Shown piece by piece: positions 1 through 52,673 of a stretch of 52,673 nt of DNA. Under the pieces are notes generated by a model that did no database searches, was not told where the DNA came from, and was given only the letters and a program-made list of their open reading frames with translations. Made by a program: the position numbers and the translations under genes. Each line of letters opens with the position of its first letter. Position 1 is the stretch's first letter. This stretch comes from Nitrospirota bacterium (GTDB lineage Bacteria > Nitrospirota > Thermodesulfovibrionia > SZUA-242): positions 1 through 52,673 of the forward strand of contig JACRHH010000029.1 of NCBI GenBank assembly GCA_016212095.1, written 5' to 3'.

Positions 1-82
1 CCGTGGTTCCGGCCCGCAGCCACCGCCCCAGCTCCTCACGATCCGCTTCCACAATTGTAAATTCCCTTGGCCGTTTTCCCAT
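1..82 (-). CDS. IS630-like transposase, N-terminal fragment (runs off the window)
   Basis: The minus strand reads from an ATG at 82 and continues open to the window edge, giving 27 codons that begin MGKRPREFTIVEADREELGR. The pattern of a short basic start, then a Glu/Asp-rich helix and Trp-Leu-Arg followed by Thr-Thr, resembles the N-terminal DNA-binding helix-turn-helix of IS630-family transposases. The catalytic DDE domain would lie outside the window. No terminal inverted repeat could be recognised. A different HTH protein is possible. The call rests on a short stretch only. Confidence 0.45.
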   Translation of the reverse strand, partial: MGKRPREFTIVEADREELGRWLRAGTT

Positions 83-290
83 GCCGGATACTCTACCACG
101 GAAATGTGAATGCTTAATGAATTAACCGCACGGTTCACTAGCACGATTGCTTTGCACTGTCAACTCAAAATAATTTACACCCAATATTGACACAATAATA
201 AAAAGTCGTCATACCCGCTTGCCGGGAATTATTCTTACGCGCAACACATTGAAGAAAAATGGTTCCGGACATGCAGGAATGTGACTTGCC

Positions 291-464
291 ATGCCACGGG
301 CTTTGACTGAGGTATGGGATTGGAAGGACGCGGTGAATGACGACATCAAAGACATGTCGGTCGAGGAAAAGATCAGATACTTCAGCGATGGCCTCGTGCA
401 AGCGGAGCAACTTCTGCATGGCCGCTTGATCCGGAACGATGATGGCAGTTACACGCTGAAGTGA
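291..464 (+). CDS. small hypothetical protein, 57 aa
   Basis: A short open frame begins with ATG at 291 and ends with TGA at 462-464. The product is acidic in its first half (Trp-Asp-Trp-Lys-Asp, then Asp-Met-Ser-Val-Glu-Glu-Lys) and ends with Arg-Asn-Asp-Asp-Gly-Ser-Tyr. Its composition looks like a genuine small protein rather than chance. Similar small acidic proteins often stand beside toxin genes or transposases, but no partner is recognisable here. No convincing ribosome binding site precedes it. It sits between the transposase fragment and a tandem repeat, so it may be a leftover of accessory DNA. Confidence 0.4.
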   Translation: MPRALTEVWDWKDAVNDDIKDMSVEEKIRYFSDGLVQAEQLLHGRLIRNDDGSYTLK

Positions 465-500
465 ACGTATTTACGTTCGGGAAGTAGCAATCGCCCAAAT

Positions 501-556
501 GGGTTAACCCGAATAGGTTAACCCGGCAGTTTAACCCGAATGCGCTAACCCTGAAT
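501..556. repeat. degenerate tandem repeat, four 13-15 bp units
   Basis: Four consecutive units share the core TTAACCCGAAT: 501-515, 516-528, 529-541 and 542-556. The last unit is the most diverged (CTAACCCTGAAT). The first two units contain the palindrome GGTTAACC. The array lies in the non-coding stretch between the small ORF and the rel-like gene. No function can be assigned from sequence alone. Confidence 0.7.
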
Positions 557-655
557 ACGGAAGACGCGCCACTGATATGCGCCATCCATTCCCGTCTACA
601 GGTTTCGACAGCCAGCAATTTAATTTCCGGGTTTTCGATAAGGGCCGGGTTGTAA

Positions 656-661
656 TATAAT
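656..661 (+). promoter_or_regulatory. possible -10 element for the rel-like gene
   Basis: A perfect TATAAT lies 75 bp before the start codon at 737. The hexamer at the expected -35 distance (TTTCGA, 633-638) is poor, so this is only a candidate. Confidence 0.25.
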
Positions 662-736
662 GTTGCATGGTGGCCCGCAGAATTATAAACCGCAACAACG
701 ACTTGACTTAAGCCGTCCCGCTTTCACGCATATAAC

Positions 737-2896
737 ATGGAAACCTCACCCGACAAAAACCAGCCGCACTTTTACACCCGCGCCGAGATCGACGCCCGGA
801 TAGACGACATCGTCACGGAGATACTCGAAAACGTAATCATTCACTCGAAAACCACGTTTTCGAACAACGACATCATCCAGTTCCGCGACGAGCTTGAACG
901 CGCCGTTTCGTTCATGAAGCGCGCTCACGACGGCCAGTTCAGGAAAAGCGGCGAACCGTATATTTTCCACCCGATGAACGTTGCGCTCGATCTTTCGGTC
1001 AACCACATGGTCGATCCGGTCTCGATCTTCGGCTCGCTCCTGCACGACGTGGTGGAAGACTCAAACATCTCCCGCCAGCAGATCAGGGAGGCTTTCGGAA
1101 CCGACGTGATGAACGTGGTTGACGGAATGACAAAGATCAAGAACAAGAAAATCGAGTCCTTCGACAAGTTCTTCAATCTTTCGCTCCTGCATCCGCGCAT
1201 TCTTTACATAAAGATATTCGACCGCCTCCACAACATGAAGACCATCGACAGCCTGCCGCCAAACAAGCAGGCTCGCATAGCGAAGGAGACGCTCGACATC
1301 TATTTCAAGATCTGCGTGAGGCTGTCGCTGATGGACATCGCCGACACGCTGGAGCTTCTCTGCCATCAGGTGCTCGATCCGGAAAAGACCGTTCAGTACG
1401 CCGAGCGCGTGAGGGAGCTGAAGCGCGACCTCCGTCCGTCTCTCGACAGGATAACCGGAAAGATTTGGGAGATGAGCCGCAAGATCGCTCTTCCGCTGGT
1501 TTCGCTGGACGAGTACTGGAAGCCGTTTGTCGATTATCAGGGCTACAACCACATGATGCCGGGCGACGCCTTCCGCCTGCGCATGATCGTGAGCGACAGG
1601 TATTCCGCATACACAATGATGGGCGTGATCAACGAGCAGTTCAGCCATGTGCGAAGCTCTATCTACGACTACATCTCCGTTCCGCGCAACAACAACTACC
1701 GGAGCCTGGACTTCGAAATTCTCCACGGCAACACCAAGATTCCGGTCTCGATAACCACCCAGGAATATCATGTATTCAACCGCAAGGGCATTCTCACCTA
1801 CGGCTTCAGCGAGGATGCGGCGAAGAACATGGAATACATGCGCCATCTGGAGACGTACCTGAAGGAAGAGACGGATTTCAAGGATATAGAGAATGTATTC
1901 GCGTATCACAATCCGGAGGAGATCACCGTCATATCCAAGGACGGCAAGCCGTTCGACATGGAGCGCAATTCAACCGCGCTCGATTTCGCGTTCAAGATTC
2001 ATAGCGAGGTGGGCCTTCGGGCCCTGAACGCGGTTGTGGACGGCAAGCCTGTTCCGATCGAGACTAAACTTACGGACGGCGACATGATAGTGATAAACAC
2101 CGCTGCGGAGCCTGTTGCCGACAGCTCTTCGCTGGAGAAATGCTCCAACCTGCGGTCGAAGCGCCTGATAATGAACTATCTGAACCGCCGGGCAAGAACC
2201 ACCGCGGCGAAGTACGCCCAGAGCTATCTGGAGCGCATGCTGTTTCGCTATCAGGTGGACGTGGACGATTTCTGGCGGCGCTTCAAAAACCGTTACACGG
2301 AATCGGAACAGTCGGCGGTGCTTCTTGGAATACTCGAAAACAGGAACAACGCAGAGAAACTGCTGCTGGACATGCGCGTGGTGAACAAGGAGCGGATAGA
2401 GAATATACGGATGATGGAGGCAAACTTCTTCAACCGCATCACGTCAATATTTTCGAGCAGACCCAAGGCGCTTTTCGTGCGAGTGCCGTTTCTGGACTTC
2501 TCGGTGGGCCACTGTCCGGTCTGCATCCCGGTTTTGAAGGATACTTGCATCGGAATCTTCCATGAAAACAGGCTGGTAATTCACAGATCCGGCTGCGCCA
2601 AGCTGGATGATATGGCGCAGGAGAAACTTTTCGACCTGAAGTGGAAGCCGGACAAGCCGGATTCGAACTTCTCAGTGTTGCTCGAAATCATCGCCGAAGA
2701 TGAATACGGTTTGGGCAACAGGGTGACAACCGCGTTCCACAAGGCGCACCTCAACATGGTGGAGCTGGCCGGGCGCAGCGTTCATGACGCGGCAGTCTTC
2801 GAGGTGAAGGTTGAAACCAGCACAACCGAACGCATCTCGCGCGTGCTGGAAAAACTGCGCGACATCAAGAACGTGAAGGAAATCAGGATTTCATAG
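737..2896 (+). CDS. RelA/SpoT-family (p)ppGpp hydrolase with degenerate synthetase domain
   Basis: This 719-aa protein has the long RSH layout. An HD hydrolase domain (about 45-200) is followed by a synthetase-like region (about 240-370), a TGS domain (about 393-458), a Cys cluster region (CPVC and RSGC near 600) and a C-terminal ACT domain (about 648-719). The HD residues are all present: His78, His103-Asp104, Glu107-Asp108, and the FDRLHNM motif at 161-167. The synthetase signatures are eroded. The usual KDYIA...NGYQSLHT is YDYIS...NNYRSLDF, and the Glu of the usual EVQIR-type strand is replaced (VSITT). By family knowledge this predicts alarmone hydrolysis without synthesis. The gene stands alone, and the polysaccharide operon starts downstream. 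Confidence 0.9.
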   Translation: METSPDKNQPHFYTRAEIDARIDDIVTEILENVIIHSKTTFSNNDIIQFRDELERAVSFMKRAHDGQFRKSGEPYIFHPMNVALDLSVNHMVDPVSIFGSLLHDVVEDSNISRQQIREAFGTDVMNVVDGMTKIKNKKIESFDKFFNLSLLHPRILYIKIFDRLHNMKTIDSLPPNKQARIAKETLDIYFKICVRLSLMDIADTLELLCHQVLDPEKTVQYAERVRELKRDLRPSLDRITGKIWEMSRKIALPLVSLDEYWKPFVDYQGYNHMMPGDAFRLRMIVSDRYSAYTMMGVINEQFSHVRSSIYDYISVPRNNNYRSLDFEILHGNTKIPVSITTQEYHVFNRKGILTYGFSEDAAKNMEYMRHLETYLKEETDFKDIENVFAYHNPEEITVISKDGKPFDMERNSTALDFAFKIHSEVGLRALNAVVDGKPVPIETKLTDGDMIVINTAAEPVADSSSLEKCSNLRSKRLIMNYLNRRARTTAAKYAQSYLERMLFRYQVDVDDFWRRFKNRYTESEQSAVLLGILENRNNAEKLLLDMRVVNKERIENIRMMEANFFNRITSIFSSRPKALFVRVPFLDFSVGHCPVCIPVLKDTCIGIFHENRLVIHRSGCAKLDDMAQEKLFDLKWKPDKPDSNFSVLLEIIAEDEYGLGNRVTTAFHKAHLNMVELAGRSVHDAAVFEVKVETSTTERISRVLEKLRDIKNVKEIRIS

Positions 2897-2961
2897 GGAG
2901 AGCATCGCTATCCATTTCTACATCATCGCGCGGCCCCCGTCATCCGTGGTGTCAGCCGTGG

Positions 2962-2989
2962 TTGACAAGGCATGGTTTAAGGCTAAAAT
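2962..2989 (+). promoter_or_regulatory. sigma70-like promoter of the polysaccharide operon
   Basis: TTGACA at 2962-2967 is separated by 16 bp from TAAAAT at 2984-2989. This predicts a start of transcription near 2996, about 70 bp before the first gene of the cluster at 3064. It is the best consensus promoter seen ahead of the plus-strand polysaccharide genes. Confidence 0.6.
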
Positions 2990-3063
2990 CATAGTACCGC
3001 TGAACGGGAGTGGCAGCGGTTAAATTGCTTCGATGCAATTGATGTTCCCAAGGTGGGTGGGTC

Positions 3064-4380
3064 ATGCTGTCGCGAATTGCTTTAAGGAAACACCCATATC
3101 CGTTCAAGGCGTCTCTTGCGATATGCAACGATCTTGATGGATTTGCATTCGAGAATTTTATAGAGCTTCACCGATTTCTGAATACCCAAACAAACACATC
3201 GCTTGGAACCGGGCTGAATCTTGAAATTGGTGATTCATTCTGGATGTACTGCGTGGATTCCGACGTCAGTTGCGCGTTCTCATATTTCGAGGGATTGTCA
3301 GATGAACCCTCGCCGTATGCCGATGCGATCAGCAAGCTGGTGAGGGCAGGCTATCTCGATTGCCTTCACACATACGGCAATTTCAATCAGTACGGCGGCT
3401 TCAGGCGGTCATATGCCGAGAAGGCCTTCGCCGAGATGGAGCGGCGCGGAATGCGGGTGCGGACGTGGGTCGATCACGGCGACATGCATAATTTCCAGAA
3501 CATAAACTATCTTGGCGGAATGCGCGAACGATCGATCGGTGGCGGCGTTTTCACCAAAATAGTCGAGTACCATACCGATCTGTGCAAGAAATTCGGCATC
3601 AAGTTCTACTGGCCCATGATCGTAACGCCGCTGATCGGACAGGGCCGACGCATAGGTTTTAGAGATATTGCCCGAAGCAGGAACAGACGTAAATGGCTGG
3701 CAGGAAGCCTGTTGCTCTACGGCGTTCTAAGGATGATGCCGCATGGTGTTTTGGAGCGGAGACCGGTGCTGCTTCGGAAAAAAGACCAGCTCGGTCTGCT
3801 GGTGGAAAATCCGCTCATCTACAAGCGGACGCTTGCAAGCGGAGACAAGGTGTACTGCTTCCAGCGCTACGGAGACTGGTTTTCGGATGGAGCCGATTCG
3901 CTGGGGAAAACATTGTCGGCGGAGAATCTTGGCCGGTTGATCGAGACCGGAGGCAGTTCCGTGGTGTATGTGCATATGGCAAGGAAGCCGGCGGGTTGCC
4001 GCGGGATTCTTCCGGATGCAGCCGTTTCCGCGTTCAAAAGGATTGCAGGGCATTACAATGCCGGGAACATATATGTGACCACAACGTCAAGGCTTCTCAC
4101 CTTCCATATGGCCACCGAAAACCTTGCGTGGAGGGCGACAAGCCATGGTGGACGGACGGTTATCGATATCGATATGGTTCGCGATGACATCGACGGCGAT
4201 TTCGTACCTGCGGTTGACGATCTTCAGGGCATCACTTTTTATACCGGCGATCCGGCAAATACATCCATACGCCTTGCGGGCGAAGTATTGGACGGCACGG
4301 TTTGCAATCCTCACGACGACACCGGAAGGGCAAGCGTTTCGATACCGAGAACGCACCTCAAATTCCCCGAATCGCTCTGA
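3064..4380 (+). CDS. polysaccharide-deacetylase-like protein, divergent
   Basis: This 438-aa protein has no signal peptide. Its first half reads like a divergent NodB-type beta/alpha barrel. The early strand ends in ICNDLDGF where classical members have an FDDG-type metal site. Next comes DCLHTYGNF at about 101-109, then a WVDHGDMHNF segment near 140. The last 200 residues are not recognisable. Proteins of this kind occur in exopolysaccharide clusters, and this one opens a run of glycan genes. A deacetylase or related sugar-modifying activity is inferred. The metal-ligand set is not complete enough to be sure it is active. The gene is followed after 16 bp by the phosphoesterase. Confidence 0.6.
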   Translation: MLSRIALRKHPYPFKASLAICNDLDGFAFENFIELHRFLNTQTNTSLGTGLNLEIGDSFWMYCVDSDVSCAFSYFEGLSDEPSPYADAISKLVRAGYLDCLHTYGNFNQYGGFRRSYAEKAFAEMERRGMRVRTWVDHGDMHNFQNINYLGGMRERSIGGGVFTKIVEYHTDLCKKFGIKFYWPMIVTPLIGQGRRIGFRDIARSRNRRKWLAGSLLLYGVLRMMPHGVLERRPVLLRKKDQLGLLVENPLIYKRTLASGDKVYCFQRYGDWFSDGADSLGKTLSAENLGRLIETGGSSVVYVHMARKPAGCRGILPDAAVSAFKRIAGHYNAGNIYVTTTSRLLTFHMATENLAWRATSHGGRTVIDIDMVRDDIDGDFVPAVDDLQGITFYTGDPANTSIRLAGEVLDGTVCNPHDDTGRASVSIPRTHLKFPESL

Positions 4381-4396
4381 AATATGCTTTCATTAC

Positions 4397-5212
4397 ATGA
4401 TGCGATACGCGATATTCTCCGACATCCATGCAAATCTGGAGGCTTTTCAAGCTGTTCTGGACGACATCGGCAGGCAGGATGCCGATGCGCTTGTATGCCT
4501 GGGCGATATCACCGGATATTCGAGCAACCCGAATGAATGCGTCGCGCTTGCGCGGGAACACAATGTGCAGGCCATTGCGGGAAATCACGACCTGATGGTT
4601 GCCGGAAGACAGGGCTTTGAGCACTGCACAAGCAACGTGGCGCGGGAGGTTGTTTTGTGGACGCGGACGGTTATCAGCAACGACGCGCTAGCTTATCTGA
4701 CAGGCCTGCCTTTGACCGGATTTATTGCTGAAAAGGCGCTGATGTTTCATTCATCGCTGTTTTCAACGGATCAGTACATTAATTCGGCGCGCGCGGCAGC
4801 CCAAAGCTTCGGCGTAATGAGAGAGCGTCACAAGCAGGTTCGCATCGGATTTTTCGGGCATACGCACCTGGAGGCCGCATATTCCATGGACGACAGCAGC
4901 CGCATACGAAAAATGCCGGTGGCTTCATTCAGGATTGAGCCGGGTTTCAGTTACCTGATAAATCCGGGCAGCATCGGCGAGTCGAGGGATACCGACCCAC
5001 GGGCTTCATACGTCATCTTCGATGACGCAACCTGCGACGTATCGTTTCGGAAGGTTGAATACGACATAGAATCCGCAAGGGCAAAGAACGAGCGCAACGG
5101 GTTCGGCACGCTTCTTGTCAGGCCGAAACGAAGCCCGATGGAAAAGGCATATATACGGCTTAGCAGGGTTGCTTACCATATCCTGAAACTCCTGCGGGAA
5201 ACCGGTTCATGA
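4397..5212 (+). CDS. metallophosphoesterase, calcineurin-like
   Basis: All the dinuclear metal motifs of the small YfcE/MJ0936-type phosphodiesterases are present. FSDIHANLEAF comes at the N-terminus, then LGDITGYSSNP, AGNHD, FGHTHLE and NPGSIGESRD. The 271-aa product is somewhat longer than the usual 160-250. The open frame extends upstream into the previous gene, but the protein motif begins at the ATG-ATG at 4397/4400, so 4397 is taken as the start. Its stop overlaps the next start (ATGA at 5209). The substrate is unknown. The position suggests a phosphodiester or nucleotide-sugar related role in the glycan pathway, which is inference. Confidence 0.85.
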   Translation: MMRYAIFSDIHANLEAFQAVLDDIGRQDADALVCLGDITGYSSNPNECVALAREHNVQAIAGNHDLMVAGRQGFEHCTSNVAREVVLWTRTVISNDALAYLTGLPLTGFIAEKALMFHSSLFSTDQYINSARAAAQSFGVMRERHKQVRIGFFGHTHLEAAYSMDDSSRIRKMPVASFRIEPGFSYLINPGSIGESRDTDPRASYVIFDDATCDVSFRKVEYDIESARAKNERNGFGTLLVRPKRSPMEKAYIRLSRVAYHILKLLRETGS

Positions 5213-6396
5213 AAATGCCGGCGCCAGAGCCACTTTCCGCCGAAGTGGTGTCTGAACCGGATGCATTGCCCGGTCTCAGGGACGAATGGAACCGGATTCT
5301 TGAGCGGTCGAAAGCACGCACGATATTCCTGACATGGGAATGGATCGATGCCTGGTGGAGCGTGTACGGCGGACAAAACAGCCTCTTTATCGTCGTAGTA
5401 CGTGACGATTCCGGATCGATTCGCGGAATTGCCCCGTTTTATCGCCAAAGAAAAAGACTGTTCGGAGTTGCTCATGCAAATATTGTCAGGTTTATCGGCA
5501 TAGGCGGCGATGTAGCGCCCGATTACCTCGACATATTTGCAGATGCCGGTTGGGAAGATTCCGTATGCATGGCTGTCGCGCAAAAGCTGGCCCGGTTGCG
5601 CCCGATGTGGGACATGCTGGTTCTTGAAGACATTCCGGAGAGTTCGTCAACCGTTGAGCGGCTGAATCGGGAGTCGGATAAATTGGGATGGCGCATATCG
5701 AAACGCCATCACACCACCTGCCCGTTCATCCCCCTGCAATCGTCCTGGGACGAGTTTCTGGCCGGAAAAAGCAGGAATTTCAGAAAGAAGCTCAAGGAAC
5801 ACCGGCGAGTGTTCGAAAGGGATTTCGATGCCGCGTTTTACCGCGTGGAGAAAGCTGAAGACCTTCCGGAACGCATGGAGGAGTTACGGAACATGCACCA
5901 CGACCGTTGGCACGGCATGTCAGGGAGTTTTCAGAGTGCGCGATACATGCGGTTTCATCAGACTGTGGCGCTACGTTTCATCGAAAAGGGCTGGCTGAGG
6001 CTATACTTCGTGAAAGCGGACGGCAGGGACGTAGCTGCCCTCTACTGTTTTTCGTTCGCTGGAACAACAAGTTACTACCAGTCGGGCAGGCTGGGGGAAT
6101 TCGAGAAATATCACGCCGGATCGGTGATTACAGGATATGCCGTTGAGGAGGCGGTGCGGGAGGGAATGACCGAGTTCGATTTTCTTTGCGGCACGGAAGA
6201 ATACAAATTCAGATGGACGGACAAGGTTCGTGACAACCTGCATGTCAGCGTTCGTCCCCGTGCTGTTGGAACCTATATGCTTGAGGCACAGCTTTGGCTG
6301 TCGGAAGCGTTGCGAAGCGCCGCGAAGCGACTGCTACCCTCCGGACTGATCGGGCATCTGAGAGTAATGGCGCGAAGTCGGAATGTTGACAGATGA
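5209..6396 (+). CDS. CelD/FemAB-like GNAT acetyltransferase (first of three)
   Basis: This 395-aa soluble protein belongs to the Acetyltransf_6 type (CelD/BcsL, 'cellulose biosynthesis acetyltransferase'). The GNAT half carries the basic segment KSRNFRKKLKEHRRVFE at about 186-202, and FDFLCGTEEYKFRW near 325-338, which matches the family FDFLxGxExYKxxW motif. It probably transfers an acyl or aminoacyl group onto an envelope glycan. It is translationally coupled to the phosphoesterase through an ATGA overlap. Two more proteins of this kind are present at 8721 and 21359. Confidence 0.8.
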   Translation: MKMPAPEPLSAEVVSEPDALPGLRDEWNRILERSKARTIFLTWEWIDAWWSVYGGQNSLFIVVVRDDSGSIRGIAPFYRQRKRLFGVAHANIVRFIGIGGDVAPDYLDIFADAGWEDSVCMAVAQKLARLRPMWDMLVLEDIPESSSTVERLNRESDKLGWRISKRHHTTCPFIPLQSSWDEFLAGKSRNFRKKLKEHRRVFERDFDAAFYRVEKAEDLPERMEELRNMHHDRWHGMSGSFQSARYMRFHQTVALRFIEKGWLRLYFVKADGRDVAALYCFSFAGTTSYYQSGRLGEFEKYHAGSVITGYAVEEAVREGMTEFDFLCGTEEYKFRWTDKVRDNLHVSVRPRAVGTYMLEAQLWLSEALRSAAKRLLPSGLIGHLRVMARSRNVDR

Positions 6397-6449
6397 AACC
6401 TTTTCGCTTTATAGGGTACGATAACCGGAATAAACAATAACAATACTTC

Positions 6450-7805
6450 ATGGGCAAGCAGGAACTATTTCTCATAACTCTGACCGTATGCACGTGGCTC
6501 TGGTCATTCAAAGACCCGATCTACGGCCTGTCGTATTTCTATCTGTACTTTGTTCTTGAATACAACTACCTGTATGTTGAACTGCGATCCATTCGGCCCC
6601 TCTTTGTCACGCCCCTGTTTGCTCTTGCTTCACTCATGTTGTCGGCAAAGAAACGGCTGGTATTGGCTCCACAGTTCAAGATGATGGTTGCATTTTTTAT
6701 CTGGATGTGTCTTTCCCGCATGGTAAACGGCTACGAAGTATGGGAAGGCGAATACATCGATCATTATTTCAAGGGGCTGTTCTTTTTCCTGCTTCTGACA
6801 AATGCGGTCGATACACGTGAAAAGCTGGTATTCATCCTGTGGATCATGGTGATAGCCTACGCGGATCTCGCATACGTGTCGAAATATTACGGCAGATTGG
6901 CGCCTTACTTTTTCCTTGACAAGAACAATTACGCATTCTCGCTTGTCGGCGCGCTTATCTACCCTGTTGTCTTTTCGACGGATGACGATGCCGACTGGCT
7001 TCGCAAGCTGGAGGGGATGGGATATTTCCTGCTTCTGTTATACGGCATAGCCGGATCAAACTCGCGCGGCGGTTACGTGGGCGTTATAGGCATATTTGTC
7101 GCCATGCTGATCTTCAGGCTGGTAAACTTCAAAAAGCTGCTCTGGATAATTCTGCCGGTTGCCATAGCATTGGCGAATGTTTCGTCGGTGCATTGGGAAC
7201 GCTTCGGCACCATCTCCGCCGACAAGGAGCAGGGCGGAACCGGCGGCCAGAGACTTGCGCTCTGGAGCAGTGCGGGGCGCATGGTTTATGGCAATCCTGT
7301 CTTCGGTGTCGGCTCTGGGGAATCGCCCAACCTGTTCAACCAGTATTCCACCTTTGCGGAACAGCTTAAGGTGGGCGGGAAGGATATCGGGCAGGAGATC
7401 ATCAAGGTGCATAACATGATACTCCAGATAGCTTCCGAAACAGGTCTTGTAGGCATATCCCTTTTCATCCTGATTGCGCTTCGCACTTTCAGGGACGTGA
7501 TTGCAACCAGGAAGATCTGCGGCAAAAGTTCCGGCATGATGAGCATTCGACGCATCGCCGACGGTGTCGGCATAGCCTTCATCGGCCTGATGTTTGCCGG
7601 ACAGTTTTCGAATTTCGGCTACGACATTCAGCTTTATACGACGTCCTGTCTGGCATACTGCGTCAAGTCGATTGCCATCCGGGAGCAAGAAGGCGGTGCT
7701 GAGACGCAGAAAACCTTTGTTGAAACGTTAACGACAAAACGATGGGGGGTGTATGCGCGGGGCATGATATTTCTGGTCTTCACATACATGAGTCTGAGAG
7801 TATGA
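6450..7805 (+). CDS. O-antigen ligase/polymerase-like membrane protein
   Basis: The 451-aa protein has about ten or eleven hydrophobic segments and a large hydrophilic loop around residues 250-320. The loop region and its flanks carry family hallmarks: NSRGGYVG just before it, VFGVGSG within it, and KVHNMILQIASETGLVG after it, where a conserved His-Asn and Glu-Thr-Gly are typical of the Wzy/WaaL (PF04932) superfamily. It resembles the 'O-glycosylation ligase' associated with exosortase systems. Its role would be to polymerise or ligate lipid-linked glycans at the periplasmic face. No clear Shine-Dalgarno precedes the ATG at 6450. Its stop overlaps the next gene (ATGA at 7802). Confidence 0.8.
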   Translation: MGKQELFLITLTVCTWLWSFKDPIYGLSYFYLYFVLEYNYLYVELRSIRPLFVTPLFALASLMLSAKKRLVLAPQFKMMVAFFIWMCLSRMVNGYEVWEGEYIDHYFKGLFFFLLLTNAVDTREKLVFILWIMVIAYADLAYVSKYYGRLAPYFFLDKNNYAFSLVGALIYPVVFSTDDDADWLRKLEGMGYFLLLLYGIAGSNSRGGYVGVIGIFVAMLIFRLVNFKKLLWIILPVAIALANVSSVHWERFGTISADKEQGGTGGQRLALWSSAGRMVYGNPVFGVGSGESPNLFNQYSTFAEQLKVGGKDIGQEIIKVHNMILQIASETGLVGISLFILIALRTFRDVIATRKICGKSSGMMSIRRIADGVGIAFIGLMFAGQFSNFGYDIQLYTTSCLAYCVKSIAIREQEGGAETQKTFVETLTTKRWGVYARGMIFLVFTYMSLRV

Positions 7806-8719
7806 GCGCGCCGATTCCGAAAGTGACGGTGGTTATAGCCGCATACAATTCCGTGCGAACGATGGAACGGTGCATCCGTGCTGTTCTTGCTCAGGATTAC
7901 CCTGATTTCGACGTTGTGGTGGTGGATAACAACTCAACCGACAGCACGGCGGCGATTGTGAAGCGGTATCCGGTAACGTATCTTTTCGAATCGAAAAAGG
8001 GCTGGCCTGCCGCCAGAAACACCGGGATAGCCCATGCCGATGGTCAGTATGTAGCAAACATCGACGCCGACTGTTTCCCGACTCCGTCGTGGATAACGAA
8101 TCTGATGAAAAGGATCAACGAAACGGGTGTCGGATGCGTTGTGGGAAAAACGCTTGTGGAAGAAGGGGTTACGTTTGCCCAGAAGTACTACGCATCCACA
8201 AATCCGTTTTCGATTGAGCACAAGATAGGGAAAACCGGGTTTGTGCCGTGGGGCGGCGGAAACAATGTCATGAACAGGGACGCTTTCCTGAAAGCAGGCG
8301 GATACGATTCCGACAGATTCACATCAGGAGCCGATATCGACATGCACATGCGCATGGAACGGCTTTGCGGCCTGCGTACCGTCTTTGAGGAATCGGCGCT
8401 AATCCATCATGAGGCGCGCGGTTCGGTGCGCGAGTTTTACGAAGTCGCGGCCAAGTACGCCCACGGCGGATACATGCGGTCGCGCGACTCATCGATGAGC
8501 GATTCCGGTGACTACTTCAGACTTTTCGCGCTCAGGAATGCGTGGCAGATCGTCCGTCACGCAGGCGGGATGATAGTGAGGTCGATCAAGGCATTGGCCG
8601 GGCGCGATACGTGGTTCAGGGTGGCTTCGAACTGGTTTGCGATAATCGGTTACGCCGGGACGATACACGGCTATCTGAAGGCAAAACGGGAGCCGGCAGC
8701 GGCATCTTGCCGCCGATAG
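7802..8719 (+). CDS. glycosyltransferase family 2
   Basis: This 305-aa GT-A fold enzyme starts with VTVVIAAYNS and VVVVDNNSTD, followed by the metal/nucleotide motif NIDADCF (DxD) near residue 86 and a GGGNNVMNRDAF acceptor-side segment. The open frame starts earlier, at 7742, but the ATG at 7802 overlaps the stop of the ligase gene and directly precedes the conserved first strand. A hydrophobic C-terminal part suggests membrane association. The sugar specificity cannot be read from sequence. Confidence 0.88.
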   Translation: MSAPIPKVTVVIAAYNSVRTMERCIRAVLAQDYPDFDVVVVDNNSTDSTAAIVKRYPVTYLFESKKGWPAARNTGIAHADGQYVANIDADCFPTPSWITNLMKRINETGVGCVVGKTLVEEGVTFAQKYYASTNPFSIEHKIGKTGFVPWGGGNNVMNRDAFLKAGGYDSDRFTSGADIDMHMRMERLCGLRTVFEESALIHHEARGSVREFYEVAAKYAHGGYMRSRDSSMSDSGDYFRLFALRNAWQIVRHAGGMIVRSIKALAGRDTWFRVASNWFAIIGYAGTIHGYLKAKREPAAASCRR

Positions 8720-8720
8720 A

Positions 8721-9848
8721 ATGAACATGGCGGGGGGAAGGTTGATGACTACCGAAGTGATAGGGCTGTCGGATGTTGGCCGTATCGGGAGGATATGGGC
8801 CGGGCTTGCGAATGGTTCAGACGAGCCATATTTCCTTTCGTGGGGCTGGATCGAGCATTGGATCGGCAGCCTCCCGGACAGGGACAGCGTGTCTCTTGTC
8901 GTTGTCTTGAAGAATGCCGAACCGGTAGCGGCATTTTTCATCGGTCGCTCAAGGGTGGTGCGCCACAATATATTAACCGGCAGGGGACTTTTCCTGAACG
9001 CCAGCGGCAATCCGGTTGTCGATTCGCTTTGCCTGGAATACAATGGCATTCTTGGCGGCGAAAGCCTGAGCTGCCCGGAATTCACCGGGATACTGGAGTC
9101 ACTGCAATGGAAATGGGATGAATTTTTCTTTCCGGCATTGGATCGTTCCGCAATGCCGGGTACGTGCATGGACAGTATCAACCCCTCATGCAGGCTTATT
9201 GTCGAAAGGGACGTCCCATCCTACTATGTGGATCTTGAGATGGTAAGACAGAGCGAGGATTTCAACTCACTGCTCAGTAAAAGCACGCGGCAGAATGTTG
9301 TCCGGTCATACAAGGCATACCAGCAGAAGGGGCCGGTGGTGCTGGAATGCGCCTCAACCCTTGACAGGGCACTGGAGATATATGACGAGCTTGTGGTTCT
9401 GCACCAGAAGGCCTGGCGCGCCAGGGGCGAGCCAGGCGCGTTCGCAAGCGATTTCTTCGAGGGATTCCATCGCGGGCTGCTCAGGAAACGTTTCGACAGC
9501 GGCGAGATGCAGCTTGCAAAAGTATCTGCCGGCGATGAGGTTATCGGCTGCCTGTATAATTTCGTCTACAAGGGGAAGGTATTCTTCTACCAGAGCGGCA
9601 TCAACTATACAAGCAACAAGGTGCGTCCTGGCTTTGTCAGCCTGATCGAGGCGATCAAATACAACGCCGCACTCGGCCATTCGGTATTCGATTTCCTCGG
9701 CGGCGCGGTAGACTACAAGAAGAGCCTCGGCACACACTCCAACAGACTGACATGGGTGAAATTGCAGAAAAGGCATATGCGATACGCAGTCGAGAACAGA
9801 CTGCGTGAAATCAAGCATTTACTTGAACGAAAAGCGGGAGAGGCATGA
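8721..9848 (+). CDS. CelD/FemAB-like GNAT acetyltransferase (second of three)
   Basis: The 375-aa protein has the same plan as the product of 5209-6396. The conserved segment SKSTRQNVVRSYKAY lies in the middle, and FDFLGGAVDYKKSLG lies near the C-terminus. The start at 8721 follows the previous stop by one base. An internal ATG at 8745 has a strong purine run (GGGGGGAAGG) just upstream and is a serious alternative, giving 367 aa. The stop overlaps the next gene (ATGA at 9845). It probably acylates or aminoacylates a surface glycan; this is inferred from family and context. Confidence 0.8.
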   Translation: MNMAGGRLMTTEVIGLSDVGRIGRIWAGLANGSDEPYFLSWGWIEHWIGSLPDRDSVSLVVVLKNAEPVAAFFIGRSRVVRHNILTGRGLFLNASGNPVVDSLCLEYNGILGGESLSCPEFTGILESLQWKWDEFFFPALDRSAMPGTCMDSINPSCRLIVERDVPSYYVDLEMVRQSEDFNSLLSKSTRQNVVRSYKAYQQKGPVVLECASTLDRALEIYDELVVLHQKAWRARGEPGAFASDFFEGFHRGLLRKRFDSGEMQLAKVSAGDEVIGCLYNFVYKGKVFFYQSGINYTSNKVRPGFVSLIEAIKYNAALGHSVFDFLGGAVDYKKSLGTHSNRLTWVKLQKRHMRYAVENRLREIKHLLERKAGEA

Positions 9849-10852
9849 GATACCTGCTTGTCACCATCGACACCGAGGAGGACATGCCGCGCTGGCGTCC
9901 GGAGCAAGTTACCACCGTTCGTAATATCGCCGCCATTCCTGCCCTCCAGGATCGACTGAACAGAGCCGGAATACGTCCGACCTGGCTTGTCGATTATCCG
10001 GTTCTGGATAATCACGAATCGTGCGCCGTAATCCGCAACCTCCCCTCATCCGATTGCGAGATAGGAATGCACCTGCATTCATGGAATACTCCGCCGTTTG
10101 CTCAGGATGAAACTGGCGAAAAAGCGACATATCTTCATGTAATGCCGGCTGATTTGAAACGTCAGAAACTGGCCGGGCTTCACGCCATGTTTGCGGACAA
10201 GATCGGGATTGCGCCAACAAGCTACCGCGCCGGCAGGTACGGATTCTGTCTGGAAGATGCATCGTTGCTTGCCGAATTGGGCTTCGTGGTCGATTCCAGC
10301 GTTGTGCCGCATACCGATTATTCATCTGACGGCGGGCCTGACTTCCGCTCATTTACATATGCGCCGTTCATTATCGAGGCCGGAAACGGTCGTAAAATCG
10401 TTGAGACTCCGCTTACAGTGGGGCTTGCGCACAGGCTGCCTGAATATCTTGCCAAAAGGTATTTCTCGATACCGGGCTGGACGCGTATGCGCGGAGTGCT
10501 GCACAGGCTTGGTCTTGCAAGCCTGTTGTGGCTGCGGCCCACGGTTTCGTCGTTCGAGGAGATGAAACGGCTTGCGGATCACCTGCTTGAGAAAACAGAC
10601 TGCAAGGTGATAAACATAATGTTCCATTCAAACGAATGCTTTCCCGGAGCTTCGCCTTATCATAAAACCGATGACGACGTGGCGCGTTTCCTTGAACGTT
10701 TTTCCGGAATCGCCGGATACCTCGTCAGCCGGTATGGCCTTGCGCCTGTTACGCTTGGCGATCATGCGAAGATTGTTTTAGCCGAAGCGCGGGAAGGCCG
10801 TGCAACCGTGCCGATCCGCAAGGCAGAAGCGGTCGCGAATGCACAATGTTGA
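9845..10852 (+). CDS. polysaccharide deacetylase (NodB homology)
   Basis: This 335-aa protein starts with LLVTIDTEED, in which the Asp pair replaces the usual TFDDG catalytic/metal site. It continues with EIGMHLHSW near residue 77, the His-xxx-His type metal site of NodB-like carbohydrate esterases. TSYRAGRYGF near 120 corresponds to the family RxPxG(x)Y motif. The predicted reaction is removal of N- or O-acetyl groups from sugars. It has no signal peptide, so it would act in the cytoplasm or at the inner membrane face. It is coupled to the acyltransferase gene before it. Confidence 0.82.
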   Translation: MRYLLVTIDTEEDMPRWRPEQVTTVRNIAAIPALQDRLNRAGIRPTWLVDYPVLDNHESCAVIRNLPSSDCEIGMHLHSWNTPPFAQDETGEKATYLHVMPADLKRQKLAGLHAMFADKIGIAPTSYRAGRYGFCLEDASLLAELGFVVDSSVVPHTDYSSDGGPDFRSFTYAPFIIEAGNGRKIVETPLTVGLAHRLPEYLAKRYFSIPGWTRMRGVLHRLGLASLLWLRPTVSSFEEMKRLADHLLEKTDCKVINIMFHSNECFPGASPYHKTDDDVARFLERFSGIAGYLVSRYGLAPVTLGDHAKIVLAEAREGRATVPIRKAEAVANAQC

Positions 10853-10857
10853 ACAAG

Positions 10858-10888
10858 TTGCAAATACGTTGTTGCGCTGTTTTATAAT
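10858..10888 (+). promoter_or_regulatory. possible internal promoter
   Basis: The 147-bp gap between 10852 and the next gene contains TTGCAA at 10858-10863 and a perfect TATAAT at 10883-10888. The spacing is 19 bp, longer than ideal. AT-rich repeats of TAATTAACCG follow at about 10950-10976. The gap is the largest inside the plus-strand cluster, so a second transcription start here is plausible. Confidence 0.35.
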
Positions 10889-11002
10889 GCCATGGTTCTT
10901 CCTTGTTGGAGACGGCAATGCTCAGGTGCGGCTTGTGCATGATAAATATAAATTAATTAACCGCAATAATTAACCGATTTACCGCGCCGGGAGGATCAAT
11001 TG

Positions 11003-12025
11003 ATGGAACATGTCAAGTGCCCCATTTGTGAAATAGACGACACACGGCTTCTGGTAAGGAAGAACGCCTTTAACATTGTCCGATGCGTCAGGTGCGGTCT
11101 TGTCTATGTGAATCCGCGTTACGATGAGCGAGAGCTCGTGGAGTTCTACAATCGTCCGGCGGCGCCCGAAGATCCGGCGTCGGATAATATCCGCAAATCG
11201 CACGATGACCACAAGGTTAGAAAGTTCCGGTTGTCCATAGAGCTTCTCAAGAGGCAGAGCCGTCCGGTTTCAAAGGTTTTCGATCTTGGCTGCTCGACAG
11301 GGATTTTTCTGGACATGGCCGCTTCCGAGGGATGGAAGCCATATGGAACCGACTTGAACAGGCGGCTGGTCAACGAGAACCGAAAGCGGTTCGGAGACGC
11401 TGTCAGTGTGCAGGATGGCGAGCGGATAGACTTTCCGGACGACTCCTTCGACGCGGTCACGCTTTTCGATGTGATCGAGCATCTGCGCGATCCGGTCAGC
11501 GCCCTAAGGGAAGCGGGCCGCGTGACCGCTCCGGGCGGTTTTGTGGTGTTGTCCACCCCGAATGCGGCCGGTCTTTTCCCCAGGATTACATATGCCTTAT
11601 TCGGCAAAACTATCGGCGCATGGGAACATCCCACGCCGCCTGGCCACATCTATCAGTTCTCTCCCGACACTCTCAGGCGCACCGCCGAAAAGGCAGGGCT
11701 TGAGTTTGCGGACGACTGCAATTTCGAGATACATCCGCCGTACACTGTTGGAGAGCTGGAGAACTCGATCGTCAACGCATTGAGGAAAAGCGGTTCCTCT
11801 GCGGCAGCCGCCGAAACCTCCCAGGCTGCGGCTACGGCAACATCGCCTGTCGGCCCAACCGGCAGGGCTTACAGCATCAAGAAACTGCCCAGACTGATGA
11901 TACGCCTGTTGAGCGGATGTCTGGTCTGGTTCCTGTATCCGGTTGCGCGGATGCTTGGCTCCGGCGATTCGATGATCATGGTCTTCAGGAAGGTTCCCGC
12001 CACGGGGAATCACGCGGCAGGGTAA
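11003..12025 (+). CDS. class I SAM-dependent methyltransferase with N-terminal zinc ribbon
   Basis: The 340-aa protein begins with a four-Cys zinc-binding element (CPICE... then VRCVRCGLVYVNPRY) typical of sugar or glycan methyltransferases. Next is the Rossmann motif VFDLGCSTGIFLDMA and the post-motif DAVTLFDVIEHLRDP. The C-terminus has a hydrophobic stretch that could anchor it to the membrane. The start at 11003 is chosen because GGGAGGA (10989-10995) is correctly spaced from this ATG; a TTG lies one codon earlier. The probable role is methylation of a sugar nucleotide or glycan end. Confidence 0.82.
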   Translation: MEHVKCPICEIDDTRLLVRKNAFNIVRCVRCGLVYVNPRYDERELVEFYNRPAAPEDPASDNIRKSHDDHKVRKFRLSIELLKRQSRPVSKVFDLGCSTGIFLDMAASEGWKPYGTDLNRRLVNENRKRFGDAVSVQDGERIDFPDDSFDAVTLFDVIEHLRDPVSALREAGRVTAPGGFVVLSTPNAAGLFPRITYALFGKTIGAWEHPTPPGHIYQFSPDTLRRTAEKAGLEFADDCNFEIHPPYTVGELENSIVNALRKSGSSAAAAETSQAAATATSPVGPTGRAYSIKKLPRLMIRLLSGCLVWFLYPVARMLGSGDSMIMVFRKVPATGNHAAG

Positions 12026-13146
12026 TGGGCGAAGGGCGGAAACTTCGCATCCTGCATGTAACCCAGCGGCTGCTGATGGGCGGCGCTGAAAAGGTTACCG
12101 TGGATATCGTGTCGAATCTCGACAGAGCCCGTTTCCGGCCATGCGTCTGGGTTTTCGAGGATGGTGACCGGGATGCCGAGTGCAGGAGCATGGGGATTCC
12201 ATTCGACGTGGTCAAGCGCAGCGGGCTTCCCTCGTTGCTGTTTATAATCAAACTTGCGCGCATGATGGCACGGCACGGAATCGACGTTGTTCATTGCCAC
12301 GGGGTTGCGGCCACGGTTCATGCCGGGCTTGCGGCGCGTCTTGCGCTAAAACCGGTGATCGTCACCGTGCATGGACGCAGCGCGTTCGGCGTGAGATCCG
12401 GCGTTTGGGGGCTGAAACTGATAAAAAGCGTCGGTGGCAAGGTGGTTGCTGTTTCGGAGCCGCTCAGGCAGGAGCTTGCATCCGAATGCGGCCTTGACGA
12501 ATCTGCAATCCTGACCATTCATAATGGCATCAATCCGGAAGAATACGTCGTTTCCGGGGAACGCTCCGCCGTTATCAGGCGGGAGATGAACCTCGACGGA
12601 TGCATGGTGATCGGAACCGTGGGCAATCTTCGCAACGAGAAAGGCCAGCGTTTTCTGATAGATGCCATGCCTGAGATTGTGAGGCGTTTCCCTGATGCCA
12701 GACTTCTGATTGTAGGGGCGGACGGAACCGGCATTCTCGGCGAACTGACCGGTCTGGTCGAGAGGCTTGGCATGAGCCGGCATGTTAATTTTCTGGGCCA
12801 GAGACACGATATTCCGGAACTGCTGGCACTGTTCGACATCGTTGTACAGCCGTCCCTTACCGAAGGCATATCGATTGCCATTCTGGAAGCGATGGCCGCG
12901 GGCCGTCCCATTGTGGCCACGAATGTCGGCGGAAATCCGACGCTGATAAGGGACGGCGAAAGCGGTATTCTTGTGCCTCCGTCAGATTCCAGCCGACTGG
13001 CCAAAGCTGTTTCCGCGCTTGTTGCCGATCCGGCGGGTCGAGATTCGATGGCACGGGCGGCAAGCCAACGCGTGAGAAACGAATTTTCGATCGGCGCTTG
13101 CGTGTCGGGATACGAACGGCTTTACATGGAAAAGGCAGGGGCATGA
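12025..13146 (+). CDS. glycosyltransferase family 4
   Basis: The 373-aa GT-B enzyme has the acceptor-domain motif MGGAEKVTVDIV at about 17-28. It also has the C-terminal donor-binding EX7E-type motif within LTEGISIAILEAMAAGRP, followed by IVATNVGGNP. The open frame extends upstream into the methyltransferase gene. The start is set at 12025, where ATG overlaps the previous TAA and the first beta strand (LRILHVTQ) follows directly. It adds a sugar from a nucleotide donor during repeat-unit assembly. Confidence 0.88.
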   Translation: MGEGRKLRILHVTQRLLMGGAEKVTVDIVSNLDRARFRPCVWVFEDGDRDAECRSMGIPFDVVKRSGLPSLLFIIKLARMMARHGIDVVHCHGVAATVHAGLAARLALKPVIVTVHGRSAFGVRSGVWGLKLIKSVGGKVVAVSEPLRQELASECGLDESAILTIHNGINPEEYVVSGERSAVIRREMNLDGCMVIGTVGNLRNEKGQRFLIDAMPEIVRRFPDARLLIVGADGTGILGELTGLVERLGMSRHVNFLGQRHDIPELLALFDIVVQPSLTEGISIAILEAMAAGRPIVATNVGGNPTLIRDGESGILVPPSDSSRLAKAVSALVADPAGRDSMARAASQRVRNEFSIGACVSGYERLYMEKAGA

Positions 13147-13147
13147 G

Positions 13148-14146
13148 ATGAACACTCCGACTGTAAGCGTTGTCATTCCTGCCTATAATGCGGAGAAGTA
13201 TATCGCAGAAACGCTGGATTCGGTGATGGCGCAGACCTATACGGATTTTGAGGTGCTGGTTGTCGATGACGGATCGAAGGATGGAACCGTCTCGATTGCC
13301 GAGCGTTACGCCGAGTTGCACCCGGATCAGATACGATTGATCCGCAAGCCAAACGGCGGCCCCTCAAGCGCCCGGAATGCCGGCATCAAGGCGGCAAGGG
13401 GCGCATATATTGCGTTCAACGACGCCGACGATTTGTGGCTGCCGGAAAAGCTCGAAAAACAGATGCTCTTTTTTGAATCGTTGCCAAGCAATGTGGGCAT
13501 GACTTACACAGATGCAAGATCCTTCGATGATGAGGGCTTGTGGATATTGCCTCCCGGCCTGGATCAGTATCGCAAGCTGGGCAGCAACGCCTATCTGAAG
13601 CTCCTGAAGAACAACGTAATTCCAAACTGCTCGGTCATTGTCAGGCGGGAGTGTTTCGACAAGGTCGGCATGTACGATCAGTCTCCGGATATTATCGAGG
13701 ATTACGACATGTGGCTGCGGATCGCGAGGCAGTACGATGTGGACTGCATCGACGATGTGTTGTCCATCTACCGGGAGCATCATGGCGGAAGGAGCAAGCA
13801 GATTGAAGTAACGCTCCTGAGGATGACTAAAACACTTGAAAAGCACAACAACATGAATGCCGGAAACAGGGAAATCGGAACGATTGTTCAGCTCCGACAG
13901 GCCGACAACCTGATTTCACTTGGCCGGCATTACATGCGCGAGGGCAGAATGGCTGACGCCCGCGCCTCTTTCAGGAAGGCATATGCAACATCTCCGGAAT
14001 TGAAAACTCGTGTTCTGAGTCTGGCAACTTACCTTCCATATCCGGTTCTGAGGACGGGAAACAGTCTGCTGAAGTCGCTTTTCAAGCCTCCGACTTTACA
14101 AAAATCAAAATCAGGGCTTGATCGCCTCATGCGGAGGGGGACATGA
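13148..14146 (+). CDS. glycosyltransferase family 2
   Basis: This 332-aa GT-A enzyme shows VSVVIPAYNAEKYI, VLVVDDGSKDGT and FNDADDLW (the DxD site) near residue 98. The catalytic domain is followed by a C-terminal region (about 250-330) that resembles a TPR-like helical pair (LGRHYMREGRMADARASF). Its stop overlaps the next start (ATGA at 14143). Donor and acceptor are unknown. Confidence 0.88.
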   Translation: MNTPTVSVVIPAYNAEKYIAETLDSVMAQTYTDFEVLVVDDGSKDGTVSIAERYAELHPDQIRLIRKPNGGPSSARNAGIKAARGAYIAFNDADDLWLPEKLEKQMLFFESLPSNVGMTYTDARSFDDEGLWILPPGLDQYRKLGSNAYLKLLKNNVIPNCSVIVRRECFDKVGMYDQSPDIIEDYDMWLRIARQYDVDCIDDVLSIYREHHGGRSKQIEVTLLRMTKTLEKHNNMNAGNREIGTIVQLRQADNLISLGRHYMREGRMADARASFRKAYATSPELKTRVLSLATYLPYPVLRTGNSLLKSLFKPPTLQKSKSGLDRLMRRGT

Positions 14147-15354
14147 AAAAAGACCCGCTCATGGCAGTGCTGTGCGGAAGCGTCAGCATGATCAGGTGTT
14201 TCAGGAACACCGGCATAGATTGCCTGCTGGCACTGTCCGACGTCAACGATCCGGCCAGGTTTTCACGGCATTGCGCCGGAAAGCGAATCATTGCCGACTG
14301 GGTTTCCGATACTGAACGTGCCATAAACGACATGATCGCAATCGGCATGGAACTGCCCGACCGTCCGGCGCTTTATTACGGTGACGACAAGAAGCTGCTG
14401 ACCATTTCAAGGAATCGCGATGTGCTGTCACAATACTACCGGTTCCTCATGCCTGACGCATCGTTCATAGAAGATACGATAGACAAGGCCCGTTTCAGTG
14501 ATCTGTCGGCCCGCTACGATCTTCCCACTCCCAAAACGCTGCTGTCATCATCGTTTGCGTCCGCGTCGGAAGCTTTCGAAGCGGTTGAGCTGCCATGTCT
14601 TCTAAAGCCGAACTCGCATATCGGATGGTTCAAGTCGAGGGCTGTTATCGAATACGCGAAGGGCCAGCCGCAGAAGGGGCTGGTTGCGCACAACCGGGAC
14701 GAGTTCGTTTTCCTGTTCGATCTGATCCGGGAGTTCGGAAGCGAATTCGTCATTCAGGAGTATATCGAGGGAGGCGAGGAGGAGATTTACAGCTATCATG
14801 CGTATTTCGACGAGGACTCCATGCCGCTTGCCTGCTTCACCGGCAAAAAGATACGGACGTATCCGATGAGTTGCGGCGAATCCTCGTTTCTTGAGCTTGT
14901 GAAGGAACCTGAGATTATCCGGCTCGGCACGGAATTGCTGCAAAAGATGAATTTCGTGGGGCCGGTAAAGCTCGACTTCAAGCGCGACTCGCGCCGGAAC
15001 CGGTACGTGCTTCTTGAAATCAACGCGCGGTTTACCCTCTGGAATTATCTGGGCGCGGCATCGGGAATCAACATCCCGCATATCGCACATCGTTATCTTC
15101 AGGGAGACAGGATTGCGCTCCAGACCGATTATCGCACCGACACAAGGTGGCTGGCTTTCGGCATGGATTTAAGAGCGTTCATTCGCGGATACCGCCCGTC
15201 CGGCGCGCTGAATTTGTTCGGCTGGCTGAATTCACTTCGCGGCAAAAAGGTATATTCGGTTTTTGCGTGGGACGACCCGATGCCGTTTCTGTCCAGCGAA
15301 ACAAGAAAATTCGCTGCCTTGCCGCGGAAGGCACTCTCAAAGTTGATGCGCTGA
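14143..15354 (+). CDS. ATP-grasp ligase
   Basis: The 403-aa protein has the ATP-grasp layout. An N-terminal domain is followed by PCLLKPNSHIGWF (ATP-binding Lys strand) near residue 150, VIQEYIEGGEEEIYSY near 205 and the Mg-binding strands GPVKLDFKRD and VLLEINARF near 275-300. Enzymes of this fold join a carboxylate to an amine through an acyl phosphate. In glycan clusters they may attach amino acids to sugars or act on carbamoyl-type precursors. The exact substrates cannot be read. It is coupled to the preceding glycosyltransferase. Confidence 0.8.
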   Translation: MKKDPLMAVLCGSVSMIRCFRNTGIDCLLALSDVNDPARFSRHCAGKRIIADWVSDTERAINDMIAIGMELPDRPALYYGDDKKLLTISRNRDVLSQYYRFLMPDASFIEDTIDKARFSDLSARYDLPTPKTLLSSSFASASEAFEAVELPCLLKPNSHIGWFKSRAVIEYAKGQPQKGLVAHNRDEFVFLFDLIREFGSEFVIQEYIEGGEEEIYSYHAYFDEDSMPLACFTGKKIRTYPMSCGESSFLELVKEPEIIRLGTELLQKMNFVGPVKLDFKRDSRRNRYVLLEINARFTLWNYLGAASGINIPHIAHRYLQGDRIALQTDYRTDTRWLAFGMDLRAFIRGYRPSGALNLFGWLNSLRGKKVYSVFAWDDPMPFLSSETRKFAALPRKALSKLMR

Positions 15355-15369
15355 GCGAGTGCTGACGGC

Positions 15370-16176
15370 ATGACTGATCCCACCGTTCCCATCCTCGTCT
15401 ATCACGTCATTCTCCCCGACGATACGCCGGTTGATTCATGGCCGCCCGGACACCGGCCCTATCTGTCGCGCCGAAGCGAGTTCAACGCTCACGTCGGATG
15501 GATTGCCGGCAACGGATTCCTGACGCAGACCGTAGCCGGCATTCGCGGCCTCTCGGCTGCGGATGCCGCAAAATCGGTTGCGCTGACCTTTGACGACGGG
15601 CAGGCCAGCGATTACGAAACAGCGTTTCCCATGCTTTCAGGCAGGGGGATGAAAGCGACGTTCTACATTGCAACCGATTTCGTGGGGCAGGCAGGATATG
15701 TCGATTGGCGGCAGCTTCGGGATATGCAGGCCTACGGAATGGAAATCGGGTCGCATAGTTGCTCGCATTGCTGTTTTCCCGATCTTGCGCCCGCTGAAAT
15801 GCTGAAAGAGCTGATCGACTCGCGGCGTATTCTTGAGGATCGCCTCGGTTCTGCCGTCAAATCGTTTTCGGTTCCTTACGGATTTGCGTGTCCGTCCCTC
15901 ATCCGGGCGGCAACCGAGGCCGGATACGAAACAATCTGCACTTCCGACGTATCGCTTGCGCGCGTGGATGCTTCGGTTCCTGCGGTTTACGGCAGGGTCG
16001 GCATACGCCGGGGCAACGGCATTGAATTCCTTGAAGGCATAATGCGGAGAAAGGCCGGAGTGCTTGGGCGGATGATAGTCGAGGATCGCCTGAAAACGCT
16101 GGTCAAGCGCTCAATGGGACGGACGATATGGCACAAGTTCAGGCATCTGGTGCTCTCCAGCCGGGGTGAGGGGTGA
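15370..16176 (+). CDS. polysaccharide deacetylase (NodB type)
   Basis: This is a classical 268-aa NodB-fold enzyme. VALTFDDGQAS at about 73-83 contains the catalytic Asp and the metal Asp. GMEIGSHSCSH at about 123-133 contains the two metal His residues. SFSVPYGF near 165 is the family RxPYG-like motif. It has no signal peptide. The predicted function is deacetylation of N-acetylated sugars in the polysaccharide pathway. It is the last clear gene of the plus-strand operon. Confidence 0.88.
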   Translation: MTDPTVPILVYHVILPDDTPVDSWPPGHRPYLSRRSEFNAHVGWIAGNGFLTQTVAGIRGLSAADAAKSVALTFDDGQASDYETAFPMLSGRGMKATFYIATDFVGQAGYVDWRQLRDMQAYGMEIGSHSCSHCCFPDLAPAEMLKELIDSRRILEDRLGSAVKSFSVPYGFACPSLIRAATEAGYETICTSDVSLARVDASVPAVYGRVGIRRGNGIEFLEGIMRRKAGVLGRMIVEDRLKTLVKRSMGRTIWHKFRHLVLSSRGEG

Positions 16177-16225
16177 GGTGGCCCCATACCCGGCGCCATT
16201 TTTTACCGGCATCAAGATGGAAGAT

Positions 16226-16327
16226 ATGAGGTTGACGATTACAACTGGAGCCGGACATGACTTCTTTCAGCGAGGCAAGGACATTGCGCGAAAAGCTGGA
16301 AATATGCAACAGAAGTCTGCATTGTGA
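16226..16327 (+). CDS. possible 33-aa ORF or gene remnant
   Basis: In the 282-bp gap between the deacetylase and the antitoxin gene a short frame runs from ATG 16226 to TGA 16327. Its product begins MRLTITTGAG and contains FFQRGKDIARKAG. It resembles the start of small regulator or antitoxin proteins and may be truncated. The rest of the gap is AT-rich and shows nothing else recognisable. Confidence 0.2.
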   Translation: MRLTITTGAGHDFFQRGKDIARKAGNMQQKSAL

Positions 16328-16458
16328 GTTTGCTGATAATATCATTCCATGTGATGTCAGTGATAGATGATATTATTATCGATAGTTGAGGTGGCGCGGC
16401 TGCATTACAAGCATTGCCATTACCAAACGTCTGAAAACCGGGATGGCGGAACTATTTT

Positions 16459-16695
16459 ATGACCAAAACTCTTTTTATTCGTGCCGAATGGGATGACGAA
16501 GCTGAAGTATGGGTTGCCACATCCGACGATGTGCCCGGATTGGCAACCGAAGCCGATACACTGGAAGCGCTTTCCTTGAAGCTGGAAAGCATGGTTCCTG
16601 AACTCATGGATCTAAACGGCAGCACGGAAGGCCCGGAAGTGCCGTTTGAATTGCTGGCCCGCAAATTTGCCGTTGCGCATCGGCATATGAATTGA
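16459..16695 (+). CDS. HicB-like antitoxin, DUF1902 family
   Basis: The 78-aa protein KTLFIRAEWDDEAEVWVATS...DVPGLATEADTLE matches the DUF1902/HicB-like fold: a partial RNase H-like sheet that recognises and blocks HicA toxins. It lacks a separate DNA-binding tail. It ends in TGATG, overlapping the start of a hicA-like frame at 16695, the usual arrangement of these two-gene modules. The partner toxin is truncated (next entries), so this gene is probably an orphan left by a damaged toxin-antitoxin module. Confidence 0.82.
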   Translation: MTKTLFIRAEWDDEAEVWVATSDDVPGLATEADTLEALSLKLESMVPELMDLNGSTEGPEVPFELLARKFAVAHRHMN

Positions 16696-16829
16696 TGGGC
16701 GACAGTTTTACACCGGAATTAAAGCGTCTGCTGCGTGAAGCTGGTTGCTACTTTGAACGACCGGGCAAAGGTGATCACGAAATATGGTTTTCGCCTCATA
16801 CAGGCATTGTTGTTAAGGCAGGTTTTTTG
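16695..16829 (+). pseudogene. truncated hicA toxin gene (5' part)
   Basis: The first 45 codons from ATG 16695 encode a recognisable HicA N-terminus: FTPELKRLLREAGCYFERPG, then KGDHEIWFSPHTG. The GxxH His that HicA uses in RNA cleavage is present. The normal continuation, a third strand and a C-terminal helix of the type SRHTANxxLKxAG, is missing. The frame runs without a stop into a methyltransferase. The toxin is presumably inactive. Confidence 0.7.
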
Positions 16830-17528
16830 ATGCACATGACCGATTCAAAACACGAACAGGCCACTAAAGACTATTTCGGGCGGAGCGCTGTTGAGAAGGG
16901 CGGATATTATGACGCCAGTCCTGATGGCCCGCGCAAGCACAGCAAATGGCAGCGCAGAATAAGGCAGATTGCTGTTCGTCTTCTTGATGGCGTGGTTGCC
17001 AACCTTGGCGCATCCGCCGAGAGCCTGATCGATGTGGGTTGCGGAATCGGAGACTTTGCCATTGAGAACGCAAAACGGTATCCGAATCTCAAGAAAGTCT
17101 CCGGTTCCGATTTTTCGCCTGAAACCATTGCAATTGCAAGAGGGAACGCGGCGAACCTGTCAAATGTATCCTTTCATGAAGCTGACATATTGGCGATGCC
17201 GTTCAACGACAAGGAATACGATATAACGCTTTGCATCAACATGCTGCACCACATCAGGCCTGCCGAGCTTGGACAGGCATTGTCCGAGCTTGCCCGGATA
17301 ACACGCCACAGCCTGCTTGTCGAAATCAAGAATTCCGGGAATTTTTATTATAGTTCGCCCAAAAAACATCCCGGCGGCATCACGGTTTATCCGACGGATG
17401 TCAAAACTGTCAGTCGTAATCTTGGGGATGCAGGGTTTGTTCTTCGTAGAAAACGTGGGATTATGCTATTTGACAGGCTTTCACCGATGATAGTGCTTCG
17501 ATATGATCGCATTGGTTCTTCACGTTGA
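16695..17528 (+). CDS. HicA fragment fused in frame to a SAM-dependent methyltransferase
   Basis: The single open frame encodes 277 aa. About 45 residues of HicA are followed by a complete class I methyltransferase, which begins around the internal Met codons at 16830 and 16836 (MTDSKHEQATKDYF). The SAM motif LIDVGCGIGDFAIENA lies at about 111-126 of the long form, followed by GSDFSPETIAIAR and CINMLHHIRPAE. An AAGGCAGG stretch (16815-16822) sits about 8 bp before the ATG at 16830, so the methyltransferase may be translated separately. The gene ends convergently, overlapping the minus-strand gene by 9 bp. The methyltransferase probably belongs to the glycan cluster, and the toxin piece looks like an insertion/deletion scar. 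Confidence 0.8.
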   Translation: MGDSFTPELKRLLREAGCYFERPGKGDHEIWFSPHTGIVVKAGFLMHMTDSKHEQATKDYFGRSAVEKGGYYDASPDGPRKHSKWQRRIRQIAVRLLDGVVANLGASAESLIDVGCGIGDFAIENAKRYPNLKKVSGSDFSPETIAIARGNAANLSNVSFHEADILAMPFNDKEYDITLCINMLHHIRPAELGQALSELARITRHSLLVEIKNSGNFYYSSPKKHPGGITVYPTDVKTVSRNLGDAGFVLRRKRGIMLFDRLSPMIVLRYDRIGSSR

Positions 17529-18146
17529 TAAGCTGCGGGCATGTATGATGATGAACGGAAAGACAGAATAGGCTTTTTCCACTGACGCAAACCGTGAGAC
17601 CAATGCCCTGAATTCATTCAATCCCCAGTGGTTTATATGCTCCGGATGATTTCCCAGACGAAGGATGTCTCTGCCGCGCAGCAAATTCATGATTCTAAAC
17701 CACGGTTCCAACGGGACGGTAAGAAGTATATCCCTGCCGCAATAGTGCATTAACCTCTCCATAAACACTTCGGGATTATAAAGATGTTCAAGAACTTGCG
17801 AGGCAATGACCAGATCGAAACTTTTTGCCGGATGCTCCCATTGAAGCAGGTCAGCCTTCAGAAACAGATGTTCCGGGTGAAGTGAACGGGCATGTTCCAG
17901 CGCGTCGTCACGAAGATCAATTCCAGTGTAGCTCTGGAACCTGATGCCGCGCTTTTTCAACTGTTCAAGCAGCAATCCTTCCCCGCAACCGAATTCAAGC
18001 ACATTCTCCGGATTCAACAGCCGCATCTCCTCGGCCAGCGCATCGAAAAAGCGGCCAAGTGTGAGACGGTGTACCGGATTCCGGTTCGTGTATTTCCGGA
18101 GATGTCTGGCAGACGTATCGTCCCGGATTGTGGTCTTATGCGGCAT
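17520..18146 (-). CDS. class I SAM-dependent methyltransferase
   Basis: This 208-aa protein has motif I VLEFGCGEGLLLEQL near residue 48, the acidic end of strand two in TGIDLRDDAL, and LVIASQVLEHLYNPE near 110. The short length and lack of other domains fit a small-molecule or glycan methyltransferase. Its start overlaps the end of the ChbG-like gene by 11 bp, so it is the last gene of the minus-strand glycan operon. Confidence 0.82.
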   Translation of the reverse strand: MPHKTTIRDDTSARHLRKYTNRNPVHRLTLGRFFDALAEEMRLLNPENVLEFGCGEGLLLEQLKKRGIRFQSYTGIDLRDDALEHARSLHPEHLFLKADLLQWEHPAKSFDLVIASQVLEHLYNPEVFMERLMHYCGRDILLTVPLEPWFRIMNLLRGRDILRLGNHPEHINHWGLNEFRALVSRFASVEKAYSVFPFIIIHARSLST

Positions 18147-18975
18147 TCTTCATCCTGTCAATATTCATGAAGTTCGTTAATGATATGTTCCGTGCATTTA
18201 CAAACGCTCTCGCGTCCGCAGAACACAGAGCGTTACGTTCGATAGCCCGCTTCTCAGCAAGCCGGTCTTGCGCAGGCATGTTTTCAGGCGAACAATCCGC
18301 AGCCGGGTGACAGACAAGCTCATGGATGCCGGGGCCAAGGGAGCCAATCAGACGTTTCAGACGACCGATATCCATGGCTCCGGCATACGATACGCCTGTC
18401 ACTTTATGCGACTGCCTGCAATCCACCCGACACATTAACGCTGAAACCCAGCAGTTAAACGTCCGCCAGACTGGGCTTGCTCCGGGAAAACGTTCAATAG
18501 GAACGCGCACCCAATGAAATCCAAATCGTGGGGCAAGTTCAGCAATTGCCTGGGCGACTGCTGGAATCATATAAACATGTTGATGTGTATCAACATGTGA
18601 AGACCGGCAGCCGAAATCGCGAAAACGGCTCATCTGCGCCTCGATTTCGCGAAATATCTCCTTGCGGTCAAGGCCGCCTGTTAATGCACGTTTAATAAAC
18701 GGCTTCACGCCGCCACAAAAAACGCCATTAGTCGCAAGCGATGGCACGTCCGCGATGCTTTCACCCCAAGTCAGGTTGAGATGCAATCCTACGTCCAGTT
18801 CCGGATGTTTTTTCATATCTGCAACCGACACAGCCAAACATTCGTAGTTTACAAACAGAGAGGCAGATGTGACTATGCCGTTTTTATGCGCTTCGAATAT
18901 GCCGGCGTCTATATGAGGAGCAATTCCGAGATCGTCGGCGTTTACAACAAGCCGGGTTTCATTGAGTCTGCTCAC
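18136..18975 (-). CDS. ChbG/HpnK (YdjC-like) carbohydrate deacetylase
   Basis: The 279-aa protein carries the YdjC-family metal motifs. LVVNADDLGIAPHID is at the N-terminus, DVGLHLNLTWG near residue 60, and SHVDTHQHVYMIP near 125. Family members remove acetyl groups from chitooligosaccharides or hopanoid-linked sugars. Here a glycan or glycolipid deacetylation is inferred. The start is GTG at 18975, which overlaps the stop of the preceding glycosyltransferase (GTGA), so translation is coupled. Confidence 0.85.
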   Translation of the reverse strand: MSRLNETRLVVNADDLGIAPHIDAGIFEAHKNGIVTSASLFVNYECLAVSVADMKKHPELDVGLHLNLTWGESIADVPSLATNGVFCGGVKPFIKRALTGGLDRKEIFREIEAQMSRFRDFGCRSSHVDTHQHVYMIPAVAQAIAELAPRFGFHWVRVPIERFPGASPVWRTFNCWVSALMCRVDCRQSHKVTGVSYAGAMDIGRLKRLIGSLGPGIHELVCHPAADCSPENMPAQDRLAEKRAIERNALCSADARAFVNARNISLTNFMNIDRMKNAA

Positions 18976-19943
18976 GGTAAACGATCATCAAGGCCAATCG
19001 TGGTTCGGATCGAATGCTCGTGATGCTTCTGCCCAACCCCTAGCTCTCGTGAAATCATCTCCCCGACAAGCCCTGACAGCACTATCTGCACACCAATCAT
19101 GATAAGCGCAAGGCCAAGAAGCAGGCTGGGGATATTGTTTCTCATCTTGTCTATCCCGGCAAGCCCAAGATACGTGTAATAGGCATCTATCCAGACGCCA
19201 AGCAAAAACGATCCCATGCCTATTGGGCCAAGGAAATGAAGCGGGCGCTTTCGATAGGATGTTACAAAAAGCACTGTCATAAGATCGAAAAAAGACTCGA
19301 AATACTTTGAGTAGCTGTAACTTGACGATCCATGAAGCCGTTCACGGTTTGCAACCGGCACTTCGCTCACCCAATACCCCTGACTTGTTGCAAGTATTGG
19401 GATGTATCGATGAAGAGATGCATATATGTATAGACTCTTGGCTACACTATTTGTCATCACCCGAAGCGGACAGTTGAGGTCATGGAGCTTTGATCCTGTC
19501 ATGAAACCTATCATACGGTTGAATAAACGTGACAGGTAGAACTTCGTTGCTGAGCTTTTGCCGGTAGTCTTCCAACCGATAGCCATGTCAACGCCGCTCT
19601 TTACCTCATCAATCAGTTTGAACAAGTCGGACGGATCGTCCTGCATATCGCCGTCCATCGTGGCCACAAGCTCGCCAACCGCAAGACCGAAACCCGCCAT
19701 GTATGCCTCGGATTTCCCGAAATTGCGCTTGAGCCGAATCGCCTTGAAACGCCCGTCCCGCTCATTGACTTTACGTAGCGCGTCGAAGGTGTTGTCGCGG
19801 CTTCCATCATCCACAAACAGAACCTCAAAGATCATGCCGGATGCGTCGAATCGCTCCGTAATTGCGGTCACAAGCGGTTCAATGTTTCCGGATTCGTTGT
19901 AAACCGGGACGACAATCGATATATCTGTATTGGAGTGGGACAT
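18972..19943 (-). CDS. DPM-type glycosyltransferase family 2 with C-terminal membrane anchor
   Basis: The 323-aa enzyme opens with ISIVVPVYNESGNIEPLV, followed by VLFVDDGSRDNTFDAL and ATMDGDMQDDP (DxD). This is the pattern of dolichol/undecaprenyl-phosphate sugar transferases (ArnC, GtrB). Two transmembrane segments near 235-255 and 270-295 flank a short loop. It probably moves a sugar from a nucleotide to undecaprenyl phosphate for use on the periplasmic side. The open frame reaches 19994, but the Met at 19943 directly precedes the conserved strand and is preferred. Confidence 0.85.
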   Translation of the reverse strand: MSHSNTDISIVVPVYNESGNIEPLVTAITERFDASGMIFEVLFVDDGSRDNTFDALRKVNERDGRFKAIRLKRNFGKSEAYMAGFGLAVGELVATMDGDMQDDPSDLFKLIDEVKSGVDMAIGWKTTGKSSATKFYLSRLFNRMIGFMTGSKLHDLNCPLRVMTNSVAKSLYIYASLHRYIPILATSQGYWVSEVPVANRERLHGSSSYSYSKYFESFFDLMTVLFVTSYRKRPLHFLGPIGMGSFLLGVWIDAYYTYLGLAGIDKMRNNIPSLLLGLALIMIGVQIVLSGLVGEMISRELGVGQKHHEHSIRTTIGLDDRLP

Positions 19944-20008
19944 GCTATGTTTTGTTAGAGAGTTAACTTCATAAAGATAACACGAAACAACCACATGTTT
20001 CTTTCAGT

Positions 20009-20926
20009 TTAAATTTCATGCCCATTTTGGGCCGGGCGGTTTTTCCAGTAACCCAACATCATCCAAACCACATACAAAAGCGGCGGCAGAGCCATGTTCA
20101 TCACAAGCTCAATGGCAATGAGCGGCGGTGTTCGCGCAACATCCACGCCCCATATGCCAAGCATCGCAATCAGCGACCCTTCCCTCACGCCAAGCCCGCC
20201 AATGCTCACCGGCAGGCTCGCAAGCAACCCCACGCTCAGGATTATCGCCGTTATGTCGGCAATGGAAAGGTTGATGCCGACAGCGTGAAAAAGAAACACG
20301 TTGCTTGCAACGAACAGGACGAATCCGGCGGCGGTAATTACAGTTCCCTCGGCCAGCGCCCCAAGCCCGATAAAGCGCCCAAACCGCCATAACGCGGCAA
20401 GGCATATCGCAAGCATCACGCCGCCGCCTGTTGCAATCCACGCAGCCGACATCCCGATCTTCTCTCCGGTAACTCCGGCGGTCAGCAATATCCCGACGGG
20501 GATGTAAAGCATATCGGTGAACTTGTCCAATATCGCCACCCGGCTTCTTTGGGAAAGGCTCAGGCCCGTTCTCTCCATCAGAACAATCCTGGAAAGGTCG
20601 CCAACCCGCCCCGGAGTGAACGATCCGAACGCTATGCTTTTCAGATACAACGTTATCCATTCAGTAATCGATACATTGCCGGACGGACTCAGCGCGCCGA
20701 TCCAGTGGCGAAGGCGAAGCATTCTGCTTGCGTATATCAAGATTGAAAGCAGGAAAGACGCGGCAACTCCCCACCACGAAATGTTTTGAAACAAGCCCGC
20801 CTGAGTCCAGTCGATGCCGCGAAGGCTGTGCCAAACCCAGAAAACACCGAAAGCGGATCCCGCAACCCTGAGATAAAATCTGGCGGAGGGGGAAAGCCGC
20901 AATGCTTCATGAACATCACCTGGCAT
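20009..20926 (-). CDS. flippase-like membrane protein (LPG synthase TM / UPF0104 family)
   Basis: The 305-aa protein has about seven or eight transmembrane helices. Family features are FGSFTPGRVGDLSRI near residue 98, in which Pro-Gly-Arg-x-Gly-Asp is conserved, and LPVSIGGLGVREGSL near 243. The family includes the membrane half of MprF and 'lysylphosphatidylglycerol synthase TM' proteins that move lipids or lipid-linked sugars. A partnership with the adjacent DPM-type transferase (66-bp gap) is inferred. Confidence 0.8.
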   Translation of the reverse strand: MPGDVHEALRLSPSARFYLRVAGSAFGVFWVWHSLRGIDWTQAGLFQNISWWGVAASFLLSILIYASRMLRLRHWIGALSPSGNVSITEWITLYLKSIAFGSFTPGRVGDLSRIVLMERTGLSLSQRSRVAILDKFTDMLYIPVGILLTAGVTGEKIGMSAAWIATGGGVMLAICLAALWRFGRFIGLGALAEGTVITAAGFVLFVASNVFLFHAVGINLSIADITAIILSVGLLASLPVSIGGLGVREGSLIAMLGIWGVDVARTPPLIAIELVMNMALPPLLYVVWMMLGYWKNRPAQNGHEI

Positions 20927-21039
20927 AATGCCTGAAAATATGTGCGGAATTGGTCAACAAGAGTACGGAATTATTATTCCGGGCCTGCCGGGATTAAAAT
21001 CTTTAGTATTGCGGGTAACCAAAGATGCATTATGCACCG

Positions 21040-21282
21040 TCACGGCCTGTCTTCCCATTCGGCACGTAAAGCCCGCACATACTCGACCGAATCAATTTCC
21101 CGATCCTTCCACAAACCGAATGCGGGATGTTCGGCAAAGGAAGGCTTACGGCCGTCACTGTTTGCCGGAATAGCTGCAAAAGGCTTCCGGTGTTCGAGAA
21201 ATAATATGAAATCAAGAACTTCCAGTTGCTGATGTTCCGGCAAAGACGGTAAATGAGCGCTAATTTCGTCCGCTATAGCCAT
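21040..21282 (-). CDS. orphan antitoxin-like protein (DUF2281/VapB type)
   Basis: The 80-aa product starts MAIADEISAHLPSLPEHQQL and ends with SVEYVRALRAEWEDRP, a tail often seen in small antitoxins paired with PIN toxins. The central part contains EVLDFILFLEHRK. The open frame reaches 21315, but the ATG at 21282 has GGAG eight bases upstream and begins the conserved region. No PIN-domain gene follows in the 113 bp before 20926, so the partner is missing. The gene interrupts the glycan operon between 20926 and 21359. Confidence 0.6.
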   Translation of the reverse strand: MAIADEISAHLPSLPEHQQLEVLDFILFLEHRKPFAAIPANSDGRKPSFAEHPAFGLWKDREIDSVEYVRALRAEWEDRP

Positions 21283-21358
21283 ATCCCTTGCTCCGTTTGC
21301 ATGATCGAATTGCACTTATTATATCCCTTGCACCACTTCGCGCGCGAAAAAAACCGCT

Positions 21359-22405
21359 TCATGTCGGAATCCGCACCCGAAACCACGGCCCGATAAACCT
21401 CTTCACCGCCATCGGCAGCATCCTCCAGGTCTGAATCGCCGGGCCGAGCTTCGGATTTTCGGGAAGGATGCGCGGCACAGACGCCCCCGGTTTCAGCATA
21501 TATGCGTAGTAAAGCGGCTGTTCAACACCTCCCCATTTCTTTTTGAAGAAATGCTTTTCGCCGACGGCGCGCGTTCGGCCAAAATCGAATTTCCTTATCT
21601 TTCCGCCAGCTTGCAGCCGCTCGAACGAGGCCCATAGCAGCTTGTCGGTTGCCGGAATCTTGCGAAATGCAGAATCGCTAACCGCAGCGTGCAGAATGGT
21701 TGCGCCGCCGTGGTGCAGCATGAAAAGCGCGGCGATGAATCTGCCTTCGTATTCGGCCAATGCGATTTCCGTCTCGTCCCGGAACATGGTCGCAAGTTCC
21801 GGATACCAGCGGGGGTGATGAATCGGAGTGCCGTGACTGGAGGAGTTTCTCTCGTAAATATCCTGAAATACGGCGACAGCATCGGGATGACCGAAAACCG
21901 CCTTGACTTCCGCCTTGTCGGCCTTTCGAACGCAGGTGCGGGCGTTTCCGGTGATGGTCTTGTTCCACAGATCATCCGGATTATCGGGAAATTCAACAAC
22001 GAATCTCTTGAATTCGTCCTCAACCTGAAAACCCGGCGGCGGGGATTCCGTTTCGCGTATTTCGATGGCGAACGCCCGGTTTTGATCGAAAAGATCGGCA
22101 AGCGGTCTGATTTCGTCGTCCGACATCGGAGTCGCTCGGTTTTTTGCAGGCATGAATCCGCCGTAGTTCACAAACGGAAGCGAAATCATCATGGGCAGCC
22201 GCTTCCCAAGCGGAACAATATCCGCCAACGGCAGAAGCCAGAGCAACTGCCCGCCTGAATCGCGGCAGACCAGCCGCCGCACACGAAGCTTGGGGTAGAT
22301 TCCGGTAATCAGTTCAAGCCATCGGGGATCGTGATAGATCGACGACCAAGCGCATAACGAGGCGCATTCACGCCACTCTTCATGCGGCACATCCGATACC
22401 GTCAC
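21359..22405 (-). CDS. FemAB-like acyltransferase (third of three)
   Basis: This 348-aa GNAT-fold protein resembles the FemAB-type proteins found with exosortase/PEP-CTERM systems. It has a hydrophobic strand LLWLLPLADIVPLG near residue 52, a mid-protein NARTCVRKADKAEV and the C-terminal motif FDFGRTRAVGEKHFFKKKWG. FemAB relatives transfer amino acids or acyl groups to cell-wall or surface glycans. Its start overlaps the stop of the upstream gene (22402), so it is coupled to the envelope proteins before it. Confidence 0.8.
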   Translation of the reverse strand: MTVSDVPHEEWRECASLCAWSSIYHDPRWLELITGIYPKLRVRRLVCRDSGGQLLWLLPLADIVPLGKRLPMMISLPFVNYGGFMPAKNRATPMSDDEIRPLADLFDQNRAFAIEIRETESPPPGFQVEDEFKRFVVEFPDNPDDLWNKTITGNARTCVRKADKAEVKAVFGHPDAVAVFQDIYERNSSSHGTPIHHPRWYPELATMFRDETEIALAEYEGRFIAALFMLHHGGATILHAAVSDSAFRKIPATDKLLWASFERLQAGGKIRKFDFGRTRAVGEKHFFKKKWGGVEQPLYYAYMLKPGASVPRILPENPKLGPAIQTWRMLPMAVKRFIGPWFRVRIPT

Positions 22406-23274
22406 GCCTCGTCCCGCTTGAACAGGCCCATTTCGATCCGCAACGTAATCAGCAGCAACACGGCTATCAACGCAATTCCCATTATAAACTGTCGCCGGAA
22501 CACGGTTTCAGAACCCTTGAATTTCATGATATTCACCATGTTGGGAAGCACAATGCCGTAATGCGCGCGGGTTTCGGCATCGTCGTATTCCGCCATGCCG
22601 AATATGCGGTAGCTGCTTCCGGGAAGAGCGCCCTGGTTCCTGACATCGAATACATGCTTCGAGCGTCCGTTTGCCGCGATGCTGAAATCGCCGGTTGCCG
22701 TAGCGCCGGTATTGGCCGTCTCAAGTTCCCTTGGCAGAACAAGCGCGTATCGCCCGGCTATTGCGCGAGGCGACGTGTTTATCAGTGTCAGGACGATCCG
22801 TCCGGTTTCGCGTATTACGGATACGCTCAGCTCCGCTTCCACATGCCTTGTTTTCAACGCTGCGGCATCGATGTCTACAGACACCGGAATCACGGTCGGC
22901 ATCGAGAACGGGTAGAGGTTCGCGTCGTGATATACGGTCAGCACCGAAAGAATGTAGACCCCGCGCGAAACAATGCCCGCATCCGCCCTGCTGATGCCGA
23001 GAGTCCATTTATGCGGCTTGCCGGGTTCCAGCACCGGTATTTTTTCCGAAGACACGGAGGCAGTTCCAAGCGACAACTCGGCGCGAACATCCACCGCCTT
23101 CTCGTTGCCCTTGTTCGTAATGTTTATCACGATTTCGATCTTGTCGGAGGTCACCACCGGCTTGATTTCAGGCTCTATCTGAATGCTGCCGGCATGAAGC
23201 GTTCCGGCTGAAATGGCGTTTAAAGCCAGAACAAAAAGCGCAATAAGTATGCCGCGCATCGTGATGCCGCGCAT
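22402..23274 (-). CDS. exported, C-terminally anchored envelope protein
   Basis: The 290-aa protein has a signal peptide at about 1-28 (hydrophobic core ILIALFVLALNAISAG). Two beta-rich, CARDB/NEW3-like stretches follow, for example IEIVINITNKGNEKAVDV and IVLTLINTSPRAIAG. One C-terminal transmembrane helix and a charged tail (FKRDEA) come last. The open frame reaches 23316, but the ATG at 23274 overlaps the previous stop (TGATG) and begins the signal peptide. The topology suggests a periplasmic or surface domain tethered to the inner membrane. The function is unknown. It is co-transcribed with the YfhO-like protein. Confidence 0.72.
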   Translation of the reverse strand: MRGITMRGILIALFVLALNAISAGTLHAGSIQIEPEIKPVVTSDKIEIVINITNKGNEKAVDVRAELSLGTASVSSEKIPVLEPGKPHKWTLGISRADAGIVSRGVYILSVLTVYHDANLYPFSMPTVIPVSVDIDAAALKTRHVEAELSVSVIRETGRIVLTLINTSPRAIAGRYALVLPRELETANTGATATGDFSIAANGRSKHVFDVRNQGALPGSSYRIFGMAEYDDAETRAHYGIVLPNMVNIMKFKGSETVFRRQFIMGIALIAVLLLITLRIEMGLFKRDEA

Positions 23275-23675
23275 CAGGCGTCGCCCTTCCCGTAAAACAT
23301 GATCTTGCCGCTCCACGGACGCATCTTTCCGTCGTGCTCGAACCTGACTCGATAGTAATACGGGCCTGGTTTCATGAAGTCACGGCCAAATTTGATCTCA
23401 TTTGAACCGGTTGTCACGCTTTTTATGATATTTTTGAAATCCCTGTCCGTTGCTATTTCTATGCGGAAACCCTGTTCCTTCTTCGGAATGCCCACAGTGT
23501 AGTTCCATACGAAATCAGCCGCGCCGGTTTCGAATCTCCAACCGGATGGCGGGTGAATGAGCACCGGAACGCGAAACACCGCCTCCGATATTGCCTTATA
23601 CGCAAGAACAGCGGCAAATATCATCCATATCGCTGTGGGCAGCCACTTCATACTGTTTCGGATTGAAACTGTCAT
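23274..23675 (-). CDS. small membrane-anchored protein with a fibronectin-like domain
   Basis: This 133-aa protein has an N-terminal transmembrane segment at about 10-30 (WLPTAIWMIFAAVLAYKAI). A single beta-sandwich-like domain follows with YYYRVRFEHDGKMRPWSG near the end, which is the pattern of a fibronectin type III-like repeat (YYWRVRA...WS). It overlaps both neighbours (ATG within the previous stop at 23672-23675, and TGATG at 23274), so it is probably made in fixed proportion with them. The role is unknown, possibly glycan or protein contact at the envelope. Confidence 0.68.
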   Translation of the reverse strand: MTVSIRNSMKWLPTAIWMIFAAVLAYKAISEAVFRVPVLIHPPSGWRFETGAADFVWNYTVGIPKKEQGFRIEIATDRDFKNIIKSVTTGSNEIKFGRDFMKPGPYYYRVRFEHDGKMRPWSGKIMFYGKGDA

Positions 23676-26083
23676 GCTGTTTCAACTTTCGCTGCGTCGT
23701 TAGGCGGATGATGCACGGAACGCGCGAATCCTCTCCACGACAACGCGCATGTAAAAAAAATGCCCGCAAAAAAGGCCGCCTTGGCCCACTTCCAGTTGGT
23801 CGGGCCGGTGTAGAACCACTGTGCGATATGATCGCCCTTCGGGACGAGTATCATCTGAAATCCTGGCGACATCCTGTATATTGGAACAGCCTTGCCGTCG
23901 ATAGCGGCATCCCATCCACGGTAAAAAGCCCGCTTGAATATCACAGGCGTAAGTTCGCCCGCGCTTATGCGAAATTCGTCGGCCTTGCGGTCACGCCTCA
24001 CCGATTCAAAAGAAAACGCATCTTCGGCATTGCCCAGCTTTTTCACCGGCTGGAATTTCCCTTCGTTCAGGGCACTGAAACCATCGCCAAGGCTTGACCA
24101 CGGAACAGTAGCAATATCGGCCAGCAAGGCGGGCGGAGCTGCCTTTCTGCCGGTTATCACCACCGAGATGAACGGTTTGACACTGCGGATATCGTCATCG
24201 GAAAGACCGGCGCGGGAGAAGTTCACAATCCATGGCCATGGCGATGATCCCTTGGCATATGCCGAAACCCATGCCTCCATAAGCGCGTCCCACTCGACCT
24301 CGTTCCCAACAAAGCCAAGAAATCCTGGCGGTATCGCTTCGAGATCGCCATAATCACCCTTAACCCGCAGCAATTCCCAGAACTTGTCCTTATATAAAGG
24401 TTCAAGCGTATCCGGCCATTTGGTATCGCCTTGCTTGTGAAATGGGCTATTTATAACGTATCGGACATTGAGGAGCTGCTGAAGCGCGTGGTTTGTCTGA
24501 ATATCGGAGCGGTATTTTCTGACAAGTATGTCGTACACGCCTCCGATGGGATGGAATCCGGACAGAAACATCGGCCTGTTGACCATGTTCGGCAGCTCGT
24601 TATATGTAACGCCATCATCATGTGAATGAGGGAATGCGCTGATATTACCGGATTCAACGGAATCATTCAGGCGGTCAACCACAGCCTTGAAGTCCTGCCA
24701 TGCCTTCATCATGCCGGGACTGGGCACCAACCGTCCGTTCACTGTGTTTATGTTGCGGACATCGGCAAGTTTACCGGCGGCGTACGTCCTCTCGCCGTAG
24801 GAGTTGAACAGGACGGCAGCCAGCGCGATATACGCGGCATACCGGAACTTGCGTCTCTCGATGCTTCGCGCATAAATCACAGTCCTGTGAAGCGCAACAC
24901 CGCCGAGCATGATGGCGGCCCAGTCGAAAATAAACGCGGCGTGTATGTTCTGAAACTCGGTTGAAAAAGGAATAAGGTCAAGGAACGGAAAATCGTCCGG
25001 GCCAAGAAACAGGATCGACGCGATAAGAAAAGCCAGCGCCAGAAAGCCGTGCTGAGCCGATTCACGTTTCCTCAAGGAGAATACCAGCCCACAAGCCGCA
25101 AGCGCGCTAAGAAGCGGAAGACGCACCCATGCGCCGTTTTTCAGCCATCCCCATTCACCTCCGGACGCCCATTCCACCACGCCGAACTGCCCTGCAAACC
25201 GGGTGGTGTCGAGAATGCCGCCAAGGAAGAATTGGCGAAGTGTTTCGGCTGTCGTGCAGACTGTCACATCGAATTCCTTATGGCGGGAGAGAAACGGATC
25301 GATCGCCCGTATCTCGCCGGATGATGCGTATGGGATGAGCCAAAGGCTTGTCATGAGAACCGCCGGCATCAGCCAAAGGGCTGTGCGTGGAATAGTTTTT
25401 TGCCAGAGCCAGTCCTGACCGGACGATGCAAGCGCAACCAGCATGAACGGAACCAGAAAGGCGAAGCTGTATGCGATATACGGGTGAGTCATGAACATCG
25501 CGGCAAACGACACGGCAAACAGCGGGCCATATGAACCATCACGCAATAGTCGCCACATAGAGCCGACTGCAAGCGGGAAAACCAGATTCGCCAGCAACTG
25601 CTTGTGAACGCCAAGAAACTGGTATGCGTCTATTGTATGTCCCCAAAGGCTTATCGGAAGCGGCGAGAGAATGCCTATGCACAAGGCCGTTCCGAAACCA
25701 AGCCCAAGAAGCCTGCCGCCAGCGAACATCGTTAGGGGGTACAGGCAGAATCCGAAAACGACAACGAATTTCAGCGCCTGCTCGATTGTCAAACCGGTGA
25801 GATAGTGAGTAACAACTGTTGCAACGTAAAAACCGGGAGGGCGGATCTGGAAAAGAGGAGCGCCGGATCCATAGAGCCTGTTCCAGCCCAGAAGTCTGCC
25901 CTCGCCCTCCCATGCGCGTTTCAGTTCGTTCGAAAAAGCGACATGCATATGGTCGTCGCCGGCGTTCAGGTAGCCTTCGCGAAGAGTTGGGATGTGGATC
26001 GAAAATGCCCATGCAACTGAAGCAAAGAGCAACAGGACGCCGATGACGCGAGCCGCCTTCTCCGGGATACGCGGAAGCTTCAT
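23672..26083 (-). CDS. large YfhO-like polytopic membrane protein (GT-C type)
   Basis: The 803-aa protein has about eleven or twelve transmembrane helices in its first 430 residues. A long extracytoplasmic C-terminal part and a last helix follow (WAKAAFFAGIFFTCALSW). The segment AFYRGWDAAIDGKAVPIYR near 715 matches the YfhO-family YxGWxAxxDGxxxP motif. The N-terminal NAGDDHMHVAFSNELK has the acidic loop expected of GT-C enzymes. YfhO-type proteins glycosylate lipoteichoic acids, and here transfer of sugars from a polyprenyl carrier to a surface glycan is inferred. It is the first gene of the minus-strand operon. Confidence 0.75.
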   Translation of the reverse strand: MKLPRIPEKAARVIGVLLLFASVAWAFSIHIPTLREGYLNAGDDHMHVAFSNELKRAWEGEGRLLGWNRLYGSGAPLFQIRPPGFYVATVVTHYLTGLTIEQALKFVVVFGFCLYPLTMFAGGRLLGLGFGTALCIGILSPLPISLWGHTIDAYQFLGVHKQLLANLVFPLAVGSMWRLLRDGSYGPLFAVSFAAMFMTHPYIAYSFAFLVPFMLVALASSGQDWLWQKTIPRTALWLMPAVLMTSLWLIPYASSGEIRAIDPFLSRHKEFDVTVCTTAETLRQFFLGGILDTTRFAGQFGVVEWASGGEWGWLKNGAWVRLPLLSALAACGLVFSLRKRESAQHGFLALAFLIASILFLGPDDFPFLDLIPFSTEFQNIHAAFIFDWAAIMLGGVALHRTVIYARSIERRKFRYAAYIALAAVLFNSYGERTYAAGKLADVRNINTVNGRLVPSPGMMKAWQDFKAVVDRLNDSVESGNISAFPHSHDDGVTYNELPNMVNRPMFLSGFHPIGGVYDILVRKYRSDIQTNHALQQLLNVRYVINSPFHKQGDTKWPDTLEPLYKDKFWELLRVKGDYGDLEAIPPGFLGFVGNEVEWDALMEAWVSAYAKGSSPWPWIVNFSRAGLSDDDIRSVKPFISVVITGRKAAPPALLADIATVPWSSLGDGFSALNEGKFQPVKKLGNAEDAFSFESVRRDRKADEFRISAGELTPVIFKRAFYRGWDAAIDGKAVPIYRMSPGFQMILVPKGDHIAQWFYTGPTNWKWAKAAFFAGIFFTCALSWRGFARSVHHPPNDAAKVETA

Positions 26084-26168
26084 CCGCTCACCGGATCATG
26101 GGTTATCGATATTGTGGTCTGAAACCGTGATTGATTGAATAATGCCATGTTCAGGTTTTATGGATTTT

Positions 26169-26198
26169 ATTTTGGTTGAGCCAATGCGGCAATGTCAA
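26169..26198 (-). promoter_or_regulatory. possible promoter of the minus-strand glycan operon
   Basis: Read on the minus strand, TTGACA (26198-26193) is followed after 18 bp by CAAAAT (26174-26169). The expected start of transcription is about 80 bp before the YfhO-like gene. The -35 is perfect and the -10 matches 4 of 6. Confidence 0.35.
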
Positions 26199-26264
26199 TC
26201 TTGCACAGACTTACCGCGCCATGAAATTATTCGGGGCAGATCATCTTGTAATTCTAATTTTACA

Positions 26265-26292
26265 TTGACAAGCCTGGCAACGCTCCTGTAAC
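26265..26292 (+). promoter_or_regulatory. possible promoter of the Thr-rich lipoprotein gene
   Basis: TTGACA at 26265-26270 is followed after 16 bp by TGTAAC at 26287-26292 (4 of 6). If used, the transcript would carry an untranslated leader of about 285 bases before the ATG at 26585. Confidence 0.35.
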
Positions 26293-26333
26293 TTCAATTT
26301 GAAGGAAAGATATTTCGCAACAAATGACAAATT

Positions 26334-26553
26334 CGTTATCTTCTATCCGGCTCCATGCCATTTCATGCAAAGCGAAGATAACGGATACCCTTCTCACCGG
26401 ATACACATCAATGAAATTAGATACGACTTTCCGGCTTCCGGATGTTGTTGCCATATCGATCATCAAATCGAAAAGAAGGGAGGGGATCATTTAATCAAGC
26501 CGGGCAGCAAACCGGCGTGACCGTCAGCTGACGCGTAGACGGTCTGGCTACGC
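26334..26553 (+). promoter_or_regulatory. structured 5' leader candidate
   Basis: Three perfect inverted repeats occur in the leader. CGTTATCTTC (26334-26343) pairs with GAAGATAACG (26374-26383). GCCGG (26499-26503) pairs with CCGGC (26512-26516) around a GCAGCAAA loop. GCGTAG (26533-26538) pairs with CTACGC (26548-26553). ACCGTC (26519-26524) and GACGGT (26538-26543) can pair in competition with the last one. This suggests a regulatory RNA element, but it fits no riboswitch class I can name. Confidence 0.35.
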
Positions 26554-26584
26554 AATATACATTAAAATTGGAGGTTTTTACCTG

Positions 26585-27844
26585 ATGGAGTTCAAACACG
26601 GCTTTTTGAAGAAACTCGCTTATCTTTGCGCAGCGGCAACCGTAGTTTTCGCAGTCGGAATGACACCCGGATGCGGAAGCGACGATGACGACACAACATC
26701 AACGACAACAACATCAACGACAACAGCCGCAGCCACAACCACGACAACCGCAGTCACAACCACGACAACCGCAGCCACAACCACGACAACCACAATCCCG
26801 AACGCCGTAGCCGGAAATGTGTTCCTCGACAGCCTCGGCGGCGTATTTGCAAGCAAGAACTACAAGTTCCTCCATGGCAGCACCAGCCCGGACGGAACCA
26901 AGATGTTTGTTATTGTTAACAATGCAGCAACACCGCAGGGTACAACGGACGGAACCAACACTGCTTACATCCTGAACGCAACGGCGCTTACACAGGGCAC
27001 AGTCACAGCGCTTGTTGGCCCGGTCACAATCACCGGCGGAGCCGGCACGATCACTTTCCGCTCCAACTGGACGGCAGACGGCACAAAGATCATGCTTGCC
27101 GGAGCCGACAGATTTTTCGTTCTTAACGCCGCCACCCTTGCTGTCATGAACGGCGCAAACGGCGACAACAATATCGGCGGCGAGAATCATGACGCACTTC
27201 CGACAACCGACGGCAAATACGCGATTCTTACACTTCGCCACAAGCCCCATGCTGCTCCCAACGATACCAAGTACGATGGTTCGCTTCAGCTCTACGACGT
27301 TACAACCGGAGCAAAGATCGGCGGACTGACTTCAGTTTGCAACGATTGTCACGGTGACCCGACCAGAAGCTCGGTTCTCTGCGGAATAGACGGCGTTATC
27401 ACAAAGCAGACAAACGGCACCTATACCGGAACTGTTTATGTGGCTGGACACGGCGGTCATATCGCAAAAGCAGCTCTCACAATCGACCCCGCCAACACAA
27501 CAACCCCGATTACCGCAAGCGTATCGAAGATCAACGTCGGCACAAGCTCACAGAAGCTTACGGACGGCACTTCGATCTACAAGCTTCACGATGTCAGACT
27601 CGACGGCACGATCCTCTACTGGTCGACCTACAACCTCGATGCAAACAACATGTTGCATTATGGCAAGGTCAGCACAAGCGGTGGCACTGTAACCGACAAC
27701 ACCATAGCCCGCGACGCAAGGGTAACATCACCGGCGGCAGCCACGAATGCAATGCCGCATTACTGCGCTTCCGGCCAGAATGCCAAGGCCCACATGCCGA
27801 TGACCATGACAAACGAGGCATACATCACGGTTATACCGAAGTAA
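26585..27844 (+). CDS. Thr-rich lipoprotein with one CXXCH motif
   Basis: The 419-aa protein has an N-terminal hydrophobic stretch ending in MTPGC, so Cys30 is the probable lipidation site (the -3 residue is atypical). A Thr/Ala-only linker runs from about 37 to 70. Beta-propeller-like blades follow (SPDGTKMFVIVNN, TADGTKIMLAGADRFFVL, TDGKYAILTLRHK). A single CNDCH at 252-256 could bind one heme c covalently. The linker resembles a spacer that lifts a domain off the membrane. GGAGG (26570-26574) serves the ATG at 26585. A role in extracytoplasmic electron transfer or sensing is inferred from the CXXCH and the nearby cytochrome gene. Confidence 0.7.
   Translation: MEFKHGFLKKLAYLCAAATVVFAVGMTPGCGSDDDDTTSTTTTSTTTAAATTTTTAVTTTTTAATTTTTTIPNAVAGNVFLDSLGGVFASKNYKFLHGSTSPDGTKMFVIVNNAATPQGTTDGTNTAYILNATALTQGTVTALVGPVTITGGAGTITFRSNWTADGTKIMLAGADRFFVLNAATLAVMNGANGDNNIGGENHDALPTTDGKYAILTLRHKPHAAPNDTKYDGSLQLYDVTTGAKIGGLTSVCNDCHGDPTRSSVLCGIDGVITKQTNGTYTGTVYVAGHGGHIAKAALTIDPANTTTPITASVSKINVGTSSQKLTDGTSIYKLHDVRLDGTILYWSTYNLDANNMLHYGKVSTSGGTVTDNTIARDARVTSPAAATNAMPHYCASGQNAKAHMPMTMTNEAYITVIPK
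26731..26793 (+). repeat. 21-bp tandem repeat, about three copies
   Basis: Copies of AGYCACAACCACGACAACCGC begin at 26731, 26752 and 26773. They encode the Thr/Ala linker of the lipoprotein. Because 21 is a multiple of 3, a gain or loss of units changes linker length without a frameshift. Confidence 0.8.
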
Positions 27845-27870
27845 GCGATATTCCGTTAGCCTTAAGCGAA

Positions 27871-27898
27871 AGGGGCGGCCAATGCCGCCCCTTTTTTT
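27871..27898 (+). terminator. rho-independent terminator after the lipoprotein gene
   Basis: AGGGGCGGC (27871-27879), a CAAT loop and GCCGCCCCT (27884-27892) form a perfect 9-bp GC-rich stem followed by a run of Ts, 27 bp after the stop codon. Confidence 0.92.
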
Positions 27899-27967
27899 AA
27901 TTCCGCTATCAGCTCATGGTGACAAACTGTTATTATTACGTTTTCATACCATTCGGGAGATAACTTG

Positions 27968-29185
27968 ATGACACTTTTCAGGCTTGCCTTGAGAAACCTT
28001 TGGCGGCAGCGTTTCCGTACAGTTGCCATAACTTTAGCCACGGCCCTTGCAGCCGGTTTCATATTTTCTGCCTCCACCATCATCGAGTCGGTGGAAAGTA
28101 CCCTGCAAAACGGCATGGCCAAGCTTGGCGCCGACATCATGGTGGTTCCCGACGGCTACGAAAGCAAGGGGCGCAAGGTGCTTCTTTCAGGTGAGCCAAC
28201 AGCTTTTTACATGGACGGCAGCGTGCTTCCGGGCGTTACCGCAATCAAGGGCATCGAGAAGGTATCGCCGCAACTTTTCATGGTATCGGCAGTGCTTCAG
28301 TGTTGTAGCATGCCGACTGTGCTTTTGGTTGCATATGACACAGCGACTGACTTCACAATCACGCCTTGGGTATCCCATATCAACAAGCTTCCGCCTGAGG
28401 CAACACTGGATCCGGTGACAATTGGCGCGGAAACACTTTATGCCTCCGAAGGGCCATACATGACATTTTTCGGCAAGAAATTCCGGGTTGGAAGCTCAAT
28501 GAACCCAACCGGGATGAGGTATCTGGATTACTCTATTTTCATGACAATGCAGGCTGCACGCGACATGATCGAAAAGTCCGCCAGGGATTCATTGAAGCCG
28601 CTAACCGTGAGGCCGGATCAGATATCATCGATCATGGTAAAGGTTTCGCGTGACAGTGACATAAAGGCTGTGGCAGGGGAAATCGAGGCGTCCTTCAAGG
28701 GTATAAAGGCGCTTCTTACAAACGATATGATTTCATCGGTGAAGAGGGAAATCGAGGCTAGTCTGTGGAGCGTGATCGCCGCGGGTCTGGCTTGCTGGGC
28801 GATGACCATCATGCTTATCGGCCTGGTATTTGCAATGTCGGTCAACGAAAGACAGCGTGAACTTGGATTGATCCGGGCCATGGGCGCAACCAGATTCCAT
28901 ACGCTCAGACTTATTGTCACGGAGGCATCAATCATTTGCGGAATCGGCGGTTTTGCCGGAGTCAGCGTTGGTTTGGCGATAATAGTCACTTTCAAACGGC
29001 TTATTACACATTCGCTCGGCAACATAACATTTCTCTGGCCGTCACCTGTAATTATTTCCTCGATTGGAGTTGCATGCATTGTAATTATGACTCTTTCCGG
29101 TGCTCTTGCCGCTCTGGTTCCAGCACTGAAAAGCTGCCGCAAGGAACCATACGATGCCATCCGCCAGGGAAGCAATGGCCAGTAG
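27968..29185 (+). CDS. FtsX/MacB-type ABC transporter permease without adjacent ATPase
   Basis: The 405-aa protein has one N-terminal transmembrane helix (TVAITLATALAAGFIF) and a periplasmic domain of about 240 residues. Three C-terminal helices with the FtsX signature follow (NERQRELGLIRAMGATRFHT near 295, then AALVPALKSCRKEPYDAIR at the end). The periplasmic part contains a vicinal Cys pair (LQCCSMP). Family members work with an ABC ATPase to move lipoproteins, peptides or other substrates, or transmit force across the membrane. No ATPase gene is present nearby. A TTG at 27965 precedes the chosen ATG by one codon. The gene lies between a terminator and the cytochrome gene. Confidence 0.85.
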   Translation: MTLFRLALRNLWRQRFRTVAITLATALAAGFIFSASTIIESVESTLQNGMAKLGADIMVVPDGYESKGRKVLLSGEPTAFYMDGSVLPGVTAIKGIEKVSPQLFMVSAVLQCCSMPTVLLVAYDTATDFTITPWVSHINKLPPEATLDPVTIGAETLYASEGPYMTFFGKKFRVGSSMNPTGMRYLDYSIFMTMQAARDMIEKSARDSLKPLTVRPDQISSIMVKVSRDSDIKAVAGEIEASFKGIKALLTNDMISSVKREIEASLWSVIAAGLACWAMTIMLIGLVFAMSVNERQRELGLIRAMGATRFHTLRLIVTEASIICGIGGFAGVSVGLAIIVTFKRLITHSLGNITFLWPSPVIISSIGVACIVIMTLSGALAALVPALKSCRKEPYDAIRQGSNGQ

Positions 29186-29383
29186 TTTTCAATACCCGTA
29201 TTTTTTGTTTGCTTTTATCCGCCGGTTCATGATATAAAACCGCATTCCTTGGATGGGCGAGGGGGGAGCTTATTCATCACCCATCCGGTTCCGCACCGTT
29301 TAAGACGATTTCTTGGGAATTGCCGGACTACTGTGCGCGTAGATTCAGGTTGATTAGTGGTAACGCCAAATATCGGAGACGCC

Positions 29384-30211
29384 ATGAAAAAGATGGTCAT
29401 AGTTGCAATCGCTGTACTGACTTACCTGTTGTCGGGTTCCTCTGCAACCGCAAAAATCAAGGGTTCTCATCACGACCTGTCCGGATCAAATTCAGGACAC
29501 AGCAACTACACATGGCAGGGATCGGCAGGCCCTTCAGCCTGCGAGTTTTGCCATGTTCCGCATAACGCAGGCAAGGGAAACCTTCCGGATGAGAACGGCA
29601 ATATATTGCGTGGCGTTCTGTGGAACCGCAAGATCCCTACCGGCTTCACAACATATGGCGCAACCGTATCTTCCGACACTGTAGCCGGAAATGGCACTGT
29701 GATTGCGAACAGTTCCGATATTGGAATGAACTCACTTACATGTCTTTCGTGCCACGACGGCGTAACTGCACTGAGCACGCTGACGACATACAACTATTGG
29801 GGCAAGACCGATGCGGCAAATTCCGGCGACTGGGCAGCTGGCATGACAACCGTGATAGGAGATACATTTGCGCTTATCGGCAAGAACCTTCGCGATGATC
29901 ATCCGGTTGGCTTTCCGGTTGTTGACGGCAGGGCTGGAGTTCCACTTTCGGCCTTCAAGGGAAATGCCGGCACCGGCTCAGGAATGAACGAACTGGGGCA
30001 GAACTCCACCGGCATCAGTTATAAATTCTGGCTGTATGAAGGCAAATTCGAGTGCGCCTCATGCCATGACCCTCATGACACAACCACAGGAGCTACCGGT
30101 AAATCAGGCGTAAACGGTGAAAGTCCTGATGCAAGCAGGCGCGGCGGTTCCGCTTTCTTCCTCAGGGCTCCCGTCAGTTCAATCTGCACTGACTGCCATA
30201 AAGACAAGTAG
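29384..30211 (+). CDS. periplasmic tetraheme cytochrome c (doubled CXXCH type)
   Basis: The 275-aa protein has a signal peptide (MKKMVIVAIAVLTYLLSGSS, cleavage near 23) and four CXXCH heme-binding sites: CEFCH at 53-57, CLSCH at 120-124, CASCH at 224-228 and CTDCH at 268-272. The context CEFCHVPHNAGKG is typical of the doubled-CXXCH/cytochrome c7-like families used in extracytoplasmic electron transfer in anaerobes. An upstream GTG at 29357 opens the same frame, but the ATG at 29384 has GGAG correctly placed and begins the signal peptide. It is a single-gene unit ending in a terminator. Confidence 0.88.
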   Translation: MKKMVIVAIAVLTYLLSGSSATAKIKGSHHDLSGSNSGHSNYTWQGSAGPSACEFCHVPHNAGKGNLPDENGNILRGVLWNRKIPTGFTTYGATVSSDTVAGNGTVIANSSDIGMNSLTCLSCHDGVTALSTLTTYNYWGKTDAANSGDWAAGMTTVIGDTFALIGKNLRDDHPVGFPVVDGRAGVPLSAFKGNAGTGSGMNELGQNSTGISYKFWLYEGKFECASCHDPHDTTTGATGKSGVNGESPDASRRGGSAFFLRAPVSSICTDCHKDK

Positions 30212-30242
30212 CACACGCATCCCAATAAATAATCCACCATCC

Positions 30243-30272
30243 AAACGGGCGGCCATTAGCCGCCCGTTTTAT
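30243..30272 (+). terminator. rho-independent terminator after the cytochrome gene
   Basis: AAACGGGCGGC (30243-30253) pairs with GCCGCCCGTTT (30259-30269) around a CATTA loop, followed by TTATTG. The stem lies between convergent genes, a few bases from the hisHF stop at 30275. Confidence 0.88.
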
Positions 30273-30274
30273 TG

Positions 30275-31873
30275 TTATCTTGTCACAATGCCACGTTCAT
30301 TAAGATGTTTCTTGACGTGCGAGATCGGAACCTCGCGTCGATGGAAGATCCCGGCGGCAAGCGCTGCTTCCACGTCTGTTTTTTCGAACACCTCCGAAAA
30401 GTGCTCCACCCTGCCCGCGCCGCTTGAGGCGATAACAGGAATTGACACCGCCTCGCTCACGAGTCTTATCAGCTCGATGTCGAAACCCGAATTAGTGCCG
30501 TCACGATCTATGCAGTTTAGAAGGATCTCGCCCGCGCCAAGCTCCTCGCACGCCTTGGCAAGCTGCACTGCGTCCACATCCCTGCCCTCGCGCCCGCCCC
30601 TCACCGTGCATTGATACCAGCAGTATTCCTCGCCATCAGGCCCAGGAAACGCGGTGCGCGTCGAGACATGCGACGTGTCGGACGGCGACTTCACGTAGAC
30701 ACGCCGAGGATCAACCGATATGACTACCGCCTGATTGCCGTAAACATTTGCAATCTGCTCGATGGAACTCGTTCCAGTCTTCACACCCGACTTCAAATAT
30801 TCCTCAACCACGTAAACCGCGTCGCTGCCGATCGAAACCTTGTCGGCCCCGGAACGAAAATACTCTGACGCGACATCCAGAGCCGAATATTGCCTTCCCT
30901 CGCTGTCGGTAAACTCACGAATGCCGCCGCCGATTGTGAGCGGCACGTACACGTTCTCCGATGTCCGGCGCAAGACCTCAAGCATCGGCTGATCTTTCAT
31001 CGGGAAATCGCGAAACGCCGTTATGTTAAGAAACGTAATCTCGTCCGCGCCCTCTTCGTAATACCTGCCCGCAAGCTCAACCGGCTTGCCGAGGTTTCGC
31101 ACCTCGCCCTGCTCGCGTACATCGTACTGATCGCCCTTGGTGACCACCAGATCGCCATTGTCGTTGGTACGCACGTCGAGGCATGCGATGATGCGCTTGG
31201 CAATTTGCGTAGGTTCAACCGGATTTTGCCGATCAGTTTCATACACGGAAGGTGACAGTTCATCAGCCTCGATGAAATTACGTATGATTCGCAAACCTGC
31301 ATCGCCGCTCTTTTCCGGGTGAAACTGAAATGCCGCCACCCTGCCCTTCTGAACGCCGCTTATGAATTCATCGCCGTAATTTGTCGTGGTCAAAACCCAG
31401 TGGCGATTGATCTCAGAAACAACCGCGCGAAATGAGTGAACAAAATAAAACTTCTGGCCTCCGTAGCCATTAAAAAGCGGCGATTTTTTGTGCATGTTCA
31501 CGCCGTTCCAGCCAATCTGGGGAACCGAAAGGTGGCTTGGTTCAAACCGCCTGACCATTCCTGGAATAAGGCCAAGCCCCCTTACACCAAAACACTCATC
31601 GCTACCCTCAAACAGCGTCTGCATTCCAAGGCATATGCCCAGAAACGGCCTGTCCGCTCTCAGATACTCCAGAAGCGGCGCCACATAGCCGTCGCGCTCA
31701 AGCCTGCTCATGGCAGTTCCAAAGCTTCCCACACCGGGAAATACAAGCCTGTCGGCTGCCAATATGTCATCAGAACGCTCGACATCAATAACCTGATGTC
31801 CAAGCTTTCGTATAGCGTTGCGAACACTGCGGACATTGCCCGCGCCATAATCAAGAAGTGTTATTATCGCCAT
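30275..31873 (-). CDS. hisHF: fused imidazole glycerol phosphate synthase HisH-HisF (HIS7 type)
   Basis: The 532-aa protein joins both subunits of the histidine-pathway enzyme that makes IGP and AICAR from PRFAR and glutamine. Residues 1-202 are the glutaminase, with nucleophile Cys81 (GICLGMQ) and His185/Glu187 (FHPEKS). Residues about 225-532 are the cyclase barrel, with Asp233 (CLDV) and Asp456 (CIDRDGT). The cyclase contains extra segments (about 320-340 and 395-425, for example [20 protein letters not shown]) seen in fungal and plant HIS7 rather than in ordinary bacterial HisF. No other his gene is near. It follows the CBS gene, behind a terminator. Confidence 0.92.
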
Positions 31874-31886
31874 TTTCTTGCCCCCA

Positions 31887-31916
31887 AATAAAACAGGCGC
31901 TCACAAGAGCGCCTGA
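31887..31916 (-). terminator. terminator after the CBS-domain gene
   Basis: On the minus strand, CAGGCGCTC, TTGT and GAGCGCCTG form a perfect 9-bp stem followed by TTTTATTT. It ends the transcript coming from 32386 and lies just before the hisHF start at 31873, so hisHF should have its own promoter or rely on read-through. Confidence 0.85.
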
Positions 31917-31939
31917 AATTGTCTTAACCGCATGTCAGA

Positions 31940-32386
31940 TCAGCCCGGATAGTCGCCTGCAAGATACTCCTTGAGGTAATGGTTCTCGGACTGCAAACTC
32001 AGCACCTGCGCCTTGACCACATCCCTGATCGAAAGCATACCGACTATCTTGTGCTCCTTCACAACCGGAAGATGTCTGATCCGGTTCTTTATCATGACGG
32101 TTGAAACGTAGCACAGATCGTCATCAGGCTCGGCAATGATAAGATTAGTCGTCATTGCATCGCTCACCTTGATCTCTTTAAAGTACTTTGTGTCTTCCTT
32201 GCGCGCCCAGCACTTCAAAACATCTCGCTCTGTAAACAGGCCGACAGGCTTGCCGTCTTCCGTTATAATGACAGCGCCAATATCATACTCAACCATGAGC
32301 CCCATTGTTTCATGAACGCTTCTGTCACGATCGATTGTCACCACATTCTGCGGCACGCTTCCAATGAGAGACCTTACTGTAGCCAT
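31940..32386 (-). CDS. two-CBS-domain protein
   Basis: The 148-aa protein is a single Bateman module. The first CBS repeat ends in GLFTERDVL (about 50-58) and the second ends in GMLSIRDVV (about 114-122), with RIRHLPVV between them. Such stand-alone modules bind adenosine nucleotides and regulate partner proteins. Its place right after qmoC (66-bp gap) suggests, but does not prove, that it senses AMP/ATP or APS levels for the sulfate pathway. Confidence 0.88.
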   Translation of the reverse strand: MATVRSLIGSVPQNVVTIDRDRSVHETMGLMVEYDIGAVIITEDGKPVGLFTERDVLKCWARKEDTKYFKEIKVSDAMTTNLIIAEPDDDLCYVSTVMIKNRIRHLPVVKEHKIVGMLSIRDVVKAQVLSLQSENHYLKEYLAGDYPG

Positions 32387-32451
32387 TTTCCAAACTCCAT
32401 TATTTCAGGCTCCGTCCGTATCGGCAGACTCCTGATTATATCCTCATCAAA

Positions 32452-33570
32452 CTATTTGTCAAAACCTGTGTGTCGTGCAAATACCATCGCGGTTGTGCGA
32501 TATACCATGTGAGCCATTTTGGAAAACGGCGCATACGCGAACAGGCAGAAGATAAAAACGAGATGAAAGAAGTAAATCGTATACGCAAGCGGCGCTATAT
32601 CAAGAAGACGTATGCCCCATGAAAGCGTCCCCGTAAGCGCAACACCAACGATGATATAAATGAACAGCCAGTCGAAGTAGCCACCCTTGCCTGCCTTTTC
32701 GGCATTAGCGTTCCGGTTTGCAATGACGCTGAATATACCGTAGAGAAGGCTCAGCATGCTCACAAACGCAAGCCATTTCACCGGATTTTTCATATCGTAA
32801 GGCGATTCCCAATGAAATCCATAGAGGTATATTATTGCTACGGTTGTAACAACAGCCAATCCGGCAAATCCCCAAAACACAAACTTGTGCGCCGAGGCGC
32901 GGCCTTTGGCAACGTCGCACTTGTCGAAACGCTTGTGGGCAATAATATCCTTGACGGTCTCGACAATTGAAGGGATAACGCTTCCCTGCGCGCCGGTCTT
33001 GCCTGTTGCATCGCTCATCGCCTTCCAGAATTTTGTAACGCCCAGGAAAAACGACAAGCACGCAAATAGCGCGGTCAGTATGAATACTGTGTCAACCGCC
33101 GGGATTGGCATCAGCTTTTCATACACAATCGGGCCGTGCAGATGATCGAGCCGTCCCAAGCCCATAATAATCGCGCCGAAGATGAACACCGGCAGCAAAA
33201 AGAGCGGCAGAAGGCCTGCCGGACTTCCAACCAGTCCGCCCAGGACACCGGGCCACGAATTTGCCCTTATGCTCATTTTGCGAACCGCGCCCAGAACCTC
33301 GCCAGGCTTCGCGCCGCGCGGGCAGTATGCGGTGCAGTCGCTGCACTGGTGGCAGAGCCATACATCGGGGTCGCCCATCAGTCTGTCCTTAAGCCCCCAT
33401 TGCGCCCAGAGCATCTCCTTGCGCGGGAACGGCTTGTCGGAATGCGTGAGGTTGCAGACCACCGAACAGGTGGCGCACTGAAAACACTTTTTCAGCGATT
33501 CGCCGCCGCCCTGCGCGGTAATCTCCTTCACAAAATCGAGATCCGGCTGAATCATTTTTGCGCTCGACAT
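32452..33570 (-). CDS. qmoC: QmoC, membrane subunit of the quinone-interacting oxidoreductase
   Basis: The 372-aa protein fuses an HdrC-like ferredoxin domain to a NarI/HdrE-like membrane domain. Two 4Fe-4S clusters are bound by Cys29/32/35/39 (CFQCATCSVVC) and Cys73/76/79/83 (CHQCSDCTAYC). About six transmembrane helices follow, from about 110 on, and would hold heme b. It exchanges electrons between the menaquinone pool and QmoAB/AprBA. A GGAGGAG stretch precedes the ATG. It is the last gene of the sat-apr-qmo block. Confidence 0.93.
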   Translation of the reverse strand: MSSAKMIQPDLDFVKEITAQGGGESLKKCFQCATCSVVCNLTHSDKPFPRKEMLWAQWGLKDRLMGDPDVWLCHQCSDCTAYCPRGAKPGEVLGAVRKMSIRANSWPGVLGGLVGSPAGLLPLFLLPVFIFGAIIMGLGRLDHLHGPIVYEKLMPIPAVDTVFILTALFACLSFFLGVTKFWKAMSDATGKTGAQGSVIPSIVETVKDIIAHKRFDKCDVAKGRASAHKFVFWGFAGLAVVTTVAIIYLYGFHWESPYDMKNPVKWLAFVSMLSLLYGIFSVIANRNANAEKAGKGGYFDWLFIYIIVGVALTGTLSWGIRLLDIAPLAYTIYFFHLVFIFCLFAYAPFSKMAHMVYRTTAMVFARHTGFDK

Positions 33571-33582
33571 ATCACTCTCCTC

Positions 33583-35859
33583 CTAGAAGCCCTTCATCGG
33601 ATTGAATCCGACGCTCTCCATCACTTCCATGAACTTGCCGATTTCTTCGGGTATCTTGTCGTACTCGTCTATCGAAAGCTGAATCTGCTTCACGCGCTCC
33701 TTCTCAAGTGCAAGCCTCTTGAGGGTTTCGCCAACGTTGTCCATCCTGCGGCTGGCCAGCTCGCTTCCCTTTGCGAAATGGCACTGGTAATCGTCGCCAT
33801 ACTTGCATCCGATGATCAACACGCCGTCGAAGCCCGACGAGAAGGCGTCCGCCACCCATACCATGTTAACGGAACCGAGGCAGCGAACCTGAATGAAACG
33901 TATGTCCGCGGAATACTTGAGCTTCTTGACGCCTGCCATGTCGATGGCCGGGAAGGCGTCGTTCTCGCAGACAAGACAGATTATCCTGTATTTGCCCTCA
34001 TCCTCCTCAGGCACCTCTATCGACTTGATCATCGAGCCGATCATGTCGATGTTGTAGTTCTTGAACGATATTATACGCTCCGGACATGCGCCCATGCATG
34101 TTCCGCAACGGCGGCAGCGCGCGATGTTCGGCTTGGGCGTGCCGCGCTCGTCGTCGTCCAATGCGCCAAACGGGCATTCTTCAGTGCAGCGCTTGCACTG
34201 CGTACAGCGCTGGAAGTAGAAGTCCGGATAGCTCGTGTCGCCCGAACGCGGATGAACAGCCTGTCCGCGATTCGTGGACTCAAGGCACTGTATCGCCTTT
34301 AATGCCGCGCCGGTTGCGTCTTCAACGCACTCGGCCATCGTCATCGTCTGGCGGACGCAGCCTGCGGCGTAAACGCCGGTTCGGCGGGTTTCATACGGAA
34401 AACATATGAAGTTTGAGTCGCAGTAGCCACCAAAAAGCTCCAAGTCCTTGAACTCAGGGCCCTGACGATACGCCAGATTGATGATCGGCTCGAACTGCGT
34501 GGCAGGAACCATGCCGGTTGAAAGCACGACCATGTCAACCGGAATGCGAACCGGCTCGCCGAGAATCGTGTTTTCGACATCCACAACAAGTCCGCCGCCC
34601 ATCTCGGAAACCCCGGTCACCGCGCCCTTGGTGAGAAACACGCCCGGATTGTTCTGCTGCGCCTTATAGAAATTTTCATACAGGCCCGGCGTGCGCATGT
34701 GCGAGTAGATCACATAGGCCTTGCCGTCGGAATTGTCCTGCGTCACATACTGCGCCTGCTTGAGCGACACCATGCTGGTGACGGAAGAACAGTACGGGAA
34801 ATCGGAATCGTCCTCGCTCGCGCCGGGGCTCTGAACAAAAGCCACGCTCTTTGCGCCAATTTTGCCCTTGGCCGCCATCTCCTCGAACTGCACGTTCGTG
34901 ACAACGTTTTTCAGCTTGCCCAAACCCAAGTGGTCAAACTCGCCTTCCTTCGGCTCGTAAGGACGCCATCCGGCGGCTACAATAATCGCGCCGAAAATCT
35001 CGGCGTTTGGATCCATCGTAAGAATATCGGTGCAGCTCACCTGATCGGCGGCGGGTTCGGCATCTGGAGCCGGAACCGGGCAGGCAACAGTTGCATTCTC
35101 GCCTTCCTTCACCTTCGGCGGAACATCCCACTCAGACTTGGTTCCCGGAGTCTTGAACGAGACGCGAAACTGACCCGGCGCACCGCTGATGCGGGCGATT
35201 TCCACGCCAGTCTTAACCTTGATGCGGGCATGGCTCGAAACCTTCGCAATAAGTCCCTGAATGGTCGGATCTTCAAGCGTTGTAAATGGCGATGCCATCG
35301 GGAGCTGCTTCCTGAGCTTTTTGGCATAACCGCCTAGCTCGCCGGAGCGCTCAACTATTGTGACGTCGTAGCCGGTTTCGGCAACCTCAAGCGCGGCAGT
35401 CATGCCGCTCAGGCCGCCGCCGATCACCATGATGTTCCGGACGAACGCCTCCATCTCATACGGGGTGGGCAGGTTAGACTTCTGCACCTTTACGATGCCC
35501 ATGCGAACATAATCCGCAGCAAGCATCTGGGTATCCTCGTCAACGCCCTCGCCCTCGCCGCCGTGGCTCCAGATCACCTGCTCGCGCAGATTAACGCGCT
35601 CACAGATATTGTCCGCGCCGAAGTTGAAAACATCATGAAACTGACGATGCGAACAGGCGGCCACGACGATAGTGTTCACGCCCTCGGCCTGCATGTCGCC
35701 CTTTATAACCTCAATGCCCTCCGCGCCGCAGAACGCAGCGTGGGTTTTCACTACCGGAACCTTGAACTCTTTTGTTGCAACGCCCTTTAGTTTTTCGATA
35801 TCGAGGCTTGAGCCTATGCCGCAGCCTTCGCAGATATATACGCCGATCTTCTTTTCCAT
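33583..35859 (-). CDS. qmoB: QmoB, HdrA-like flavoprotein with MvhD-type C-terminus
   Basis: The 758-aa protein has an N-terminal region with CEGCGIGSS and an FAD-binding Rossmann fold (MVIGGGLSGMTAALE near 145). Two 4Fe-4S motifs near 575-615 follow (CTQCKRCTEECP and CRRCGTCMGACP). The C-terminal MvhD-like domain contains ICLVCENDAFP, VRCLGSVN and GCKYGDDYQC. This composition is diagnostic of QmoB. It works with QmoA and QmoC to pass electrons to APS reductase and may take part in flavin-based electron confurcation. It starts 21 bp after the qmoA stop. Confidence 0.93.
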   Translation of the reverse strand: MEKKIGVYICEGCGIGSSLDIEKLKGVATKEFKVPVVKTHAAFCGAEGIEVIKGDMQAEGVNTIVVAACSHRQFHDVFNFGADNICERVNLREQVIWSHGGEGEGVDEDTQMLAADYVRMGIVKVQKSNLPTPYEMEAFVRNIMVIGGGLSGMTAALEVAETGYDVTIVERSGELGGYAKKLRKQLPMASPFTTLEDPTIQGLIAKVSSHARIKVKTGVEIARISGAPGQFRVSFKTPGTKSEWDVPPKVKEGENATVACPVPAPDAEPAADQVSCTDILTMDPNAEIFGAIIVAAGWRPYEPKEGEFDHLGLGKLKNVVTNVQFEEMAAKGKIGAKSVAFVQSPGASEDDSDFPYCSSVTSMVSLKQAQYVTQDNSDGKAYVIYSHMRTPGLYENFYKAQQNNPGVFLTKGAVTGVSEMGGGLVVDVENTILGEPVRIPVDMVVLSTGMVPATQFEPIINLAYRQGPEFKDLELFGGYCDSNFICFPYETRRTGVYAAGCVRQTMTMAECVEDATGAALKAIQCLESTNRGQAVHPRSGDTSYPDFYFQRCTQCKRCTEECPFGALDDDERGTPKPNIARCRRCGTCMGACPERIISFKNYNIDMIGSMIKSIEVPEEDEGKYRIICLVCENDAFPAIDMAGVKKLKYSADIRFIQVRCLGSVNMVWVADAFSSGFDGVLIIGCKYGDDYQCHFAKGSELASRRMDNVGETLKRLALEKERVKQIQLSIDEYDKIPEEIGKFMEVMESVGFNPMKGF

Positions 35860-35880
35860 CGCTTTATATCTCCCTCTATC

Positions 35881-37125
35881 CTATCTGGCGGCCAAAACCT
35901 GCTGAATAGCCTTCAGCGCCGCAGCCGTCGATACCTGTCCGCTGGACATCACATCCACCGGCTTTTTAGCCACGCCGGCGGGAATGATGTTGCCGGGCAG
36001 CAGGAAGCTGTTTTCATCGTACTGAACGCTTGCCGGAACCTTGTCGGTGGCAGTGTTCGGCTCCATTCCTGTTGCCAGAACCACCATCTCGAATTCCTGC
36101 TTCACAAGCCCGCCGCCGATCATGTCCTCAACCGTCAGAACAACGTTTCCGTTGGCTCCTGCCTCAACCTTCGCCACCTTGCCCTTGACGAAAGAAACAT
36201 TGGCGTCTGCCTTGACCTTGTTATAAAACTTCTCATAACGGCCCGGACTTCTGAGATCGATATAGAACACTGTCGCCTTCGACTCCGGATTCTTCTCGCG
36301 AATGTATGTCACCTGCTTCATCGAAGCAAGGCAGCAGATGTATGAGCAATATGCCAAATGATTTTCGTCGCGGCTTCCTGCGCACTGCACAAAGCCAATC
36401 GAGCCGACTTCCTTGCCGTCTGACGGACGGACGATTTTTCCGCCTGTCGGGCCGCCCGGCGAGGCAAGCCGCTCCATCATCATGTTGGTGATCACATTGG
36501 GAACCTTGCCGAAGCCCAGGTTGTCGATCTTCGAGGCGTCGTAAGGCTTCCATCCGGTTGCCCAAACAATCGAAGCGACATTGAGCTTTACAGTGCGCGG
36601 CTGCATCGTGAAATCGACCGCGCCGTACTGGCAGGCATCCTGAATCTTCTGCTGGCTCGGCGTGCCGATAACCGCCTTGTCGATAGCATACCGCATCGGA
36701 AACGCCATCTCGAACGGCCTGCTTGCGGCCTTCCGCTTGTTCATGCCGAAGTTGAAATCGTTGGAGACCTCCACATCGCAGGCATCTTCGCAAGCGCCGC
36801 AGTTGGTGCAGCGCTCGTTCACATAGCGCGGCTGCTCCTTTAGCGTAACCTCGTAATTGCCCGGCCCGCCCGAAATGCTCTCAACCTGAGTCAGCGTGTA
36901 GAACGAAATATGGCTGTTCTTCTTGATACGCTGAAAGTTGATCTCCAGTCCGCATGCCGGTGGGCAAAGCTTTGGAAAGTATTTGTTGAGTTGCGCTACC
37001 CTGCCGCCGAGATACGGGTTTCTTTCAACGATTACAACCTCGTTGCCCACTTCAGCCGCTTCGAGCGCAACGGTCAGGCCGCTTATTCCGCCGCCGACGA
37101 CCAGTATGGTTCCTGTTCCTGCCAT
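35881..37125 (-). CDS. qmoA: QmoA, HdrA-like FAD protein
   Basis: The 414-aa protein begins with the dinucleotide-binding motif VVGGGISGLTVALEAAEVG. It has GGRVAQLNKYFPKLCPPACG near 40-60 and one 4Fe-4S-like motif, CTNCGACEDACDVE, near 105. A second nucleotide-binding strand (MVVLATGMEP) lies near 345. This is the short HdrA relative typical of the Qmo complex, located at the cytoplasmic membrane face. GGAGGATAC precedes the ATG. Confidence 0.93.
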   Translation of the reverse strand: MAGTGTILVVGGGISGLTVALEAAEVGNEVVIVERNPYLGGRVAQLNKYFPKLCPPACGLEINFQRIKKNSHISFYTLTQVESISGGPGNYEVTLKEQPRYVNERCTNCGACEDACDVEVSNDFNFGMNKRKAASRPFEMAFPMRYAIDKAVIGTPSQQKIQDACQYGAVDFTMQPRTVKLNVASIVWATGWKPYDASKIDNLGFGKVPNVITNMMMERLASPGGPTGGKIVRPSDGKEVGSIGFVQCAGSRDENHLAYCSYICCLASMKQVTYIREKNPESKATVFYIDLRSPGRYEKFYNKVKADANVSFVKGKVAKVEAGANGNVVLTVEDMIGGGLVKQEFEMVVLATGMEPNTATDKVPASVQYDENSFLLPGNIIPAGVAKKPVDVMSSGQVSTAAALKAIQQVLAAR

Positions 37126-37252
37126 GTTTGGTATCCTCCGTCGCTCCTGTTGATGGATGTTGAATGCTCAATCTTCGCCGCTACTATACTTGAAACAACG
37201 ATGACTCAGCACTCAAGCATTTTTATATCATTTCGCGCACTTGCGGCGCGGT

Positions 37253-37297
37253 GGTAGAGACGCATAATCATGCGTCTCTACCATTATGCGTCTCTAC
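37253..37297. repeat. 13-bp inverted repeat with a third copy (TAGAGACGC element)
   Basis: GGTAGAGACGCAT (37253-37265) and ATGCGTCTCTACC (37270-37282) form a perfect hairpin with a 4-base loop. A further copy, ATGCGTCTCTAC, follows at 37286-37297. The element lies between aprA and qmoA. Similar GTAGAGACGC palindromes are dispersed repeats in other bacteria. Here it could cut or stabilise the mRNA between aprA and the qmo genes. Confidence 0.85.
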
Positions 37298-37315
37298 TCG
37301 ATCAATAAGACCCGA

Positions 37316-39292
37316 TTAGACCGCGGCCTCGTTTATGATCTGGTGGTAATCCTTCTTGAAGGTATCCCACTTCTGGTTGACGACATCGTACTTGGAATTG
37401 ACGAAGCACTTCCAGTTCTCCTCGTCAACGAAGTTGTAGTCGCTCTTGTAGTAGAAGCCCGGATAGCGGGTCTCCTTACGGAAGTAGATGTGGCGGAGAT
37501 GGGCTTCCACCGTCCAGAGGCGGTGATAGTTCTCCCATGCCCTGAGGAGCTCGTGAAGATCGCCGGCAGCCATCTTCTTGGAATCCTCGTGGCACATGTC
37601 GAAGCGGTACTGCGCGACTTCCAGCATCTTGTCGGAGGTCATGTAGTAGGTCGAAACGCCTGCGCCATACTCGTCGGTGATCTTGATCAGGCGAAGGAGG
37701 AAGCCCTTCGGCTTGATGAAGTTCGAGTTGACGTCGCGGTGCGTAGACTTGTCCTTGAACTCATGCCAGGTCTTGACAGGGCCGTAAATGATGTCTACGA
37801 GTTCCTGCGCCGACTGCTTGATGGTCGGGGTGAAGTCCTTGTGGTTGAGATAGTACTTCACCATCTGCTTGGCGGCAACGCGTCCCTCGGCGTGCGAGCC
37901 GGAGGAGAACTTGTGGCCGGAAGCGCCGACGCCGTCACCGGCGGTGAAGAGACCAGAAACGGTGGTCATCTGCTTGTAGGCAACGCCCTTGTCGTCACGA
38001 ACCTTGTATGACTCAGGAACCCAATCCTCATCCGGGCCGCCAACCCAGATGCCGCAGCATCCGGAGTGGGAACCGAGGAGGTACGGCTCTGTCGGCATAA
38101 GCTCGGAACCGACCTTTTCAGGCTCGATGTTCATTCCGGCCCAGAGACCGGCCTGACCGACGGACATGTCGAGGAAGTCTTCCCATGCCTCTGCCTCAAG
38201 GTGCTTGACCTCTTTCGGGGTCATTGTGGCGGCGAGGGTCTGAAGGGCGGTGGCGGTGTCCATGTAGATGGGGCCGCGGCCTTCCTTCATTTCTTTCAGC
38301 ATGAGGTGGTTACGGAGGCAGCTCGCGGGAACCTTCGCCAGACCATACGGCGGGTAGTCCTTAAGCATTTCCTTGTTGGTTACCATGTAGTTTTCGCCGA
38401 GGTTGTTGGTGGCCTTCGCCTTGAAGAGAAGGAACCATGCGCCCACCGGGCCGTAGCCGTCCTTGAAACGGGCGGGTACGAAGCGGTTTTCCATCATGGT
38501 GAGTTCGCCGCCGACTTCGGCAACTAGCGAGTAGGTCGAACCGGCATTCCATACGGGATACCAGCAACGGCCCATGCCCTCGCCAGTGGCGCGCGGACGG
38601 AACACGTTCACGGCGCCGCCGCAGGCAACCATCATGGCCTTGGTCTTGATGATGTAAACCTTGTTCTCGCGGAGGCTGAAACCGACCGCGCCGGCAATGG
38701 TGTTGGGCTTGTTGGCGTCGAGAAGGAGCTTCACGATGAAGATTCTCTCGATGATGTTCTCGGAACCGAGGGCGGCCTTGGCGGCCTCAGCGACGATTCT
38801 CTTGTAGGATTCGCCGTTGATCATGATCTGCCAGCGGCCTGAACGAACCGGCTTGCCGCCGTCCTTGAGGGCCGGGAGGCCCTTCGAACCGTCGTGGCTC
38901 TTGCCGTCGTCGCCGGTCTTCCAGATCGGAAGGCCCCACTCCTCGAAGAGGTTGACGGAGTTGTCAACGTGGCGGCCTGTGTCGAAGATAAGGTCTTCGC
39001 GCACGATGCCCATAAGGTCGTTGCGGATCATGCGGACATAATCTTCGGCGGAGTTGTCGCCAAGGTAGGTGTTGATAGCCGAAAGGCCCTGCGCAACCGC
39101 GCCGGAGCGCTCAAGGGCGGCCTTGTCAACAAGCAGGATTTTGCAGTCTTCCGGAGCCCACTTCTTGATCTCATACGCCGTGCCGCATGCGCCCATGCCG
39201 CCGCCGACTATAAGAATATCGACTTCCTTCTCAACAACCTCCGGGTTCAGTGTCGCCGGAAGCTCACCGGCTGGTTTATTCGGTAATGCCAT
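37316..39292 (-). CDS. aprA: AprA, adenylylsulfate (APS) reductase alpha subunit
   Basis: The 658-aa flavoprotein has the fumarate reductase-like fold with DILIVGGGMGACGTAYE at 25-41 for FAD binding. Conserved active-site regions include MVACGGAVNVFRPRATGEG near 221-239 and LLGSHSGCCGIWVGG at 405-419, in which His409 corresponds to the catalytic His of the family. It reduces APS to sulfite and AMP at the N5 atom of FAD. Length and all motifs are standard. The ATG at 39292 follows GGAGGA. It is the partner of aprB upstream. Confidence 0.97.
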   Translation of the reverse strand: MALPNKPAGELPATLNPEVVEKEVDILIVGGGMGACGTAYEIKKWAPEDCKILLVDKAALERSGAVAQGLSAINTYLGDNSAEDYVRMIRNDLMGIVREDLIFDTGRHVDNSVNLFEEWGLPIWKTGDDGKSHDGSKGLPALKDGGKPVRSGRWQIMINGESYKRIVAEAAKAALGSENIIERIFIVKLLLDANKPNTIAGAVGFSLRENKVYIIKTKAMMVACGGAVNVFRPRATGEGMGRCWYPVWNAGSTYSLVAEVGGELTMMENRFVPARFKDGYGPVGAWFLLFKAKATNNLGENYMVTNKEMLKDYPPYGLAKVPASCLRNHLMLKEMKEGRGPIYMDTATALQTLAATMTPKEVKHLEAEAWEDFLDMSVGQAGLWAGMNIEPEKVGSELMPTEPYLLGSHSGCCGIWVGGPDEDWVPESYKVRDDKGVAYKQMTTVSGLFTAGDGVGASGHKFSSGSHAEGRVAAKQMVKYYLNHKDFTPTIKQSAQELVDIIYGPVKTWHEFKDKSTHRDVNSNFIKPKGFLLRLIKITDEYGAGVSTYYMTSDKMLEVAQYRFDMCHEDSKKMAAGDLHELLRAWENYHRLWTVEAHLRHIYFRKETRYPGFYYKSDYNFVDEENWKCFVNSKYDVVNQKWDTFKKDYHQIINEAAV

Positions 39293-39312
39293 ATTTCAGA
39301 TTCCTCCTCTGA

Positions 39313-39382
39313 TTATTCAATTAACCATTAAAACCGAATTCTTTCGGTTCAATCATTCAATTAACCTTAAAAACCGGATTCC
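39313..39382. repeat. imperfect direct repeat between aprB and aprA
   Basis: ATTCAATTAACC followed by TTAAAACCG occurs twice in similar form, at about 39318-39340 and 39356-39380. Each copy is followed by a weak AACC/GGTT hairpin (for example AAACCGGATTCCCCAGGTTT). The 103-bp gap holds nothing else apart from the aprA ribosome binding site. It may be an intercistronic mRNA element. Confidence 0.5.
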
Positions 39383-39395
39383 CCAGGTTTTTAAA

Positions 39396-39833
39396 CTACT
39401 TGGTCACCATATGGGCGGCGTCCGGAGCCCTCATGACGGTCTCGTTGTAGAGGCAGCTATCGTTGAGGTTGGCGCCCTTCTTGTCGTTCTGCGGGTTGAT
39501 CGAACCTTCAGGGGTTGTGCGGATCGGGAACTTGAACCTCTTGAGGTTGCCGTTACGGAACCGGATCGTCCACATGATCGAATCGGAGCTCATGAGAGGA
39601 GCCACGAGGCCGCCAAGCGGAACGATGTCGGAATAGGCGCGGACTTCGATTGCGCCCTGCGGGCAGATCTTCACGCAGGAGTAGCACTCCCAACATGCGT
39701 CGGGCTCCTGGTTGTAGGCCCTCATTTCATCGGTATTGAGCACCATGAGGTCGTTCGGGCAGATGTACATGCAGGCGGTTTTTTCGCCGCCCTTGCAGCC
39801 ATCACACTTGCTGGGATCAACAAAACTCGGCAT
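39396..39833 (-). CDS. aprB: AprB, adenylylsulfate reductase beta subunit
   Basis: The 145-aa protein carries two 4Fe-4S clusters, ligated by Cys10/13/21/25 and Cys47/50/53/57 (CWECYSCVKICP). The inserted loop of the first cluster (CKGGEKTAC) is typical of AprB. A beta-strand-rich tail wraps AprA. It passes electrons to the FAD of AprA. The frame is open to 39875, but AAGGAG sits 7 bases before the ATG at 39833 and the protein family starts here (MPSFVDPSKC). Confidence 0.96.
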   Translation of the reverse strand: MPSFVDPSKCDGCKGGEKTACMYICPNDLMVLNTDEMRAYNQEPDACWECYSCVKICPQGAIEVRAYSDIVPLGGLVAPLMSSDSIMWTIRFRNGNLKRFKFPIRTTPEGSINPQNDKKGANLNDSCLYNETVMRAPDAAHMVTK

Positions 39834-39992
39834 AGTCATTCTCCTTTTTTTAGGAATTCTCAGCCCGGCATTCATGCCCGGCCATCCACTTCAGGAACAG
39901 AGCCGCGAACCCGTTTCAAGGCCCGCCCCGTCCAATCCGTACCCGCCGCCATCCGCGCCAACAGCGCTGAAAGCGGCGGGATTTCTGTTTAA

Positions 39993-41207
39993 TTACACTC
40001 CGGTTGCGGCCTTGTGAAGCTTTACTTCGACCTTTTCGGTCAATCCGGCATAGTACTCGCGAAGGATCACGAGAACCTCCGGACGGCTGAAATGATCCGG
40101 AACTTCCTCGTTCTCCGAAAGCATCTTGCGAAGCTTCGTGCCGGAGAGAAGCATGCGGTCTTCCTTGCCGTGCGGGCAGGTGCGCATGGAGGCCATTCCG
40201 TCGCACTTGGTGCAGTAGAACGTCCAGTCGATCTTGAGCGGCAACGTCTCAAGGGCGTCAGCCGGAATCTCGTCGAAAATCTTGTGCGCGTCGAACGGCC
40301 CGTAGTAGTCGCCCACACCGGCATGGTCGCGGCCAACAATGAGGTGGCTGCAGCCATAGTTCTGACGGAACAGCGCGTGCAGAAGAGCCTCGCGCGGCCC
40401 GGCATAACGCATGTCGAGCGGATAACCGGCCTGAATGGCGGTGTCATTCACAAAATAGTTATCGAGAAGGGTGTTGATAGCCTTGGAGCGGGTGTCAGCC
40501 GGAATGTCGCCGGCCTTCAGCTTGCCAAGAAGCTGGTGGATGAGCACGCCATCGCATGTCTCGATGGCGATCTTGGCCAGATACTCGTGCGAACGGTGCA
40601 TCGGGTTACGGGTCTGGAATGCGGCAACCTTCGACCAGCCCTTGTCCTCGAAAATCTTGCGGCATTCAGCCGGCGTGAGGTAGATACCCGGATACTCCTT
40701 CGGGAACGAACCCTGCGAGAGAACCTTGACCGGGCCAGCAAGATTAACATCGCCCTGCTCCATCACCTTCGCAACGCCCGGATGCTCCATGTCGGTGGTC
40801 TTGAAGACCTGCTGACACTCGTGGGCCTTGTCGTAGGTGTACTTTTCGGTCACCTTCATCGTGGCCATCGTCTCGCCAGACTCCTCGTCAATAAGGGCGA
40901 TTTCCTCGCCGATCTTGATGCTTTCAGCCTGCCCGGTTGTCGTGGAGAGCGTGACCGGAATCGGCCAGAACGTGCCGTCGGCCATCTGGTAGCTGTCGCA
41001 TACGCCCTGCCAGTCGGCCTTGCCCATGAAGCCGGTAAGGGGCGTGAAGCCGCCAATACCCATCATGATGAGATCGCCGCACTCGCGGGAGGTTATGCGA
41101 ACCTCGCGGAGTGTCTTCGCCTTCTGCTTCTCTTCGGCCAGCGCTGCGCCTTCAAGAAGAAGCGGCATGAGTTTCTTTGCCTTGCCATGCGGATTGACTA
41201 ACGCCAT
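39993..41207 (-). CDS. sat: Sat, dissimilatory ATP sulfurylase
   Basis: The 404-aa enzyme makes APS and pyrophosphate from ATP and sulfate. The active-site motifs are [10 protein letters not shown] at 198-207 and GRDHAG at 292-297. A zinc site of the prokaryotic dissimilatory type follows ([15 protein letters not shown] at 332-346). The start is set at the ATG before [12 protein letters not shown] second in-frame ATG three codons earlier (41216) is closer to the AGGAGG at about 41219-41224, so that start is possible. It is the first gene of the sat-aprBA-qmoABC block, 159 bp ahead of aprB. Confidence 0.95.
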
Positions 41208-41388
41208 TATAGTCATTCCCTCCTCAGGATTAATATTGGGGTCCAAGCTCCCTGCGGTTTCCGGGCGCAAATATACGGCCCCTGAAATTCGGTCAATATA
41301 ATCAATCAAGAGCGCAAGCCATTACAAGTTAAATCTTAAAATTCGGCTATTAGTTTTGCTTATGAGGCGGGTTATGGGGGAATTGTCG

Positions 41389-41428
41389 AAAAAAAAGACG
41401 CGCCGGGCGGCATACAATTCCACCCGGC
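41389..41428 (-). terminator. terminator after rnfB
   Basis: On the minus strand, a GCGCCGGG/CCCGGCGC stem is followed by eight Ts (the A-run at 41389-41396 on the plus strand). It lies 26-65 bp beyond the rnfB stop and separates the rnf operon from sat. Confidence 0.85.
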
Positions 41429-41453
41429 GCGGCGTGTGTTCCCAACAAACCGG

Positions 41454-42623
41454 TTACGCCCCGACAGTCTCTCCAGCTTCGATCACGCCCGGCGATTTGC
41501 GCGAAGCCCGAAACGTGCCGATAATAGCCTTCTTCGGGCATTTCACCACGCAGATGCCGCAGCCGACGCACTTTGCCTCGTTTATGGAATGCTTTTCCTT
41601 GATAACGCCTGTCGCGGCGTCAACCGGGCAGACCTTCGAGCATATGGTGCAGCCGTTGCACTTGTCTGTGATGTAAGCCTTCTCGCGCTCCGGCAGATAG
41701 TCGTGAATCGCCTTCGTCGGGCACTTCGACACGCAGAGGCCGCAGACCTGGCACTTGGCGAAATCTATGCGCGCAAGGTTGTTCTCAAGCGCAATCGCGT
41801 CGTAAGGACATGTTTTCACGCATGTGCCGCAGCCGATGCAGCCGATATCGCAGTTCTTGCGCACAACCGGCCCCTTGTCCTTCGAATGGCAGCTTATAAC
41901 CACGGCGGCGGCTGTCGGGCCGAGCTCCAGCACCATCTTGGGGCAGGTGCTCACGCATTTGCCGCAGGCCGTGCATTTGGCAGGGTCGATCAACGGCAGG
42001 TTGTCGTCGCTCATGGTGATGGCGTTAAACGGACATGCGCGCTCGCACGAGCCGTAGCCAAGGCAGCCGTAGATGCAAGACTTGTCGCCGCCCGCCGCGA
42101 TAACCGCCGCGCGGCAGTCCATTATGCCCTCATACCTGAATTTTCTGCGCGAAAGCGAGTTGCCGCCCTGACAGAAGAGCCGCGCAATCTTGGGCTCGGT
42201 TTTTTCCGCTATCTTTCCGGTGATGCGGGCAACAGCCTCGGCGCACTTGTCGCCGCCCGGAGCGCAGAGGTTCACCGGAACCTTCGGATCCATGACCACC
42301 GCCTCGGCGTAGGAGGCGCAGCCAGCGAAACCGCAGGCTCCGCAATGCGCGTTTGCCAGCACTTCCTTAACCTCGTCGATGCGCGGATCGAGCTTCACAG
42401 CGAATTTTTTGGCCGTGAGCGCAAGCCCAAGCCCGAATATCGCGGCAACTCCAGCCACGAAGGCGAGCGTGAATTTCAGAAGCGGAACCAGATCCACATG
42501 CTCCTTGGCCTCGATTCCGCCGCCAACGCCAACGCTCGGCAGCGGGAGGTTGCCGACAAGGTGCAGTATGCCGCCGACAAGATCGCCGCGAAGTAAATCG
42601 TTAACTATTCCAATGCCGTTCAT
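41454..42623 (-). CDS. rnfB: RnfB, polyferredoxin subunit of the Rnf complex
   Basis: This 389-aa protein has a transmembrane segment at about 48-70, further in than in short RnfB proteins. The Fe-S domain follows (Cys94/97/102 in CGACGFAGC and Cys120). Six ferredoxin-type motifs come after it (for example CTACGKCVSTCP, CIGCGTCVKTCP, CQVCGLCVSKCP, CNGCTICSKVCP, CVGCGICVVKCP). The many clusters match the long RnfB of acetogens and sulfate reducers. It receives electrons from ferredoxin. It is the last gene of the operon. Confidence 0.95.
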   Translation of the reverse strand: MNGIGIVNDLLRGDLVGGILHLVGNLPLPSVGVGGGIEAKEHVDLVPLLKFTLAFVAGVAAIFGLGLALTAKKFAVKLDPRIDEVKEVLANAHCGACGFAGCASYAEAVVMDPKVPVNLCAPGGDKCAEAVARITGKIAEKTEPKIARLFCQGGNSLSRRKFRYEGIMDCRAAVIAAGGDKSCIYGCLGYGSCERACPFNAITMSDDNLPLIDPAKCTACGKCVSTCPKMVLELGPTAAAVVISCHSKDKGPVVRKNCDIGCIGCGTCVKTCPYDAIALENNLARIDFAKCQVCGLCVSKCPTKAIHDYLPEREKAYITDKCNGCTICSKVCPVDAATGVIKEKHSINEAKCVGCGICVVKCPKKAIIGTFRASRKSPGVIEAGETVGA

Positions 42624-42647
42624 AGGCTCATTTCACCTCGTTGTATA

Positions 42648-43235
42648 TCAAAGAGTAATAAGACCCGCGAAACCTGTAAACGCAAGCGCGATAAGGCCTG
42701 TCGTCACGAAGGCAAGCGGCATTCCGCGAAACGGCGCGGGCACGTCGGCAAGCTCAAGCTTCTCGCGTATGCTTGCCATGATAATAAGCGCGATTCCGAA
42801 ACCGAGGCCGGAGCCCACGCCGAAGAACATGCTCTCGATGAAGGTGTAGCCCGCGCCCGCGTTCGTGAGCGGCACGGCCACGATGATGCAGTTGGTGGCG
42901 ATAAGAGCAAGGTAGACGCCCAGCTTGTAATAGAGATCAGGCGAAATCTTCCGCATGATCGTGTCGGAAACCTGCACCAGAGCCGCAACCACGCCGATGA
43001 ATACCACGATTTTAAGAAACGTTATGTCGAGCGGCACGAGCCCGTAATTGAAAACCAGCCAGCAGGCCGCCGCGCTTATAACCATAACCGCCATGAACGT
43101 GATGCTCATGCCTATCGCCGTCTCCATCTTCTTCGAGACGCCGAAGAATATGCAGAGCCCAAGGAACTGGGTGAAAACGAAATTATTGATGAGCGAGGCC
43201 GCCACTACAAGATTGAAAAGCTTCTGGAACTCCAT
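42648..43235 (-). CDS. rnfA: RnfA, membrane subunit of the Rnf complex
   Basis: The 195-aa protein has six predicted transmembrane helices and the family segments NNFVFTQFLGLCIFFG at about 18-33 and LIATNCIIVAVPL near 110. RnfA and RnfE are inverted homologues that together hold a membrane 2Fe-2S cluster. The Cys residues in FLGLC and TNC fit that role. It lies 12 bp after rnfE and 24 bp before rnfB. Confidence 0.95.
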   Translation of the reverse strand: MEFQKLFNLVVAASLINNFVFTQFLGLCIFFGVSKKMETAIGMSITFMAVMVISAAACWLVFNYGLVPLDITFLKIVVFIGVVAALVQVSDTIMRKISPDLYYKLGVYLALIATNCIIVAVPLTNAGAGYTFIESMFFGVGSGLGFGIALIIMASIREKLELADVPAPFRGMPLAFVTTGLIALAFTGFAGLITL

Positions 43236-43247
43236 AACGCCCTCCTC

Positions 43248-43871
43248 TTAATGATGAGCGGGAGCCTTGCCGCCCCGCTGTTCCATCCAGTTGAAAAAAG
43301 CCATCAGTATGCCTACAGCGAAGAATCCGCCGGTTGGCATGATCATTATAAGAAGCGGCTTCACGCCTCCGGTAAGCGAAACGCCCCAGAGGCTGCCCTT
43401 GCCGATAAGCTCGCGGAAAAAGCTGATTATCGTCAGCGCAACCAGAAAGCCAAGCCCCATGCCTATGCCGTCGAACATCGACGGCGTAACCTTGTTTTTG
43501 CTGGCAAAAAGCTCGGCGCGCGCCAAGATGGAGGCGAAAGCCACGATAAGCTGGATATACAGCCCCATCGAGCGGTAAACATCCCTTGCATACGCGGCCA
43601 TGCCCATGTCGGCAACCGAAACCCAGCCGGAGATTACCAGCATGAACACCGGAATTCTTATCTTGGAGTTGATGACATTTCGCATCAGGGCAATGGTGAT
43701 ATTCACCATCGTCTGCACGAAAAGCACGGCCACGCCCATCAGCACGCCGTTTTTAAGGCCGCTGGTCACGGCGATTGACGGGCAGAGGCTGATCGCAAGC
43801 TTGAAGATCGTGTTCTCGGCGAATATGCCGTTTTTTATCAGTTGCCAGTTAGTCATTGTCGTGGCGCTCAT
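43248..43871 (-). CDS. rnfE: RnfE, membrane subunit of the Rnf complex
   Basis: The 207-aa protein has six predicted helices, with LAISLCPSIAVTSGLKNGV near residue 25 and a mid-protein segment PVFMLVISGWVSVADMGM. It is paired with RnfA in the ion-translocating core. Its start overlaps the rnfG stop at 43871, so translation is coupled. Confidence 0.95.
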   Translation of the reverse strand: MSATTMTNWQLIKNGIFAENTIFKLAISLCPSIAVTSGLKNGVLMGVAVLFVQTMVNITIALMRNVINSKIRIPVFMLVISGWVSVADMGMAAYARDVYRSMGLYIQLIVAFASILARAELFASKNKVTPSMFDGIGMGLGFLVALTIISFFRELIGKGSLWGVSLTGGVKPLLIMIMPTGGFFAVGILMAFFNWMEQRGGKAPAHH

Positions 43872-44515
43872 TAGTGGTGACCTCCTGCGGCATTCTCAGC
43901 CGGTTGTGCCGGTGCTTTACCGGAAAGGACATCGGTTATCATCTGCACGCCGCCCCGGACGCCTCCTCCAACCCTGTCGTCCGTGACCGCTCGGCTGGAA
44001 ATGGTCGCGCCCGAAATCGCCTGTATATACTTCTGGTCGCCGTCTTTTACAACCTTCAGCGTGTCCAGTGTCTTGCCCTTGAACTGTTCCTTCCATGCCG
44101 GAACCTCAACCTCATCGCCAAGTCCGGGGGTTTCCTTCTGACTTACAACGTCGATCTTCTGAAGCACCAGCTTCGGGTCGAGAGCGATAAGCGTGTTTAT
44201 GTAGCTCGAATAACCCTTGCCGAAGGTTTCAACAATATATCCGACAGCCTCGCCACCCTTTTTCGCGGTGTAGTAGCCCGCGTTATGGTGATGAATCGGC
44301 CATTCGCCGGTCTTCTCGATGGAGTCGGCCTCAGGCATCATCTGTTTCAGGCGCTCTTCCTTCTCCTGCTTTGCCTTGGTGAAGATCACCGGCGAGGTCT
44401 TTGCGTAAACCGTGGCCAGAATCATGCCGCCGATTGCGTATATGACAACAAGGTTGATAATGATTTTCGCGATGTCGGCGCCGGTCATTTCAGTATCGTT
44501 ATTCTGCTTGCTCAT
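43871..44515 (-). CDS. rnfG: RnfG, flavoprotein subunit of the Rnf complex
   Basis: The 214-aa protein has one N-terminal transmembrane helix at about 17-38 and an extracytoplasmic FMN-binding domain. SGAT at 168-171 contains Thr171, the expected covalent FMN attachment site. The C-terminus is Gly-rich. It relays electrons on the outer side of the membrane. It overlaps rnfD by 4 bp and rnfE by 1 bp. Confidence 0.95.
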   Translation of the reverse strand: MSKQNNDTEMTGADIAKIIINLVVIYAIGGMILATVYAKTSPVIFTKAKQEKEERLKQMMPEADSIEKTGEWPIHHHNAGYYTAKKGGEAVGYIVETFGKGYSSYINTLIALDPKLVLQKIDVVSQKETPGLGDEVEVPAWKEQFKGKTLDTLKVVKDGDQKYIQAISGATISSRAVTDDRVGGGVRGGVQMITDVLSGKAPAQPAENAAGGHH

Positions 44516-45504
44516 GCCGCTGCCTCCTTCTTCTTTACAACCGCGCCGAACGTCTTCGACCTCATGCCGCGGTCAAGAAGCGGGGCGAAGCAGTTCATGA
44601 TCAGAATCGCGAACATCACGCCCTCCGGATAACCGCCCTTCAATCGAATGAGCATCGTGAGCAGGCCGCAACCTGCGCCGAACACAAGCTGCGCCTTGCG
44701 GGTTGACGGGCCGGTCACATAGTCTGTTGCCATGAAGAACGCTCCAAGCATCAGTCCGCCCGCAAGCAGGTGGAATACCGGATCGCCGCCGGTTACAGCC
44801 GCAACCAGCGCCACCGTGCCAATGAACGAAACCGGAATGTGCCATGTTATATAGCCGCGAACCAGCAGGAATATGCCGCCAAGCAATATCGCGAGCGCCG
44901 ATGTTTCACCGAGCGAACCGCTGACGCTGCCAAAGAAAAGATTGCTGTACAGGGCCGAAGTTCCGCCGAACTGCTCCACCAGCTTGCCCATGCCCTCCAT
45001 CTTGGCGATGTTCAAGGGAGTGGCCGCCGATACGGCATCCATCGAGGCTATCGACTTTACGGGTTCCATCCAGGTGGTCATCGCCTTTGGCCATGAGATA
45101 AGCACAAATGCGCGGCCAATAAGCGCCGGATTGAATATGTTGTATCCAAGTCCGCCGAAGAGATGCTTGGTTATGGTGATGGCCACCAGCGATCCTGTAA
45201 CCGGGATGTATAACGGTATGTTCGCCGGAAGGTTGAATCCAAGAAGCAATCCAGTGAGAACCGCGCTTCCGTCGGTAATCGTAACCGGCTTTCCAACGAT
45301 CTTCTGCGTTGCGGCCTCGAAGCCCACGCAGGCGGCAATCGTCACAAGCTGGACGATAAGCGCCTGAATTCCGAAATAGTATATCGACGCCGCAAACGCG
45401 GGCATCAGGGCCAGCGACACCATCCACATGATGCGCTGAACCGATTCATCGCTTCGCACATGCGGGCTGACCGAAACTATCAGTTTATGCTGATCTTCGC
45501 TCAT
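44512..45504 (-). CDS. rnfD: RnfD, membrane flavoprotein subunit of the Rnf complex
   Basis: The 330-aa protein has about nine or ten helices. DAVSAATPL at 156-164 contains Thr162, the expected covalent FMN site. GLGYNIFNPALIGRAF at 118-133 and GGLMLGAFFMATDYVTGP near 260 are conserved in the family. It is part of the ion-translocating core. It starts 39 bp after the rnfC stop. Confidence 0.95.
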   Translation of the reverse strand: MSEDQHKLIVSVSPHVRSDESVQRIMWMVSLALMPAFAASIYYFGIQALIVQLVTIAACVGFEAATQKIVGKPVTITDGSAVLTGLLLGFNLPANIPLYIPVTGSLVAITITKHLFGGLGYNIFNPALIGRAFVLISWPKAMTTWMEPVKSIASMDAVSAATPLNIAKMEGMGKLVEQFGGTSALYSNLFFGSVSGSLGETSALAILLGGIFLLVRGYITWHIPVSFIGTVALVAAVTGGDPVFHLLAGGLMLGAFFMATDYVTGPSTRKAQLVFGAGCGLLTMLIRLKGGYPEGVMFAILIMNCFAPLLDRGMRSKTFGAVVKKKEAAA

Positions 45505-45542
45505 CTCTCTCCCATCCTTAAAATGTTATTGAGGCGCGCCTG

Positions 45543-46853
45543 CTACTTGCGGGCGAGGCTCATCTTGGCAAGCTTCACCCACTGCACAATGGGCCGCTTC
45601 GCCGGGCAGACATACGCGCATGTTCCGCACTCGAAGCAGTTCATGAGGTCGTATTCCTTCATCTCCTCGTAAAAGCCCTTCTCCGCCAGCACGCTCAACA
45701 TCTGCGGCTGAAGGCCCATCGGACAGGCGTCGATGCAGCGCCCGCACCGTATGCACGGGCCATGCACGGCGATTTCGGATTCTTCCGGATCGAGCACCAG
45801 CAGTCCGGACGTTCCCTTGATGACCGGCGAATCGAGGTTCGACTGCGCCATGCCCATCATCGGGCCGCCCGCTATAACCTTGCCGGTGTCGAACTTGAAC
45901 CCGCCGCATTCCGCAACAAGCTGGGAAAGCGGCGTGCCGATGCGAACCTTGAGGTTTTTTGTTTCGTTTATGCCGCGCCCCGTAACGGATACCACGCGCT
46001 CAAGAAGCGGCCTGCCGTAGCGCACAGCCTCGTAAACAGCCACCGCCGTACCCACGTTCTGAACGATAACGCCCACATCCATCGGCAAGCCGCCAGCCGG
46101 AACCTCCTTGCCGACAATCGCCTTTATCAGCATCTTCTCGGCGCCCTGCGGATACTTCACCTTGAGCGAGTAGACATCTATCGAGCTGTCGCCCTTCGTT
46201 ACCGCCTCCATGGCGGCAACAGCGTCGGGCTTGTTGTCCTCGATGCCGATATAGCCCTTCGACACCCCGGCTATCTTCATCAGAATCTTCAGGCCGTTTA
46301 CAACCGCGCCCGGCTCTTCCAGCATCACCCGGTGGTCGGCTGTAAGATACGGCTCGCACTCGGCTCCGTTAATGATGACGCAATCGATCTTCTTCTCTTT
46401 CGGCGGCGAAAGTTTCACATGAGTGGGAAATGTAGCGCCGCCCATGCCCACTATTCCGGCTGTCTTCACAATGTCGCGAAGCGCGGCTGCGTCGAGCGAG
46501 CCCCAGTCTGAATGCTCCTTGATTCCTTCGGCCCATTCCTCCTTGCCGTCGTTTTCTATCACGATAGCCGGAATGTCGCGCCCCATTGTGTGGGGGAAAG
46601 GCGCAATAGCCACAACCTTGCCCGACACCGTGGCATGAACCGGAGACGACACAAACGCATCAGCCGAACCGATAATCTGCCCCTTCTTCACCAGATCACC
46701 CACAGCTACCTTAGCCTGGCAAGGAGCGCCGATATGCTGGCTGAGGGGGATAATCACTCTGGATGGGACTTTTGCTTCGGTAATGGATTTCGCGGCGGAT
46801 AGCGCCTTGTTGTCGGGGGGATGCGTGCCTCGTTCGAAAGTTCCCGTATTCAA
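45543..46853 (-). CDS. rnfC: RnfC, NADH- and FMN-binding subunit of the Rnf complex
   Basis: The 436-aa peripheral protein has an N-terminal barrel-sandwich domain (FERGTHPPDNKALS). A Complex I 51-kDa-like nucleotide/FMN domain follows (GMGGATFPTHVKL and INGAECEPYLTADHRVM). Two 4Fe-4S motifs lie near the C-terminus (CIRCGRCIDACP and CFECGTCAYVCP). It reduces NAD+ with electrons from the membrane part, or the reverse. The start is TTG at 46853, seven bases after GGAGG; no ATG fits as well. It is the first gene of rnfCDGEAB. Confidence 0.95.
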   Translation of the reverse strand: MNTGTFERGTHPPDNKALSAAKSITEAKVPSRVIIPLSQHIGAPCQAKVAVGDLVKKGQIIGSADAFVSSPVHATVSGKVVAIAPFPHTMGRDIPAIVIENDGKEEWAEGIKEHSDWGSLDAAALRDIVKTAGIVGMGGATFPTHVKLSPPKEKKIDCVIINGAECEPYLTADHRVMLEEPGAVVNGLKILMKIAGVSKGYIGIEDNKPDAVAAMEAVTKGDSSIDVYSLKVKYPQGAEKMLIKAIVGKEVPAGGLPMDVGVIVQNVGTAVAVYEAVRYGRPLLERVVSVTGRGINETKNLKVRIGTPLSQLVAECGGFKFDTGKVIAGGPMMGMAQSNLDSPVIKGTSGLLVLDPEESEIAVHGPCIRCGRCIDACPMGLQPQMLSVLAEKGFYEEMKEYDLMNCFECGTCAYVCPAKRPIVQWVKLAKMSLARK

Positions 46854-46960
46854 TTATCTGCCTCCAAAAAACATTGTTTTCTTCGCTTACAGGCAATCGC
46901 GGGTCTTGGCGGTATCCGGAATGAGGCTGCCCTCAGATAGTCCGGCCGGAAGGCCCGTAG

Positions 46961-46990
46961 TTTTTACCATTAACCGGTTTTTCAAGTCAA
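46961..46990 (-). promoter_or_regulatory. possible rnf operon promoter
   Basis: On the minus strand, TTGACT (46990-46985) is followed after 18 bp by TAAAAA (46966-46961). This is about 110 bp before the rnfC start. Each hexamer deviates from consensus, so the call is tentative. Confidence 0.3.
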
Positions 46991-47014
46991 GGAAATACGT
47001 CAATACGGCGTAAA

Positions 47015-47032
47015 GTCGGAAATTTTTACACT
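47015..47032 (+). promoter_or_regulatory. upstream element copy 1 (putative activator site)
   Basis: GTCGGAAATTTTTACACT matches a second element at 47112-47129 at 14 of 18 positions. It lies about 200 bp before a sigma54-type promoter, the distance at which sigma54 activators bind. Its identity as an enhancer site is inference. Confidence 0.5.
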
Positions 47033-47111
47033 AAATTCAGCACCCCGGCGCGCCTCGTCATGGCCACGCTATATATCTAAATATATTATCAAGAGATGTC
47101 GTCATGACGCT

Positions 47112-47129
47112 GTCGAATTTGTTTACACT
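47112..47129 (+). promoter_or_regulatory. upstream element copy 2 (putative activator site)
   Basis: GTCGAATTTGTTTACACT is in the same orientation as copy 1, starts 97 bp further on and lies about 83 bp before the -24 GG. The shared parts are GTCG at one end and TTTACACT at the other. Confidence 0.5.
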
Positions 47130-47211
47130 TCCACCGCCAGCAGTTCAAATCATATAGATAGTATCTTTAGTTACAACATGTTACGTTGCCACTTGCCCAT
47201 CGGCACAAACG

Positions 47212-47226
47212 GGCATGAACATTGCT
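47212..47226 (+). promoter_or_regulatory. sigma54-type promoter of the PEP-CTERM gene
   Basis: GGCATGAACATTGCT has the invariant GG (47212-47213) and GC (47224-47225) exactly 10 bp apart, with the TTGCT end of the -12 box matching consensus. Transcription would begin near 47237, giving a leader of about 33 bases before the ATG at 47270. Confidence 0.65.
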
Positions 47227-47269
47227 TGCTTTTGAAGCGCAGCACATCACGTTCGGAGGGGGAACGCTC

Positions 47270-47929
47270 ATGCAAACCGTCGCAATCACGCTGTCTTTTT
47301 TTATCGCCTCAATGCTTTTATCGTTCAATAACGCCGCCGCCACGGCATACAAGGGTATCGAATTCCCGGCTGGGATAGTGTCGTTCGCAGACAGGGTGAT
47401 CAGTTACATGCCCGGAACGGGCGGCGTTGGAAGCGGCTATGATGATCCTCAACATGCCCTTGGCGTGCCGGATTATCTTCTCACGCCGCCTGGCACAATA
47501 GCCTACACTTCCATGGGCAGCGGCGGAAGCCTCGTGCTCAAGTTCACCGACAATTCCCTTGCAACATCGGGAAGTAATGCGCCGGATCTCTGGGTATTCG
47601 AAATCGGCGGTTTCGAGGCGACGGAAGTCTTCATCAGTGGTAACGGCAGCAACTGGATTGACGTGGGAGCAACATCCAGCTCAATGCGCGGAATCGACAT
47701 TGACGCCTTCGAATCGTCCGGCGTCCTGCCCGGCAGCCGCTACGCATACGTAAAGCTCATCGATCTCACAGTCGGTTCGAACGGCTATTCAGCCGGGGCC
47801 GACATCGACGCAGTAGGCGCGATAAGCTCAGCCGCGCCCATCCCCAACCCGGAGCCGGGAACCATGGCGCTCATGGCAGTGGGGCTTGGCGACATGGCGT
47901 GGTGGAGGGGGAAAACGCGGAGAAAATAG
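47270..47929 (+). CDS. PEP-CTERM sorting-signal protein
   Basis: The 219-aa exported protein has a signal peptide (ITLSFFIASMLLSF, cleavage after about AAATA). A beta-rich body follows with DDPQHALGVPDY and SLVLKFTDNSLA, typical of discoidin/laminin-like surface domains. The C-terminal PEP-CTERM signal is PEPGTMALMAVGLGD, then a short hydrophobic helix and a basic end (RGKTRRK). Such proteins are processed by an exosortase and moved to the cell surface or matrix. The start at 47270 has GGAGGGGG (47255-47262) seven bases upstream; the frame also reaches 47222. No exosortase gene is in the window. Confidence 0.82.
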   Translation: MQTVAITLSFFIASMLLSFNNAAATAYKGIEFPAGIVSFADRVISYMPGTGGVGSGYDDPQHALGVPDYLLTPPGTIAYTSMGSGGSLVLKFTDNSLATSGSNAPDLWVFEIGGFEATEVFISGNGSNWIDVGATSSSMRGIDIDAFESSGVLPGSRYAYVKLIDLTVGSNGYSAGADIDAVGAISSAAPIPNPEPGTMALMAVGLGDMAWWRGKTRRK

Positions 47930-48007
47930 GGAGATAAAAGGGATAAATGATGTTGGCATTGCAGGAAGCTAATTTGACACACTGTCCGGCTCAGGAAAGG
48001 TAACCAT

Positions 48008-48472
48008 ATGAAATTATTCCCTGTTTTGGCTTCACTGGCGGTTGCGCTATTTGTCTTTGGTTGCGGGAATCAGGAGGGCGACGCCCCTTCGATTACGGAG
48101 AACACAAGCCGAATAGTGGAACAGACACACCAGGCTCAGGATTCCACTCGCAAGGCATCCAATTCGTATCAGAAGGTTGAACTGCGGGCTGGTGTAATGA
48201 ACGGCAGGGGGTTAATCCGCAGCAATCCGGCAGGAATCTACTGCGGAGAGGATTCTGGCGGTCGAATAAACAGGGATTGCTCCGAGAATTATTCACCGGG
48301 TACGGTCGTTACAATCAAGGCTAGCCCGATATCCGGATGGGCACTGGAAAGCTGGTCGGGCGCTTGCAATGGAACAGGCTCGTGCAGGGTAACAATACCG
48401 AAAGCATCTAAATCCAAGCCGGTTGTGTACGTTCATGCTCACTTCAAGCCCTCGCGCAAATTCGGATACTGA
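48008..48472 (+). CDS. small lipoprotein with a bacterial-repeat-like domain
   Basis: The 154-aa protein has a lipobox ending VFGC (Cys19). Its C-terminal half follows a known surface-repeat pattern: IRSNPAGIYCGEDSGG, a second Cys, SPGTVVTIKASPISGWALES, WSGACNGTGSC, and a last strand VYVHAHF. The four Cys could form two disulfides. Ligand and role are unknown. It stands 78 bp after the PEP-CTERM gene and before a hairpin, probably as its own unit. Confidence 0.72.
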   Translation: MKLFPVLASLAVALFVFGCGNQEGDAPSITENTSRIVEQTHQAQDSTRKASNSYQKVELRAGVMNGRGLIRSNPAGIYCGEDSGGRINRDCSENYSPGTVVTIKASPISGWALESWSGACNGTGSCRVTIPKASKSKPVVYVHAHFKPSRKFGY

Positions 48473-48514
48473 ATGCGGTTGCATTCCGTGCGCTCGATTC
48501 TGTTGTATGATACA

Positions 48515-48562
48515 CGCCTTGATGCAGGGTGACAAAGCACGTTTCCGGCATCAAGGCGTTTT
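48515..48562 (+). terminator. hairpin after the small lipoprotein gene
   Basis: CGCCTTGATGC (48515-48525) pairs perfectly with GCATCAAGGCG (48548-48558) and is followed by TTTT. The 22-base loop is long for a terminator. It may end the 48008 transcript or act as an element in the leader of the next cassette. Confidence 0.55.
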
Positions 48563-48593
48563 ACAAGTCAGAAGTTTCTGAGGGGGGGCGGCG

Positions 48594-48980
48594 ATGCAAT
48601 TGATGCTGAAGAGGCTGTTACGGCTTGCGCTTACAGGTTCAACCACGGTTATACTGGCGGCTTGTTATGGCCCGCCAATGGATCAGAGGGATCCGTACAA
48701 CTTGAAGGAAAAGCACCTGACGGCAAAAAATTCCACCGGGAATCCCATCCCCGGCCTGAGAGTTCAATTGTACGAGAATCAGAATCCGCTTGAGCAAAAA
48801 CAGACAGACAATAACGGCAAGGCATTCTTCGCCTATTACGATACAGGCGCACAGTATCGTCTCAAGGTCGAGGATACGGACGGCCCGGCAAACGGCGGAG
48901 AGTTTCTGTCTCAGGAGATTCAGGTTGGTGAAGTGGAAGACTATCCGGTAACACTCACGGAAAAGACGGATGGCGTTTGA
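48594..48980 (+). CDS. rSAM-associated small lipoprotein
   Basis: The 128-aa protein has a signal peptide ending in LAAC, so Cys24 is lipidated. It continues YGPPMDQRDPY and then a carboxypeptidase-regulatory-like beta sandwich (GNPIPGLRVQLYEN, TDNNGKAFFAYYDTG, VEDTDGPANGGEFLSQEI). The pattern matches the lipoprotein member of the 'rSAM/lipoprotein' pairs known mainly from Bacteroidetes. The next gene is a radical SAM enzyme overlapping by 11 bp, so the pair is a unit. A GAGGGGGG stretch precedes the ATG; Met at 48603 is an alternative start. What the enzyme does to it is unknown. Confidence 0.78.
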   Translation: MQLMLKRLLRLALTGSTTVILAACYGPPMDQRDPYNLKEKHLTAKNSTGNPIPGLRVQLYENQNPLEQKQTDNNGKAFFAYYDTGAQYRLKVEDTDGPANGGEFLSQEIQVGEVEDYPVTLTEKTDGV

Positions 48981-50043
48981 GAGAGGAAAAACCATTGTCA
49001 ACCGGCTCTACAAGCAAATGGAAACAAGGGAACACCGGCTTTGGTACGTTTTCCTTGAAATAACAAGACGTTGCAACCTGTCTTGCCTCCATTGCGGCTC
49101 CGACTGCCGAATGCAGCCCGACTCCCCGCTTCTGACAACCGATAGCTGGCTCAAGATAATCCGCTACTGTCGCGAACACTTCGGCGATGGACTGGCATTC
49201 ATAATAACCGGCGGCGAGCCTCTCGTGCATCCCGATCTCGAAGAGATTGGAGCCGCCATTTCCGCCCTTGGGATGCGATGGGGACTGGTCACAAACGGTT
49301 ATGCACTTGACGAAAAGCGGCTACTGAAGCTCCTTGCCGCTGGGCTTTCGAGCATTACGATCAGCCTTGACGGCCCTGCGGAAAGCCACAACCGGCTGCG
49401 AAACAAGCATGACGCTTTCCAGCGGTCAACCGCTTCAATCGCTCTTTCGAGCGCAAGCGGCATCAAGTTTCACGACGTTGTTACCTGCGTCCATCCCGGA
49501 AACATGCATCAACTGGACGAAACCGCCGAAATCCTGATCCGCCTTGGCGCAACGAACTGGCGGCTGTTTCGCATATTTCCGTCAGGCAGGGCCGCCCGTA
49601 ATCCAGAACTCCTTCTGACGCACGGCCAAACATGGCAGATGCTTGACTGGATTGCCGGGAAAAGGCCGCATTACGCAGGTCTCGGCCTGAATCTGGGCGC
49701 AAGTTGTGAAGGCTATGTTCCGCTTGCAACAGACCGAACCATCCGCGATAACCCGTTTTTCTGCCGCGCGGGAATCAATATCGCATCGATCCTTTGTAAC
49801 GGCACGATCACCGGATGCTCCAACAACCACCATTCTTTTCATGAAGGCAATATCCTGCGTGATAATCTTGCCACATTGTGGGAAAAAGGCTTTGGCCGCT
49901 TCCGCGACAGGCAGTGGGTGCAACATACCGACTGCGGCGGATGCGAGCATCTGAAAGACTGCCGGGGCGGCTCAATCCATCTTTGGGAATACGGCTCGGC
50001 AAGGCCGAAATTTTGCTATATGGAGGAAATCCATCCATCATGA
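48970..50043 (+). CDS. radical SAM/SPASM enzyme of an rSAM/lipoprotein pair
   Basis: The 357-aa enzyme has the CX3CX2C motif Cys35/39/42 (CNLSCLHC) for the SAM-cleaving 4Fe-4S cluster and GGEP at 81-84. A SPASM domain carries further Cys at 246, 265, 276, 283, 322, 325, 331 and 349 for auxiliary clusters (CNGTITGCSNN, CGGCEHLKDC). SPASM enzymes modify peptides or proteins or mature cofactors. Its start lies inside the lipoprotein gene, and its stop overlaps the next start (ATGA at 50040). A modification of the lipoprotein or an exported partner is inferred. Confidence 0.85.
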   Translation: MAFERGKTIVNRLYKQMETREHRLWYVFLEITRRCNLSCLHCGSDCRMQPDSPLLTTDSWLKIIRYCREHFGDGLAFIITGGEPLVHPDLEEIGAAISALGMRWGLVTNGYALDEKRLLKLLAAGLSSITISLDGPAESHNRLRNKHDAFQRSTASIALSSASGIKFHDVVTCVHPGNMHQLDETAEILIRLGATNWRLFRIFPSGRAARNPELLLTHGQTWQMLDWIAGKRPHYAGLGLNLGASCEGYVPLATDRTIRDNPFFCRAGINIASILCNGTITGCSNNHHSFHEGNILRDNLATLWEKGFGRFRDRQWVQHTDCGGCEHLKDCRGGSIHLWEYGSARPKFCYMEEIHPS

Positions 50044-50663
50044 CAGACGCCATTCTCCTGATCGGCCCGACAGGCTCCGGCAAGTCGCCGCTTGGCGACA
50101 TGATAGCCGGGCGCGGCATGTTCGGGCGACGGCATCATCATTTCGATTTCGGATGCGAGCTTCGGCGCATCGCCTCCGGATCGGCCCCGGCGCATCTGTT
50201 CAACAATTCGGATGTATCGTTCGTGCGTTCGGTGCTAAACGACGGTGTTCTGCTTGAGGATCATCATTTCCCGCTTGCCGGAAAGATAATCCGGCATTAT
50301 TTCGAACGCGTTGGCGTATCGCAAGACGACAGGCTTGTGCTGAACGGCCTGCCGCGCCATGCCGGACAGGCGCGCGACATGGCCGAAATCGTCCGTTTTG
50401 ACGCAGTTGTGGTGCTGGAATGCGACGCACAGACAGTTCACGAGCGGATATGCCGCGATACCGGCGGCGACAGGGCCGAACGATGCGACGACGCAATCGA
50501 GCTTATTGCGAAAAAGCTTGCGATATTCGCCGAACGCACCGCGCCGCTCACCAATCATTTCAGCGCAAACGGAATACCGGTCATGCGGATTCCGGTCGGC
50601 GCGCAGTCGAGCACGGAATCCGCCTTCGAGATGCTGCTTTCAATAGCATCAGAAACCGGCTGA
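50040..50663 (+). CDS. adenylate-kinase-like P-loop kinase with short lid
   Basis: The 207-aa protein has the P-loop LIGPTGSGKSPLGD at about 7-20. NMP-binding elements are FDFGCELRRIAS near 35 and LVLNGLPRHAGQARDM near 100 (compare GFPRTxxQA of adenylate kinases). RAERCDDAIELI follows a very short lid, and ERTAPLTNHF matches the family YxxxTxPLxxYY stretch. The lid is shorter than in long-form adenylate kinases and has no zinc Cys. The ATG at 50040 overlaps the radical SAM stop. Nucleotide phosphorylation is the likely reaction. Why it is coupled to the rSAM pair is unknown. Confidence 0.78.
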   Translation: MTDAILLIGPTGSGKSPLGDMIAGRGMFGRRHHHFDFGCELRRIASGSAPAHLFNNSDVSFVRSVLNDGVLLEDHHFPLAGKIIRHYFERVGVSQDDRLVLNGLPRHAGQARDMAEIVRFDAVVVLECDAQTVHERICRDTGGDRAERCDDAIELIAKKLAIFAERTAPLTNHFSANGIPVMRIPVGAQSSTESAFEMLLSIASETG

Positions 50664-50676
50664 GCTATCCTCAAAG

Positions 50677-51234
50677 CTATTTCGACGGAACGAACTTCAT
50701 TGCCGCCGAGTTCATGCAGTAGCGTAGCCCGGTTGGTTTAGGCCCGTCGTCGAAAACATGACCCAGATGCGCGTCGCAGCGGCTACACAAAACCTCGGTT
50801 CGTTGCGTGAACAGGCTGTTGTCCGGCTTCGTGGCAATGTTTTCGGGCGCAATCGGCTGCCAGAAGCTGGGCCATCCCGTGCCGGATTCATACTTGTGCT
50901 CAGATCTGTACAGATCGTTTCCGCAGCATACGCATTTGTAAATGCCTTTTGCGTGATTGTCCCATGTCTCACCGGTGTACGCCTGTTCCGTTCCCTTCTC
51001 GCGCGTCACATGATACTGCTCCGGAGTCAGCATCGCCCGCCACTCTGATGCGCTTTTTGTCACCTTCGCGCTCATGATGTACCCCTTTGTTTCAGCCGAA
51101 TAAAGCCGCAGGCTGGAATTTGTGGCTGATTGCAATGGCGCGGCTTTTTTGTCATCGGATGCCGCTGAACACGCTGTCAGAAACAGCATAAGGATGGAAG
51201 CAGTAAAACCTGCAAGCAGAATTGAGGATCGCAT
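50677..51234 (-). CDS. msrB: lipoprotein methionine-(R)-sulfoxide reductase
   Basis: The 185-aa protein has a lipobox FLTAC (Cys22) and then a full MsrB domain. Zinc ligands are Cys101/Cys104 (CVCCG) and Cys150/Cys153 (CSRC). GTGWPSFW lies at 118-125 and [10 protein letters not shown] near 156-165. The catalytic Cys173 is in [11 protein letters not shown]. It repairs oxidised methionines in envelope proteins, reduced through a periplasmic thiol system. The gene is convergent with the kinase gene, 13 bp apart. Confidence 0.93.
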
Positions 51235-51480
51235 TGCATTGTTACCTCCTTGCAGAAGCGATACCCCATTGTAGGCCTGAACCGGCGTTTTTCAAACGTG
51301 TGCGAGGAGACAATCACTGCAAATTTCTATCCGGATGCTCGGTCAAGGAGATTCTCGACACAAACGATCTCGATCACATTGATCGGCTTCTAAGCATTGT
51401 GGCAAAAACACTCGCCTCTCTGACAGAAGACGTTCTGAGCGGAAACAAGGGATTGCCGGCCAAAGCCGGGAAGCGGCGCT
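51235..51480. other. 246-bp intergenic stretch, possible gene remnant
   Basis: Upstream of msrB a plus-strand frame remains open from about 51222 to 51506, with a coding-like segment (KEILDTNDLDHIDRLLSIVA). It has no good start, overlaps msrB antisense and runs into the next gene's end. It may be a decayed gene. Nothing else is recognisable here. Confidence 0.25.
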
Positions 51481-52020
51481 CTATTTGTTCACCTCGACCA
51501 GTCTGAAGCTCTTTACGATCTCTTCGAATGCGGCGGCATCCTTGTCAAAATAGTAGCGGACTGGAGCATTATAGCTGATGGCGTAGAACGTATTGCCCTC
51601 AAGCAATCCGTAATAAATCTCTCGATAGCGCACCGCATTGCTTTTGTACGTATTGACGAGCTTGAAGCCATCCTTGCCCGCGAGTTGTGCGGGAGCGTTC
51701 TCGATGACCGTGAACTGGCCCAGGCTTTTGTCGGATCGGAACACGTCGAGGAAAAACTCCGCCACTTCCTGCGGGAGCATACCTTTCTTCAGTGTCTTCT
51801 TGGCGCCCTTGCCCATTTCGGTTATGTCTCCTGTAAACATGTATATCTGTTGCAAGGGCAGACCGTCCTTGGTGATATACATATGCTTCGGATTCTTGGT
51901 AGCCATCCAGCCTTGGGGCAAGTCGAGCGTATACCCCGCACCAGTGAAAGGCCCGCCGGTCTGCTGCCAGACGGCGCAACCGGCAATAAACGTCACAAGC
52001 ACGATGATCAATTTCTTCAT
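51481..52020 (-). CDS. lipoprotein of unknown function
   Basis: The 179-aa protein starts MKKLIIVLVTFIAGC, a short signal peptide with Cys15 as the lipid site. The mature part is one alpha/beta domain (GYTLDLPQGWMATKN, then DGFKLVNTYKSNAVRYREIY and FYAISYNAPVRYYF), similar in outline to PsbP/MOG1-like or stress-response lipoproteins. The frame extends to 52065, but the ATG at 52020 overlaps the upstream stop (ATGA) and starts the signal peptide. It is coupled to the M48 peptidase gene. Confidence 0.72.
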   Translation of the reverse strand: MKKLIIVLVTFIAGCAVWQQTGGPFTGAGYTLDLPQGWMATKNPKHMYITKDGLPLQQIYMFTGDITEMGKGAKKTLKKGMLPQEVAEFFLDVFRSDKSLGQFTVIENAPAQLAGKDGFKLVNTYKSNAVRYREIYYGLLEGNTFYAISYNAPVRYYFDKDAAAFEEIVKSFRLVEVNK

Positions 52021-52673
52021 AATCCGCCCCCTTGCGAGTTCTTCTCCAGCTCCTGCTTCTCGCATGCCTTGATATATTGCTCGATATAAGCCCGATCCGC
52101 AGCCTTGGCGTTCAACGCGAGATACCGTTCAAGATACTGTTTTGCCTCCGTTTTTTCCCCGGCCTTGAAGCTCATGATGCCGAGCATCTTGAGCGAGTCG
52201 GCATGAGCAGAGTCGAGGGAGATCGCCTTCAGGTAATTCTCCCTCGCCTTTTTATCGTGATCGCTGTCGGCCTGCTGCCGGTTCGCCTCTCCGAGCAGGT
52301 AATAGGCTGCCGCTTCGCCGGAATAGCGCTCGATGTACCGTAGCAGGGCCGAAGCGGCGCGTTCGTAGCGCCCCGCCTGAGAATCTAGTTGCGCATTGTC
52401 AAGCAGCAGCTTCTTTATGCGCGTCTGGAAGACCTCGGCATTTTTTATGCCGGGATTCTCTTTTTCGATCCGTGAGGCGATCAAACCCCGGTAGCTTTCG
52501 ATCCGCTCCATGATGCGCGGATGGGTGCCGAAAAAATACGGCTCCTTGATCTTGTCTTCCTCAATTTCGCGTTTCATCTGCTCAAAGAGTTTGACCGATT
52601 CTGCAAGATCGTATCCTGCCTGCTCCATGAGCAGGAAGCCGTTCATATCAGCCTCTCGTTCATAATCCCGCGC
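52017..52673 (-). CDS. M48-family metallopeptidase with TPR tail, C-terminal part
   Basis: The frame is open to the window edge; 218 codons are visible. The first residues ARDYEREADMNGF contain the E-x-E-A-D sequence that supplies the third zinc ligand of M48 (BepA/Ste24-like) peptidases. GTHPRIMERIESY follows, a typical post-catalytic motif. The rest is a TPR-like helical array (YERAASALLRYIERY, AYYLLGEANRQQA, AKQYLERYLALNAK). The HEXXH motif lies outside the window. It probably acts in periplasmic or outer-membrane protein quality control and is followed by a coupled lipoprotein. Confidence 0.85.
   Translation of the reverse strand, partial: ARDYEREADMNGFLLMEQAGYDLAESVKLFEQMKREIEEDKIKEPYFFGTHPRIMERIESYRGLIASRIEKENPGIKNAEVFQTRIKKLLLDNAQLDSQAGRYERAASALLRYIERYSGEAAAYYLLGEANRQQADSDHDKKARENYLKAISLDSAHADSLKMLGIMSFKAGEKTEAKQYLERYLALNAKAADRAYIEQYIKACEKQELEKNSQGGGL

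Follow-up and report, generated by a model that had tools for sequence, protein, structure and literature searches.

In the window, that is, the whole 52,673-nucleotide stretch of Nitrospirota DNA analyzed here, we identified three overlapping forward-strand genes encoding a small lipoprotein (48594..48980, 128 aa), a radical SAM/SPASM enzyme (48970..50043, 357 aa), and an adenylate kinase (ADK)-like P-loop kinase (50040..50663, 207 aa from the ATG at 50040). On sequence inspection, the lipoprotein and radical SAM open reading frames (ORFs) overlap by 11 bp (48970-48980), and the kinase start overlaps the radical SAM stop by 4 bp (ATGA, 50040-50043). The kinase start was placed at 50040 because homologues show that start, and an ORF listed from 49878 is a mere in-frame upstream extension of the same reading frame. 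The msrB gene, encoding an MsrB lipoprotein (50677..51234, reverse strand; TIGR00357, 193.5 bits, with a lipobox), is convergent, 13 bp past the kinase stop, and lies, like the kinase, outside the system proposed below. These ORFs are not chance, since each matches curated families and aligns full length with homologues. The preliminary description of this DNA had reported the two overlaps, a lipoprotein with its cysteine at position 24, a SPASM enzyme with eleven or more cluster cysteines, and the convergent msrB lipoprotein gene, all of which agree with the coordinates, cysteine counts, and profile matches given here. The search for promoters and terminators at the cassette gave no useful signal. 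Directly 5' of the cassette, and likewise on the forward strand, lies a gene for a lipoprotein with an InlB-type B-repeat (Flg_new_2; 48008-48472), and the upstream region also encodes a surface protein of the PEP-CTERM (exosortase-type) kind (47222-47929) and, on the reverse strand, RnfG, RnfD, and RnfC-like components of the Rnf electron-transport complex (43871-46853).

The radical SAM enzyme matched the Pfam Radical_SAM and SPASM families, with the CX3CX2C motif at Cys35, Cys39, and Cys42. Across 96 aligned family members, 12 of its cysteines were near-invariant (35, 39, 42, 46, 173, 246, 265, 283, 322, 325, 331, and 349), comprising the CX3CX2C set, then Cys46, Cys173, and Cys246, and a further six within the SPASM region. 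TIGR04133-like enzymes have Ser or Gly at the usual fourth SPASM cysteine of the CX3C type, and Cys246, within C-E-G-[YFW], may replace this missing residue. Against TIGR04133, the window enzyme scored 332.8 bits (E 2e-99), with the next-best family 210 bits lower at 122.9 bits, but this score lies under the curated cut-off of 425 bits. A tree of 96 relatives placed the enzyme in a 12-member clade with a support of 100, the other 11 members being Bacteroidales sequences at no more than 54% identity, and trees kept it with TIGR04133 enzymes, apart from other SPASM families. Because these 11 nearest relatives also score below the cut-off, at 333-372 bits, we consider the window enzyme to belong to a below-cut-off sister sub-clade and not to be a strict TIGR04133 member. 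Single-sequence AlphaFold models of the enzyme and the kinase had a pLDDT of 37, too low for use.

The lipoprotein consists of a signal peptide, a lipobox (L-A-A-Cys24), the residues Y25-G26-P27-P28, and then a small Ig/transthyretin-like domain. It was identified as a single copy in the genome and scored 31 bits (E 2e-7) against TIGR04134, under the cut-off of 39.8 bits, and it shows the traits of that family, including the lipobox, CYGxP, a C-terminal domain with D-x-DG-x-x-NGG, and adjacency to a radical SAM gene. It aligned full length with the partners of the clade's enzymes, with C24, Y25, G26, and P28 invariant (alignment A2, n = 11).

TIGR04133 and TIGR04134 (rSAM_w_lipo and lipo_with_rSAM) form a hypothetical-equivalog pair, mainly from Bacteroidales. 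The first two genes had been likened to this pair, and the likeness stands, with matches well above every other family and below both curated cut-offs; profile scores and trees confirmed the two genes as a divergent variant of this kind. They share with the described pair the gene order, the lipoprotein partner, the SPASM cysteine pattern, and the CYGxP motif, and they differ in their scores, their below-cut-off sub-clade, their occurrence outside Bacteroidota, and the kinase behind them. In line with the expectation that such pairs come mainly from Bacteroidetes, the kind is common in Bacteroidales, with a TIGR04133-like enzyme in 82 of 344 sampled genomes (E<=1e-60). No such enzyme was detected in the other 295 sampled genomes of the window's phylum (E<=1e-50); whole-genome sampling for the pair covered this phylum and Bacteroidales, a scope that bears on any donor assignment. 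A Treponema plasmid also carried a radical SAM-lipoprotein pair, whose genes overlap by 14 bp and lack a kinase neighbor. Lateral transfer of the pair is likely because the enzyme sits in a fully supported Bacteroidales clade and is absent from the 295 genomes of its own phylum, and the simplest reading of these comparisons is lateral acquisition of the two genes. Contamination of the metagenome-assembled genome is an unlikely source, since a kinase native to the phylum and the radical SAM gene overlap within one contig, and completeness and contamination of the genome are rated at 100% and 0%, respectively. A genome_contigs scan returned only an irrelevant Muribaculaceae fragment.

The kinase was above the gathering score of Pfam ADK (PF00406; 38 bits against 26.8) and far under the adenylate kinase equivalog cut-offs (42 bits against 150 and more). 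It shares with the adenylate kinase/NMP kinase superfamily the P-loop, DFGxELR, GLPRHxGQA, and RxDD motifs, and it differs in forming a distinct family without a name in the libraries searched (loci L164-L188 and window 50040-50663). Its conserved Lys, Arg, and Asp motifs point to an active kinase of the nucleotide type. Its 4-bp overlap and same-strand order indicate that it is probably cotranscribed with the upstream pair, and these features, together with its intact P-loop, Arg, and DD motifs, speak for a three-gene, nucleotide-dependent system in which the modification would include a phosphorylation or nucleotidyl step supplied by the kinase, as the preliminary description had suggested. 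The distribution of the kinase runs against such coupling. A profile built from alignment A1 did not detect the family at any of the 94 other TIGR04133-like loci, and 15 Bacteroidota carrier genomes had only weak matches at the level of adk genes (E 1e-11 or weaker). The family, at ~50% identity, was identified in 25 of the 296 genomes sampled from the window's phylum, 1 copy per genome, with thiC directly upstream in 12, Nudix and HD genes on either side in 9, other neighbors in 3, and a radical SAM gene in 1, the window only; no TIGR04133 enzyme was detected in the 24 other kinase-carrying genomes of the phylum sample. A tblastn search of the kinase against plasmids gave no match. The ATGA overlap is not special, because the kinase family overlaps its upstream gene by 4 bp at several of these loci, thiC and a Nudix gene among them. 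The three-gene system is highly improbable. Judged from these neighborhoods, the kinase belongs to an ADK-like family resident in the phylum and is a chance downstream neighbor of the pair, not a component of it. The preliminary description had said that its proposal would fail for a normal housekeeping adenylate kinase with no conserved linkage; the housekeeping part did not apply and the lack of conserved linkage did: the genome encodes two better-matching, true adk genes elsewhere, and we rejected the housekeeping role on this ground and on the missed equivalog cut-offs. A role as a substitute for the thiamine-phosphate kinase ThiL, an idea taken from the thiC neighbors, was also rejected, as thiL was identified above its cut-off in 21 of 21 genomes with or without the kinase.

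We analyzed the genes around TIGR04133-like enzymes for shared sequence. Of 131 genes on the enzyme's strand and no more than 250 bp away, 79 encode Y-G-x-P; of 413 more distant genes, 23 do, and rearranged or substituted control tetrapeptides occurred in only 0-5 of the 131. Counted by locus, X-Tyr-Gly-x-Pro was present in partner genes, non-lipoproteins included, at 77 of 92 TIGR04133 loci (permuted motifs, 0-5 of 95), a count that leaves out three degenerate enzymes with lost SPASM cysteines. These three TIGR04133-like enzymes (L113, L114, and L115) each lack several SPASM cysteines, and none has a YGxP gene next to it. The partners are of unlike architecture, including CYGxP lipoproteins, [E/M/V]YG[TS]P lipoproteins with a beta domain, coils with REGACVYGSPE, and KYGxP repeat proteins, and they have just the YGxP motif in common. 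Within the motif, X and x are variable (x being T, S, P, V, M, A, G, or C), Y, G, and mostly P are constant, and partners without the +3 Pro mostly keep XYG (CYGTD, CYGTL, and CYGVD). The lipobox cysteine itself is X in the window clade, the lipid-bearing Cys24 in the window, and the placement of YGxP immediately after it would fit a structural or sorting signal of lipoproteins, with the enzyme acting elsewhere. Such a signal is improbable, given that non-lipoprotein partners share only the motif and that tandem copies exist, for example, AMYGTPAEYGTP; the motif enrichment and the XYG match to spliceases described below instead make the YGxP motif the probable site of modification, which in the window corresponds to the CYGPP codons from Cys24 to Pro28 (48663..48677, forward strand). 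Non-lipoprotein TIGR04133 partners with REGACVYGSPE coils, often with two motif copies, were identified at eight loci (L091, L094, L096, L100, L151, L155, L156, and L160). At a further locus, in a Bacteroidota genome (L052:5028-7159, genome G541), a 214-aa protein carrying KYGYP six times, mostly as KYGYPC, is encoded behind a divergent radical SAM enzyme (233 bits to TIGR03913, 218 to TIGR04103, and 178 to TIGR04133) and is likely a multi-site YG-motif substrate.

The X-Tyr-Gly of PlpX substrates, which there often takes the form XYGLP, is present in the gene adjacent to the window enzyme as Cys24-Tyr25-Gly26. PlpXY excises tyramine at XYG, naturally MYG and LYG, and the splicease splice tag PIRPLYGLPI contains YGLP (PMC10533398; PMC11002830). 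At a Nostoc plasmid locus, a TIGR04103 (PlpX-type) enzyme was identified beside a Nif11 precursor ending in IALYGLPPELF, and no adjacent XYGxP precursor was found at a Tropicibacter PlpX-like locus. The match of YGxP to spliceases draws on few splicease substrates, and PlpA3, with MYGVVFP, indicates that the +3 Pro is no splicease requirement. Both TIGR04133 and PlpX-type enzymes are SPASM proteins with HCGS after the cluster motif and G-[YFW] before the SPASM domain, elements missing in AhbC/D/NirJ-type paralogues, and the two differ in one SPASM cysteine, the fourth of CX3C, with Cys246 in its place in TIGR04133 enzymes. Against TIGR04103, presumably equivalent to IPR026482, TIGR04133 enzymes scored 65-110 bits and the window enzyme 91.7 bits, under the cut-off of 725. 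In the SPASM-family tree, TIGR04133 enzymes formed their own clade, and a sister relation to PlpX-type enzymes was not recovered. The window system further differs in having a putative lipoprotein substrate instead of a Nif11/NHLP-leader peptide and in having no RRE or PlpY gene beside the pair; around the enzyme lie only the genes for the lipoprotein, the kinase, and MsrB. As HCGS and G-[YFW] are common to both but sisterhood was not recovered and no RRE gene lies at this locus, we tentatively consider that the window enzyme may work like a splicease and do not count it among the known splicease family. A comparable arrangement was seen for TIGR03913 "GDL motif" enzymes, whose adjacent DUF1843 peptides often carry P/K/L-Tyr-Gly near the N terminus (L191:4186-4899 and L192:3073-3773); these enzymes differ in being 48% identical to the Nostoc PlpX-type enzyme, not to TIGR04133, and in lacking the +3 Pro, and the XYG motif may extend to their family.

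SPASM enzymes carry out many reactions of the cyclophane, oxidation, and cross-link type, and the window enzyme could act on Y-G-x-P by such chemistry, forming a Tyr-x ring as in three-residue cyclophanes or oxidizing or cross-linking Tyr/Pro in some other way. The strong conservation of a +3 Pro that XYG splicing alone does not need and the placement of the enzyme apart from known spliceases favor this alternative, but x is highly variable, Pro and Gly included, which makes it poor for a beta-carbon cross-link, and splicing is the known precedent for YG specificity (PMC10533398; PMC11002830). We regard such other chemistry as a serious, somewhat less likely alternative, and tyramine excision at CYG(P)P as the leading candidate, though still short of an even chance. 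Our best explanation overall, held at a little under even confidence, is a laterally acquired two-gene cassette in which the radical SAM enzyme modifies the lipoprotein encoded just 5' of it at Cys24-Tyr25-Gly26-Pro27-Pro28. The modification would take place in the cytoplasm, ahead of export and lipidation, and processing by Lgt and LspA would then leave an electrophilic ketoamide adjoining the lipid anchor. Later lipidation would stay possible because splicing at C-Y-G is expected to leave Cys24 with a free amino group and a free thiol.

Neither TIGR04133 nor TIGR04134 was named in any paper returned by a literature search; Scott et al. 2022 (Chem 8:2659), which lay outside the reach of that search, reportedly describes widespread ribosomal beta-amino-acid peptides and proteins and may already include the TIGR04133 family. 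The novelty of the splicing-chemistry claim is accordingly uncertain, and what we propose as new from these comparisons is XYGxP as a candidate substrate motif for TIGR04133 enzymes. More speculatively, TIGR04133 enzymes as a whole may be spliceases for lipoproteins and other cell-envelope proteins, cutting tyramine from X-Tyr-Gly-x-Pro. Since XYGxP is common with an enzyme class of known chemistry, the function of TIGR04133/TIGR04134 becomes testable by mass spectrometry, with a predicted change of -135.07 Da, and, if true, backbone tyramine splicing would extend to lipoproteins and alter the very residue that carries the lipid.
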